A stretch of 57,714 nt of DNA, from the NCBI GenBank assembly GCA_016217965.1, contig JACRFI010000015.1:80366-138079 (forward strand), given 5' to 3'. The DNA comes from Candidatus Kaiserbacteria bacterium (GTDB lineage: Bacteria > Patescibacteriota > Minisyncoccia > Phycocordibacterales > UBA2100). A program made the translations under genes and the position numbers. Position 1 is the first letter of the stretch. Every line of letters begins with the position of its first letter. This document shows positions 1-57,714 of the stretch, in pieces. The notes below the pieces were generated by a model that was given only the letters and a program-made list of their open reading frames with translations, was not told the DNA's origin and ran no database searches.

Positions 1-572
1 AGGTCGTATACAGAGCCGTTTATAGCACTGTAGCAGCTTGCAGCAGTACTGTGCTGCGCTACCTCTGCCATCGTGAACGTTCCTGCTGTGCTGGCCGCAG
101 TGCCACCGGTGCTTGCGCCCGTATTTGTGGCTTGTGCGGGTGCCTGAGTAGCCGAGTTTGTACTTGCCGCAGCCCCGGATTGCCTGTGCTCGCCTTCATC
201 ATCATCCTCGTCTTCTTCTTCATAACTATCTTCGCGTTCGTACTCATCGTCAGAACGGCTCTGACTGCCAAACAGGCCATTCTCGACCTTTTTTACGGCT
301 ATTGCGATTGCTTCCGGCACGGTAGTCGCTGTGTGCGCCTGTACCGCGAACGCTGAGGCGCTTGATTTTTCCGATGCCTCTGGGGCCTGTGCACCCGGCT
401 TTGCTCCCACCCTCACCTCCGCTTCCGCGTTTTGCGCGACCGTCCCGGACGTTTCTGTCTGGACACCGCCTGCTTGAGCGCGTTCCGCCTTCTCAATACG
501 CACCTCTGCGAGCCCAATGCCAGTAATTGCAAACATGAATAATCCAATGACACCAAAAAGAACGTAGTTCAT
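1..572 (-). CDS. Membrane-anchored protein with C-terminal cytochrome b5-like heme-binding domain (truncated at left edge of window)
   Basis: Manual minus-strand translation from ATG at 572: MNYVLFGVIGLFMFAITGIGLAEVRIEKAERAQ... then an acidic/Ala-Thr linker, ...GTFTMAEVAQHSTAASCYSAINGSVYDL running off the edge. The last segment matches the start of cytochrome b5 domains (xxxEVAxHxxxxxCWxAINGxVYDL). Absent from the ORF track because it has no stop inside the window. Confidence 0.75.
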   Translation of the reverse strand, partial: MNYVLFGVIGLFMFAITGIGLAEVRIEKAERAQAGGVQTETSGTVAQNAEAEVRVGAKPGAQAPEASEKSSASAFAVQAHTATTVPEAIAIAVKKVENGLFGSQSRSDDEYEREDSYEEEDEDDDEGEHRQSGAAASTNSATQAPAQATNTGASTGGTAASTAGTFTMAEVAQHSTAASCYSAINGSVYD

Positions 573-742
573 ATGTTCTTAATAGACGTTAGATCATGGT
601 GGGGACTTACTGGCGACGTAGAGCGTGTGAAGTGAAAAAGTGCTTTTTTTACTTCCGAGCCGAGGAACCAGAAATTGGTACTCCGATTTACAGCGGCGCT
701 TCCCTTGTTGATACTTTGCGCATGCCGTGTACAGTGAGACCT

Positions 743-1252
743 ATGAACATTATTTTTACCGTTATCGTTGCGTTCCTAATTGCCTTGGGGGCTGCGTATT
801 ACTACGGTTCTGAGAGGCCGTCTCAATCACAAGAGAAAACCAATGAAGAGTCTTCGCAAACACCACAGATGCTTGCACTAACAGCAGTAAACCGAAGTGG
901 ACAAGGGCTTTCTGAAATGCCGAAGGAAATACTTTCGATGACACAGGTACAGGAGCTTGATCTTTCGAACAACAACCTTACGGGCGCGCTACCCGCAGAG
1001 ATACGTCATCTTTCGAGCCTTGAAGTTCTCAACATCAGCAATAACAAAATGACTGGTCTTCCCGCGGAACTCGGACAACTCTCAAAGCTTCGCGTCCTGA
1101 ACGCCGCTAACAATCAACTCACCGGCATTCCTCACGAACTAGGCAATTTACAGAGTCTCGAAATACTCGATCTATCGGGCAACGATATTTCCGCTCAGGA
1201 TTTAGACGTTATCCGCAAGAATCTGCCACAATCTACGCAGATCATACTGTAA
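743..1252 (+). CDS. Leucine-rich repeat protein with N-terminal membrane anchor
   Basis: Start reassigned to MNIIFTVIVAFLIALGAAYYY; repeats LDLSNNNLTGALPAEI / LNISNNKMTGLPAEL / LNAANNQLTGIPHEL / LDLSGNDIS. Confidence 0.8.
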   Translation: MNIIFTVIVAFLIALGAAYYYGSERPSQSQEKTNEESSQTPQMLALTAVNRSGQGLSEMPKEILSMTQVQELDLSNNNLTGALPAEIRHLSSLEVLNISNNKMTGLPAELGQLSKLRVLNAANNQLTGIPHELGNLQSLEILDLSGNDISAQDLDVIRKNLPQSTQIIL

Positions 1253-1337
1253 ACCGTTACCGGTTTCGAGCTCCTCAGCCCGGCATTGCGAAAGTACAGT
1301 TTCGCATTACACTCGCTCTACGTCGCTCGTAGAAATC

Positions 1338-1838
1338 TCAGAGCCTACGCGCAGCCTGCGCTTTTTTGATATTGGCTTTCTGTGCACGTCGCATCGCTGG
1401 CGTCGGTTTCGCTGCTTCAGGCACATTGCGTGCCGGATGAGCCTTGAAAATATCACCTTTTACGTGAACGATATGTCCGCGGATATGCTTGAGTGCGGTG
1501 CGCGCGGGGCCAGTGATCTTCAAGCGGCCATGCGCGTCTATATGCGCATCTTTTTTTGAGACGAGCCACGCCACCGTATCCCAGGACCCGCTTGATCGCT
1601 TGCCTGCGAGCCGCTCCAAACCTCCTTTTTCGCCGACATCTTGAACCCTGAACGTCACGAAGTCGTCTTTAGGTCGTACCACGACTCGATAAAAATTACC
1701 CCTGCCTGTTGATCCTGGTTTTTTGCGGCCGCGACCCTGAGGTTGCGCGAGTGCACGCTCGCGATGTGACATCGTCTTCCATGCCGCGTGTGCTTTCTGT
1801 ATATTCTTTCTGGCAGCTGCTAATCTTTTTTTTACCAT
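1338..1838 (-). CDS. Hypothetical basic protein (166 aa)
   Basis: Long ORF, Lys/Arg/Ala-rich termini (KKAQAARRL) and a central globular segment; no family recognised. Confidence 0.6.
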   Translation of the reverse strand: MVKKRLAAARKNIQKAHAAWKTMSHRERALAQPQGRGRKKPGSTGRGNFYRVVVRPKDDFVTFRVQDVGEKGGLERLAGKRSSGSWDTVAWLVSKKDAHIDAHGRLKITGPARTALKHIRGHIVHVKGDIFKAHPARNVPEAAKPTPAMRRAQKANIKKAQAARRL

Positions 1839-2057
1839 ACAAGCTCATTTTATCTAATAACATGCCCGTGCCAGCCCGTGCCGATAGTTACTGAGTGAAG
1901 TATACACCTGTGCAGTGTATGGTTTGTGAGGCGTGGGTGTAATGTAAATGCGGCATCACTTTTTCGTTATCGACACGTCGCCCGAATCAAACTAAATTCT
2001 GCTTCAAAGAAATCACTTGTTCCTTCCGCTATCTCTTCGAAAAAATCTCCCATGTCG

Positions 2058-3296
2058 CTAATGTCCACTCGGGTACGTGCTCGGAATGCCCTCAAAGATG
2101 TCAGGACGAGATTCGCCGACGATCTGAAGGGTCCCCCATGCGCCCTTATCAAGCCGCGCGAGTGCGTGGTCTACAAGTACATATGTTCCCGGAACATCCG
2201 CAGAAAATTCAACTATCGTCGCTCCACCTGCGGGAACGATAGTACTTTGCACGTTCTTGTGTGGTTCCGACCCAATTGCCGCTTCCGGATAGACCGTGTC
2301 GAATATCTCTCCGATGAGGTGGAAGTTTGAGACGAGATTCACGCCTCCGTTACCCACATACATCCGTACTTTCTCTCCTTGCTGCACGACAACGTTCTCT
2401 TTCGATATCGCGCCCGTTTTTCCGTTGAATACGATATACTCCGGATTCCCGTCGAGCATTTTTCCCGCATCAACGACTTGGAGCCCCTTTGTTCCGCGAG
2501 AACCGGCTGTATAAAATTCGCCTTGTACTACGTACAATTCCCTATCAACCGGCGGCAACTCTTCTTCCGGTTCAATGAGAATGAGGCCATACATCCCATG
2601 AGCCATGTGATTCGCGACATTCGGGTGCGCACAGTGGTAAATGTAGAGGCCAGGATTCAGCGCCTTAAATGTCACCATTTTACTTTCTCCTGGCATCACG
2701 TCAGTCACCGTCGCGCCGCCGCCTGGGCCCGTGACTGCGTGGAGGTCAATTGAATGCATGTGGAGGCTCGTATGGTCGTTGTGAAGCGTAACGTGCACCG
2801 TATCGCCTTCACGCACGCGAAGCATTGGCCCCGGCACGGTGCCATCAAAGGTCCAATAATTGACGATAACGCCCGGCGCGATTTCCGCGAGCACCTCCTT
2901 CGTGGTGAGGTCGATATTCACAACTGCACTCTCCGTGCGGCCTGTAGCCGCAGGCACATCGCGAGCATCACGCGCGATGTCTGCCACTCTCTCAAACGCA
3001 CCAAGATGCGAGAAGAACTGAAAAACATTTTTCAAAGGAAGCGTCGGGCCGTCAGCGGGTCCGTATGTCGTAAGCCCGAACGGATACGCAAGATTTTTCG
3101 GGACACCGACCGGAAACCAGAAAAAAAGCATCGCACCGATAAAAAACAACCCGAGGAGCACCGTATTCCGAAGTGAGTGTTGTTTTCGGAGGACAATGTA
3201 AAGAAACACGACCGCTGCGGCGCCAGCAAGCACAAGACCGAATCCTTGGACGATCAGGTAGTTAGCGAGCGACCAGGCATTAATCAGGGTATCCAT
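2058..3296 (-). CDS. nirK: Membrane-anchored copper-containing nitrite reductase (NirK/AniA-like multicopper oxidase)
   Basis: Two N-terminal TM segments, then cupredoxin domains with Cu-ligand motifs MHSIDLH, YHCAHPNVANHMAHGMYG, FHLIGEIFD and LVDHALAR. Confidence 0.85.
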   Translation of the reverse strand: MDTLINAWSLANYLIVQGFGLVLAGAAAVVFLYIVLRKQHSLRNTVLLGLFFIGAMLFFWFPVGVPKNLAYPFGLTTYGPADGPTLPLKNVFQFFSHLGAFERVADIARDARDVPAATGRTESAVVNIDLTTKEVLAEIAPGVIVNYWTFDGTVPGPMLRVREGDTVHVTLHNDHTSLHMHSIDLHAVTGPGGGATVTDVMPGESKMVTFKALNPGLYIYHCAHPNVANHMAHGMYGLILIEPEEELPPVDRELYVVQGEFYTAGSRGTKGLQVVDAGKMLDGNPEYIVFNGKTGAISKENVVVQQGEKVRMYVGNGGVNLVSNFHLIGEIFDTVYPEAAIGSEPHKNVQSTIVPAGGATIVEFSADVPGTYVLVDHALARLDKGAWGTLQIVGESRPDIFEGIPSTYPSGH

Positions 3297-3299
3297 GCG

Positions 3300-3665
3300 T
3301 TAGTTGTACGGGATCTGGCATTCCTCGAAGCAATGGGCCTCACGATTCAACGTGTAGATGCGCTCGCGTCCCCGCTCCTTTGCCTCTACCGCATCGACGG
3401 ATTTGAGAACCTGCAAATGGTGCGTCACCGTCGGTTGCTTCAATTTCAGTTCCTTGGTGAGCGCACCCACAGTGAGCCCCTCTCGCTCCTTCCCAAGCAT
3501 GCATATCAGTTTGTACCTATTCTTGTCTCCGACTGCCTTAAAACATTCCGGGCACAGCCATTCTTCGCCGCTTTTCACCCATTCGGGGCGCTTATAGACA
3601 CGGTCCTCAGGGCTCTCCGCTTTTTTTATTTTTTGGCGAGTTGTCCCCACCTCGTGTTGATTCAT
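3300..3665 (-). CDS. ArsR-family winged-helix regulator with extra Cys motifs
   Basis: HTH segment LTVGALTKELKLKQPTVTHHLQVLKSVDAVEAKERGRERIYTL; N-terminal LCPEC and C-terminal HCFEEC; 3-nt gap to nirK. Confidence 0.8.
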   Translation of the reverse strand: MNQHEVGTTRQKIKKAESPEDRVYKRPEWVKSGEEWLCPECFKAVGDKNRYKLICMLGKEREGLTVGALTKELKLKQPTVTHHLQVLKSVDAVEAKERGRERIYTLNREAHCFEECQIPYN

Positions 3666-3705
3666 AGATATATATCTATATATACAATGTATCGATTACT
3701 GTCAA
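3664..3705 (-). promoter_or_regulatory. Promoter and 16-bp palindromic operator candidate for arsR-nirK
   Basis: Minus strand: TTGACA (3705-3700), 17 nt, TATATA (3682-3677), ~11 nt, ATG. Perfect palindrome ATAGATATATATCTAT at 3664-3679 overlaps the -10 and the start codon. Confidence 0.55.
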
Positions 3706-3719
3706 TGTAACAAGTACGT

Positions 3720-6101
3720 ATGAGAAGCGCACCCACGGTATCCACAGAGAACGAGGAATCAATGCGTGGCAGAGCGCCAGCTGCTAGGCCGCAACAGGTC
3801 TATGCGAAATACGTGCCAAATATACAAAAACGTGACGGCCGCATCGTTCCGTTTGAATTTGAAAAGATCGTGCAAGCGACATACAAAGCGATGCGCGCTT
3901 CAAACATGGGCTCGGCGCATGAGGCAGAGATCGTGGCGCACAAAGTAGCAAACGAGATGATGCGTATCGCGAAAACGTACAAAAACTTCCTTCCGACTGT
4001 TGAAGGCTGCCAAGACGAGGTTGAGCGCCAGCTTATGCTCTCGGATCATGTCGCTGCGGCGAAGGCATATATTCTATATCGCAATGAGCGGGCAAAAAAA
4101 CGCACAGAAGAGAGGTCAATACCTGAACATGTGCGAGAACTTGCTAAGGAGAGCGCGAAATATTTTGCAAATAACCCTCTTGGAGAATTCGTTTACCTGC
4201 GTACGTATGCTCGCTGGATTGAAAACGAGAAAAGGCGCGAGACATGGGTAGAAACTGTCGATAGATACATACATTTCATGCGCGAGAACCTTGGCGAAAA
4301 ATTAACGGAAAATGAATACACGACGTTGCGCGAGGCAATCCTCAAGCAAGAAGTCATGCCCTCGATGCGCGCTATGCAATTCTCCGGCGAGCCTGCGCGC
4401 CGCTGCAACACCTGTGTCTATAACTGCACATATACGGCACCAACCAAGCTGCAAGATTTCGCGGAGATCATGTACCTCTCTATGCAGGGATGCGGCGTCG
4501 GCTTTGCCGTTGAAAGCGAGAACATACAGCAGCTGCCGCAGATCGAAAAACAAACGGGAGAGGTTCTTTCGACCCATACTGTGCAAGATTCAAAGGAAGG
4601 CTGGTGTGATGCGCTGACAGCCGGCCTCGCGGCATGGTACGGAGGGCGCGATATAAATTTTGACTATTCTTATGTTCGCCCCGCGGGCGCAAGGCTAAGG
4701 ACGATGGGCGGAAAAGCGTCAGGGCCAGAACCTTTGCGGTCACTCCTCGTATTTGCTCGTGAGCGCATCCTAAAACGGCAAGGCCGCAGACTAAGGAACA
4801 TCGACGCGCACGATATTATCTGCAAGATCGGTGAATGTGTCGTCGCGGGCGGGGTTCGGCGAACAGCGATGATATCGCTTTCAGATCTTGATGACGTAGA
4901 AGTCCGTGACGCAAAAAAAGGACAGTTTTATCTCACGGATCCGCACCGAATGGTCTCGAACAATTCAGCCGTCTACGAAACACGCCCCACGAATACGGAA
5001 CTTATGGACGAATGGGTAGCACTTATGAAAAGCGGAACAGGAGAGCGTGGCATCTTTAATCGAGGTTCGCTAGCCGCAACAATGCCAAAGCGCCGCCTTA
5101 CATTCCTGAAAGAGAAATTTGGTGCCGTTCGACAAGGATTTTTAGGGCAAATCGGAACGAATCCTTGCGGAGAGATACTCCTTCAGCCTAAGCAATTCTG
5201 CAATCTCTCAGAAATTATAGCGCGAGCCGACGACACGGAGAAATCGCTTATGCGCAAAGCTCGCTTGGCATCGCTCCTTGGCACATACCAATCGACATTG
5301 ACGAAATTCAACTACATTTCTAAGGAATGGATCGAGAACTGCGAGAAGGAGCGGCTCCTTGGCGTTTCAATAACTGGGCAGTGGGATTCTCTAGCAGTGC
5401 GTAATTCTGCAACGCTTCGCAAGATGCGCGACGCAGCGATCGCAGCGAATAAAAAATACGCAAAGAGATTTGGCATTCCACCATCAATGTCCGTGACCGC
5501 AGTCAAACCGTCCGGAACTGTCTCACAAACCTTCAATTGCTCATCCGGACTGCATCCTCGGCATGCGCGCCATTATGTACGCCGGGTCCGCATTTCTGCA
5601 ACAGATTCTCTCTTTAAACTTATGCGCGACCAGGGGGTGCCCTACCATCCTGAGATAGGACAGGACGACGAAAACGCGAGCACGTTCGTCTTGGAGTTTC
5701 CGGTTCACTCTCCCGGCGCTTCCATTTTCAAGAACGACCTTGCCGCACTCGAGCAGTTAGAGTATTGGAAAAACGTCAAACTAAACTACACGGAGCACAA
5801 TCCCTCGGCAACCATATCTGTAGGAGACAACGAGTGGATCGGCGTTATTGAATGGATCGAAAGAAATTGGGACATTATCGGCGGGCTGTCATTTCTGCCA
5901 CGCGAAAATCACGTCTATCGACTCGCTCCGTATGAGGCAATTGACGAAGCTGCGTTCAATCGGCTCGCCGCTAATTTCCCCAACATAGATTTTTCGAAAC
6001 TTGTCACGTATGAACTGGAGGATGAGACGGAGCAGGCGCGAGAACTTGCTTGCGCAGGCGGAACGTGCGAGATCGAACCAGTACCGACGGCGAGCGGTTA
6101 G
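3720..6101 (+). CDS. nrdJ: Adenosylcobalamin-dependent (class II) ribonucleoside-triphosphate reductase with ATP-cone
   Basis: ATP-cone IQKRDGRIVPFEFEKIVQATYKAMRAS; NPCGEILL active-site motif; VKPSGTVSQ; C-terminal CAGGTCEIE cysteine pair. Confidence 0.88.
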   Translation: MRSAPTVSTENEESMRGRAPAARPQQVYAKYVPNIQKRDGRIVPFEFEKIVQATYKAMRASNMGSAHEAEIVAHKVANEMMRIAKTYKNFLPTVEGCQDEVERQLMLSDHVAAAKAYILYRNERAKKRTEERSIPEHVRELAKESAKYFANNPLGEFVYLRTYARWIENEKRRETWVETVDRYIHFMRENLGEKLTENEYTTLREAILKQEVMPSMRAMQFSGEPARRCNTCVYNCTYTAPTKLQDFAEIMYLSMQGCGVGFAVESENIQQLPQIEKQTGEVLSTHTVQDSKEGWCDALTAGLAAWYGGRDINFDYSYVRPAGARLRTMGGKASGPEPLRSLLVFARERILKRQGRRLRNIDAHDIICKIGECVVAGGVRRTAMISLSDLDDVEVRDAKKGQFYLTDPHRMVSNNSAVYETRPTNTELMDEWVALMKSGTGERGIFNRGSLAATMPKRRLTFLKEKFGAVRQGFLGQIGTNPCGEILLQPKQFCNLSEIIARADDTEKSLMRKARLASLLGTYQSTLTKFNYISKEWIENCEKERLLGVSITGQWDSLAVRNSATLRKMRDAAIAANKKYAKRFGIPPSMSVTAVKPSGTVSQTFNCSSGLHPRHARHYVRRVRISATDSLFKLMRDQGVPYHPEIGQDDENASTFVLEFPVHSPGASIFKNDLAALEQLEYWKNVKLNYTEHNPSATISVGDNEWIGVIEWIERNWDIIGGLSFLPRENHVYRLAPYEAIDEAAFNRLAANFPNIDFSKLVTYELEDETEQARELACAGGTCEIEPVPTASG

Positions 6102-6628
6102 TAGCTTGGGTGCGGTTCTTTTACTCCGGCACGATGTGCCGAAAGGCGCGCGAGCGCAAAAAGTAAGCTCGAGAGCCGATTAAGGTACGGGATGGCGTTT
6201 TCGACAAGTGTCTCGTCGTGAAGCGCAATCACCGATCTTTCCGCGCGCCTCGCGATGGTACGTCCCACATCAAGTGCACCGGAGAGCATTGTGGCGCCAG
6301 GGATCGTGAATGAGCGGATTGGCGCGATCTCTTTCTCTACTTTCGCGATAATAGACTCAAGATAGCCGACCCTCTCCCGACCGAGTGTCTTTGGGGCTCC
6401 GGCAAGCATTGCCTGTATCACGAAAAGGTCCTCCTGGACTGTTCGTACGATCCGCTTCAATTTTCGCTCTTGTACATACGCAACTGCGGCACAATATCCA
6501 AGCCAGGAATTCAGTTCATCAAGATTTCCGAGAGCATCTATGCGAGGCGTGTCCTTAGGAATGCGCTCAGAGGCCACGTAGAGCTGAGTTGTCCCCGTGT
6601 CCCCTTTCCCTGTATAGAGCATTGTCAT
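6098..6628 (-). CDS. pduO: Cob(I)alamin adenosyltransferase, PduO type
   Basis: MLYTGKGDTGTTQLY...DALGNLDELNSWLG...FTIPGATMLSGALDVGRTIARRAERSV...YLNRLSSLLFALAR. Its stop codon overlaps the nrdJ stop (convergent). Confidence 0.88.
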   Translation of the reverse strand: MTMLYTGKGDTGTTQLYVASERIPKDTPRIDALGNLDELNSWLGYCAAVAYVQERKLKRIVRTVQEDLFVIQAMLAGAPKTLGRERVGYLESIIAKVEKEIAPIRSFTIPGATMLSGALDVGRTIARRAERSVIALHDETLVENAIPYLNRLSSLLFALARLSAHRAGVKEPHPSY

Positions 6629-6651
6629 ATACTAGCAACATATAGATAATC
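6622..6651 (+). promoter_or_regulatory. Promoter for DUF4430/DUF6580 pair; predicted leaderless
   Basis: TTGTCA-17 nt-GATAAT, then 7 nt to ATG (6658), so the start site would fall at or next to the start codon. Confidence 0.45.
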
Positions 6652-6657
6652 ATCAAT

Positions 6658-7083
6658 ATGTCAATTATGAAAAAATGGACGCAGGCGCTCGCTGTTCTTC
6701 TTGCAATCGCCGCGGGAATCGCATTCTTCACGCTTTCAATAAGTCGCCCGCCGGCGCCGATCCAGGAAACGCGCACCATAGTAACATCGCTTGCAATTCA
6801 TGGCGTGCTGCAACCGACTGATGTCCAAATTCCTGAAGGAACGTCCGCTCTTGCTATGCTAAAAGAGGAGCTCGGGAAAAGGCGGCTCTTGATTGTCACC
6901 AAAGAATATACGGGCCTCGGTACTTTAGTCGAACAGATAGGGCTGTATAAAAATGGCGATGAGGACAAGTATTGGACGTATATGGTCAACGGCACATTTG
7001 CAAACGTTGGTGCGGACGCGTATGTAGTTCAGAACTCGGATAGTATTGAGTGGACTTTCTCGCCGCCGCCGGATACGTACTAA
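6658..7083 (+). CDS. DUF4430 (transcobalamin-like C-terminal) domain protein with N-terminal membrane anchor
   Basis: KYWTYMVNGTFANVGADAYVVQNSDSIEWTF is the DUF4430 signature; hydrophobic N-terminus. Start could be the second Met at 6667. Confidence 0.8.
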   Translation: MSIMKKWTQALAVLLAIAAGIAFFTLSISRPPAPIQETRTIVTSLAIHGVLQPTDVQIPEGTSALAMLKEELGKRRLLIVTKEYTGLGTLVEQIGLYKNGDEDKYWTYMVNGTFANVGADAYVVQNSDSIEWTFSPPPDTY

Positions 7084-7087
7084 AATC

Positions 7088-7618
7088 ATGCAAAAAAAAT
7101 ACATCGAAATTGCTCTCCTCGTTTTCCTCGCTGCCGGCTCTCGCCTTGTGCCGCACCTCCCGAATATGACGGCCGTCGGGGCTGTCGCACTCAAGGCGCG
7201 GGCACGATACGGACCGATGGGACTCGGGATCCCTGTATTGGGCATGTTGCTTTCCGATATCGCGCTCGGTTTCTATGATTTGCGGCTCCTCACATCGGTG
7301 TATGCGTCATTCGCGCTCTCTGGATCGCTTGGCGTATTTCTAAAGAATATTTCGTTGCCTAGACTTGCTCTCATCCCTGCGATTGGTTCGACAATCTTCT
7401 TTCTTAGTACTAATACCGCCGTTTGGGCGCTATCTGCGTGGTATCCGCATACGCTCTCTGGATTACTTGCCTGCCTCGTTGCCGGACTTCCGTTCTACTG
7501 TTATATGCTCGCAGGCGATACTCTCTTCACCAGCTTCGTATTCGCTCCATCGCTTCTTGAAAAATCTCTTACGGTTGGAACAATTCTTCAGGCACGAAGC
7601 GCACCGATGAGACAGTAG
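7088..7618 (+). CDS. DUF6580-family putative ECF transporter substrate-binding (S) component
   Basis: SRLVPHLPNMTAVGAVAL...MLLSDIALGFYD...VYASFALSGSLG...GDTLFTSFVFAPS; multi-TM; 4-nt gap after the DUF4430 gene. Start reassigned to 7088. Confidence 0.7.
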   Translation: MQKKYIEIALLVFLAAGSRLVPHLPNMTAVGAVALKARARYGPMGLGIPVLGMLLSDIALGFYDLRLLTSVYASFALSGSLGVFLKNISLPRLALIPAIGSTIFFLSTNTAVWALSAWYPHTLSGLLACLVAGLPFYCYMLAGDTLFTSFVFAPSLLEKSLTVGTILQARSAPMRQ

Positions 7619-8363
7619 GAAATTGTTTTGCTGTCGCTTCTATCTGCTGCCAAAGAATGCTTACGAAGCACGAACCTCCTCCTGTTCGATTCTGCGGATC
7701 AGAAAACGTAAGAGTCGCAACTCCGTGTTCAATAGCTGCTTTTTGAAGCGCGACGCCCTCAAGAGGAAATTCCGTGATAATTCCTTGTGAACGCTCCTCT
7801 TGTGAAAGTTCGCCTCGAAGAAGAAGTTTGATGGATTCGGTAAGAGGCCCGCCTTGATTCGTGTCCGGCGAGGCAGGCATTGTCGTTTCCGGGAGCACTC
7901 GCTCTACAGCAACAAGTCCATTTTTTGAACACTGCACGCCTCCCGGACCTTGGTCGAGGCCGGGGTTGTAATAGAAAAGTTTTATGTGCAGCCCTTCCTC
8001 AGAGGCGATTTGCACATGATGCAACACATCTACATCGACCACATCTCCATGTCTCGACCCTTCGATGCGAACGCGCTCGCCTTGAAGGAAGGATATGTCG
8101 CACACGTTCACGACACCATCTCTTTCACAACGGCTGTCCTCCCCGAAAGACAGCTTTGCGGCGAGACCAGGCGCGCCTGGTTCTTCGTATGAGAGATACC
8201 ATATCCCCCTCTCGAATCCCGGACTGTCTTTCATCATGTTCCCTTCTTTATCGAACGGCTCCCCTTCCGAAACAGGACCCGGATTTTGGTCCATTGCGTA
8301 CCAAATTGTTATAGCGATAAGCGGCAACAGAAGAATACCCACCCATGTTTTCCAATCGAACAT
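7569..8363 (-). CDS. Membrane-anchored protein with C-terminal GerMN-like domain
   Basis: Start reassigned to MFDWKTWVGILLLPLIAITIWYA; C-terminus LTESIKLLLRGELSQEER...GVALQKAAIEHGVATLTFSD...CFVSILWQQIEATAKQFPTVSSVRF resembles GerMN. 3' end overlaps the convergent DUF6580 gene by 50 nt. Confidence 0.65.
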   Translation of the reverse strand: MFDWKTWVGILLLPLIAITIWYAMDQNPGPVSEGEPFDKEGNMMKDSPGFERGIWYLSYEEPGAPGLAAKLSFGEDSRCERDGVVNVCDISFLQGERVRIEGSRHGDVVDVDVLHHVQIASEEGLHIKLFYYNPGLDQGPGGVQCSKNGLVAVERVLPETTMPASPDTNQGGPLTESIKLLLRGELSQEERSQGIITEFPLEGVALQKAAIEHGVATLTFSDPQNRTGGGSCFVSILWQQIEATAKQFPTVSSVRFVPEELFQP

Positions 8364-8373
8364 GCCAATTGCG

Positions 8374-8523
8374 CTACTTTCTCGGTTTAAAAAAGTAATA
8401 CGCTGAGAGAAGGAGGAGTAAAATGAGTGAGATCGTGAAGGACATCTCGCTCGTCCACATGTTGGAGAACAGGACAAGAAGTGCGGCAAGGAGAGGAAGC
8501 ACTGCGTCAATTTTTCGTTCCAT
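8374..8523 (-). CDS. Small membrane protein (49 aa)
   Basis: Manual translation MERKIDAVLPLLAALLVLFSNMWTSEMSFTISLILLLLLSAYYFFKPRK*; two hydrophobic segments; below the ORF-track length cut-off. Confidence 0.6.
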   Translation of the reverse strand: MERKIDAVLPLLAALLVLFSNMWTSEMSFTISLILLLLLSAYYFFKPRK

Positions 8524-8527
8524 ATTT

Positions 8528-8689
8528 TTATAGTAAGGGGCTAAAGTGCACGCCGAGGTAGAACGGCCAGATGATAATTGCGAGAACCCCCTGCCAGAAT
8601 GACAGCTGCAAATACCCGATAGTAAATATCCATGCGGCGCACCACAAGCCGCCGCTAAATGAATGGTTCTCGATCTTTATTTTTTCCAT
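8528..8689 (-). CDS. Small membrane protein (53 aa)
   Basis: Start reassigned to MEKIKIENHSFSGGLWCAAWIFTIGYLQLSFWQGVLAIIIWPFYLGVHFSPLL; the longer ORF translates a repeat arm. Confidence 0.65.
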   Translation of the reverse strand: MEKIKIENHSFSGGLWCAAWIFTIGYLQLSFWQGVLAIIIWPFYLGVHFSPLL

Positions 8690-8804
8690 CCCGTTAGAAA
8701 TAGGGCGCGAAGCTTGCCATGTTCTCGCGCCATATTTGGCTAATTTTATTAATTGCGACCGTATGCATACTCTTAACAAACGCGCTCACTATTTCTAACG
8801 GGAT
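8688..8804. repeat. 16-bp perfect inverted repeat, one arm abutting a start codon
   Basis: ATCCCGTTAGAAATAG (8688-8703) and CTATTTCTAACGGGAT (8789-8804). Confidence 0.85.
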
Positions 8805-8815
8805 CCATATTAAAT

Positions 8816-9211
8816 TCATTCGCTCGTAACGCCATCAAAATGCTCCCCATCTTTTTCTGCGTCCGCCTTTGTCTCGTGCACGGTGCCGTCTTTATGGTTC
8901 GGCGGCGCATAGACGGTATACAGGTCGAGTGATTCGTGTTTCGAAGTGTTGATAATGTTGTGCTTGGTGCCGGAAGGAATTGTGACAGCGGAACCTTCGC
9001 CAAGCATGTGTTCGACGCCATCTAGAACCGCTTTGCCTTCCCCATCCTCGATGCGGATGAATTGGTCCAGGTCGTGCATCTCCGTGCCGATGTCCTCGCC
9101 GGGGGGAATACTCATGACAACTAGTTGCAAGTTGCGAGCGGTGTATAGTACCTTGCGAAAATTCTCATTATCTTCCGTCGCCTCTTCGATGTTCGTAACA
9201 AATCCTTTCAT
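8816..9211 (-). CDS. Cupin-domain protein
   Basis: SIPPGEDIGTEMHDLDQFIRIEDGEGKAVLDG...GSAVTIPSGTKHNIINTSK cupin motifs. Start reassigned. Confidence 0.8.
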   Translation of the reverse strand: MKGFVTNIEEATEDNENFRKVLYTARNLQLVVMSIPPGEDIGTEMHDLDQFIRIEDGEGKAVLDGVEHMLGEGSAVTIPSGTKHNIINTSKHESLDLYTVYAPPNHKDGTVHETKADAEKDGEHFDGVTSE

Positions 9212-9216
9212 ATTTT

Positions 9217-9426
9217 TTACGCCGTGTGCGGCGAGTGTTTCGTTGGAATGATAAAAATGGCGAGAAGGTACGCGAGGACTCCTGGGAAAAATCCCGAGAA
9301 AATGACGACGATAAGCCATGCGAGCCTCAATCCCACCGGGTCGACGCTCCAGTATTCCCCCAGCCCGCCACAGATACCTGCAAAAACACGATTTGTCTCA
9401 CTTCTATACAATCGCTTTGTCTCCAT
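9217..9426 (-). CDS. PspC-domain protein
   Basis: KRLYRSETNRVFAGICGGLGEYWSVDPVGLRLAWLIVVIFSGFFPGVLAYLLAIFIIP. Start reassigned. Confidence 0.85.
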   Translation of the reverse strand: METKRLYRSETNRVFAGICGGLGEYWSVDPVGLRLAWLIVVIFSGFFPGVLAYLLAIFIIPTKHSPHTA

Positions 9427-9485
9427 GCCTGCATTGTACCCTACTTTGCAGCCCAAGGTACGCGTTCCTGGTATACTGAGCACAT

Positions 9486-9671
9486 ATGCCCGCATCAAGA
9501 CCGAACGAACATGAGGAATGGGAGGCGGAGCAAAAAAAGCTTGCCTCAGGAAAGAAATCACGCCAACGCCCACTCACTGCCCCAAAGCCTCCTCCCTCTG
9601 GCGATCCACATCCGACTCGTATAGAGGAAAATACCAAAAAGTGGCGCGACGAACTCTATTGGTCAGAGTAA
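9486..9671 (+). CDS. Small hydrophilic hypothetical protein (61 aa)
   Basis: MPASRPNEHEEWEAEQKKLASGKKSRQRP...; TATACT element 8 nt upstream of ATG. Confidence 0.5.
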   Translation: MPASRPNEHEEWEAEQKKLASGKKSRQRPLTAPKPPPSGDPHPTRIEENTKKWRDELYWSE

Positions 9672-10265
9672 TCAGTGCGCAAGATTGCCCAGTTCCCGGA
9701 CTTTCCGCAACCATCTTTCTTTCTTAGCTGGTGGCGTGTTTTCTGCGGGACCGAACCACGTTGAAGAAACGGAAAATCCTGCAAACCAAAGTATTCCCCA
9801 TCGGAGCTGCGCATTCACGTTGCCGGGTAGAAACCTCACAAGCCACGGGGCAGTGCCGCTTGTCATGATGATCCGGGCCGTCTTTCCGCGAAAAAGCCGA
9901 TGCCAGAGAGGGGTTCGTTTGCCGCTTGAGAGCTTGATGTAGCGGAATGCAGAGCCAGGAAGCCAGGCACGGTCAAAAAGTCCTTTCAGAATGGCAGGCA
10001 TTCCCACCCACCATACGGGATAGACAACGACAAAGTGATCAGAGTCGGTTACCAGCTTCTGGAATTTGACGAGGTCAGGTTCTAGTTCTTGTCTTGCTCG
10101 GTAGCCCCGATGTAAGATCGGATCGAATTGCATCTCCCCGATATTCATACGCCCCACCGTATGCCCGGCCTCTCTCGCGCTCTTCTCGTACGCATCTGCG
10201 ATTTCGCCGCACATGCCTGAGGTGTCAGGATGTCCCAGAAGCAGGAAAATTCTCTTTATTTTCAT
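9672..10265 (-). CDS. NAD(P)H-dependent flavodoxin-fold oxidoreductase (quinone reductase-like)
   Basis: FLLLGHPDTSGMCGEIADAYEKSAREAGHTV...VVVYPVWWVGMPAILKGLFDRAWLPGSAF. Confidence 0.82.
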   Translation of the reverse strand: MKIKRIFLLLGHPDTSGMCGEIADAYEKSAREAGHTVGRMNIGEMQFDPILHRGYRARQELEPDLVKFQKLVTDSDHFVVVYPVWWVGMPAILKGLFDRAWLPGSAFRYIKLSSGKRTPLWHRLFRGKTARIIMTSGTAPWLVRFLPGNVNAQLRWGILWFAGFSVSSTWFGPAENTPPAKKERWLRKVRELGNLAH

Positions 10266-10381
10266 GTGGTAGGCTGTATTGTATCACGCAAGAGTCGGCG
10301 GTTTCAGGGCGTAATACCTTGACGATTCGGCTTTGGCGTGTTACCAATAGCCCTCACTTAAGAGATTACTCTACTTGCTCC

Positions 10382-11998
10382 ATGCGATTCATATTAAACG
10401 CCCATCGCGTCCTTCTTAGCTTGAATTATCGGGAAATAAATTGGAAGAGTTGGAAGACGTGGACAATCGTGGGCGCGATTCTGGCGGTACTCATCGGACT
10501 CCTCTCGTACAACGCTCTTTCCGGCGGGACTGAAGAGACAGTAGAAACAGGGCCTCGCCAAGTTCGCGTGGCACGTGTTGGAGATATTCTCCGTGGAAGC
10601 GGGTCCCTTTCTGTTATAGCTGAAGTACAGTCCGTGAGTGAGGCAAAGATTAGCCCCGAGTCCGGTGGCCGCGTAGCGCGCGTGCGCGCATCGCTCGGAG
10701 ACCGAGTCGCTGCAGGGCAAGTCCTTGCTGAAATAGAGAATGATTCTCAGCGTGCCGCAGTCCTTCAGGCAGAAGGCGCATATGACGCAGCAAAAGCCTC
10801 TCTTCAGAAAGTAGAGGGGGGCACTCGGGCAGAGCAGCTCGCCATTCTTGAGAGCGCGCTCGCGTCAGCCAAAGGTTCTGCGGTTACGGCGCTTCTTACC
10901 GCCTATGCAAGCGTAGATAGTGCCGTCAATGACACCGCGGACCAGATGTTCACTGGCGTGGAGCTCGGCAATATTCAATTTACGCCCTCTACGTCCAATC
11001 AGGCGCGAGAAGCAGACCTCGAAACACGCCGCGGCAAGTTAACACTGACCTTAGACAGACAAGAAGAGGCCTCAAAGTCCGTTTCGGTGTCGTCGGACCT
11101 GTCACGCGAACTGCAGCTCGCCGAGGAAGAAGTGCGGGAAGTTCGCACATTCATCGATATCATTCTTGCGGCACTTGCTGACGCATTTGATTCCCCCACC
11201 GTCTCTTCTTCTGAAATATCGGCATATAAAGCAGATGCAACGGCATCTCGAACCACTCTCACAGCGGCACTCAGCGGCATAACATCTGCTCGCAATTCCA
11301 TCCAAACGTCTGAGAAAAATCTCGAACAGGGAGAAACCGGGGCGCAATCTGAAGATGTTGCAGGAGCAGAAGCGGCGGTAAAGCAGGCACAGGGCTCATA
11401 CAATGCAGCACTCGCAAATCTTGAAAAAACCATCCTTCGCTCCCCCATCGCCGGAACCCTCAACAATTTCACCATAAAGCTCGGTGATACAGTCGCCCCT
11501 GCGCAAGAAGTCGCGATTGTCTCGAATAACAATGCACTCGAGGGGGTTGCCTACCTCACGGAGGAGGACAAGGAAAGAGTCCGTGTCGGCCAAAAAGTGA
11601 AGATGGAAGGAAACATCGAGGGCACTATTACGAAGATTGCGCCCGCCTTGGACCCCGTAACACGCCGCGTCGAGATCCGCATCGGGCTTCCTGCTTCCGC
11701 CACTAATACTCTTACAAACGGCCAATCTCTTCGAGTGGAGTTAGATTCAGCTGCACCCACACCAACAAAAGCAACTGAAGGCCCGCTTTCGATTCCCATA
11801 ACTGCACTCCGTATGGAAGCGAGCCGCAATGCAGTATTCACCGTTGTCGAAAGTAAAATAGTTACGAAGGAAATAACGATCGGCAAGCTCTCCGGCGAAT
11901 ATGTTCAGGTGACCGCGGGAATCGATGCAAGTACTGAAATTGTGGTGGATGCGAGAGGGCTGAAAGAAGGAGACGTTGTTACAGCTTCTAGCTTCTAG
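10382..11998 (+). CDS. RND efflux periplasmic adaptor (membrane fusion protein)
   Basis: TM anchor, ISPESGGRVARVRASLGDRVAAGQVLAEIEND, long coiled coil, LRSPIAGTLNNFTIKLGDTVAPAQEVAIV. Start placed at the ATG before the TM anchor. Confidence 0.82.
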   Translation: MRFILNAHRVLLSLNYREINWKSWKTWTIVGAILAVLIGLLSYNALSGGTEETVETGPRQVRVARVGDILRGSGSLSVIAEVQSVSEAKISPESGGRVARVRASLGDRVAAGQVLAEIENDSQRAAVLQAEGAYDAAKASLQKVEGGTRAEQLAILESALASAKGSAVTALLTAYASVDSAVNDTADQMFTGVELGNIQFTPSTSNQAREADLETRRGKLTLTLDRQEEASKSVSVSSDLSRELQLAEEEVREVRTFIDIILAALADAFDSPTVSSSEISAYKADATASRTTLTAALSGITSARNSIQTSEKNLEQGETGAQSEDVAGAEAAVKQAQGSYNAALANLEKTILRSPIAGTLNNFTIKLGDTVAPAQEVAIVSNNNALEGVAYLTEEDKERVRVGQKVKMEGNIEGTITKIAPALDPVTRRVEIRIGLPASATNTLTNGQSLRVELDSAAPTPTKATEGPLSIPITALRMEASRNAVFTVVESKIVTKEITIGKLSGEYVQVTAGIDASTEIVVDARGLKEGDVVTASSF

Positions 11999-12061
11999 CT
12001 TCGAGCTTATACATTCACTATGCATTATCCCCTAGCACCTAGAAGCTAGCACCTAGAAGCT
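11983..12061 (+). repeat. Stop-to-start intercistronic inverted repeat, AGCTTCTAG type
   Basis: 5' arm AGCTTCTAGCTTCTAGCTTCGAGCTT overlaps the adaptor stop (11996-11998); 3' arm CTAGCACCTAGAAGCTAGCACCTAGAAGCT ends directly at ATG 12062. Confidence 0.85.
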
Positions 12062-15000
12062 ATGATTCCTCTCTGGACTTTCTTCCTCAAAAAAAGGCAA
12101 TTCACAGCCCTTCTTATAGTATCGCTCATCGCGGCAGGCACATATGCCCTTCTTTCGATTCCGAAAGAGTCAGCACCCGAAGTCCGCATTCCGGTAGGCA
12201 TCGTCACTGCAGCTCTGCCTGGCGCTTCTGCTGAAGATATAGAACAGCTCGTAACGAACGAGATTGAAGCAGGCATTGCGAATCTTGAAAACCTGGACAC
12301 TCTCACGTCCAATTCGCGCGAAGGGCTTTCAATGGTCACTGTGCAATTCGACGCGTCAGCGGACTTGGATAAATCCATACAGAACTTGAAAGACGCGGTC
12401 GATGCAATAAAGCCGAACCTACCCGAAGAAGCGACGGACCCCGTAGTGAGTGAGGTAAATTTCGCAGAACAGCCGGTTCTCATCATTTCAGTGACAGGGG
12501 AATACGCACCTTCACTCCTAACTGAACTCGGAGAGAGCCTTCAAGACGAACTTCAGAATGTAAAAGGTGTATCACGAGTCGATGTATCCGGGGTAAGGCA
12601 GCGCGAGATACACGTCGTTGTCAAAAAAGACAAGCTCGAGCAATACGGCCTTCGGCTCGGGGACATCACATCTGCTATCCAGATGTCCAATGCCTCGCTT
12701 CCTGTGGGGTCTATCACCGTGGATTCTGTGGAATACGCACTGAATTTCGAAGGTGACATCACAAACGCAGACCAGATCCGCGACGTTGCCATACTGACAT
12801 CAAGCGGCTCCATCGTGTATGTCCGTGATGTTGCAGACATCGTTGACGGACTCGAGAGGCAGACAAGCATTTCGCGCGCCTCCTCGAATGGTGAACCTTC
12901 GAAAACGGCGCTCACGCTCTCGGTCTTCAAAAGCTCCGGCGGCAATATTGTTGCTACAGCAGATGCAGTGAAGGAGCGGCTTGAAGAGTTGAAAAAAGGC
13001 ATACTCGCGGATAGCACTGTTGTTATCGCACTCGATCTAGGCGAGGAAGTCAATCGTGACCTTACGGAACTTACAAGTGTCGGCTTTGAGACGCTTCTCC
13101 TCGTCATGTTAACGCTGTTCCTCACAATTGGCTGGCGTGAATCGCTCGTCGCAGCCGTGTCGATCCCGCTCTCTTTCCTTATTGCATTCATTGGCCTTCA
13201 GGCCAGCGGGAACACGATAAACTTCGTCTCGCTTTTTGCGCTTATCCTCGCTATCGGCATCCTTGTCGATTCCGGCATCGTGGTGACAGAAGCTATTCAC
13301 ACACGCATGCGCAAATTCGCGACGAAAGAAGAGGCCGCGGAAGCCTCTCTTAAAGAATACGCGTGGCCTCTTATGGCAGGCACCATGGCTTCCATCGCGG
13401 TCTTTGCGCCACTTTTCTTCATCTCCGGTATTGTCGGCGAATTCATTGCCTCCATTCCTTTCACGCTTATTTTTGTCCTTATCGCCTCCATTTTTGTAGC
13501 GCTCGGGTTGGTTCCGTTAATTGCCATCAGATTTACAAAAAAAGACAACAACCGGCTCGAGGCGCGGCAAGAAGAATACACGCATAGATTCCAAGAGTGG
13601 TACCGCGAAAGGCTCACTTCCCTTCTCGACAGCCGGCGTGCGCAAAATATCTTCTTGTGGGCGATAGGCATAGGGTTCATCGTTTCCCTCGCTCTACCGA
13701 TCTCCGGTCTTCTCAAAACGACATTTTTCCCTCAAGAGGATATTGACTTCATCTTTGCCGAGATAGAAAAGCCGGTCGGAACAACACTTGCAGAAACCGA
13801 CCTTGCAGTACGCATCGTCGAAGAGGCGCTCTATGGAGACAAAGATGTCGAGGCATTCACGACGACAGTTGGTGGCTCGAGCGCTCTTACTGGAGATACC
13901 CCAACTTCGGGTGGACACCTCGCAAACATCACCGTTCTTCTCAAAAAGGACCGGGAAAACACTTCTTCGGAAGTCGCCAGAAACATTCGCAATCGGCTCG
14001 GCACAATGCCAGGCGCAGAAGTTAGAGTATCGGAACCAAATAACGGTCCCCCGACCGGCGCACCAGTTCTGATAACCTTCTCCGGCGATGATCTCGATGA
14101 CTTGGAGCGCGCCACGCTCGACGCGGAACGGCTCCTTTCATCCATAGAAGGCGTTTCGGATATTGAATCCAGCGTCAAAGACACAGGCATAGAGTTCACG
14201 CTCGAGATCGACCGCGCAAAAGCGGCAAGCTTGGGGCTCTCGCCTTTCATGATAGCTCAGACACTTCGCACCGCTGTGCAAGGCCAAGAGGCGACGACAA
14301 TTCGAAACGTTGAGAACGATATCGACGTGGTCGTAAAACTTGGGCTCAACCCGGTCTACGATGACCCGGCGGAAACGACGTTCGTGAATCCTGATGCCCT
14401 ACGCTCTATCACAATCCCGACACCAAAGGGCCCGGTTCTGCTTGGGTCCGTGTTAGATACCTCCATTCATCGTGGCAAGGCATCTATCCGGCACGACGAC
14501 AGAAAGCGCATCGAAACAGTAACAAGCGAAGTAACTGGAGGCGCAACGCCTGTCGAAGTAACTGCAGAATTCGAGAGGCGCATAGGAGAGTTGGATATTC
14601 CTGCGAGCGTGACGTGGAAAATTGGCGGCGAAACGGAAGATGTGAACCAATCATTCGCCGAAATGGGTTTTGCGTTCATCGCGGGGCTTGTGCTCATGAT
14701 TGCGATCATGGTGGTGCAATTTAATTCCATCCGGCACGCGCTCTACCTTATCCTCATGGTCATTCTATCCCTCATCGGCGTATTCGGCGGACTTTTCTTT
14801 ACGGCACAAACACTATCATTCTCGTCCGTCATCGGCATAATTGCGCTCGCAGGAGTCATCATCAATCACGCCATCATCCTCACCGACTCCATCCATCGGC
14901 TTGCGCACGGACAGAATGGCCTGACGCACAAAGGCGTTATCGTTGAGGCTGCCGTCTCGCGCCTGCGCCCTATCTTCCTCACGACCATAACCACCGTCAT

Positions 15001-15148
15001 TGGTATGGTGCCGCTTGCGCGTGCGTCGGCTCTCTGGGGGCCACTCGCATTCGCCATTATGTTCGGGCTCGCGTTTTCCATGGTGTTAACTCTTGTCATG
15101 ATTCCGATACTTACGTACAGGTGGCCTGGTTCTTGGAGAAGAATATAA
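12062..15148 (+). CDS. RND-family efflux permease (AcrB/HAE1-like)
   Basis: 1028 aa; IPKESAPEVRIP...VTAALPGASAEDIEQLVTNEIE; LALILAIGILVDSGIVV; IGIIALAGVIINHAIILTDSI. Confidence 0.9.
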   Translation: MIPLWTFFLKKRQFTALLIVSLIAAGTYALLSIPKESAPEVRIPVGIVTAALPGASAEDIEQLVTNEIEAGIANLENLDTLTSNSREGLSMVTVQFDASADLDKSIQNLKDAVDAIKPNLPEEATDPVVSEVNFAEQPVLIISVTGEYAPSLLTELGESLQDELQNVKGVSRVDVSGVRQREIHVVVKKDKLEQYGLRLGDITSAIQMSNASLPVGSITVDSVEYALNFEGDITNADQIRDVAILTSSGSIVYVRDVADIVDGLERQTSISRASSNGEPSKTALTLSVFKSSGGNIVATADAVKERLEELKKGILADSTVVIALDLGEEVNRDLTELTSVGFETLLLVMLTLFLTIGWRESLVAAVSIPLSFLIAFIGLQASGNTINFVSLFALILAIGILVDSGIVVTEAIHTRMRKFATKEEAAEASLKEYAWPLMAGTMASIAVFAPLFFISGIVGEFIASIPFTLIFVLIASIFVALGLVPLIAIRFTKKDNNRLEARQEEYTHRFQEWYRERLTSLLDSRRAQNIFLWAIGIGFIVSLALPISGLLKTTFFPQEDIDFIFAEIEKPVGTTLAETDLAVRIVEEALYGDKDVEAFTTTVGGSSALTGDTPTSGGHLANITVLLKKDRENTSSEVARNIRNRLGTMPGAEVRVSEPNNGPPTGAPVLITFSGDDLDDLERATLDAERLLSSIEGVSDIESSVKDTGIEFTLEIDRAKAASLGLSPFMIAQTLRTAVQGQEATTIRNVENDIDVVVKLGLNPVYDDPAETTFVNPDALRSITIPTPKGPVLLGSVLDTSIHRGKASIRHDDRKRIETVTSEVTGGATPVEVTAEFERRIGELDIPASVTWKIGGETEDVNQSFAEMGFAFIAGLVLMIAIMVVQFNSIRHALYLILMVILSLIGVFGGLFFTAQTLSFSSVIGIIALAGVIINHAIILTDSIHRLAHGQNGLTHKGVIVEAAVSRLRPIFLTTITTVIGMVPLARASALWGPLAFAIMFGLAFSMVLTLVMIPILTYRWPGSWRRI

Positions 15149-15279
15149 TCTCGATGATCCTGTCACGCATATTTTTCTGCTGAAAAATTGCGCGACCCCG
15201 CCTCAGCGCCGCCGCGCCTGCGAAGACGGCAAAAAACTTACGCCTTCAGCGAGTTTCGGCGCTAAACAATGCGTATCGA

Positions 15280-15400
15280 GCAACGCCTCAACGTCGAGAG
15301 AACATCGCGCAGCGAACAAAGAAACGTGAAGAAAGCCTGCAGTACCTCTTCAGAAAGAAGCGTGCAGAGAGTTCGCGTTCAGGGCGACGTTGAGGGTTGC
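15280..15400. ncRNA. Candidate rod-like structured RNA in intergenic region
   Basis: Nested complementary arms: GCAAC-g-CCTCAACGTCG (15280-15296) with CGACGTTGAGG-GTTGC (15385-15400); GCGAAC/GTTCGC; CTGCA/TGCAG; CTTC/GAAG around AGAAA. No ORF explains the region. Confidence 0.35.
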
Positions 15401-15405
15401 GAAGA

Positions 15406-15981
15406 CTAATTCCACAAACTCCTTCGATTTTCTCTACTTCTCTCGCGGCGAAAGTCTCCTAAGCCTATTTCCTCGCGCATCTCCCCCGGTGGCTCTCTCC
15501 TCCCTATCTGCCCCAGCCTCATCGCTCGTAATGTCTTTAACGAAAAATAGAGTGCGAATATAAATCCGACAACTATCGCTTCACGCCCGATGAACACAAG
15601 TGGGCTACCACCAAAATATGCTACCAACGCGAGGACTTCATTTGCTGCAGTGCCTAGCGCGGCAACAATTGTATTGAGAAGCATGACAAACTCCTTTTTT
15701 GGATGCGTCATTGCCGCAAGAATGACGAGAACTAACGCACTGCCAATATCAACCGGGATTGAGACGTATAGTGCACTATCCCAAAACGGGGCCAGCACCA
15801 GCATCACGGCTGCAATGCCCACAAAAAACATCCGTAATTGGTCGCCGTAGTAATGCGCGAGGTGTGGGCCAGAGCGTATGCGCGGGAAAAAGAGCTGCGT
15901 CGTATCCATCAGCTCCTCGTGCGGGACTTTCTTCTCCCAATCGTCGTCCCTCTCGTACCTATCGAAATCGTCGTTCCCCAT
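15406..15981 (-). CDS. Multi-pass membrane protein, hypothetical
   Basis: 191 aa with several hydrophobic segments between charged termini. Confidence 0.65.
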   Translation of the reverse strand: MGNDDFDRYERDDDWEKKVPHEELMDTTQLFFPRIRSGPHLAHYYGDQLRMFFVGIAAVMLVLAPFWDSALYVSIPVDIGSALVLVILAAMTHPKKEFVMLLNTIVAALGTAANEVLALVAYFGGSPLVFIGREAIVVGFIFALYFSLKTLRAMRLGQIGRREPPGEMREEIGLGDFRRERSRENRRSLWN

Positions 15982-16161
15982 ACCCGGTTAGTAGAATGTG
16001 CCTTTGCGGCAGACGCCTACCGGCTGCCGCGGCGTGGTCGTATAAAATTCGACTTCGTTGATTTGTTTGATTTGGTGATCTGCTTTCATAGGGAATCCAA
16101 GCCTAAGGCACATTTCACTACCGGGCATACCCCTTCAGCATATCACTTGGCACAAGCTTTG

Positions 16162-16464
16162 CTACTTTGCGGCGTGTTTCTCGGAAAGGGCGATTACCGC
16201 ATTCATATCGTCTGCAGGCGCAACTTTATTCCGCCTTCTCACGCCACACTTCGTGCAAACGTGTACCAAAACGTATTCACGCACTGTGCCTTCCACAGAA
16301 ACCGGCTCCATCATTCCCTGGCACGCTTCCTTCCTATCGCCGGGTCCCACGTCTACATGCTTGCTCCAGAGGCATTTTGGACAGTGATTCGTATACCCGG
16401 TGCCATGAACGTGTATTTTGCAATGATCACAGATAAAATCTTCAATGCGACGTGTAAAGCTCAT
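16162..16464 (-). CDS. RNHCP-like zinc-ribbon protein
   Basis: FICDHCKIHVHGTGYTNHCPKCLWSKHVD...VHVCTKCGVRRRNKV. Confidence 0.8.
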   Translation of the reverse strand: MSFTRRIEDFICDHCKIHVHGTGYTNHCPKCLWSKHVDVGPGDRKEACQGMMEPVSVEGTVREYVLVHVCTKCGVRRRNKVAPADDMNAVIALSEKHAAK

Positions 16465-16479
16465 ATTGGGAGCAGAGCT

Positions 16480-16511
16480 GCCCCGTTAGATGCGATGCTA
16501 TCTAATGGGGC
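16480..16511 (-). repeat. Intercistronic hairpin, CCCGTTAGA type
   Basis: GCCCCGTTAGAT gcgatgct ATCTAATGGGGC: 12-bp stem with one G-U, between the stop of the 3D-domain gene and the start of the RNHCP gene. Confidence 0.8.
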
Positions 16512-16550
16512 AAAATCCTCCACCTTCCTAGTAAACGCCATGTAAGAAAA

Positions 16551-17702
16551 CTAACGCTGTCCGACAAGTTCGCGTAGCGACTGAAGAATCCCGGAGAGAA
16601 TATCCCGAAACCGCAATAGAATATTGAAAAGCGGATCGGTAGTATTTGTCGAAGATGCAGAATAATTCACCCCGGCGCCAAATGTATCACCTTCCCTTTT
16701 TTCTACGCTGACTGTTGTCGAGCCAGATGTATAGGTGATGCCTGGCCGATCGGTAGAGGTAATTTCAAACTTGCCACCCGACGTTTCTACACTGATAGCA
16801 GAGCCCCCTGTACTTTTTCCAATAGCGACGCTTGAAAGAGTAGGTGTTGTCGATACACCAAGAAGAGACAGGAGTTTATCCGCAACGGATGTGCCGCCTT
16901 CCCCCGTAAGGCTGATGGGTGAGAGTGTACTAAGGCCGGATGAATAGGGCGTAGGTGCTCCGGTTTGCAGTGGACTGAAATATTGTCCCGGCTGTGCGCC
17001 ACCGGGTTGGTAGACCGGCTGCGCTTGCTGTGAAGGCATTGCTTGCGGATACTGCTGCCCACCTTGATTCGATTGGTATGCCTGACCGATGGATTGCGCT
17101 TGCCCGCCACCTGGTGGCGCGTATCCTGCTGCAGCGGAGGGTACATACTCACCGCCTGAAACTACAGGATCGCTTGTAAGTGGTCCACCTATTTGTCTCC
17201 ACTGCTGTGTCGTGTTTCCGCATACGCTGCCACTATTCACAAGCCCTTGATTTCCTCCTTTTCTGTAATCACCGTATGCGATGTCGTACTTGCTCCGCAT
17301 GACCGCGCATGTCCCATATTTGGCGCATCCTGATTCTCGAAATGCGCTGCCTGTGTCATGTACGTAGCCAATGACTTTTTCTATGGTATATCGCTTATAG
17401 TCTGCATTGCTGACATACGTAATGGAACCCATGTCGTAATATTTCCCGTAGTGGCTCGGATGCGCAGCAAGTGTGACATACTTTGATTTTCCAAGCCGAA
17501 AATCATCAAGTGTTTTTGGCACTGACCCAGCACCATTCGGGCCTGGGCGCGACGTCGCGAAGGGACCCTCAATATTTCCTCCAGCACCTGGCGCGTAACA
17601 GGTCACTCTTGCTTTGACCGGGATCGACATTTCTTCATTCGCTGCATGTCCGACTGCAGGAAGCACTAGGGCGATAGCCAGAAAAAAACCTGCGCGAAGC
17701 AT
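16551..17702 (-). CDS. Secreted 3D-domain (double-psi beta-barrel-like) protein
   Basis: Signal peptide MLRAGFFLAIALVLPAVGHA; KARVTCYAPG...VIGYVHDTGSAF...YDIAYGDYR; Gly/Gln/Pro linker. TACAAT 7 nt before ATG. Confidence 0.65.
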   Translation of the reverse strand: MLRAGFFLAIALVLPAVGHAANEEMSIPVKARVTCYAPGAGGNIEGPFATSRPGPNGAGSVPKTLDDFRLGKSKYVTLAAHPSHYGKYYDMGSITYVSNADYKRYTIEKVIGYVHDTGSAFRESGCAKYGTCAVMRSKYDIAYGDYRKGGNQGLVNSGSVCGNTTQQWRQIGGPLTSDPVVSGGEYVPSAAAGYAPPGGGQAQSIGQAYQSNQGGQQYPQAMPSQQAQPVYQPGGAQPGQYFSPLQTGAPTPYSSGLSTLSPISLTGEGGTSVADKLLSLLGVSTTPTLSSVAIGKSTGGSAISVETSGGKFEITSTDRPGITYTSGSTTVSVEKREGDTFGAGVNYSASSTNTTDPLFNILLRFRDILSGILQSLRELVGQR

Positions 17703-17755
17703 CGCTCATATTGTACCCTCTATTTGGACGCTGTCTCTTCCGTCTGTTGAAATCT

Positions 17756-19159
17756 CTAGAGTATCGTGACGCTTGTTGTAGCCATCACCTCTTCCTTTGC
17801 GAGCGAGAAACATTTGAGCGTAAAGAGAACACTGCCAGACATGCTAGAGCTGGTCGGAACGGTTTGCACACCGTTATTCCCCTGTCCAATGCCAATATTC
17901 CCGGCTGCTCCTGATATTGAGAGTGTACAGCGTGGTTCGGATAAGACGCGCACACTGGACCAGCTGACGAACATCGCCTCTCCTCCCCGCACCTCTCTCC
18001 TTTGTGGAATGATCGCCAATATCGGCTTCAAGAGTTCGGGTGCAAAGGGTGTCGTAGTTGCGGTGACATTTGGATTGCCGATGCTTGGATTTTGTGGAGT
18101 TTGCGGTGTTTGAGGCGGCTTCTTTTCGTCCTTCTTGGCGCCAAACTGCGGCATTTTGAAATTCTTGAATAGATTTTGGAGCATGGAGCCAAGCTGCGAG
18201 AACAAACTGCTTGAAGATGACTGGTTCTGATTCTCTACAGCATCGGTCGGGTTCGCGTACGTACTTGCTGGCCACATATTTTGTGCACTTGTTTGTTGAT
18301 TCGTCGGGTGCAAGGGGTGGTTAAAACAATCGGGACCATATTTCCCTGGCACAACGTATATAGGGTGGATACTTGCTAAACAATCCCAATCCTTAGTGTG
18401 ACCTCCCTGCCTGTTATTGTTGATTCCCGCTTCTGGATTGAGCGCGGTTGCCTTTTTTGCCAATTCCTCTGCTTGATCATTGCTTAAACCTAATTTCTTG
18501 CCTAGCTCCTCAATTTTTTTCGGGTCGCCTTCCGCCATCGCCTGCAACATCTGCGGGTCCGTCTGGATTTTCTTTTGAATTTCCGGATCCTTGGTCACGG
18601 TTGCCGCAGCCGGCGCGGCGACCGCATCAGCAATACGTTTAGAGTCCGATAAAGGTGCGTCCTTGTTCGCACCCGCAACTCCCGGCAAAGGCTCTCCATC
18701 TTTATATGCCGAAGCTAACTTTTTCAATGAGGATAGATCACCATTACTGTTTTCGACGGTATCTATTGCATTATTGATACCTTGTTTGTCACATTTTGAG
18801 ATTTCAAACTTCCCCCCTTCCATTACCCCCCAAATTGTCGGCATTTCTACGCACAGTTTGGGAGGGATTTGTCCTGGCTTGCATCCGTACTTCGTATTTT
18901 CAACATCGCCTGTACATAGCCGTGTTTTTCCTATGGTAACCGTGGCGCCCCCTAATCCTCCCTCGAAAATTACTCGCTCATCCGTGCACCCAGAAAGATC
19001 CCCTGTTATCTGTTTAAGTTTGCCCGTAGCCCCTGCCAATGAGCTTTGATGTTTGACTGGACTTTCTTTAAACGAAGCACAATTTGATACTTTTGCTGCA
19101 TCCGATATAAACGGAAAAATTACTACGGCAATAACCGCAACGGCAACATGGCGAAACAT
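17756..19159 (-). CDS. Secreted hypothetical protein
   Basis: Start reassigned to MFRHVAVAVIAVVIFPFISDAA; multiple Cys; no family recognised. Confidence 0.6.
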   Translation of the reverse strand: MFRHVAVAVIAVVIFPFISDAAKVSNCASFKESPVKHQSSLAGATGKLKQITGDLSGCTDERVIFEGGLGGATVTIGKTRLCTGDVENTKYGCKPGQIPPKLCVEMPTIWGVMEGGKFEISKCDKQGINNAIDTVENSNGDLSSLKKLASAYKDGEPLPGVAGANKDAPLSDSKRIADAVAAPAAATVTKDPEIQKKIQTDPQMLQAMAEGDPKKIEELGKKLGLSNDQAEELAKKATALNPEAGINNNRQGGHTKDWDCLASIHPIYVVPGKYGPDCFNHPLHPTNQQTSAQNMWPASTYANPTDAVENQNQSSSSSLFSQLGSMLQNLFKNFKMPQFGAKKDEKKPPQTPQTPQNPSIGNPNVTATTTPFAPELLKPILAIIPQRREVRGGEAMFVSWSSVRVLSEPRCTLSISGAAGNIGIGQGNNGVQTVPTSSSMSGSVLFTLKCFSLAKEEVMATTSVTIL

Positions 19160-19212
19160 ATTGCTACCATTGTAGCTCGTTCCCGTGGCCATTCGCCGCC
19201 CGTTGTTGAAAA

Positions 19213-19452
19213 CTAGATCAAGATAGTTACATTTCCTCCAGAGCACTCAAGCACTCCTCTGGCAACTTCAAACTCCTGCTCGCCACTTTTGCTTCGTGCC
19301 ATTATCGTGCCTTTGCGTAGAGTGGAGACAAGCGGCTCATGGTCGGCGAGGAGCGTCATCTCCCCAGCAGAGCCAGGCACTGTGACAGACTCAGCTTCGC
19401 CGTCAAATTTCGCACCTTCGAGCGATGTGATAACGAGATGGAAAGATTTCAT
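19213..19452 (-). CDS. atpC: F-type ATP synthase epsilon subunit
   Basis: MKSFHLVITSLEGAKFDGEAESVTVPGSAGEMTLLADHEPLVSTLRKGTI; longer ORF start (MGNYYTLYPIPNTLYP) translates the TATACCC repeat. Confidence 0.88.
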   Translation of the reverse strand: MKSFHLVITSLEGAKFDGEAESVTVPGSAGEMTLLADHEPLVSTLRKGTIMARSKSGEQEFEVARGVLECSGGNVTILI

Positions 19453-19515
19453 AGGGTATAGGGTATTGGGTATAGGGTATAGGGTATAGTAATTGCCCAC
19501 CCTAGACCCTAGTGG
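19451..19515 (-). repeat. Stop-to-start repeat, TATACCC/TAGGGT type
   Basis: Minus strand after atpD stop: CCACTAGGGTCTAGGGTGGGCAATTACTATACCCTATACCCTATACCCAATACCCTATACCCTATG; 3' arm tandem units run into the atpC start. Confidence 0.85.
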
Positions 19516-20970
<1,455 letters not shown>

Positions 20971-20974
20971 CTTG

Positions 20975-21886
20975 TCATTTCATCGCCTCGATACCGCTTG
21001 TGATTTCTGAAACCTCGCGCGTAATGGCAGCTTGGCGGACTTTGTTGAATTTGCGCGTGAGCAAGATAGACATCTCTTTCGCTTTGTCCGTCGCACTTTT
21101 CATTGCAACCATTCGCGCAGAGTGCTCTGACGCCTTTGACTCGAGCATCTTGTGATAGATGGCGGTGTTCACGAGAATGGGCAGAAGTTCGTTGATAACT
21201 TCGCCCGCTTCCGGCTCTATCGTGTACGCGGGCGCGGCCTTCAGCTCCAGTTCCTTGCCGTATCGGCCAAGCGCGAATTCCATATCCTCCACGATGTGTT
21301 TTATTATCTCCTCCGAGAGGGGCAAAATTTTGTGCATCTGCGCATGCTGTTCAAAGATGGATTTAAAGTTGGTATATGCGGCATACATCTCGCGAACTCG
21401 CTCGCCTAAGTATTCACTGAGCACGTGATCCGTTATCTCCCGAAAATGTTCAGTATCTATATCATCAGAGACGTTCAATCGGTGATACGCAATCTCGTAC
21501 CCGCGAGAAAGCGCGTATTCATAGCCTCGTTTTCCAAGACAAATAAATTCGAGGTCCGCAGCGCGAAAATTCCTGCCGCGGATGAAATTGTCGACTTTTT
21601 TAAGAACCGCGCTGTTGAAACTTCCCGCAAGCCCCTTGTCGCTCGTGATGACGAGGATGGCGACTTTCCCCTTTCGTCCCTCTTTTGTCAGAGGATGATT
21701 CCCAACCTCTATGCTTCCCGAAAGCGCGCGCAGTATCTGGAACGCCGCCCCAGCATACGGACGAGCCTGAATGGCTCTCTCCTGCGCCTTTCGCATCTTT
21801 ACGGCGGACACCGCCTGCATAGCACGGGTCACCGTCGATGTCTTTTTCACTGAAAGAATCTTTGCTTTGATGTGTTTGAGGGCCAT
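20975..21886 (-). CDS. atpG: F-type ATP synthase gamma subunit
   Basis: IKAKILSVKKTSTVTRAMQAVSAVKMRKAQ...LVITSDKGLAGSFNSAVLK...KASEHSARMVAMKSATDKAKEM. Confidence 0.95.
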   Translation of the reverse strand: MALKHIKAKILSVKKTSTVTRAMQAVSAVKMRKAQERAIQARPYAGAAFQILRALSGSIEVGNHPLTKEGRKGKVAILVITSDKGLAGSFNSAVLKKVDNFIRGRNFRAADLEFICLGKRGYEYALSRGYEIAYHRLNVSDDIDTEHFREITDHVLSEYLGERVREMYAAYTNFKSIFEQHAQMHKILPLSEEIIKHIVEDMEFALGRYGKELELKAAPAYTIEPEAGEVINELLPILVNTAIYHKMLESKASEHSARMVAMKSATDKAKEMSILLTRKFNKVRQAAITREVSEITSGIEAMK

Positions 21887-21892
21887 ACGTTT

Positions 21893-22153
21893 CTATACTT
21901 GCTTCGCCTCGGGACTCTGTGGTTTCCCTTCCAACTTGGATATCTCTTCGTCGAGAGCGAGAAGCCGCGCTTTTGCTTCAGCGATATCGCCTTCAATGCC
22001 AACTTTCTGAGTTCCATGAACACGTGGATCATTGGAAATCTCGATGAGATTAACCACTTTTCTCGACACGGCATCTCTTGCCTGTTTATACACGCCGAGC
22101 TTCTCCTTATCAGTTGCCCGCTGCATATAGTTGTCGAAGTCTCTCGTTTCCAT
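21893..22153 (-). CDS. Small coiled-coil protein (86 aa) inserted between atpA and atpG
   Basis: Start METRDFDNYMQRATDKEKLGVYKQARDAVSRKVVNLIEISNDPRVHGTQKVGIEGDIAEAKARLLALDEEISKLEGKPQSPEAKQV; 6-nt gap to atpG. Confidence 0.75.
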   Translation of the reverse strand: METRDFDNYMQRATDKEKLGVYKQARDAVSRKVVNLIEISNDPRVHGTQKVGIEGDIAEAKARLLALDEEISKLEGKPQSPEAKQV

Positions 22154-22172
22154 ATGTGGAGCACATTTCCTA

Positions 22173-23744
22173 CTATGCGAATAAATCCTTGTGCACTTTT
22201 TTGAATTCCACCATTGCTTTATCAATGTCCTTTTTTGTCTCATCCGTGAGGTTGCCCGTATTGCGGATCTCGAGGAGCACCTTCTGCCCGTACCCGCCGT
22301 CCAAGAATCGTATCCACCGCGCTTCGGCCTCACGTATTTTTGCGACAGGAACATCTGCAAACAATTTGTTCGTTGCCGCGTAAATAACTGCGACCTGCCT
22401 TCCGACAAGCATGGGTTCCCCATTCTTTTGCTTCAAGATTTCTACCATGCGCTGGCCCGAGCCAATGCGCTCCGCCGTCGCTTTATCGAGGTCTTGCGCG
22501 AATTGCATGAACGCTTCGAGTTCGCGAAATTGCGCAAGCTCGAGCTTCAGTGTGCCTGCGACGGCTTTCATCGCTTTCTTCTGCGCGGATGAGCCCACGC
22601 GCGAGACAGATGCTCCTACGTCGATAGCAGGACGTATGCCTTTGTTGTAGAGCTCTGCAGTCAAGAATATCTGCCCGTCAGTTATTGAGATAACGTTCGT
22701 AGGAATGTATCCAGAAATGTCGCCATCTTGCGTTTCAATTATGGGAAGCGCCGTTAGGGAGCCGCCGCCCTTCGCATCAGAAAGGCGTGCGCTTCTCTCG
22801 AGGAGCCGTGAATGCAAATAGAACACGTCGCCCGGATATGCTTCGCGGCCAGGCGGACGGCGGAGGAGGAGCGAGAGTTGGCGGTATGCAACTGCTTGCT
22901 TCGAAAGATCATCGTACACAACGAGCACATCCTTCCCCCGGTCCATAAAATATTCGCCGATGGCGACTCCAGAAAATGGAGCGAGGTACTGGAGGGCAGC
23001 AGGTGCAGAGGCTGGAGCGTCGACGACGATGGTGTATGAAAATGCATCATTGTCTTTCAATTGCTGCACAATGCGCGCAGTCTTTGATTCCTTCTGTCCG
23101 ATCGCGATATAAACACAAATTGGGCGGCTTTCTTCTGGTTCGTACTTCTGGTTGATTATCGTGTCTATCGCAATAGTTGTTTTTCCAGTCGAGCGGTCGC
23201 CAATGATGAGCTCGCGTTGTCCGCGCCCGATAGGTATCATCGCATCAATAGCTTTGATGCCTGTTTGAAGAGGCACAGTGACTGATTTTCTGTCGATGAC
23301 ACCATACGCTTCTCTCTCAACAGACATGTACGTCGGCTTTTTAAACGGGCCCTTGCCATCTATCGGTTCGCCAAGCGCGTTCACCACGCGGCCAAGGAGT
23401 TCTTCACCAGAAGGTACCGAGAGTACCTTGCCAGTTGATTTCACAAGCATGCCTTCAGAAACTCGGGCAGAATCTCCGAGGACGACAGCGCGAACGCCAT
23501 CTTCTTCAAGGTTAAGGAGAAGGCCATACAATGCTCCTTCCCCGGATTGCATGGACTCTTTCAAAGATTTTTTGGATGATTCCTCAAATTCCACGATCTC
23601 GCTCATGACGGCGTTCGACAGCCCGTCTATCGCAACGACACCATCGCCCACCGCGGTCACTCGCCCGACATGCGTGCTTTCTGATTTGGGCTGGTACTTT
23701 TCGATCTCTTTGACGATCTTCTCGACAATGGTGTTATTCGACAT
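22173..23744 (-). CDS. atpA: F-type ATP synthase alpha subunit
   Basis: [55 protein letters not shown]-like [11 protein letters not shown]. Confidence 0.97.
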
Positions 23745-23749
23745 ACAAA

Positions 23750-24109
23750 TTATGTGGTTGCGCGATTATATATTGAAAGCAATGCAGATTTCCAGCTTGC
23801 GTCCCTGAGTGTTTCCTTGTCCTCGAGCCGCCAGCCTCCTATCAACGTCTCGTCGATCATGAGTTCTGCATCTTTTGCGCCCGATTCCTGCCTGGCACGT
23901 TTCTCCGAGCCCTTCTCCGCGATCACGAGTACAGAGAGCTTTTTTTGCATTTCTCGCGCTGCGATACGCTCGAACGCACGCCCAACCTGCCTAAAGAGCG
24001 AAAGCCGCCCTCTTTTCTCCAACGCACCACGTAGCGCGTCTACGGCTTGTTTCGGGTCCATGTCCTTTTGTATGGTTTTCCAGAGTGCCTGAGCGTACGC
24101 CTTGTCCAT
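23750..24109 (-). CDS. atpH: Short F-type ATP synthase delta subunit (119 aa)
   Basis: Position between atpF and atpA; C-terminus [28 protein letters not shown] resembles the OSCP/delta C-terminal motif; lacks most of the usual N-terminal domain. Confidence 0.75.
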
Positions 24110-24113
24110 AATT

Positions 24114-24563
24114 TTATGCGCTTTTTTGCCTTAGTATTTTCTCAGCAGCAAGCATCGCCGTTCTCGCTATCTCCCTTTCGCTTGAAAGTAACGCTTGTCG
24201 TTTCGCCTCTTCCGCACGCGCACTCGCGTCTGCCAAAATTGCTTCAGCGCGCTCTTCCGCAGCCACAATCATTTGCTGGCGCTTCTCGTCTGCACGAGTG
24301 CGTGCTTCTGCGACCAACTCTTCTGCCTTGCGCGCAGCCTGGAGCACGATTTCCTTTCCCTCTCCGTCGGACGCTGCGAGCTTCCGTGCCGCCTCATCGG
24401 CATTTTGGACCCCTTCTTCTATTTTCTTTTTTCTATCTTCTATTATCTTCAGGACCGGTGTGTAGAGATACTTCCACAAAATAACGAGCAATATGCCAAA
24501 ATTAAGCGCCTGTATGAGGAGCAGTTTCCAGTTAATTCCAAAAGCCGCGAAAAGTTCAGTCAT
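24114..24563 (-). CDS. atpF: F-type ATP synthase b subunit
   Basis: INWKLLLIQALNFGILLVILWKYLYTPVLKIIEDRKKKIEEGVQNADEA plus long Ala/Glu/Arg helix. Confidence 0.92.
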   Translation of the reverse strand: MTELFAAFGINWKLLLIQALNFGILLVILWKYLYTPVLKIIEDRKKKIEEGVQNADEAARKLAASDGEGKEIVLQAARKAEELVAEARTRADEKRQQMIVAAEERAEAILADASARAEEAKRQALLSSEREIARTAMLAAEKILRQKSA

Positions 24564-24644
24564 GAGTCAAAAGTCATTAGTCATGGACCATAAATCAAGA
24601 TATACCGGAATTTTCTTAGGACTTATGCCTTATGACTGTGGACT
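24558..24644 (-). repeat. Stop-to-start inverted repeat, AGTCATT type
   Basis: Minus strand: atpE TAA-GGAAT-AGTCCACAGTCATAAGGCATAAGTCC ... GGTCCATGACTAATGACTTTTGACTC-ATGACT; the last unit contains the atpF start codon. Confidence 0.85.
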
Positions 24645-24649
24645 ATTCC

Positions 24650-24918
<269 letters not shown>

Positions 24919-24975
24919 TAATAAAAATCGAATGCCGCCATAATAGCATAGAATTTTCGGCTTACAATCGCGGTT

Positions 24976-25773
24976 TTAGTGTGCTTCTTCTCCATGCGGC
25001 TCCTCTATGGCGAGCTTGATGAAGAACAACGTAAGTAGCGCGAAGATCGCGGCCTGGAGAAATCCGATGAAGATCTCGAACAGCATCAAAAGGACAGGTA
25101 CCCCGTATGGGGCAAAGAACGTCGCAACGCTGATTACCACAGCGCCAGCAAAAATGTTCCCAAAAAGCCGGAACGAAAGTGATATAACGCGCACCAATTC
25201 TCCAATAAGCTCTATAAGTCCTACTGCAAAGCCAACAGGATTTGTGATGGGGTTCTGAATGAACTTGCTACCGTACTTCCATACACCGATAGCAAGGATA
25301 CCGGTGATCTCGATAACAAAAAACGATACGAGTGCGAGGACAAGTGGCGTCGTCAAGTCGGTATTCGCACCCCGAAGAAGCGGATGATGATTGTACGTGA
25401 GGCTGCCAACTCCGGGGAGGAATTCGAGAATGTTGGCGACAAACACGAAAAGAAAGATGGTCATAAGCAGCGGAAAGAATTTCCGCGCCATATCCCGGCT
25501 TCCAAGTGTCTCCGCTACATAGTCATATACAAATTCAAAAATGTATTCGATCAGGGTTTGGAATTTGCCCGGTAGCAACTTCAGCTTTGTACGAAGTGTG
25601 AACGCGAGGATGATAAGAATCCCCATTGCGACAAGGCTTGTTAAGACAGTATTGGTAACTGGAACTCCAAGGAAAGTGCCCAATTTTTCCGCTGCGAGTG
25701 CAACATGGATGCCTGATTCTGTAGCGGCCCCTGCGGCATCGCCTGCGTGTTCTACGACCGATTCCATGGCCAT
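24976..25773 (-). CDS. atpB: F-type ATP synthase a subunit
   Basis: FANILEFLPGV, LGELVRVISLSFRLFGNIFAGAVVI, FEIFIGFLQAAIFALLTLFFIKLA. Confidence 0.95.
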   Translation of the reverse strand: MAMESVVEHAGDAAGAATESGIHVALAAEKLGTFLGVPVTNTVLTSLVAMGILIILAFTLRTKLKLLPGKFQTLIEYIFEFVYDYVAETLGSRDMARKFFPLLMTIFLFVFVANILEFLPGVGSLTYNHHPLLRGANTDLTTPLVLALVSFFVIEITGILAIGVWKYGSKFIQNPITNPVGFAVGLIELIGELVRVISLSFRLFGNIFAGAVVISVATFFAPYGVPVLLMLFEIFIGFLQAAIFALLTLFFIKLAIEEPHGEEAH

Positions 25774-25797
25774 GATGGTCGCGATTCTAGCACATTT

Positions 25798-26145
25798 TTA
25801 GCCTTGAGACAGCCTCTTCTCTGCCTCTGTAATTAATTTTGCCGTATTCGAAGGCGGCAATCGCACATCGGATAACTTACCCTTTAGAGTCGCCAGAAGA
25901 AATCGTTGTTTTTGCTTCGCGCAAGGAGATAGTTCAGAAAACGCGACATCTAAATCTTCACGCATAGAACCCAAGCCAACCCAAACCTTTGCGCGCTTCG
26001 TATCGTTTGCATAATATATTTGCGTGACCATTCCGCTGACAACAGAATCTGCATCGCCCTTAATTTGCGGACGCATTTCAATGAGCGATCCCTCGATTAT
26101 TGGCGGATAAGAATCGGCGGTATCAAGTGAACGCATTTCAGACAT
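25798..26145 (-). CDS. Hypothetical protein (115 aa)
   Basis: Intact ORF between the ATP operon and the hydrolase gene; no family recognised. Confidence 0.55.
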   Translation of the reverse strand: MSEMRSLDTADSYPPIIEGSLIEMRPQIKGDADSVVSGMVTQIYYANDTKRAKVWVGLGSMREDLDVAFSELSPCAKQKQRFLLATLKGKLSDVRLPPSNTAKLITEAEKRLSQG

Positions 26146-26157
26146 ATGCTCACTATA

Positions 26158-27024
26158 CTATTGCACCGTTGCCCATTTTCTAATTGCCTCGGCCACATAC
26201 CTCTCGCCCCCCTTGAATCCATGCTTCACGTTCGGAATTGTTACAAATTTGAAATCCCGTCCAGCCAAGTGTTCTTCAAACCACGCCTTAATCGCTCCTG
26301 GTTTTCTGTCTGCATACTGTTCTTTCCCCGCCCAAAGCGCGAAGATGGGAACTTTTACCGATTTCAGCGTGCGTGGCGTTTTATCTGGCTGCGCGTAGGT
26401 AAATATTTCCTCGACACTATCTGGAGAGTACAGTGATATCAAACGCTGTGCGTCATCAAGCTCTTCTGGCCAAACTGAGAGAGGGACCAGCTCGTGCTTT
26501 TTACCGCGCCTGACGAGTTCTCTTGCGTAGGCAGTAGCCTTCGCGACTTTTTTCTTCCCATGATTCTTTATAGCACCCGCATAATCCGATACGGGAGCTA
26601 GCAGGATTATGCCGCGAACTCCCTTCCCATATTTACTCGCCCAATATATAGATTTCTGACATCCGGTTGAATGTCCTGCGAGATACACATTCTTCGCGCC
26701 TTGTTTTTTTGCAAAGTTAATTGCGCCCTGTATGTCATCGACACAGTCTGTAAATACTTCGTGCGCAGAGCCGGCGACGAGCGACTTTCCTCCTTTTTTT
26801 GTCGAGGATACTTGATTAACAATGCCATTTCCCCGATTACTGAACGTAAGAACAGCAGTGCCTCTATCCGCCAGCTTCTCTGCTATTGAAAGCATGCTGA
26901 ATGCGCTCCCCCTCAGCCCATGCACGAAAACAATCGTGCGTTTGGATTTTTGAGGGCCGAACCATAATCCTCGAAGTATGAATTTCTTCGGGGTAACTAT
27001 CTCAATAACATGGCATTGTCGCAT
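26158..27024 (-). CDS. Alpha/beta hydrolase
   Basis: TIVFVHGLRGSAFSMLSIAEKLADRGTAVLTFSNRG...VYLAGHSTGCQKS...FALWAGKEQYAD...VTIPNVKHGF. Start reassigned. Confidence 0.82.
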   Translation of the reverse strand: MRQCHVIEIVTPKKFILRGLWFGPQKSKRTIVFVHGLRGSAFSMLSIAEKLADRGTAVLTFSNRGNGIVNQVSSTKKGGKSLVAGSAHEVFTDCVDDIQGAINFAKKQGAKNVYLAGHSTGCQKSIYWASKYGKGVRGIILLAPVSDYAGAIKNHGKKKVAKATAYARELVRRGKKHELVPLSVWPEELDDAQRLISLYSPDSVEEIFTYAQPDKTPRTLKSVKVPIFALWAGKEQYADRKPGAIKAWFEEHLAGRDFKFVTIPNVKHGFKGGERYVAEAIRKWATVQ

Positions 27025-27119
27025 TTGAAAACTATATAGGTTAATCACGATAAGCAAAGAGGTCAGCGTAGCCGACCTCTTCACTCCTTTCAGGAGTTGG
27101 AGGAACGAACTTTCCGAGC

Positions 27120-27245
27120 TTACCGGCGACGAATAACACGTCCTCGCGTTTGCTTTATTACGGCCTCCGCGAGAGCATTATTCGTAGTCGGTTTTGGCTC
27201 CGTCGGCTTCGGTTCGTCTGTCTGCTTGCCGTCTTTCTCACTCAT
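27120..27245 (-). CDS. Small protein (41 aa) with Shine-Dalgarno
   Basis: MSEKDGKQTDEPKPTEPKPTTNNALAEAVIKQTRGRVIRRR*; GGAGGT 8 nt upstream of ATG; below the ORF-track cut-off. Confidence 0.55.
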   Translation of the reverse strand: MSEKDGKQTDEPKPTEPKPTTNNALAEAVIKQTRGRVIRRR

Positions 27246-27378
27246 TGGCTTACCTCCGTGCCCTCTAGAGTGGACCCGAGAAATTTAACATTCTCAGATG
27301 TCTTAGACAAGGCAATATGTGTACGCTCCTGTCAATTTCTGGAAGCAAGAGGCTCCAAGTCGTCACCTACAAGCTATT

Positions 27379-29597
<2,219 letters not shown>

Positions 29598-29606
29598 AGC
29601 AGATTA

Positions 29607-29693
29607 TTATTTCTTCTTTTTTCGCTTTGGTTCGCGCTTTTGCTTCGCTTCGTCAACTTTCTGAAGCACAAAATGTATTTCTTCTGCAAACAT
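29607..29693 (-). CDS. Very small basic ORF (28 aa)
   Basis: Manual translation MFAEEIHFVLQKVDEAKQKREPKRKKKK*; weak, upstream of the PfkB gene. Confidence 0.3.
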   Translation of the reverse strand: MFAEEIHFVLQKVDEAKQKREPKRKKKK

Positions 29694-29824
29694 GTGCAAA
29701 TTCTAACATAGACCGTTATTCACCCCGAAAGATGCCACACCTTCCTATTCTCTAACCCTATCGCGGGCTAGCCAGCCGAACTTGCCGTGTACGCTTCGAT
29801 AATTGCGTATCTCACGCCAGAGGC

Positions 29825-30343
29825 TCAGCCCTCCGTTTGCATTGTGGGAGAGCGCCCTAGTACCTGCCGTCCTCCGGGCCATGATGTTCCCTGAGTCGTC
29901 GAATAGGCGTCAACCTGCCAGCCATTCTTTTGAGCAACCCATTTCACATTCACCGCCCAAATGTCAGAATATTTTTCTTTGCTTTGAATATAAAAAAGAT
30001 TCCCCTTGCCATCATTTAAAAGTGGCCCGGTTTCTCCGCCGCGCTGCCGTAAGAGTAGCGTCCAAAGGTCGGAGAGCCGGCTCTCGGATGACGTGCCAAG
30101 CGCTGACAGAATTGAAGAATCGCTAGCGGTTTTTTTCAACCTAAATACCTGTAGGTCTGCTTCATGAGCATCGTTTTCCACTTTCTGATGGAATGCGGCA
30201 ATAAAGTCGGCATTTACTTGTGCGATGTTCGCTTGGGCTCTGCTAGCGTCTGATTTGAAATCCAGAACGAATGTTTGATATGCGGGCACAGATGCCTGGC
30301 GCACTCTTTCCAATAGTTGCGTCTTCTCGACGGTTCCGTCCAT
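29825..30343 (-). CDS. Hypothetical protein (172 aa)
   Basis: Intact ORF, soluble composition; no family recognised. Confidence 0.55.
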   Translation of the reverse strand: MDGTVEKTQLLERVRQASVPAYQTFVLDFKSDASRAQANIAQVNADFIAAFHQKVENDAHEADLQVFRLKKTASDSSILSALGTSSESRLSDLWTLLLRQRGGETGPLLNDGKGNLFYIQSKEKYSDIWAVNVKWVAQKNGWQVDAYSTTQGTSWPGGRQVLGRSPTMQTEG

Positions 30344-30436
30344 GTGTGAACAATATCATGGGAACGCTAAGTGGAGTCATAGGGCGTACCGCCGCAATAC
30401 CAGTGCCTTATACGAGGAGTGGATTTTGCGTGCCGA

Positions 30437-30455
30437 GAAAAAACACTTTCTCTCT
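30437..30455 (-). terminator. Candidate terminator after CHRD gene
   Basis: GAGAAA-gtgttt-TTTCTC stem with T-rich 3' side on the minus strand. Confidence 0.4.
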
Positions 30456-30458
30456 AAT

Positions 30459-31454
30459 TTAGAGTCCTAATCGTATTCCTGCCCTGCTCACGATGCCGAA
30501 AGCGGTCCGATAGTCGTGACTACCCGACCAATCGGATTTCTCGCCGTGCCAGTCCTTGTTCTTCCAATCGTCGTTATCGCCTTTCCACGCATTCCCGCTA
30601 TCGCAACAACTGCCGTCCTTGCCATCTTTCCCATCCTTCCCATCTTTCCAATCGTCCCCGCTCCAGCAGCAATTATTGCTATGATCCTTGCCGTTCTTCC
30701 AGTCGTTCTGTTTTCCATCGCACCAGTTGTCGCAACCGCCATTGTCCTTCCAATCTTTGTCCTCGCACCAATCGGAACAACCATGCTGACAGTTCCAATC
30801 ACAGCCGTGATCTTTGTTGTCATACGCGTCGTCACTGCAATCCCAATCGCATCCATGTTTATCTCCATAGCCATATCCGCCATCGCCTCCGTAACCACCA
30901 TCTCCATTGTTGTCGCCATACCCATTATCGCCGCTTCCAGAGCCTGTCTCATCGAAGCTGCCAGAAAGCTGCCCACGAATCTCGCCATTCGCATAGTCCA
31001 TTGAATGCACGTTGGCATAGATGGTGCCGCTCTCTATCGCCATCATGAGTTCTGCCACCGTGTCTACCCCCGAGCAAGCGGTGATATCGCCGTCATCAAT
31101 AGTTCCTGATGCAAGCGTCCCGTTCACATTCACACCGGACGAGTTATTGAATAACGTGACTAGCGCTGGCCCGTTTACGCCAGAAGCGCCGCAGTGCAAG
31201 TGCGCCTGAGTCACATCTTCGATTCCATACACATTCAGGACGTAATCAAGATTATCGCCATTCGCTTGGAGAGAGATGTTTCCCGATGCGCTCGTCGAAA
31301 CAGACGGTACTTCGCTGCTGCCCGACAGATTCGCATTCGCGCTTCCTGTTGCCGCGCTTACAAGTGGCGCGAAGAAGAAGAATGACGCCAATCCCGCGAC
31401 AAGCGATACCGCGAGCGTGAGCGCCATGTTCCTGTAATTTGTTGAATAATCCAT
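30459..31454 (-). CDS. CHRD-domain secreted protein with Cys/Trp/Asp/Lys-rich low-complexity tail
   Basis: Signal/TM; LSGSSEVPSVSTSASGNISLQ...DVTQAHLHCGASGVNGPALVTLF...YANVHSMDYANGEIRGQL = CHRD; tail with CDWDC, CDWNC, CSDWC, CDNWC and DWKDGKDGKDGKDG. Confidence 0.82.
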   Translation of the reverse strand: MDYSTNYRNMALTLAVSLVAGLASFFFFAPLVSAATGSANANLSGSSEVPSVSTSASGNISLQANGDNLDYVLNVYGIEDVTQAHLHCGASGVNGPALVTLFNNSSGVNVNGTLASGTIDDGDITACSGVDTVAELMMAIESGTIYANVHSMDYANGEIRGQLSGSFDETGSGSGDNGYGDNNGDGGYGGDGGYGYGDKHGCDWDCSDDAYDNKDHGCDWNCQHGCSDWCEDKDWKDNGGCDNWCDGKQNDWKNGKDHSNNCCWSGDDWKDGKDGKDGKDGSCCDSGNAWKGDNDDWKNKDWHGEKSDWSGSHDYRTAFGIVSRAGIRLGL

Positions 31455-31675
31455 ATTCGATTTTTTATTAATACCTAATAATCGGTCCCGCTTTCCGAGA
31501 CCGCCGTATTGAAACGCTCCCCGCCCGCGTTTAACTCGCGCAGTTTAAAAAGTCGAAATGAATGGGCTATGAATCAGTTCGGAATCGCTACTGCGCCGCT
31601 TGGAGGTTTTGAGAATGGTGGTAGCCTCACACGCAGAGCCGCTCGGTCATTCTGACTCGAGGCCAGACACTACGA

Positions 31676-31712
31676 GATGCCTGTCCTTGAGACAGGAGAA
31701 AGGTTAGGCATC
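31676..31712 (+). promoter_or_regulatory. Nested hairpin ending 2 nt before a start codon
   Basis: Outer GATGCCT/AGGCATC, inner CTGTC cttga GACAG; ATG at 31715. Confidence 0.55.
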
Positions 31713-31714
31713 AG

Positions 31715-31918
31715 ATGCCTACCATTCGCAGTTGCGACAACCCGGAATGTGCGGTCCTTATCGATCTCGATGTGCGAACTGACTTCGTTCGCATGGACGA
31801 CAGGGTGTTCTGCGACACTGATTGCAGATATCACTGGCTCCACCAAGCCATGAGATTTGAACAGGTTACAGACCCCTTCCATCGGACGATTAAGCCACCC
31901 AGGATGGGACGCCACTGA
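31715..31918 (+). CDS. Small zinc-finger-like protein (67 aa)
   Basis: Two Cys pairs: SCDNPEC ... FCDTDC. Confidence 0.65.
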   Translation: MPTIRSCDNPECAVLIDLDVRTDFVRMDDRVFCDTDCRYHWLHQAMRFEQVTDPFHRTIKPPRMGRH

Positions 31919-31929
31919 ATTGCGGGGAG

Positions 31930-31951
31930 GCGAATTAAAACTCGCCTCTCA
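31930..31951 (+). terminator. Hairpin after zinc-finger gene
   Basis: GAGGCGA attaaaac TCGCCTC. Confidence 0.5.
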
Positions 31952-32017
31952 CCGTAGGTGGCCTCGAAGATCTCCTTGTTCACACGCCGTTCATTTCTGA
32001 AGAGAATGATAATACCC

Positions 32018-32380
32018 ATGCAATATGTAGAGACGTACAGGGCTGATAGTTATAGCTTCTATCCCGCGCGCATGGCAGCGCGGATCGCGGATAGCATCAT
32101 CGGAGCCATCGAATTAGCTTTGGGGCTTCGACTTCTCCTCATTCTCTTTGGTGCAAATGCAAATGCTGGATTTGTGGCGTGGCTATATGCGATTACCGAT
32201 AGCCTCATGCAACCTTTCATCGGCATCTTCCCTGCTTGGCATCTTGCAGATGCATTCATACTCGATGTATCAACACTGGTGGCGATGCTCGTGTACGCGA
32301 TTTTCGGGTGGGTAGTGATACAGCTTATATACTTCGTGCTCCCTTCACGCGATATTGTGGAAACAAGAAATATCACCTGA
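32018..32380 (+). CDS. YggT-family membrane protein
   Basis: ARIADSIIGAIELALGLRLLLILFGANANAGFVAWLYAITDSLMQPFIGIFP. Start reassigned. Confidence 0.8.
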   Translation: MQYVETYRADSYSFYPARMAARIADSIIGAIELALGLRLLLILFGANANAGFVAWLYAITDSLMQPFIGIFPAWHLADAFILDVSTLVAMLVYAIFGWVVIQLIYFVLPSRDIVETRNIT

Positions 32381-32448
32381 ATCAACGCCTTACAACAAAT
32401 GTATTGACCTCACGGGGAATCTTCTGCGACTCTCACTTCATTCGCCGC

Positions 32449-32561
32449 TCAGCCCGTTAGACAACTTGTGACCCTACGGGGAATCGAACCCCGGTTTTAA
32501 CCTTGAGAAGGTCACGTCCTAGCCGCTAGACGATAGGGCCTTCCCATGTCTAACGGGCTGA
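32449..32561. repeat. 14-bp perfect inverted repeat flanking tRNA-Glu, CCCGTTAGA type
   Basis: TCAGCCCGTTAGAC (32449-32462) and GTCTAACGGGCTGA (32548-32561). Confidence 0.85.
32469..32540 (-). tRNA. tRNA-Glu (anticodon CTC)
   Basis: GGCCCTA-TC-GTCTAGCGGCTAGGAC-G-TGACC-TTCTCAA-GGTTA-AAAC-CGGGGTTCGAATCCCCG-TAGGGTC-A folds as a cloverleaf; CCA not encoded. Confidence 0.92.
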
Positions 32562-32691
32562 AGGGCGACATCAAACAAATGCGCCAAACAACATAATCTT
32601 TCATACATTTTACTGAGTGGCAAGAGAAGATATTCCTGCCCCGCGGGAACAAACGCACCCCCCCGCTTCCCTCCTTACAGGAGCTGTACAC

Positions 32692-32741
32692 CTTGTTGAT
32701 TTTTTGTTCACCACAAAAAGGATTCCAAAAAATCTAACAAG
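32692..32741. repeat. Long AT-rich inverted repeat
   Basis: CTTGTTGATTTTTTG ... CAAAAAATCTAACAAG, one bulge. Confidence 0.7.
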
Positions 32742-32744
32742 GTC

Positions 32745-32811
32745 TTGCGGTTGGGTCCCACCCCAACCTCACCTCTCGAAGGATGTGTCCTAGCCGCTAG
32801 ACGATGAGGCC
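32745..32811 (-). pseudogene. tRNA-Glu-like remnant / tRNA-like element
   Basis: Minus GGCCTCATCGTCTAGCGGCTAGGACACATCCTTCGAGAGGTGAGGTTGGGGTGGGACCCAACC: ATCGTCTAGCGGCTAGGAC identical to the intact tRNA-Glu D-half, but no proper anticodon loop or 3' acceptor after the T-arm-like hairpin. Confidence 0.6.
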
Positions 32812-32889
32812 GTCACCGCGAGTATAGAATATCCTTGGTTCGATTCCAAGCAGAAATATCTTCCAGAAAATTGGCAACTTAGTTTTTTG

Positions 32890-33213
32890 CTACGCCTCAA
32901 AATCCGGTTTCTTGAACCAAAGAGGGTCAAGTCTCCTTAATCTTGCTTTGATCCTTGGACCACCTGCTCTTTTGATGCAAACAATCATTGCATCCGCCGT
33001 CAAAGATTGGAATAGATATGTGTCTCTCTTGAATTCGAAAGTTGGATTTTTATCCAACCCAAGTTTTTCAACTATCTTATTTCGCTCTTCTACGATAGCC
33101 GCTTTGAGCAGCGACTTCTCAAGACTTCGCGACATCACCCTCTCCGTCTTCCCTGCCGCGTCCGTTCCCTTTTTACGAGGTTTCTCTGGTGGTTTTGGTT
33201 TCCATTCGCTCAT
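32890..33213 (-). CDS. Hypothetical basic protein (107 aa)
   Basis: Intact ORF MSEWKPKPPEKPRKKGTDAAGK... Confidence 0.55.
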   Translation of the reverse strand: MSEWKPKPPEKPRKKGTDAAGKTERVMSRSLEKSLLKAAIVEERNKIVEKLGLDKNPTFEFKRDTYLFQSLTADAMIVCIKRAGGPRIKARLRRLDPLWFKKPDFEA

Positions 33214-33244
33214 GCAAAAAATATATGATTACGACGACATATTC

Positions 33245-33706
33245 TTATTCTTCTTTCACGCGTGAAGCGTCAGCAAGTGCCTGCATTTCCTCAAGAACTC
33301 GCTTCGACTCGATAGGGTTTAATGTTGGAAACAGCGCCATACGTGCAGATAACGCAATGAGGTGTGGCGGCGCTGCCTCGCCAAGCGGTGCAAGTGAATC
33401 CCGAAGTGCCGCTCCAAATTTTGGTACATCTTGTGTTTTTCCATACGGCGCTTGCAGCTGCCCGATAATGCGAGCTCCAACATATTTGGTGAGTACGTCT
33501 CTCATCTTTGCTACTTTCGCACTATCCATATGAGCCAAGATCCCTTCTATATCGGTGCGGGACATGCGCTGAGTGTTATCGGTCCGGGCAACAACATGGA
33601 GCGCGCTTACGACGTCGCTATGAAATTGTATCTGAAAACGATTCTGGCTTTTATCACCCCCCTGCTCACTCCCATCGAAACCCTCTGCTCTTTCTAGTGT
33701 ATCCAT
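33245..33706 (-). CDS. Hypothetical protein (153 aa)
   Basis: Intact ORF, plausible soluble composition. Confidence 0.55.
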   Translation of the reverse strand: MDTLERAEGFDGSEQGGDKSQNRFQIQFHSDVVSALHVVARTDNTQRMSRTDIEGILAHMDSAKVAKMRDVLTKYVGARIIGQLQAPYGKTQDVPKFGAALRDSLAPLGEAAPPHLIALSARMALFPTLNPIESKRVLEEMQALADASRVKEE

Positions 33707-33751
33707 GCGTCCATTGTACCTTAAACACCAGATTAGATTCCAGTTTGTCGA

Positions 33752-33871
33752 TTACTTCTCTTTATATTTGTCTACAGCACCAGGTCTCACTGTTATTGTC
33801 CCGGAATGAAATCTCACGATCAACAGACCCTTCGCATTATCAAAAACCACGATTCGTCCGAGTCCACGCAT
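33752..33871 (-). CDS. Small protein (39 aa or slightly longer)
   Basis: Manual translation MRGLGRIVVFDNAKGLLIVRFHSGTITVRPGAVDKYKEK*; protein-like composition; below ORF-track cut-off. Confidence 0.4.
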   Translation of the reverse strand: MRGLGRIVVFDNAKGLLIVRFHSGTITVRPGAVDKYKEK

Positions 33872-33906
33872 TTTTCTCGGCGGCGACTCCTCTTCGCCTG
33901 TAAATG

Positions 33907-34083
33907 TTATACGTCATTCAATTTGAATTCCGCATCTTCCAATTTTTGTTTGGCTTCCTTCCGCGCCTTTTGTACTCCTTCTGTTGCCCTTCCGGCGCTC
34001 TCACCAGCACTTTTGGCTAATGCCTTAGCCCTTCTTCCTTCCGACCCGAGATTGCCGCCGTGATATTTCTCAGATTTTGCCAC
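33907..34083 (-). CDS. Small basic helical protein (58 aa), GTG start
   Basis: Manual translation (M)AKSEKYHGGNLGSEGRRAKALAKSAGESAGRATEGVQKARKEAKQKLEDAEFKLNDV*. Confidence 0.5.
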   Translation of the reverse strand: MAKSEKYHGGNLGSEGRRAKALAKSAGESAGRATEGVQKARKEAKQKLEDAEFKLNDV

Positions 34084-34146
34084 GCCTATATTCTACTATA
34101 TTTTTGAACGCTTATTACTAACTCAAGGTCGCGACGTTTCTATCGC

Positions 34147-35580
34147 TCAACGACTGATCGAAGCGAGTCGCTGTTTTATTTTTCGGATAAAGAGTTTTGC
34201 GAGACCGCTTCCGACAGCCGGCACGTATGTACCGCCGACGAATACTTTTTCATATATATCTGAGAATATGCGGCTCGCACGGAATTTCTTGCGAAGCGCG
34301 ACGTACCATTCTGCATCATAGATGCGCCAAAATTCATCTTTCGGATAGTACGTATGAGCATATAGCACCTTTCTCCCGCCGAGTTTTTCAGTTTGCTGTT
34401 CTATTTCTCTATTGAGCGCATAAAGTGCCTCATGGCCATGTCTCGGTCTCGTCCCTCCCCACACGCCAACATTGATGATCATGTTTGCGTGAAGATACGC
34501 AGGCGATAGCCGCGCGTATTTTTCCGGCCTCAACGGACACAACCAAAGCGGATAAATGCCGATTTTCTCGCGGACAAAATCAAGAAATGCTATCGTCTTA
34601 TTTTCCGGAAGACTTATATCCTGGACGATACACTGTTGCGAAGTGTTCGTAGCATGCAGCATTTCATATAGTTGGCGTGTTTTAAGAAACGGATTAAAAA
34701 TGAATCTCGTCAGGCGATTGAAGGGTATAGACCATCGATTAAAAGCATACGAAGCCATCCAGAACCCTCCTCGATCGTATCGGAACAAATACTCTTCGAG
34801 CGGCACTGTTTCTTCGAATTCTTCGTGCTCTTTAGCTATCTTCTCTGCATGCAGATAGAACCACTGATCTCGGGCTCTTGAGAATCTCTGTATGTTCCCG
34901 CGTGCGACATCAGTTCGTTCGCCAACGATAACCACACCGCGATCAGAACTGAATATAATGCCATCTACGAAATCATTGCTTGAACGCATCTCGCGCTTCA
35001 GTACGTCGACCGCATCTCTATAACTCCCGGTGCGAATATAATGCAGCCGCACGTATAACGAGGCAGGAATTAAACGAAGCTTTATTAATGTGATAACACC
35101 TAGCGATCCATATGAGCACGCCGTTCCCCAGAATAAATCTGGATTTTCATGTCTTGATACTTTTATTATTTCACCATTGCCCAATATCATTTCGTATTCT
35201 AAGCAACATTCGTGAAATAGACCCTCCTTAAATGAACTACTCTCGCCCGCGCCACCCTGTATGCCTCCTCCTACGGTAATTCCAGGGAACTCCATGACAA
35301 CCGGCGGTATAAGCGTCCGCTTGAGCGTCTCCCTTACAAGTACATCCATCGGGACATTCGGTTCGAGAAGCGCATAAGGTCCATCTTCAGATTCTGCAAT
35401 CTCAAGAATTTTATCCAGAGAGCTCGTATCCAATGTTTTCTCTGGATCAAAAGTTTGGGAACGAGTCGAATTTGTACTGCCGTGAAAAATGCGAACTTTT
35501 ACGTCCCGATCATAAAACTTCTTTACTTTTGCACTCAGATCTAACACTTGCGCCCGATGCTGATCTACGGTGCTTTCCAT
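34147..35580 (-). CDS. FAD-binding oxidoreductase, DHCR24/DIMINUTO-like
   Basis: Single FAD_binding_4 pattern: VMEFPGITVGGGIQGGAGESSSFKEGLFHECCLEYEMILGNGEIIKVSRHENPDLFWGTACSYGSLGVITLIKLRL. Start ambiguous (GTG at 35607 possible). Confidence 0.72.
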   Translation of the reverse strand: MESTVDQHRAQVLDLSAKVKKFYDRDVKVRIFHGSTNSTRSQTFDPEKTLDTSSLDKILEIAESEDGPYALLEPNVPMDVLVRETLKRTLIPPVVMEFPGITVGGGIQGGAGESSSFKEGLFHECCLEYEMILGNGEIIKVSRHENPDLFWGTACSYGSLGVITLIKLRLIPASLYVRLHYIRTGSYRDAVDVLKREMRSSNDFVDGIIFSSDRGVVIVGERTDVARGNIQRFSRARDQWFYLHAEKIAKEHEEFEETVPLEEYLFRYDRGGFWMASYAFNRWSIPFNRLTRFIFNPFLKTRQLYEMLHATNTSQQCIVQDISLPENKTIAFLDFVREKIGIYPLWLCPLRPEKYARLSPAYLHANMIINVGVWGGTRPRHGHEALYALNREIEQQTEKLGGRKVLYAHTYYPKDEFWRIYDAEWYVALRKKFRASRIFSDIYEKVFVGGTYVPAVGSGLAKLFIRKIKQRLASISR

Positions 35581-35636
35581 CCAACAAAATCTAGCATGAT
35601 CCTCCACGGACGAAAAACAATATTCTATATTAAGAC

Positions 35637-37355
35637 CTATCGATCCGGCGGTATTTCATAGTAGTTGATGAGAAACTTTGCCAGCTCCATGAACGGGCGG
35701 GCAAGCGATTGTGATGCGTACTGCACGCCTTGGGGCTCAACTTGGTAGAGAAGGATGATGAATCGAGGGTCATGCGCGGGGAAGTACCCGAAGAAGGAGT
35801 GTAAGAAGCGTCCTTCGCAATACCCATCACAGCCAGGGCCGCCTATCTGCGCCGTTCCCGTTTTTGCCGCGATTGAATAATGTTCCTGTTTCAACTCACC
35901 GTTAAGAAGCGCGTCGTCAAATACCTTCACGAGCATGTTTGTGACAGTTTCCGCACTCTCCTTCTTGAGCACCCGTGTCTCCGGAGCTTGCGGCGTCTCG
36001 CGCATAATTCCGCTTGGATACTGGATGTGTGTTGCTACGTGAGGCTCCGGGAGAACGCCACCATTTGCGAGACTCGCCAGCGCCCGTATCATTTCTATCG
36101 GCGTGGTTGCGATTCCTTGCCCGAAAGAAGCAGAAGCGAAATCAACATCTGCTGCGCCCGGGCCAGTGATAGCAGAAATATCTCCAGCAATCTCTCCTGG
36201 AAGGTCTATGCCGGTTTCCTCTCCGAGCCCGTACTTTTCAAAATAATCAGCAAATGTATCGTGCCCCATCCTATCCACAATGAACGAAACGCCTGTGTTA
36301 AGAGATTGGCTCAGAATTTCCTGCATGGCGACTCGTCCACGGCCTTTTCCGTCATAGTTCGCAATTCGATAGCCACTCTTGTAAATAAATCCCTTGTCTT
36401 CGTATGTAGTGCCTGGCGCAATCGCACCCGTATCGATGCCTGCCGCGACAGTTAGTGGCTTCATGATAGAGCCCATTTCGTACCGACTCTCCACTATCGG
36501 ATTCGTGAACACGCGCGCATTTTCTTCGGTGTTGTATGTATTTGGATTGAAATCCGGCAAGACACCGATGCCAAGTATCTCTCCTGTCGAAGGGTCCATG
36601 ATAATGCCACCAACGGAACGCGGAGAATATTCTTTCATAATATTCCCCAACACCCGCTCAAGTTCTATTTCAACGTCCGGTTCAATGGATGTTATTACGT
36701 TTCCCTGGTAATTCCCCGGATCGCTCGATATCACTGCAGCAACGTTGGTGAATATTTCTGCAAATGGATTCACATACAAACTGCTTCCCTCCCGCTTCAG
36801 AGTGTCTTGGTAGTATTTCTCGATGCCATACACGCCTTCTCGCCTCTCGCCGTTGTAGCCGACAAATCCGATTGCGTGTGCCGCAAGGTCATTTCCCGGA
36901 TACATGCGCCATTCGTCACGCACCGTAAGGACACCCGGCATTTCTTTTTCGCGTATCGTACGTGCCGCATCATCGTCCACTCGCCCGCGTAGTTCTTCAT
37001 ACGGATCATCCTTTTTTTCTACACTTGAAAAGAACCTATCGCGGTCTATGTCGACGACGCTGCTGAGAGCAGCGTATGTTGCGTCCGGATTCGCAAGATC
37101 TCCGGGCCGTATCGCTATCTTCCACCCCACTTGCATCACCGCTGCTGCAACTGAGGTGCCATCTTTTCTCGTAAAGAAAATCTCTCCCCGGTGTTCCGAA
37201 TTTTCGCCATCTTCGACGTATTGCCCAACCGCTTCTGCACGATAGCCGTCTCCGTGCACGATCTGTACGAAATAGAGCCTTGTCGCAAGGATGAATGCGA
37301 ACAGGATGAATAATCCCGAGATTAGCCGCACCCGAAGAACAAATTTGCTTCTCAT
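35637..37355 (-). CDS. ftsI: Penicillin-binding protein transpeptidase, FtsI-like
   Basis: GSIMKPLTVAAGID (SxxK), SLNTG, AAKTGTAQIG; in mraZ-rsmH-ftsL-ftsI order. Start reassigned to MRSKFVLRVRLISG. Confidence 0.88.
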   Translation of the reverse strand: MRSKFVLRVRLISGLFILFAFILATRLYFVQIVHGDGYRAEAVGQYVEDGENSEHRGEIFFTRKDGTSVAAAVMQVGWKIAIRPGDLANPDATYAALSSVVDIDRDRFFSSVEKKDDPYEELRGRVDDDAARTIREKEMPGVLTVRDEWRMYPGNDLAAHAIGFVGYNGERREGVYGIEKYYQDTLKREGSSLYVNPFAEIFTNVAAVISSDPGNYQGNVITSIEPDVEIELERVLGNIMKEYSPRSVGGIIMDPSTGEILGIGVLPDFNPNTYNTEENARVFTNPIVESRYEMGSIMKPLTVAAGIDTGAIAPGTTYEDKGFIYKSGYRIANYDGKGRGRVAMQEILSQSLNTGVSFIVDRMGHDTFADYFEKYGLGEETGIDLPGEIAGDISAITGPGAADVDFASASFGQGIATTPIEMIRALASLANGGVLPEPHVATHIQYPSGIMRETPQAPETRVLKKESAETVTNMLVKVFDDALLNGELKQEHYSIAAKTGTAQIGGPGCDGYCEGRFLHSFFGYFPAHDPRFIILLYQVEPQGVQYASQSLARPFMELAKFLINYYEIPPDR

Positions 37356-37478
37356 ATTTTTCCTTCCAGCGAGAAGCGAGAGCCATTCGTGTTTGCCGTG
37401 TCTCGCAGCGCGTCGGCGCGAGAGGCAGCGCTGGCGCAACAGCGCCAGACAGCGACGGCAAAAATGAATGGTCGAGCG

Positions 37479-37853
37479 TTATATTTCATTACGCACGTTT
37501 TCTTTCGCCACTGCACCGGGCCTATGGATAAAGTTAGCGCCACGGACTGCCGTAAGGCCAATGGTCTCCCCATCGTTCGCTTGCACGCCGCCGGAGAGCG
37601 CAAAGTACTCTCGCTCAAGCTGTCCAACGGACGCGCGAAGTTGCGACGCCTGTTCGTCGGCCTCTTTGCGCGCGATGACATTCACTATTGAAAGCGAAAC
37701 AAAAAATACGTATGCAAATACCGATACAGCAAGTAACACGCCAAAAAAACGTATCGCGCTCTCTTCACGCGGCAGCGCTCGCACAAACGCCGAATCTCTT
37801 CGGAATGTCCTATCCCTGAACGGCAGCTGCAAATTTAAAGTTTTTTTCGACAT
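37479..37853 (-). CDS. ftsL: FtsL-like division protein
   Basis: Single TM, short coiled coil, syntenic between rsmH and ftsI. Confidence 0.55.
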   Translation of the reverse strand: MSKKTLNLQLPFRDRTFRRDSAFVRALPREESAIRFFGVLLAVSVFAYVFFVSLSIVNVIARKEADEQASQLRASVGQLEREYFALSGGVQANDGETIGLTAVRGANFIHRPGAVAKENVRNEI

Positions 37854-37855
37854 GA

Positions 37856-38801
37856 TTAGCTATTTTTTTGGATTATTCGCAATTTTGCGCTTCGTGCTCT
37901 CGGATTATTCAAAATCTCTTCTCTCGTTGGCTTTATTGGTGATTTTGTTTTCAACTCTCCCTCCCCTTTCTGTGCCCACTCTCGCATCATCCGCTTCACT
38001 TCCCTGTCTTCAGTACTATGGAAACTAATTACCGCGATTCTGCCTCCGGAGAGCAAGACGTCCCATGCTGCCTGCAAACCTGCCTTCAGTGCACCCATTT
38101 CGTCATTCACTGCAATGCGAAGCGCTTGGAACGTCTTTGTTGCGGGATGCAGCCGGCCTTTTCGATAGAACCCCGGCACCGCGCTCACAATGATGTTTGC
38201 AAGCTCTCTGGCCGTTTCTATCTGCTTTGCTTTCCGCCTTTCAACGATCGCCTTTGCTATCCGCCTTGCGTATCGCTCTTCTCCCCACCCGTATAAAATA
38301 TCGGCGATACTTCCCTCTTCCCATGTATTTACTATCGTCCGAGCGGTAAGTGCCGCAGGATCGCTCGAATATGTCATGAGAAGCGGTTCGTCGGAAAGAA
38401 AAGAGAACCCTCTTCCCGCGGCAAGCTGGTACCCACTCCACCCAAGGTCAAAAAAAGTGGAATTAATACCAGCCAAACCGCAGTTTCGAAGCACGCCCTT
38501 GAGATTTCTAAAGTTACTCACCTCAAGATAGATGCGGGGTTTGGCAGCCGAGAGCGCAACTCTTGCGCGCTCTACCGCTGCCTTGTCCGCGTCTATCCCG
38601 ATGAAAACTCCTTCATTCCCAAGACGTGCCGCGATCTCTTTCGCATGGCCCGCGCCTCCGAGGGTCGCATCAAGTACGACGCTGTCAGGACGAACTTGCA
38701 AAGCTTCCAATGTTTCGTGTAAAAGAACGGGTATGTGCCCGACCACTATTGGTTCGGGGCGTCCCTCTTGACGAGGTGTTGTCTGGTGTCCTCTATTCAT
38801 T
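37856..38801 (-). CDS. rsmH: 16S rRNA m4C1402 methyltransferase RsmH
   Basis: HIPVLLHETLEALQVRPDSVVLDATLGGAGHAKEIAARLG...FDLGWSGYQL...GGRIAVISFHSTEDREVKRMMRE. Start at 38801 or 38857. Confidence 0.92.
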
Positions 38802-38893
38802 TTCCTGCTTGACGACACCGGGTCGCTGGAGGATGATGCTGAACGTCGCGTGCGCATGACATTTTCGCATTATTCTCCAGCTACCTCGTATCA

Positions 38894-38989
38894 CCAGTCA
38901 TAAGTCCAGAGTCTTCAGTTTGTAGTGTTTTCATATAGCTCGTTTGTCGCATTGGCTAATGACTACTAACTGCGGACTACAGACTCTTC
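38894..38989 (-). repeat. AGTC-type inverted repeat between mraZ and rsmH
   Basis: After mraZ TAG: GAAGAGTCTGTAGTCCGCAGTTAGTAGTCATTAGCC ... ACTACAAACTGAAGACTCTGGACTTATGACTGG; complementary at AGAGTCT/AGACTCT and CAGTTxGTAGT. Confidence 0.7.
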
Positions 38990-39424
38990 CTAAAGCGCCC
39001 CTATCTCGCCTAACTTCTCAGCCATTTGGTCAGCTTGTTTTTCAATTCTGCCTTTGTAGATGTTCCATTGTTCTTTGTCCCAAATCTCGACCCGGTCAGA
39101 CACTCCGGCGAATACGACGGTCTTTTTCAGTCCCGCGAATTGCTTTTGGTGTTCCGGTATCAATATCCGTCCCGCTGCATCAGGGATAACTTCAGCCGCT
39201 CCCGAAAGAATAAATCGGTTAAAGCCGCGCGTATCCGCCTGAGCGAATGAAAGTTGGTCGAGCCGTGAGGCGACCTTTTTCCAGCCCTCTTGCGAGTAGA
39301 CAAAGAGGCAGTTATCAAGGCCGCGCGTCATGACCATTTTCTTGCCGAGCTGCGCCCTGAATGCTTTTGGGAGAGACACTCGTTTCTTTTCATCCAACGT
39401 GTGTTCGTATTCCCCGATGAGCAT
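38990..39424 (-). CDS. mraZ: Transcriptional regulator MraZ
   Basis: MLIGEYEHTLDEKKRVSLPKAFRAQLGKKMVMTRGLDNCLFVYSQEGW...GRILIPEH. Start reassigned. Confidence 0.93.
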   Translation of the reverse strand: MLIGEYEHTLDEKKRVSLPKAFRAQLGKKMVMTRGLDNCLFVYSQEGWKKVASRLDQLSFAQADTRGFNRFILSGAAEVIPDAAGRILIPEHQKQFAGLKKTVVFAGVSDRVEIWDKEQWNIYKGRIEKQADQMAEKLGEIGAL

Positions 39425-39476
39425 ACTTGTTTTTGACCTTATGTTGGGAGGTGTGGATGGCGGGAGTCGTGCGGCC

Positions 39477-39497
39477 CGCCATCCCACTTTCTCCCAC
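39477..39497 (-). promoter_or_regulatory. Candidate MraZ-binding repeats
   Basis: Minus strand GTGGGAGAAAGTGGGATGGCGGG: TGGGA units with 10-bp periodicity upstream of mraZ. Confidence 0.45.
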
Positions 39498-39589
39498 TAC
39501 GTATCAATATACACCACTATATACCACTGCAAACCATTTATCCACAGCTGCCCTGCTCGCTAGGGGTGGGGTTGCGTTCTTCCGGGTAC

Positions 39590-39613
39590 GCGATTTTCCT
39601 GCTGAAAAATCGC
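39590..39613. terminator. Hairpin GCGATTTT-loop-AAAATCGC
   Basis: 8-bp perfect stem with CTGCTG-containing loop. Confidence 0.4.
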
Positions 39614-39715
39614 TCGAGCTTCGCGCCAGTCGCGCTGCAGAGCCCCTCCATAACTCACCCCCCCCCCCTACGCTCGCTTTCGTTTTACGGGGTACTAACG
39701 TGCTAGAGTTTTGGC

Positions 39716-40588
39716 ATGATCCAGGAAAAGCAGAACGAACGTGAGACACAGCTGAGAAAGTATCTCGACGATCGGACAGCCAAGGCAAAGGAGCGATACG
39801 AAAATTACATCGAAACGGTGCACGCAATGGCCGACGACAACAGTAGAAAAAACATTCAAGGGTGGGGTGTCTTCGGATCCGAACTAACTGGAGCACAAGG
39901 ATATTTTGGCGCTGATAGGAACCTCGCGTTCACTGGCACTGGTGGCTACGACGAAGAAAGTTTGGCGCTGGAATTAGCTCATGCACGCACAGACACAGAA
40001 AAAAGAATTCTCGCAGCAGATTTTCTAGGGCAAGGACGCGCGTGCATTGACCTGGGAGCAGACGCAGTTATAGCGACAACATTGTTGCCTCAAAAAGACA
40101 TATCAAGCGAAGTTGAAACGATCTTGGGCGATGCCCTTAGTGAGGAGGTATCAAACCGCACATTTGAACGCATTAAACAATTGAAGGACGAGGGCCATGC
40201 GTTTCTACTTGCATTTTTTCGACCGGTGGGAGGTTTATATCCTGTCTCGACAAACTTGTATGTCTTGAGAACGATTATGGAAAGATTCTCACAAATATAC
40301 GACCTGTTGGATGAAAAGGGTCTTCTTTTTATCGGTAGCATGTCTGTGTCCGACTATGACATCGGGTTCTTAAAATATATTATTGAATTATGCGGACTAG
40401 AAGGAATAATAAAAGAGCCGATAACGAAGAGCGGAATTTGTATCCAAAAGAATTCACGCATATGCAAGCATTTCCCAAGCGAGACTGAGATCGCTATGAA
40501 ATATCCTGCGTTAATCCGGAGGCTTATTAACCTCGATGAGAACGACAAGAGTACACACCGAGCGTACGGCATTGGACAACTCCCCTAA
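39716..40588 (+). CDS. Hypothetical protein (290 aa)
   Basis: Long intact ORF; no confident family. Confidence 0.65.
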   Translation: MIQEKQNERETQLRKYLDDRTAKAKERYENYIETVHAMADDNSRKNIQGWGVFGSELTGAQGYFGADRNLAFTGTGGYDEESLALELAHARTDTEKRILAADFLGQGRACIDLGADAVIATTLLPQKDISSEVETILGDALSEEVSNRTFERIKQLKDEGHAFLLAFFRPVGGLYPVSTNLYVLRTIMERFSQIYDLLDEKGLLFIGSMSVSDYDIGFLKYIIELCGLEGIIKEPITKSGICIQKNSRICKHFPSETEIAMKYPALIRRLINLDENDKSTHRAYGIGQLP

Positions 40589-40606
40589 AAGGTGTTACTA
40601 TTTTAC

Positions 40607-42214
40607 ATGGCAAACCTTTCTATTTTCAAGAAAGCCACTCCTGAGGCACTTGATGCCTTGAAAGAAGAGCTGCGCGTGCGGAAGGCGACGAAATTCATTC
40701 TCCTTTTTTCTATGGGGTCGCAATTCGACCACCTCATCGTCCAGCGGCTCGCGAAATTAGGAGTCTACGCGCTTGTTGCGGACCCATCCAGCGTAAAAGC
40801 AGATGATGTGAAGAAAGCGAACCCTGCCGGCATCATGCTTTCAGGCGGACCCGCATCGGTACACGATGAACCGCCGCCATTTGATAAAAAAATCTTCGAC
40901 CTCGGCATTCCCCTCCTTGGTGTCTGCCTCGGCTATCAACAATGGGCAAAACATATAGGCGCAAAAGTTGCTCCTGGTAAGGCGCGAGAGTTCGGCGTCC
41001 ACACGCTAACACTGAAAAAGAAAGATCCTCTTTTCAAAGGCGTGCCTTCTCGCTCGCCGGTACTCCAAACACATGGCGATATTATATTTCCATCAAAAAA
41101 ACTCGATGTCCTGGGTGCCACTGACCACTCGCCGGTTGCTGCAGGCCGCCACAAACATCTCTGGGGCGTGCAATTCCATCCCGAAGTTACCGATACAAAA
41201 TTTGGTGAACAGATGTATGCGAACTTCTGCTACAACATCTGCAATATCAAAGACCCCTTCCCTGCCCACAGTGTCGCGAAACGAAAGATCGAAGAATTGA
41301 AAAAAACAATTGGAAATGGCAACGTTCTCATTGCACTTTCTGGCGGTTCCGATTCATCTGTCGTGGCACATCTTCTGAAACGCGCCATGAAGGGATCAGG
41401 TGGAAAACTTATCGGCGTCTACATTCGCGGGATAGACCGGCCGGACGACGAAGCGTACGTGCGAAAATATTTTGGCAAGCAGAAATGGATCCACGTCGAA
41501 GTTGCAGATGCGACCCTGCAATTTCTCCAAGCTCTCGCTGGGAAGACAAGAATGCGCGACAAGCGCCTCGCCATGCGAGGAGTGTACAAGGAAATCCTCG
41601 AGCGCCGGATCGCCGATTACGACGCCCAGTTTATAGCGCAAGGAACGCTTTACACAGACTTGCGCGAAAGCGGCATGGGACACGCAACAGGAGCGCGTAT
41701 CGCGGAAATAAAGGTACACCACAATACAGGCATCGAATTCAGCGTGCCCGAGCTGCGCCCTCTCGAAGATATGGTTAAGGACAGCGCGCGTGATATTGGG
41801 CGCGACATCGGCGTACCCGAAGACTTGCTCCTCCGCCACCCGTTCCCCGGTCCGGGCCTTGTGGTGCGAATAGAAGGAGAAGTCACCGCGGATTCCTTGC
41901 GCATTGCTCGCACTATTGATGGCATCTACATCGATGAGCTGCGTAAAGCCAAGCTGTACAACACCGTGTGGCAAGCCGGTGCTGTCGTCACCCGTTCAGA
42001 GCACACTGTTTCGAAGGGCGATGATGCAGGCCTTGGTGTCGTCGTGGCGCTTTGGGCAGTCTGGAGCGTCAATGGTTTTACTGCCCGCTCTGCGGATCTC
42101 CCGCACGATTTCCTGGACAAAGTAGCCCGCCGCATCGCAAACGAAGTCCGCGAAGTCGGTGCCGTCGTCTACCGAATCTCTGATAAACCACCTGCGACGA
42201 TAGAGTGGGGATAA
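40607..42214 (+). CDS. guaA: GMP synthase (glutamine-hydrolysing)
   Basis: GIMLSGGPASVHDE, LGVCLGYQQ, WGVQFHPEVTDT, ALSGGSDSSVVAHLL, LRHPFPGPGLVVRIEGEV. Start reassigned. Confidence 0.95.
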   Translation: MANLSIFKKATPEALDALKEELRVRKATKFILLFSMGSQFDHLIVQRLAKLGVYALVADPSSVKADDVKKANPAGIMLSGGPASVHDEPPPFDKKIFDLGIPLLGVCLGYQQWAKHIGAKVAPGKAREFGVHTLTLKKKDPLFKGVPSRSPVLQTHGDIIFPSKKLDVLGATDHSPVAAGRHKHLWGVQFHPEVTDTKFGEQMYANFCYNICNIKDPFPAHSVAKRKIEELKKTIGNGNVLIALSGGSDSSVVAHLLKRAMKGSGGKLIGVYIRGIDRPDDEAYVRKYFGKQKWIHVEVADATLQFLQALAGKTRMRDKRLAMRGVYKEILERRIADYDAQFIAQGTLYTDLRESGMGHATGARIAEIKVHHNTGIEFSVPELRPLEDMVKDSARDIGRDIGVPEDLLLRHPFPGPGLVVRIEGEVTADSLRIARTIDGIYIDELRKAKLYNTVWQAGAVVTRSEHTVSKGDDAGLGVVVALWAVWSVNGFTARSADLPHDFLDKVARRIANEVREVGAVVYRISDKPPATIEWG

Positions 42215-42253
42215 TGTCCCCGATCACTCGAAATACCATCGTATACTTCAGCG

Positions 42254-44470
42254 GTGCGTAAGATATTTTTTGCACTTTTCGGCGCATGCGCACTTCTCCC
42301 AGTTGTCGCTTTTGCTGAGTTCACGATTGATTTGAAGCAAGGCGACAGTGGGCAACCGGTGGTCGAGCTCCAAAATTTCCTGATCACGCAAACTCATCTC
42401 GCGGCATACAACAACACTGGCTTCTTTGGACCTCTCACGCTTGCGGGAGTGAAAGCATTTCAAACTGCACAAAACATCTCACCCGCCTCGGGATTTTTTG
42501 GCCCCCTCACTCGCGCAGCGGCGAACTCGCTTCTCCAGCAAACAACGCAACAAAATCAGTGTCCAGTTGTCGGCGTTCCCTCGTGCCAAGGCGGAATACT
42601 CGAGCCTCTTGGCGTCGATGCGAAAGGTTGTCAGATTGGGTATCGGTGCGTGGGAGGGACAGGTGCGCAAAGCGGAACCGCACTCACAGCAAGCCCGACC
42701 TCCGGCCAGGCGCCTCTTTTTGTTACGTTCTCATACAGCACCGCCAATTTGACCGGTGGCTCACTCACGCTCTATTTTGGCGATGGAGACGAAACAGATG
42801 TTGCGGTGACATCCCAGGGAGGCACGACCAATCATGCGTACACGCAGCCGGGGACCTATACTGCAGTGCTTTCTTCTGGGGGAACTGTTGTTGCATCTGC
42901 GAACGTTACCGTGAACGCATGCACGGGCTCGAACTGCGCAAAACCAAATTCCTGCCCTGCACTTGACCAACTGCGCCGCATCTTGCGGCAAGGAATGAGC
43001 GGGAATGACGTTTCCGCGCTCCAAGACTACCTTGCAGAGTTCCCGAACATCTATCCAGAAAAGCTCACAACCGGATACTTCGGTTCCGCAACAGAGAAAG
43101 CAGTACAGAGATGGCAGACGGCACGCGCCATTGCATCATCAGGTTCCCCTGAGAGCACGGGTTGGGGGGTTGTTGGGCCAAAGACCATCAAGGCTATGCG
43201 AGAAGCGTGCAATCTTGCAGGTCTTCCGTCGAACCTCGCTGCAAATAGTGACACTCCAGGTTCACAGACAATCACGCTTGCTGTGGGACAGATCATTTTT
43301 GTCGGCGGGACGAATGTGAAGTTTGATTCGATGGCAGAGAATTCCGCATCTCTTATCGAAATACCAATCGGTGGCAGCATAGTGTCACAATATTTCAGCG
43401 AATCAGCGATACTTTCCGTGAACGAGCAAGTGACATTCAACGGTGCCACTATTACGCTTAAGGAAATTAATTCGACAACGCAGAGGGCAACGTTCCTGAT
43501 TGCGGCAAATCCGAATGCGCTCTCGGTCGCAGCGACTCCAGACACAGGTCCTGCGCCACTTACGGTTTCGATCTCAGTATCACCATGGTTCCCAAACGGA
43601 TACACCCTTGATTTTGGCGACGGCATGGATGCAGTAACGTGTGATTCATCGTGTGGAAACACCAAATCGTTTGCACGCTCATACGCGAAAAACGGCACCT
43701 ATACGGTGAGCCTCAAGAACGCAAGTGGCGAAACGGTGAAGACCGCGACGGTCAAAGTAGAAGGAAATGGCCAGAACGTCCCTGTGATCTCCTCATACTC
43801 GCCCACATCGGCATATCCCGGTGACACCGTTAAAATGAAAGGAAAGTATCTCACGGGTATTAACTCCATCCTCGTCGAAGGCACGTTGATCGGTGTGTTT
43901 GCAGCAAGCGACGTCGAGACGCTCGATTTCGTGATACCGAATCCATTTCCGAAGGGTTCGTATGGGCTCGTCGTTTCAAATGTGAACGGTACGAGTGCAA
44001 GCGTTTCAATAACCATACTTGGCCCCAAACCACCGCCTGTTTCGTCGGCAAGTGAATACTGCACGTTAAACGGCGTTGGATATCCTATCGAGCCGGCGGC
44101 TGCGAAATGCACTAACCCCTACGGGAATATAGGGGATGGGATAAAGAACGAACACCTAAACGCAGAAGCACAAGCCTGTCAAAAATATTACTTGGGCGCG
44201 ATTGCGTGCATCCAACAAGGTTGGATAGGTCAAAGCACTGCGCCGCATTGGGGAACTACGCGATTTGCCTGCATCAGTTCGAATGGCGTGTTCGTGCCCG
44301 CGAGCAACGGCATAGTATCGGGAAATAAGTGCAGGGAAAATGCTGACATTTCACAGAGAGAGTGCATTACCCCGTACGCGTGCCGTAAAGACGGGTGGTG
44401 GGAAGCTGATATGTATGGCAACTTGTTAGAGAAGGTCAACCCACCGTGGATATGGACAGAATCACCTTGA
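42254..44470 (+). CDS. Secreted protein with two PG-binding-like domains, PKD domains and IPT/TIG domain
   Basis: GTG start; signal peptide; QGDSGQPVVELQNFLI...NNTGFFGPLTLAGVKAFQ; LRQGMSGNDVSALQDYL...TGYFGSATEKAVQRWQ; PKD-like LTLYFGDGDE...HAYTQPGTYTAVL; YPGDTVKMKGKYLTGINSILVEG. Confidence 0.8.
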   Translation: MRKIFFALFGACALLPVVAFAEFTIDLKQGDSGQPVVELQNFLITQTHLAAYNNTGFFGPLTLAGVKAFQTAQNISPASGFFGPLTRAAANSLLQQTTQQNQCPVVGVPSCQGGILEPLGVDAKGCQIGYRCVGGTGAQSGTALTASPTSGQAPLFVTFSYSTANLTGGSLTLYFGDGDETDVAVTSQGGTTNHAYTQPGTYTAVLSSGGTVVASANVTVNACTGSNCAKPNSCPALDQLRRILRQGMSGNDVSALQDYLAEFPNIYPEKLTTGYFGSATEKAVQRWQTARAIASSGSPESTGWGVVGPKTIKAMREACNLAGLPSNLAANSDTPGSQTITLAVGQIIFVGGTNVKFDSMAENSASLIEIPIGGSIVSQYFSESAILSVNEQVTFNGATITLKEINSTTQRATFLIAANPNALSVAATPDTGPAPLTVSISVSPWFPNGYTLDFGDGMDAVTCDSSCGNTKSFARSYAKNGTYTVSLKNASGETVKTATVKVEGNGQNVPVISSYSPTSAYPGDTVKMKGKYLTGINSILVEGTLIGVFAASDVETLDFVIPNPFPKGSYGLVVSNVNGTSASVSITILGPKPPPVSSASEYCTLNGVGYPIEPAAAKCTNPYGNIGDGIKNEHLNAEAQACQKYYLGAIACIQQGWIGQSTAPHWGTTRFACISSNGVFVPASNGIVSGNKCRENADISQRECITPYACRKDGWWEADMYGNLLEKVNPPWIWTESP

Positions 44471-44486
44471 TGCCTATGTTCACCGT

Positions 44487-44514
44487 GCGCAATAAGTTCG
44501 CGTAACTTATTGCG
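44487..44514. terminator. 11-bp perfect hairpin between convergent genes
   Basis: CGCAATAAGTT cgcgt AACTTATTGCG; overlaps the stop codon of the minus-strand gene. Confidence 0.5.
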
Positions 44515-46750
44515 TGAAGTTTTCGGTTTCTTCGAACTCCTCCTCTGCCTCCTCTTCTGTCTCCGGCAATATCCAATTCGCGACTCGGTATCGCAGTGCA
44601 TCGAACATCCCTGTCAGCGTCGAATATTGAAATGCTTCGTCCGGTATCCACACCACTGACAACACGTCTGCATAATCATCAGTCCATACGGGAATGCGTC
44701 GCTCCGGCGTATACGGGAGCGCGCTCTCGAATGCGTCTGCGGTGGAAACATTTGGATCGCGCGAGAGTAGCACCCATTCGGAAGATGACGCAAGCTCGTC
44801 CTCCTCTCCGGAAGCGCTCACGACGAACGCTGTCAGGCCTAGGCTCTCTGCAACACTCACGATTGCGGGTGGAAGATCAAGGTAGCGATTGGATGTGTGT
44901 ACCGCAATGATGCTCTCCGACCCCGCGAGATGGTCGAGGTACAGCTGGATTGCTTCTTTTGTAATGAGATGCACCGGTATCGTGTCGTCATTAAACGCAT
45001 CAACTGCGATGACATCAAATTTCTGCAGCTCCCCGCGGCGACGCTCGTCTTCAAGAACGATGCGCGCATCGCCGAGCCTCACTTCAAACCCATCGCAGCG
45101 TGTAGAATAGGTGAAATATTCTTTTGCAAGAGAGACAACGCGTGAATCTATTTCATAGAAGACATACTGGTCCCCTTCGCCGCAATACACGCTCAGATTC
45201 CCAGTGCCAAGCCCTATGACAGCGACCTTCATGGTCCTATCGAGGTGATTTACATACTCGTGGACGATAGCGCGTGCGACACCGCTTCCTGTTGAGTAGT
45301 AGTTCGCAGGCGTAAATTCTTTCTCAGGATCGAGCGATTGGGTGCCATGGAGCGTGGCGCCATGCATGAGGTAACGAAGGTCCCCGAATTGCTGGACCTT
45401 TGCAGTACCATAGAAATTTCGTGTAGCAGAAAGTGTCTCGTAGCCGTAGTCGTCGGTGTTGAGGTAGGTAAATGCGGCGCGCACGATGAGGAGAATAATG
45501 AGAAAGCGTATTACCGTGCGCATCCGGGGCCGTATTGCAAATAGTGGGCCGGCACCCGCAGGGACAAGCGCGAACGCAGCGAGAGCCGCAGCTGCGATTG
45601 CGAGCGGAAATTCATGGAGCTCGTTGAAAATAAGGGGCGCCACGAGGCTCGCAAACATCGCGCCGAGCATTCCTCCGAAAGAAATAAGCAGATAGAAGAG
45701 CGGCACATGCGAAACGGCAGGGCGCATTCCGTACAATGCGCCGTGGCAGAAAAGTCCGCAGAAGAATAGGAGCCCCAGGTCTGCAATGAGGCGCCAGACG
45801 ACGAGCTCGTGCGGGACATCGAGCGCCGCGTACGCAAACGCTGCAAACAGCAGCACTCCGAGCCAGGTGAGAGCGCCCCTTCCCCACCCCCAGAACGCGA
45901 AAATGAACGAGATGAGATAGAGACAAAGCGGCAAAAGCCAAAGGAACGGGATGGGTGCGACGACCTGTGTTATTTGGGTTGTTGTTGCAACGAGAAGAAG
46001 TGATGGCAAAGCAGCCAAGAGGACCCACGCTGATTTCTTGGTAAGTGAGATGGGCGCGGAATCAGCGCCTGGCGTTGATTCCGCGCTACGAACGTGTTCG
46101 GAACGATAGAACCTATTGCACACCGCCGCAGCGAGCGCCACGTACAAAATAAAAAGCGCGGTCCACACCGCTTCTTGAGAAGCGAGCCGCATATGGGGCT
46201 CTACTAAAAATGGATACGTCGCGAGCGCAAGAAGAGAGCCGATGTTTGAGAGAGCATATAGTTTGTACGGTTCGCGCTTCTCGGAAAGCCCGTACCAATA
46301 TTGCATCAAAGGGCCCGTGGTAGAAAGCAAAAAATATGGAATGCCGATCGAAAGAAAAAGCGAGATCAACACTTCCAACGATGGTGCAAGCGTGCTCGCA
46401 AGCGTCCAATCAAGCGGCGGATAAAAAGATCGCCAGATAATAGGAGAAACAAGTGCAACAAATCCCCCGACTCCAACGACGTACAAATGCACGCGCGCCT
46501 GCCTTGCCTCTTCCCATTTCTGAAGCACATAGACATATAGATAGCCAACAAAAAGCATCGTGGTGAAAAAAAGAAGGCTCGTCGCCCACACGCTCGAAGA
46601 CCCGCCAAACCACGGGAGAAGATGCTTCCCCACTATCGGCTGCACCTGAAAAAGAAGGAACGCGGAAAGGAAAATTGCGGATGCATACAAAAAATAAGCC
46701 CCAAGCCTGGGGAACGACGCGCCAATACCGCGAAATAACATGCGCACCAT
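44507..46750 (-). CDS. Multi-TM protein fused to spermidine synthase-like domain
   Basis: N-terminal TM block; C-terminal KVAVIGLGTGNLSVYCGEGDQYVFYEIDSRVVSLAKEYFTYS...RLGDARIVLEDE...DVIAVDAFNDDTIPVHLITKEA. Confidence 0.85.
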   Translation of the reverse strand: MVRMLFRGIGASFPRLGAYFLYASAIFLSAFLLFQVQPIVGKHLLPWFGGSSSVWATSLLFFTTMLFVGYLYVYVLQKWEEARQARVHLYVVGVGGFVALVSPIIWRSFYPPLDWTLASTLAPSLEVLISLFLSIGIPYFLLSTTGPLMQYWYGLSEKREPYKLYALSNIGSLLALATYPFLVEPHMRLASQEAVWTALFILYVALAAAVCNRFYRSEHVRSAESTPGADSAPISLTKKSAWVLLAALPSLLLVATTTQITQVVAPIPFLWLLPLCLYLISFIFAFWGWGRGALTWLGVLLFAAFAYAALDVPHELVVWRLIADLGLLFFCGLFCHGALYGMRPAVSHVPLFYLLISFGGMLGAMFASLVAPLIFNELHEFPLAIAAAALAAFALVPAGAGPLFAIRPRMRTVIRFLIILLIVRAAFTYLNTDDYGYETLSATRNFYGTAKVQQFGDLRYLMHGATLHGTQSLDPEKEFTPANYYSTGSGVARAIVHEYVNHLDRTMKVAVIGLGTGNLSVYCGEGDQYVFYEIDSRVVSLAKEYFTYSTRCDGFEVRLGDARIVLEDERRRGELQKFDVIAVDAFNDDTIPVHLITKEAIQLYLDHLAGSESIIAVHTSNRYLDLPPAIVSVAESLGLTAFVVSASGEEDELASSSEWVLLSRDPNVSTADAFESALPYTPERRIPVWTDDYADVLSVVWIPDEAFQYSTLTGMFDALRYRVANWILPETEEEAEEEFEETENFTQ

Positions 46751-46754
46751 ACTA

Positions 46755-47813
46755 TCACGGCAGTGGCGCAAGGTTTTCCCCCTGCAACTCAAGCCCTAGC
46801 TTCAATAGATTTTGTTTGAATGCGTCTCGAGCTCCTTCAAAAGTACGCGTCCCGGCAAGAATTTCCCTCGTTAAGCGCCGAGATTCATCATTCAACTGCG
46901 AATGCACGTCAAGGTATTGATATGCCTCGATATCATCCCTAAGTGGCAACCCCTTCGCCCATGCATATACCTGGATCCAATGCGGCTCATTCAATACAAC
47001 AACCCCCCTCGCGACAAGGTTCGCGAGAACGTCGGCGAATTCCGAGGGAGTTTTCGCAAGATGCTTCCAGTCTTCAACGACTTTTGGGAAAAACTTTCTT
47101 ACATCTGCAATATTTTTTAGAAATGCCTGCTGCAAACTTCGAATGATGCGATTCAACAACGTTTCTCTGAGCTGAAAGTGCTTGTATTCCGCCGGATACT
47201 GCTCTCTTTCCTTTGCATCCCATTTCATCTTTTTCAACACCCAACGGAAACGTGACGTCACAACTCCATCTTCAATTTGAATGGTTTTCATTCCCATTTT
47301 TCTCAGTATGTATCCGATGCCATCCTGTTGCGCCAACACGAGATCAGGAGTGCTCGGCGTGAGGTAGAAATCAACCGCCTGTCGCACTCGTTCTTCTGGT
47401 ACGCCGGCGATACTGAAATACCGCGCCATATGTTCGAGTGTTCCTGCATCCTGGTGAGTGTGATAGATGGCAAGGCCCTCTGAGATATTTTTTCGATTTT
47501 CCTTCGTAAAAACCTCGCGCAATAGTTTCGCGTAGTCGATTTCTATCCCTGTCCTATCCCCCTCTCCCCCTGAATACCATCTTCCTTGGGATCGGGAGCC
47601 GATAAACACACCTCCGTATTCATTCTTCGCATCTTTTGCAGCGCGCTGCAGATCCAAAATTCCATCTCGCCATCCTTTGCCGTTTAACGATTCGAGGGCG
47701 CGCAACAACGTCGAGTGCAGTGATGCAAAAGTAAACGCCCCTGCGCCGCCAAGTATTCTCAAAAAATCTCGCCGATCCACATCCTGTACAGACGTATCAG
47801 TTTTTTCGTTCAC
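46755..47813 (-). CDS. Tat-like signal protein with JAMM-like motif
   Basis: RRDFLRILGGAGAFTFAS N-terminus; GGVFIGSRSQGRW...AIYHTHQD...PSTPDLVLAQQDGIGYI. Confidence 0.55.
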   Translation of the reverse strand: MNEKTDTSVQDVDRRDFLRILGGAGAFTFASLHSTLLRALESLNGKGWRDGILDLQRAAKDAKNEYGGVFIGSRSQGRWYSGGEGDRTGIEIDYAKLLREVFTKENRKNISEGLAIYHTHQDAGTLEHMARYFSIAGVPEERVRQAVDFYLTPSTPDLVLAQQDGIGYILRKMGMKTIQIEDGVVTSRFRWVLKKMKWDAKEREQYPAEYKHFQLRETLLNRIIRSLQQAFLKNIADVRKFFPKVVEDWKHLAKTPSEFADVLANLVARGVVVLNEPHWIQVYAWAKGLPLRDDIEAYQYLDVHSQLNDESRRLTREILAGTRTFEGARDAFKQNLLKLGLELQGENLAPLP

Positions 47814-47845
47814 ACCAAAATCGTATCATGCAAATGTCCCAAATA

Positions 47846-47885
47846 AGTGAGCCGGCGATCTCGGGGGGTTGGATGCCGGCTCACT
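47846..47885. ncRNA. 11-bp perfect stem in a hairpin-rich intergenic region
   Basis: AGTGAGCCGGC (18-nt loop) GCCGGCTCACT, followed by two further hairpins up to ~47965. Confidence 0.45.
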
Positions 47886-48008
47886 AGTCGCTACCTCGGC
47901 AGCCCACGATGGAAGGGCTGAGGTTCACATTGCGATGCTACCGAAGGAGCAACTGGTAGAAGCATATCACCTCAGTATTACTCTGTCTTGGATGTTAGTA
48001 TATGCGGC

Positions 48009-48677
48009 ATGGATGAGATGAAAACGCCTCGGTCAAAAACACCCACGGAAAGGATCATCGCTACGGCGCGATACGAGATGCGACACTTAACGCTGGAACA
48101 ACAGTTCGAGAAAATAATTGAAAGTAAGGAAGAAGAAACAAAAACCGCCTTTCCGGAGCTAACGCCTCACATTGAAGAAATATCAAATGAGCTCAGGAAA
48201 GGCACCTACGCAACGCATGAAGAGTTGTACAGTGCCTGCTACGCAAAAATCTTGAGTTTAATGCGCGGCGCCGGTATTTCAGAGGAGGAATATCATCAAC
48301 GTGTGGAAAATATCATGCCTGCGGGAATGCGCCGCATCGGTAAAATGCTGCACATCCGTCTGGATCAGGACAGCTCAGAGGTCGACATCGACTTTATTGG
48401 CATTTCTGACTCTCCACAGGGCGATTTAAGTAAACTGGCTGGCGCAGCACTTGCCTTTCGAGAGGATCTTAGAATTCTTGCGGATATGCTGCGAAGTGAC
48501 CCAGATTTTAAGAACATCAAAGCTATTTCGGCAACGTCCTCTATTCTATACGACCGGCCCGAGTTCGTAGTGCGAGCAGGTTTTAAGATTGTCGATAGAA
48601 ACGACGAATTTGAAGTCTCTAAAGCGATAATCTCCCGCGAAGATTTTTTGAAACAATTCCCTGAAAAGAAAGAGTGA
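48009..48677 (+). CDS. Hypothetical protein
   Basis: Intact ORF; ATG start preferred over the listed TTG. Confidence 0.6.
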   Translation: MDEMKTPRSKTPTERIIATARYEMRHLTLEQQFEKIIESKEEETKTAFPELTPHIEEISNELRKGTYATHEELYSACYAKILSLMRGAGISEEEYHQRVENIMPAGMRRIGKMLHIRLDQDSSEVDIDFIGISDSPQGDLSKLAGAALAFREDLRILADMLRSDPDFKNIKAISATSSILYDRPEFVVRAGFKIVDRNDEFEVSKAIISREDFLKQFPEKKE

Positions 48678-48689
48678 GGATGTTTGATC

Positions 48690-48809
48690 CCCAAAATGAA
48701 ACGAGACGAATCGCAGAGATTCGTCAGGTTTTTAAGTCGCACGCTCAGCCGTACTTGCCTACCGTTGGGAGCGGTTGGAGACATGGCTAAGCACGACCAA
48801 ACGTGCGAC
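48690..48809. ncRNA. Candidate structured RNA, copy 1 of AAAATGAAACGAGACG element
   Basis: AAAATGAAACGAGACG; hairpin GACGAATC gcaga GATTCGTC; GTCGCACG (48736-48743) pairs CGTGCGAC (48802-48809). Confidence 0.4.
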
Positions 48810-48857
48810 CTCAATGACGATAACAATCTAGCGAATAATTTCAAGCCCCGCTCCAAC

Positions 48858-50096
48858 TTATGCGGTGCCACTCTCATCTTCTGGACCTTCGTCACGAGAA
48901 TCATCCATCGCTTCTCCGTCACCGCTCTCCTCATCGCCATCTCGTAACCACTTCAACATCTCTCTGGCACGATTAACTCGGGATTTGATCGTCCCATCAG
49001 CTACACCCATCTTTCGCGCGGCTTCAGCATAACTGAACCCTTGCAATGCAACCAATTTCAATGCTTCTCGTTGCTCAGCCGGCAATAACTTCATATGCTC
49101 AAAGGTTTCTTTCAACTCCATCGCCGATTCCTGATTTCCGAAAGTGCCTGTGTTTAATATTGCCGTCTCTGCTGCCTCGCCTCCATAAGTTTTTCTGTGC
49201 GTTTGTATACGCAAGTCGCTGAGATTTGAGTTTCTTAGAATAGTAAATGCCCACGCTTCTAAATTTGTCCCTTCTTGGAATTGATCGCGCGCATTTAATG
49301 CTTTGAAAAAAGTAAGCTGCACAAGATTTTCAGACTCTGCGTAGTCATTATGCGTCAATTTCATTGCAAAACCGAATAATTTTGGTCGCAATCGCACTAA
49401 CCCATCCTCAAACGAGAGCACTTCCGTCGATCGCCGTCGAACTCGCTTTTCCACCGGTTTCGGCTCAAGTTTCTTCATGAGCTTGTTCCCAACAGCGCGC
49501 TGCCTTTCACCAATAACCGGCGTCGCCCACTCCATCTTTGTCTCGCTGCCTGATTCGGAATTCGCTTCCTTCTCAGCGTCATCTCCTTCTTGCTCCTCAG
49601 GCAGATCTTGCCGAGCATTATTACTCGGACTCAAAATTACGTCAGCAAGATGAAAAAAATTTTTGCTACCGGCATCCATATCACGGACACGTACAGCGAC
49701 CCGACGAATACCCTTATCTTTAAGAACCTTCACTATTGGGGAAGCATCGTCTTCAGCGAGGAAGGACCGGCGCAGTGTTCCCAAAAGCGCCATATGTTCT
49801 TGTCTTCGGTCTCCCGCCTGCTTAGCCACGGACATTGAGAGGATAATGCCTGGTTCCATTTTTCCATCAACCAACATGTCCAGAGGCAGAGCCTTCACTT
49901 CTCCCGCAACCCTTAAATCTTTCTCCATTCTCTTTGCCAATTTTGTAACTTGATCTCCAGCTTGTTTAGCAAAATTCGGATCAACAGCATAACTCTCGTA
50001 AAGAAGGGCATATGCTTCTCTCATCATTGCAATACTTACCTCTTTCTCATTTCGTGCTTCATTTCCGAACTTTGGACGCATCGCATTAAATGTCAT
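48858..50096 (-). CDS. ECF-type sigma factor with ~210-aa N-terminal extension
   Basis: Region 2 LRPKLFGFAMKLTHNDYAESENLVQLTFFKALNARDQF...WAFTILRNSNLSDLR; region 4 LPAEQREALKLVALQGFSYAEAARKMGVADGTIKSRVNRAREML; N-terminus unrecognised. Confidence 0.82.
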   Translation of the reverse strand: MTFNAMRPKFGNEARNEKEVSIAMMREAYALLYESYAVDPNFAKQAGDQVTKLAKRMEKDLRVAGEVKALPLDMLVDGKMEPGIILSMSVAKQAGDRRQEHMALLGTLRRSFLAEDDASPIVKVLKDKGIRRVAVRVRDMDAGSKNFFHLADVILSPSNNARQDLPEEQEGDDAEKEANSESGSETKMEWATPVIGERQRAVGNKLMKKLEPKPVEKRVRRRSTEVLSFEDGLVRLRPKLFGFAMKLTHNDYAESENLVQLTFFKALNARDQFQEGTNLEAWAFTILRNSNLSDLRIQTHRKTYGGEAAETAILNTGTFGNQESAMELKETFEHMKLLPAEQREALKLVALQGFSYAEAARKMGVADGTIKSRVNRAREMLKWLRDGDEESGDGEAMDDSRDEGPEDESGTA

Positions 50097-50152
50097 GAAA
50101 TCACTCTATCATCAAAAACGAGACACAAACCACTGGATGCTAGAAAGTTATG

Positions 50153-50275
50153 TGCCCTAAAATGAAACGAGACGGGTCTTTGTGAGACTCGTCATCGTTT
50201 GGGGCCGCTCCCGGCCACACCTACTACGAGGGTTGGGGGGCTGGTAAGCAGGCGTAACCAGGAGCAGCTGTAGCC
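50153..50275. ncRNA. Candidate structured RNA, copy 2 of AAAATGAAACGAGACG element
   Basis: CCCTAAAATGAAACGAGACGGGTCTTTGTGAGACTCGTCATCGTTTGGGG long hairpin, then GGCCG ctcc CGGCC and CTGGT...ACCAG. Confidence 0.4.
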
Positions 50276-50828
50276 ACTCTATCACGAAACTGCCTCATTG
50301 CAGTTGACGCACTGCGCCGCTTGTAGCGCAACGCGGAATTTCCACAATGGAAAATAAAACTGCGGCGTTGTCCACATGAATTCCCCATCGTTATCTACAG
50401 CCAATAAACAGACTTATACAAGAGTTATCCACGGAAATTCCATTATTTCTTCATGAGCCTCACATATTGAAAGCGCTACAGTTCATCTGTTGCGCTGGCG
50501 AGGGATGCAAATAAAGTCGTGCGCCTCTCTCTTCACGCAACACAAGCGTTGCGCTCGAACGCCCGACACAGTAATCAATGTGAACGGGTAAGCGTCTCTC
50601 GCGATTCCAAAACTGCTTCGTTCTTCTTTCGGGAAACAAGAAGGTCCTCTTTTCATGGGGGCGGATCGAAAGAAGCAGTTAAAAGATCGCGAGCTCGGCA
50701 AGGTCGGTTCGCCGAACGACGCATGAAATGTCAAAGTCAAGAACTTTGACGCTTTATGAGACCCCCCAGCGAGATAGCAATACATTGCATCTCACGGGGC
50801 AAGTTAAAAGAAATAAATAATAAAAAAT

Positions 50829-51743
50829 ATGCAATTACTATCAGTACAAAGAATTCTTCTAAGCTTGGGGATGATCGTGTTTGTGGGAGCGGTCGCGGCG
50901 GGAGCCACGGGCGCATTTTTCAATGACACGGAAACGTCAACAGGCAACACATTCGCGGCTGGAGACATCGATCTTCAAATCGACAACGAAAGCTATGCAA
51001 TCGACTTCAATATTCCAGGATTTGTTGATCCTGATGGTTCTCTCGTAGCGAACCCAGGTAACTCATGGACAGCGACAGACCTAACAGATGAGAAGTTCTT
51101 CGACTTTTCTGATGTTAAACCAGGAGACTACGGAGAGGACACAATCTCCATCCACGTTGGCTCGAATGATGCATGGATGTGTGCAGCAGCGCGCGTCACA
51201 GTTGATTCCGACGAGACCTGCACAGAGCCAGAAAATGGTGCGGTAGACGGTGAAAATGCCGCATGTGTGCCGGAAGTTGATGGCACGAATGGTGATCTCG
51301 CAGATGTACTCAACTTCGCGTTCTGGGTAGACGATGGAGACAATGTGTTTGAACCAGGCACAGGAACAGGTGGTACACCAGAGACCATTTTCCTTGGTGG
51401 GCCGCTTAGCGGTCTCGGATCTCAAGGTCAGATCGCACTTGCAGATGCAAGCGGTGGTGCATTTGGCAGTGATCCAGTCCCAGGTGACGAAACAGTCTAT
51501 ATTGGCAAAATCTGGTGTGCGGGTACGTTGACACCTGGAGCTCTTGTTCAAGATGGCTCAGGCGACTTGATCAGTCCGATAACAGCCCAAGGCACAGGCT
51601 TCACTTGCGACGGATCGCTCGTAGACAACTCATCACAGACCGACAAGGTCGAGGGTGATATGGAGTTCTACGCGACACAGGCTCGCAATAATGACAGCTT
51701 CCAATGCGAGACTGATTACGATCCGACGTGGACCATCCAATAG
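50829..51743 (+). CDS. TasA/camelysin-like protein 1 with SipW-dependent-type signal
   Basis: AGATGAFFNDTETSTGNTFAAGDIDLQID; VDDGDNVFE loop; conserved Cys positions. Confidence 0.82.
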   Translation: MQLLSVQRILLSLGMIVFVGAVAAGATGAFFNDTETSTGNTFAAGDIDLQIDNESYAIDFNIPGFVDPDGSLVANPGNSWTATDLTDEKFFDFSDVKPGDYGEDTISIHVGSNDAWMCAAARVTVDSDETCTEPENGAVDGENAACVPEVDGTNGDLADVLNFAFWVDDGDNVFEPGTGTGGTPETIFLGGPLSGLGSQGQIALADASGGAFGSDPVPGDETVYIGKIWCAGTLTPGALVQDGSGDLISPITAQGTGFTCDGSLVDNSSQTDKVEGDMEFYATQARNNDSFQCETDYDPTWTIQ

Positions 51744-51780
51744 TTCCATTACGAACTTGAACAAAGTTCGCGGATAGCTA

Positions 51781-51845
51781 GACCGAGCATTTCCCTTCCA
51801 AAAGGATGTGCTCGGGAAGCTGAACACGAAATTCAGCAAGGTCTT
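51781..51845 (+). ncRNA. Candidate three-way-junction RNA between tasA-like 1 and 2
   Basis: AGAC[CGAGCA...TGCTCG]GGAA[GCTGAA cacgaaa TTCAGC]AAGGTCT. Confidence 0.4.
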
Positions 51846-51893
51846 TATTAAAAAAATTAGCAAGTAATAAGGGGAACTGGCTAAAAAATTATT

Positions 51894-53123
51894 ATGCGAA
51901 GAATATTATTCGGACTGATAGTGATACTCGGAGCAGGTGGAGCAATCGCGACGGGAATGACCGGCGCATTCTTCTCTGACACCGAAACCTCAACCGGCAA
52001 CACATTTGCCGCGGGCGCGATTGATTTAAAGATTGATAACGACAGTTACTACAACGGTAATCGTTGTACATTCCTTGACGCGCAAGCCACGACGACGCCC
52101 GGATTCTACTGGCAGGGGCAATTCCCCTTCCCCGTTGTCGGCTCTGCCTGCGACACGAGTTTCCCTCTCTCCGATCTTGATGATGGACTTCTCTTCTTTA
52201 ATTTCCGCGACTTGAAGCCTGATGACGAGGGCGAAGACACCATATCCATCCACGTTCAGAACGATGCGTGGGCATGTATGGATTTGACACTTACATCGGA
52301 CGACGATGTCTCCACCACAGAGCCCGAAGGCCAAGTGGATGCAACGGACAATCCACTTGATACATGGGACGGCGAACTTGCCGACGCGCTCCAGTTCTTC
52401 TGGTGGGCAGACGACGGAGACAACGTGTACGAGACTGGTGAACAAGACCTCTCAGGAGGCATAAAGACGCTCACAGACCTTGCTACGACAACCGGCGCAT
52501 TCTCCATAACCCTCGCCGACTCTAATGGAAACGCGTGGGGTGGTGATGAACCGCTTCCTGCAAACGAGACAGTCTATATCGCGAAGGCGTGGTGCTTTGG
52601 CACGCTCACAACTCCTGGCCTCCCAGACGATGCTGACACAGGCCCGCAAGTACGTCCTGGCAGCGTGCTTTGCGACGGATCCGCACTTGGCAACGAAACG
52701 CAGACTGACATGGCGCAGGTAACGCTTGCGTTCCGCGCAGAACAGGCACGGAACAATCTTGACTTCCGATGCGAACCGCCTGACCAAAGAACCGGGACGC
52801 TGACGATTGATAAGGTGCTCCTCACTTCACATGGAGCAATTTCAGTTGGAGACTTCACGCTGCACATCGTTGGTCCGAACGGCGACCAAATTGTGACCGA
52901 CCAGGTGCCTGTACCAAACTTGCCGACTGGCTCATACACCGCATATGAACAGGTGACGGGCGATGTTGCTGGTAAAACATTCATCACTACCTTCAGCGGC
53001 GTCTGCACAAGCGGCGGTGGCACTCCGACGTCAACTCCGTTCAACTTAGATGCGAACGACAACGTGACGTGCACAATCCTGAACGACGAGATTGGTGACA
53101 ACGCTCCGCCAACCTTCAATTAA
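51894..53123 (+). CDS. TasA/camelysin-like protein 2 with C-terminal Ig/prealbumin-like domain
   Basis: GMTGAFFSDTETSTGNTFAAGAIDLKIDNDSYY; C-terminal GTLTIDKVLLTSHGAISVGDFTLHIVGPNG...PTGSYTAYEQ. Confidence 0.82.
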   Translation: MRRILFGLIVILGAGGAIATGMTGAFFSDTETSTGNTFAAGAIDLKIDNDSYYNGNRCTFLDAQATTTPGFYWQGQFPFPVVGSACDTSFPLSDLDDGLLFFNFRDLKPDDEGEDTISIHVQNDAWACMDLTLTSDDDVSTTEPEGQVDATDNPLDTWDGELADALQFFWWADDGDNVYETGEQDLSGGIKTLTDLATTTGAFSITLADSNGNAWGGDEPLPANETVYIAKAWCFGTLTTPGLPDDADTGPQVRPGSVLCDGSALGNETQTDMAQVTLAFRAEQARNNLDFRCEPPDQRTGTLTIDKVLLTSHGAISVGDFTLHIVGPNGDQIVTDQVPVPNLPTGSYTAYEQVTGDVAGKTFITTFSGVCTSGGGTPTSTPFNLDANDNVTCTILNDEIGDNAPPTFN

Positions 53124-53132
53124 CTTCGACTG

Positions 53133-53182
53133 GCCCTGCCCCAGTTTTGAGAGATTTGCGTGCGCAAAAACTGGGGTCGGGC
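53133..53182 (+). repeat. Stop-to-start hairpin between tasA-like 2 and 3
   Basis: GCCCTGCCCCAGTTTT ... AAAACTGGGGTCGGGC (14/16 complementary), inner TTGCG tg CGCAA; ends 13 nt before ATG 53196. Confidence 0.8.
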
Positions 53183-53195
53183 GAATAAAATCCGC

Positions 53196-54191
53196 ATGCG
53201 CATTTCGACAAGCATTTACGTACGAGCAGCAGTCGCGACCTTGGTCGCGACTGCTGCAGTGCTTGCCTTTTATGCCCGTAGCATCGAGCCTGGCATCACG
53301 TTTGCAACGCATGGTGTGGATCTGAAGATAGACAGCGTTGCATATTACCTCGGCAATAAAGTATTGGGATCGTCGTGGGCGCTGAAGAACCTCGTGCCAG
53401 GCGTGGATAAATTCTGGAACTTCGACGACATCAAGCCAGGCGATTATGGATGCAACGTGATATCGCTGCATGTCAAAAATACGCACGCGTGGATGTGCCT
53501 CGATTTTAAGAATCTTTCAGAGAACGAGAACGGCGAGAACGAACCAGAAGGAAACGAGGATGCGACGCTAGGCGCAGACCTTGCCGATGGCACTGAATTC
53601 TTCGGCTGGATGGATGATGGAGACGGGAAATTCGAGCCGCCAAACGAAAAAGCGATTTTCGGAACTTCTACGCAAGCGGCTTCGTATGTGTTCGCAAGCA
53701 GCACGACGTACGCTATCGCCGATGCGCGCGGCAGCATGTGCCGCGCCTCGACGAAGCGGTACGTGGGGATGTGTTGGTGTGCGGGAGATTTGACCGTGCA
53801 GCCAAACGGAACATTTGCGTGCGACCCGACAGCACTCGGCAACGAGGCGCAGACAGATTCTTTTACCGTCGACGTACTGCTTCGCGCCGAAGCCGCGCTT
53901 TCGAAGCCCAACTTCCAATGCGGCGGCTACCCGCCCGTCACGCCGCCTTGCCCGAATTGCAATGGACCCATCAACATCACGGTGAATAACAACGGCTTCA
54001 TCAATTCCACCACTACCGCGAGTTCTAATACAGGGGGCAATACTGCAGGTGGCGGAGGCACAGTAAACACCGGCAATGCCTCTTCGAGCGCGACAAGTAC
54101 GAACACCAACAACACAACAGAGATCGGCCAAGGTGGCAGCGCGAATGATATCCGCGACTTCCTGAGAGAGCTTTTGAAACGCATCCGATAA
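53196..54191 (+). CDS. TasA-like protein 3 (divergent, degraded signal motif)
   Basis: AFYARSIEPGITFATHGVDLKIDSVAYY aligns to the paralogue N-termini; MDDGDGKFE; CWCAGDL; Ser/Thr/Asn-rich C-terminus. Confidence 0.7.
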   Translation: MRISTSIYVRAAVATLVATAAVLAFYARSIEPGITFATHGVDLKIDSVAYYLGNKVLGSSWALKNLVPGVDKFWNFDDIKPGDYGCNVISLHVKNTHAWMCLDFKNLSENENGENEPEGNEDATLGADLADGTEFFGWMDDGDGKFEPPNEKAIFGTSTQAASYVFASSTTYAIADARGSMCRASTKRYVGMCWCAGDLTVQPNGTFACDPTALGNEAQTDSFTVDVLLRAEAALSKPNFQCGGYPPVTPPCPNCNGPINITVNNNGFINSTTTASSNTGGNTAGGGGTVNTGNASSSATSTNTNNTTEIGQGGSANDIRDFLRELLKRIR

Positions 54192-54197
54192 TCCACT

Positions 54198-54824
54198 ATG
54201 AAAATTCTAAATACAATTTTTTATGCCCTCTTCATAGTATTGCTTTTGGGAGTTGCTAGCCTTTTCCTCGCTTCCCTCTTGCCTATCCCTGGCAACGTCC
54301 AGATAAAAATAGTAAAGAGCGGTTCGATGGAGCCGGCGATAAAAACTGGCTCTGTTGTCGTCTTGAAACCTCAGGAATCATACAAAGTAGGCGATGTCAT
54401 TACATTTGGCGAGGACACCGGCACGCAAATACCCACGACGCACCGCATCATTGAAGTGCGGCAAGAAGGTTCACAGACCTTCTACATGACAAAGGGTGAT
54501 GCGAACGAGGATCCTGACAACGTGCAGATAGCAAAGAGCGAAGTGGAGGGGCGCGTGCTTTTCAACGTGCCGTATGCGGGATACGTACTGGATTTCGCAA
54601 AGCAACCTATCGGATTCACGCTGATGATAGGGCTTCCGGCGGCGATGATAATTCTTGACGAGCTGATGCGGATATTCCAGGAGGTGCGAAGAATACGGGG
54701 CGGGAGGCGCAGGAGGAAAAAAGAAAAAGGGAGCGCGCCCCTACTTCGCCAAAGCTTCGAAGGACAAGCGCCACATTCCCCTTCCCCAGGGTCCGTTCTG
54801 GATCTGCGAAATTCATATGAATGA
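54198..54824 (+). CDS. sipW: Signal peptidase I, SipW/ER type
   Basis: VKSGSMEPAIKTGSVVVLKP; TTHRIIEV (His in place of Lys); KGDANEDPDNVQI. Confidence 0.85.
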   Translation: MKILNTIFYALFIVLLLGVASLFLASLLPIPGNVQIKIVKSGSMEPAIKTGSVVVLKPQESYKVGDVITFGEDTGTQIPTTHRIIEVRQEGSQTFYMTKGDANEDPDNVQIAKSEVEGRVLFNVPYAGYVLDFAKQPIGFTLMIGLPAAMIILDELMRIFQEVRRIRGGRRRRKKEKGSAPLLRQSFEGQAPHSPSPGSVLDLRNSYE

Positions 54825-56526
54825 CACTAAAAAAATAACCCCGGTAGCGTATATTCGTGTTCCGACGATAGAGGGCACGATTGAAAAATTTCCTGTCTCT
54901 CGCCACGTTCTTTCACTTCCGCGGCTGAAGAAGATAGACCTCTGGAAACCATCGCTCGTGCAGCAAGTAAGCGCACTTGTCCTGGTGGTTTCCCTCTTTG
55001 CATCCTCGTACGGTGTGACATACGGACAGCTACAAGCAACACTCGCCTACTTCCGCGATGACGAAACCTCGAGCAACAACATACTTCAAGCGGGAGCGCT
55101 GGATTTCACCGTCTCGCCTGATGGCGACGTGAGTGCGATTGTCGAAGCCGGAGAGCATCTTGTCATCCCCATCATGACTCCTGAGCCAGGGACCTTCCCC
55201 ACCATGTATCGTATTGTCACCGAAGAATTCGACGGTCCGAACACGATGTGCACGCTGCTCGATGCTGATGCAACGACAACGCCATTCACGTACACGGGCG
55301 ATCTTCTAGCTCTCACCGTAACCGCAACAACAACCTCAGGCGCCTGGCCTCTTGAAATTTCACTGCCGAGTGTTCTTGGATTGGTGGAAGGCGACGAATG
55401 CGTCGTTGACCTCGTCTATCGCGGCTGGCACAAGGACGTGCCTGAAAATACAGGCTATACGGATGAAGAGAAAGTGCGCATCACACTCACATACACAGCA
55501 AGCACCGACGATTTCAATATTGTCCTCAATGAATTTCTGCCGAATCCGGACGATGAAGCAAACGGGCTCGATTTCGGAAGCGATAGTGCCAATATGCCGC
55601 TCGGAGAATGGGTAGAGTTGTATAACAATGGCAACGCTTCAATCGATATCGCAGATTGGTATCTCGCGGACGAGAGCGGCGGCGCTGGGAATACGCAGGC
55701 GGTAGTCGGGCTTACAAACACGCAGCCCGCAACAACCACAATACCTGCTCACGGCTGGCTCGTTATCTATTTCAACAAACCAGTCCTTAACAACACAGGC
55801 GACAGCATTTTCTTGTATACGGACACAGATGTGCTTGTCGATTCGTACACGTATGATAACCCAAGCGACTTTTGCGAGAATGAACCAACGCCGACAAGCA
55901 CAAACGCGTCATCTTCTCCTTCGATTGGAAGTTGCCCCGGCACAGCGGTTGCACCGAACAAGTCATACGCGCGCATTCCTGATGGTACTGGCGCATTCGT
56001 AGATCCGGTCCCGACGCCAGGCTCTCCGAACATTCCGGACCCAGAACCAGAGCTTACCGCCGCCGAGAGCTCCGGCGAACCGATGCCAGAAGTGTTGGGG
56101 GCAGAAACCCCACAGGAAGAAGCGACAACAACGCCAGAAACGGAAGAAGAAACAGAGGGTGCAGACGTGCCGGAAGAAGTTGGAAATTGGAGTTCTTCAG
56201 GCGGAGGAGGAGGCGCACCAGCGCCTGTGTCAGATGCTACGCAAGAACCTGAAGCTGCTCCTGAAGACACGGGAGGCGCACAGGAAAATACTGAAGGAGA
56301 GTCTTCGGACGATGCTGCTTCATCAATCGATGAAGCCCCACTTCCCGAACAACCGGCAGATGGCACGCCACCTTCAGATACGCCTGAAGATGTACCGGAC
56401 GACACCGGCACGAGCTCATCTGAACCCTCTACTGAGCCGCCAGCACCTGTCGACACTCCCCCACCTCCTCCCGAACCAGAAGTTCCCCCACCGCCACCAC
56501 CTTCCGACGTTCCAGTAAGCGAATAA
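54817..56526 (+). CDS. Lamin-tail-domain protein with SipW-like N-terminus and Pro/Glu/Ser-rich C-terminus
   Basis: AYFRDDETSSNNILQAGALDFTV; NIVLNEFLPNPDDEANGLDFG...GEWVELYNNGNASIDIADWYLADE; overlaps the sipW end by 8 nt. Confidence 0.8.
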   Translation: MNDTKKITPVAYIRVPTIEGTIEKFPVSRHVLSLPRLKKIDLWKPSLVQQVSALVLVVSLFASSYGVTYGQLQATLAYFRDDETSSNNILQAGALDFTVSPDGDVSAIVEAGEHLVIPIMTPEPGTFPTMYRIVTEEFDGPNTMCTLLDADATTTPFTYTGDLLALTVTATTTSGAWPLEISLPSVLGLVEGDECVVDLVYRGWHKDVPENTGYTDEEKVRITLTYTASTDDFNIVLNEFLPNPDDEANGLDFGSDSANMPLGEWVELYNNGNASIDIADWYLADESGGAGNTQAVVGLTNTQPATTTIPAHGWLVIYFNKPVLNNTGDSIFLYTDTDVLVDSYTYDNPSDFCENEPTPTSTNASSSPSIGSCPGTAVAPNKSYARIPDGTGAFVDPVPTPGSPNIPDPEPELTAAESSGEPMPEVLGAETPQEEATTTPETEEETEGADVPEEVGNWSSSGGGGGAPAPVSDATQEPEAAPEDTGGAQENTEGESSDDAASSIDEAPLPEQPADGTPPSDTPEDVPDDTGTSSSEPSTEPPAPVDTPPPPPEPEVPPPPPPSDVPVSE

Positions 56527-56862
56527 TCAACTGTAGAGAAGTATCCCGTAGACAAGCGCGACATCGAGTATCGCGCACAATACACATGAGATAGCGAGCG
56601 GGACTTCGCGGTGCACCGACGCGTAGACAACCCAGAGTGTGTTTATGACAAAAAAGAGGCTAAAAGATTCCCACGAAAGTGCCGAGCCATCCTTCACGCG
56701 ATACAAATGGAGGATTTGCGGAAGAAGCGCAACCGGTGTCGCAAGTGCGACAACATACATGACGTAGTCGAGCATCCGTTTCCAAAAGACGGGATGCGGG
56801 AACGCCTTTAATTCCTTATAGATGCGCTTCCGTACGTGCAGGTGATGAAAACCGCCGAGCAT
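56527..56862 (-). CDS. SemiSWEET/PQ-loop family transporter
   Basis: YVVALATPVALLPQILHLYRVKDGSALSWESFSLFFVINTLWVVYASVHREVP. Confidence 0.82.
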   Translation of the reverse strand: MLGGFHHLHVRKRIYKELKAFPHPVFWKRMLDYVMYVVALATPVALLPQILHLYRVKDGSALSWESFSLFFVINTLWVVYASVHREVPLAISCVLCAILDVALVYGILLYS

Positions 56863-56887
56863 CCCACAATCGTAGCACGCAAATATC

Positions 56888-57433
56888 CTACTTCGCCTTT
56901 TCTATTTCCTTGCTGCTGGCTTCGAACGTCTTCCAAAATTCTTCTTCAAGAAATGTGTTAATGCCCACGCACGCCTCCACTATCCACTTCGCTCCCGTAA
57001 TGTATTCCATACGGCGCCCTCGCGTCCAGCCGGCTGGCGGGTCGAACCCCATCATTTTCGTATTCACGGCCTGATCTGCTATTTTGATGCGCTTTACACG
57101 TGGCTCTTTATCTTTCACACGCTCGGCCTGCCATTTTTTCCTGATACAATCCGGATTCCCAGCAAAATGCGCAGGGTCGGTGAGCCCGTCAACCATTCCC
57201 CCAATATCTTCTCCGAATTCGCGCAAGATATCTTCTATCGTGACCGGCGTATCCTCGACAACGTCGTGGAGCCACGTGGCTGCAATTTCATCATCTGTCG
57301 CAATGGAAAGTTCGACAAGTTTTACAACCCGCCGAGGGTGCTCAATAAAAGGTTCCCTGGCAGCAGTCCACAGGAACTGCCCCGCGTGATGCTTGGTTGC
57401 ATACTCTTGTGCTTTTTGAACTACGTTTTGCAT
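56888..57433 (-). CDS. HD-domain phosphohydrolase (RelA/SpoT-hydrolase-like)
   Basis: AQEYATKHHAGQFLW...PFIEHPRRVVKLV...AATWLHDVVEDTPVTIEDILREFG; VKRIKIADQAVNTK. Confidence 0.82.
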   Translation of the reverse strand: MQNVVQKAQEYATKHHAGQFLWTAAREPFIEHPRRVVKLVELSIATDDEIAATWLHDVVEDTPVTIEDILREFGEDIGGMVDGLTDPAHFAGNPDCIRKKWQAERVKDKEPRVKRIKIADQAVNTKMMGFDPPAGWTRGRRMEYITGAKWIVEACVGINTFLEEEFWKTFEASSKEIEKAK

Positions 57434-57612
57434 TTTTTGCTTTTCCTAGCAGTGCGAAGTGGTGGAGGTTGTATCAGAAAGTCAGAACCCACTTCCGGAA
57501 CAATCCGATCTGAATTCCTGCGCACGCGCCGCGTGCGCTGTATCGCATTCCAACAAGGTACGCGCGGAGCGCTTGGAAGAGCTGAACGCCGCCACCGCGC
57601 CAAAGCGCGGTA

Positions 57613-57708
57613 CATCCCGCCCCCACGCCCTTTCCAAATTCCTTTCCATTTTTGAATGCGCGCGGGGGTATCCGAAATGCATGCGGAAAAGGGCGTGGGG
57701 GCGGGATG
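57613..57708. repeat. GC-rich 23-bp inverted repeat at right edge
   Basis: CATCCCGCCCCCACGCCCTTTCC (57613-57635) and GGAAAAGGGCGTGGGGGCGGGATG (57685-57708); one-base bulge. Confidence 0.85.
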
Positions 57709-57714
57709 CTGCCC

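Follow-up and report, generated by a model that had tools for sequence, protein, structure and literature searches.

A putative compact route for vitamin B12 salvage and use, built on DUF6580, in a Kaiserbacteria genome

How might a bacterium with a small genome obtain the cobalamin consumed by an adenosylcobalamin-dependent enzyme? The question is raised by four adjacent genes in the window, that is, the whole 57,714-nucleotide stretch of contig JACRFI010000015.1 analysed here, which belongs to a 94%-complete genome of 982 kb, assembled into 23 contigs. An earlier note on this DNA had claimed these genes, and all four are present by both open reading frames and Pfam/NCBIfam profiles:

3720..6101, plus strand: nrdJ, class II (adenosylcobalamin-dependent) ribonucleotide reductase (RNR); 793 aa, with ATP-cone, RNR alpha and barrel
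6098..6628, minus strand: PduO-type ATP:cob(I)alamin adenosyltransferase; 176 aa (PF01923, TIGR00636)
6658..7083, plus strand: DUF4430 protein (transcobalamin C-terminal-like beta-grasp/SLBB domain); 141 aa (PF14478)
7088..7618, plus strand: DUF6580 integral membrane protein; 176 aa from the ATG (PF20221), with an alternative TTG start at 7046

The nrdJ and pduO genes converge and share 4 bp in ORF coordinates, which agrees with the overlap of their stop codons described earlier; pduO and the DUF4430 gene are divergent, with start codons 29 bp apart; and the DUF4430 and DUF6580 genes, separated by 4 bp, form a tight pair pointing away from pduO. The three profiles that the note had named for checking its family calls all scored above their cut-offs, with the adenosyltransferase matching Cob_adeno_trans (PF01923; 6.8e-44, 150.4 bits against a cut-off of 24) as well as TIGR00636 (155.8 bits, above the cut-off of 108.45), the DUF4430 protein matching PF14478 (9.8e-13), and the DUF6580 protein matching PF20221 (4.5e-35). 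For nrdJ, the top NCBIfam family was the AdoCbl-dependent RNR TIGR02505 (E 1.3e-93), at 314.5 bits against a cut-off of 340.05, and the translation contains both the thiyl-radical loop NPCGEI and the C-terminal CAGGTC cysteine pair. No other B12-binding proteins of the PF02310 type were found in the window genome.

To place the membrane protein, we compared DUF6580 with known structures. Its profile had a sole sequence match in the PDB, 6fnp_A (E 4.9e-4), which is the B12 transporter ECF-CbrT (PMC5997447). An AF2 model of the window protein (pLDDT 96.6) predicts an S-component fold, in that its high-probability Foldseek matches were the S components FolT, ThiT, RibU, and PanT (TM about 0.51-0.70), although with weak E-values (best 0.19); neither CbrT nor BtuM was among the 50 matches listed. 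The proposed resemblance to an ECF S component thus holds for the fold, through the model and the CbrT profile match, but not for membership of an ECF transporter, since EcfT was not found (see below). Invariant residues of the family include D57, G61, Y119, and G125, and R19, H23, N26, and Y72 are nearly invariant, whereas the window protein deviates at four near-invariant positions (P29A, F36K, G38R, and Y130L); the conservation of residues 104-113 arises partly by construction, because the pattern used in the genome scan was F[FY]LxTNxAVW. No cysteine is conserved across 79 DUF6580 proteins, 33 of which have no cysteine at all, and the missing BtuM cysteine rules out that DUF6580 is BtuM itself. 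The family had no match among plasmid sequences.

The DUF4430 domain had been related to the C-terminal domain of transcobalamin, a relation borne out by searching its family profile against the whole PDB: the matches were almost exclusively to transcobalamin-1, transcobalamin-2, and intrinsic factor, with a best E-value of 4.8e-6 in one search and of 7.2e-9 (transcobalamin-1) in another. The window protein carries a hydrophobic anchor at its N-terminus and is a predicted extracytoplasmic B12 binder.

We then considered whether these genes keep company elsewhere in the order. Of 118 sampled genomes, 9 have DUF6580, 12 have DUF4430, 64 have PduO (above cut-off), and 74 have class II nrdJ. All nine DUF6580 genomes encode (i) DUF4430 (Fisher 2.5e-11), (ii) class II nrdJ (Fisher 0.012), and (iii) an adenosyltransferase, namely PduO in seven and BtuR in two, these Fisher values and the binomial value given below being rough because the sampled genomes are related by descent. 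In the two exceptions (G049 and G066), BtuR (PF02572; 1.5e-54 and 1.1e-50) directly adjoins nrdJ, a non-orthologous enzyme thus standing in for PduO at the same locus. The earlier note had held that its B12 reading would be refuted if the DUF genes were found without nrdJ and pduO across the clade; since a class II RNR and an adenosyltransferase accompany DUF6580 in nine of nine genomes, this comparison favours the B12 reading. Physical linkage follows the same pattern: all four genes lie in one operon in G095, and DUF6580 is clustered with nrdJ, the adenosyltransferase, or DUF4430 in four further genomes (G072, G049, G066, and G032), for a crude binomial value of 2e-8 in the order. Because this linkage is seen again in further families of the order and far outside it, the arrangement in the window is not due to chance. 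In other Patescibacteria, the neighbour of the locus is NrdJ_Z, a different class II RNR lineage (the nrdJ profile used on these wider loci also catches distant RNRs, and the checked sample was NrdJ_Z). That the linkage is kept even though its partners are exchanged, both PduO for BtuR and one RNR lineage for another, argues for function rather than mere inherited gene order.

DUF4430 often has a larger companion. A secreted protein of 600-830 aa, with a DUF4430-like domain at its N-terminus and an alpha/alpha toroid, is encoded in G087 and in six of the nine genomes with DUF6580, hence in seven of the order's 12 genomes with DUF4430, and its gene adjoins DUF4430 except in G048. Its model (pLDDT 89) comprises a beta-grasp, a middle beta domain, and a helix ring, and returned Foldseek matches to terpene cyclases, complement proteins, transcobalamin, haptocorrin, and intrinsic factor. 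This toroid partner was not found in the window genome, and the window version is therefore the minimal one, like those of G049 and G095.

Beyond the order, a scan of GTDB genomes yielded 464 DUF6580 loci, the best 80 of which were kept; most are from metagenome bins, and individual contigs may be misassigned. Among these best 80, 56 of the 62 Patescibacterial or unassigned loci have, at a distance of up to about 6 kb, a gene for DUF4430, the toroid protein, an RNR, or an adenosyltransferase. Moreover, cobalamin/AdoCbl riboswitches (RF00174/RF01482) lie about 30-130 bp upstream of the DUF4430 or toroid gene in ten loci: directly upstream of DUF4430 in eight (L120, L147, L176, L180, L181, L193, G087, and G032, the last scoring below the gathering score) and directly upstream of the toroid gene in two (L123 and L144). 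Neither the window nor its genome had a match to these riboswitches. The order of elements is riboswitch-DUF4430-toroid-DUF6580 in L176, which is binned as Actinomycetes, and riboswitch-DUF4430-DUF6580, with the same pair as in the window, in L193, which is binned as Thermoleophilia. A Verrucomicrobia locus (L192) reads riboswitch, BtuB-like, Diphthami_syn_2 (an ATP-pyrophosphatase family protein), DUF6580, BtuF-like, and a Spirosoma locus (L186) reads cobT-cobS-cobC-DUF6580.

Known importers were looked for as well. The PF02361 profile for EcfT/CbiQ, the part of the proposed EcfAA'T search that was run, detected none in the 118 genomes and was positive in 10 of 14 control genomes, so that the absence of an ECF module is here judged from one component. 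FecCD/BtuC was found neither in the window genome nor in the other eight DUF6580 genomes, with control genomes positive, and BtuC-type matches across the sampled order were few and weak. With no EcfT in 118 genomes and no BtuC in nine, DUF6580 therefore probably works alone, in the manner of BtuM.

Taken together, we consider it likely that the locus is a compact B12 salvage and use route, in which we infer B12 binding, the direction and energy source of transport, and the trapping step as follows. The anchored DUF4430 protein would bind cobalamin outside the membrane, like the beta-domain of transcobalamin; DUF6580 would move it through the membrane unaided, probably by facilitated diffusion with a toppling motion like that of S components; PduO would adenosylate the imported corrinoid, a step that both yields the coenzyme and retains it inside the cell; and NrdJ would use coenzyme B12 to reduce ribonucleotides without oxygen. 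The sequence of capture, uptake, adenosylation, and use suggested by the earlier note is thus supported by the profiles, the S-component fold, the riboswitches in relatives, and the swapped partners. A broader proposal, for which we see slightly better than even chances, is that DUF6580 proteins are widespread single-protein B12 transporters that replace BtuCD and ECF modules and are partly fed by transcobalamin-like surface proteins; the range it covers takes in Patescibacteria, Bacteroidota, Verrucomicrobia, and some Actinomycetota.

The S-component fold of the model would also suit a true ECF S component, whose module is too diverged for PF02361 or whose ATPase is borrowed from another transporter. 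Solitary CbrT without its ECF module gave no growth (PMC5997447), and an S-type fold alone is therefore no guarantee of solitary transport; further, in Latilactobacillus, genes for an S component, EcfT, and an ATPase accompany a DUF4430 gene (see also PMC1796856). We nevertheless regard such an arrangement as unlikely here, given the contrast between the sampled order and the control genomes in the EcfT search, the lack of any recurrent ATPase or EcfT-like neighbour of DUF6580 in the gene maps examined, and the precedent of BtuM, which functions without a module (PMC6072759).

A different question is what the pair carries. CblT is a known transporter of alpha-ribazole, and the Spirosoma DUF6580 gene comes after cobT, cobS, and cobC, which are lower-ligand assembly genes; both would fit import of a B12 precursor or fragment (cobinamide, alpha-ribazole, or dimethylbenzimidazole) rather than of complete cobalamin. 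The Patescibacterial partners, however, are an adenosyltransferase and an AdoCbl-using RNR, DUF4430 is related to binders of the whole vitamin, and cobT/cobS were not noticed in the Patescibacterial loci examined (loci only), which leaves a precursor as a distinctly improbable cargo. That the neighbourhood is accidental and the pair transports something unrelated to B12 could be argued from its divergent orientation, outside the operon of pduO, and from the many DUF6580 loci outside Patescibacteria with no marker gene within 6 kb. Against this stand the cobalamin riboswitches that precede the pair in several lineages, the recurring linkage in the order, and the profile matches to B12 proteins, and an accident, already disfavoured, would be very surprising.

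As for the use of B12 in the salvage route, contig C4 of the window genome carries the genes for class I NrdA and NrdB, which rules out nrdJ as the sole RNR and B12 as essential on that account. Because a class I RNR is also encoded, B12 is not the only route to dNTPs in this genome, and serves an additional, oxygen-independent RNR. The nrdJ relatives in the sampled order are 53-70% identical in 70-odd genomes, and 61 of the 74 genomes with nrdJ lack both DUF6580 and a second S-like family. Therefore, nrdJ does not require the DUF6580 importer, and neither family explains B12 uptake in those 61 genomes.

Comparison with known systems shows what is shared. In Lactobacillus delbrueckii, an nrdJ-cbrS-cbrT-pduO cluster (PMC5997447) likewise flanks an S-component-type B12 protein with a class II RNR and PduO, and it is CbrT that the DUF6580 profile matches; CbrT, however, needs an ECF module, of which EcfT is undetectable in the 118 genomes, and DUF6580 forms its own Pfam family. 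BtuM of Thiobacillus denitrificans is a solitary B12 transporter with a neighbouring adenosyltransferase and no ECF module in the genome (PMC6072759). By analogy, DUF6580 may follow the same trapping logic, as it shares the predicted fold, a genome without detected EcfT, and an adenosyltransferase nearby, but it lacks the invariant cobalt-ligating cysteine, its profile has no BtuM entry among its PDB sequence matches, and it is paired with a predicted extracellular DUF4430 protein. Bacterial transcobalamin-like SLBB proteins, often with an alpha/alpha toroid and as paralogous pairs in one operon, were predicted by Burroughs 2007 to scavenge B12 (PMC1796856); these share the DUF4430-type domain and generally occur beside CbiO/CbiQ (ECF), a form that Latilactobacillus curvatus shows with EcfT and an S component, whereas here there is no CbiQ, the partner is DUF6580, and the window genome has the small DUF4430 protein only. 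BtuCDF also imports B12 across the cytoplasmic membrane, but its BtuC (FecCD) is the component missing from the nine DUF6580 genomes, and in L192, where a BtuF-like gene adjoins DUF6580, neither BtuC nor BtuD is among the surrounding genes examined. What appears to be new is the ECF-free form based on DUF6580, together with its occurrence in Patescibacteria.

Although over half of the genomes sampled from the order encode a B12-dependent RNR, EcfT turned up in none. The proposed route gives a specific role to DUF6580, a family named by no paper in the literature searched, and offers both a vitamin-capture mechanism for small-genome bacteria and a genomic marker for B12 scavenging. If true, it would be a bacterial case of capture and handover without a known ATP-driven membrane step, and DUF6580 would join BtuM as a second family of solitary S-type B12 transporters, in which one could study how a large vitamin is moved by S components in the absence of ATP.

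The copy of DUF6580 in the window departs from near-invariant positions of its family at residues 29, 36, 38, and 130 (P29A, F36K, G38R, and Y130L). A second S-component-like family, bearing the motif RLLPxRxPNIEP, is present in 6 of the 118 genomes sampled from the order, never in the same genome as DUF6580. It was read at these loci:

L108:10634-11185
L217:6338-6973
L226-L231

Its gene shares an operon with nrdJ-pduO in genomes G087 and G102, adjoins nrdJ in G091, and directly follows a sub-threshold cobalamin riboswitch in G053. Among the 74 nrdJ genomes of this sample, 61 lack both families; EcfT was found in none of these 61, and BtuC is mostly absent as well.

The window genome also encodes a class I RNR (NrdA, 901 aa; NrdB, 332 aa), and two comparison loci encode RNR proteins of ∼1,210 aa:

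L232:6429-10193, class I RNR genes
L117:1784-5416, long RNR protein
L126:1596-5246, long RNR protein

The insert in the L117 protein is probably an intein, because intein-type matches lie in the stretch splitting its NrdJ_Z match (another class II lineage). The window of this small-genome Patescibacterium carries a copper nitrite reductase gene, adjoined by an ArsR/SmtB-type regulator; its product has a hydrophobic N-terminal region:

2058-3665, minus strand, copper nitrite reductase (score of 316.7 bits against TIGR02376, above that profile's cut-off)

At other loci, the surroundings of DUF6580 include the following:

L122:3132-3364, group I intron match within a run of tRNA genes, downstream
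L185:274-1299, secreted lipoprotein directly ahead (Kapaibacterium)
L192:4627-5340, adjoining Diphthami_syn_2 protein (Verrucomicrobia bin)
L138:6473-7255, adjoining Diphthami_syn_2 protein (Thermoanaerobaculum bin)

The Kapaibacterium lipoprotein is perhaps a beta-propeller, recalling BtuG. The ATP pyrophosphatase-like Diphthami_syn_2 protein may perform an unknown step in corrinoid use.
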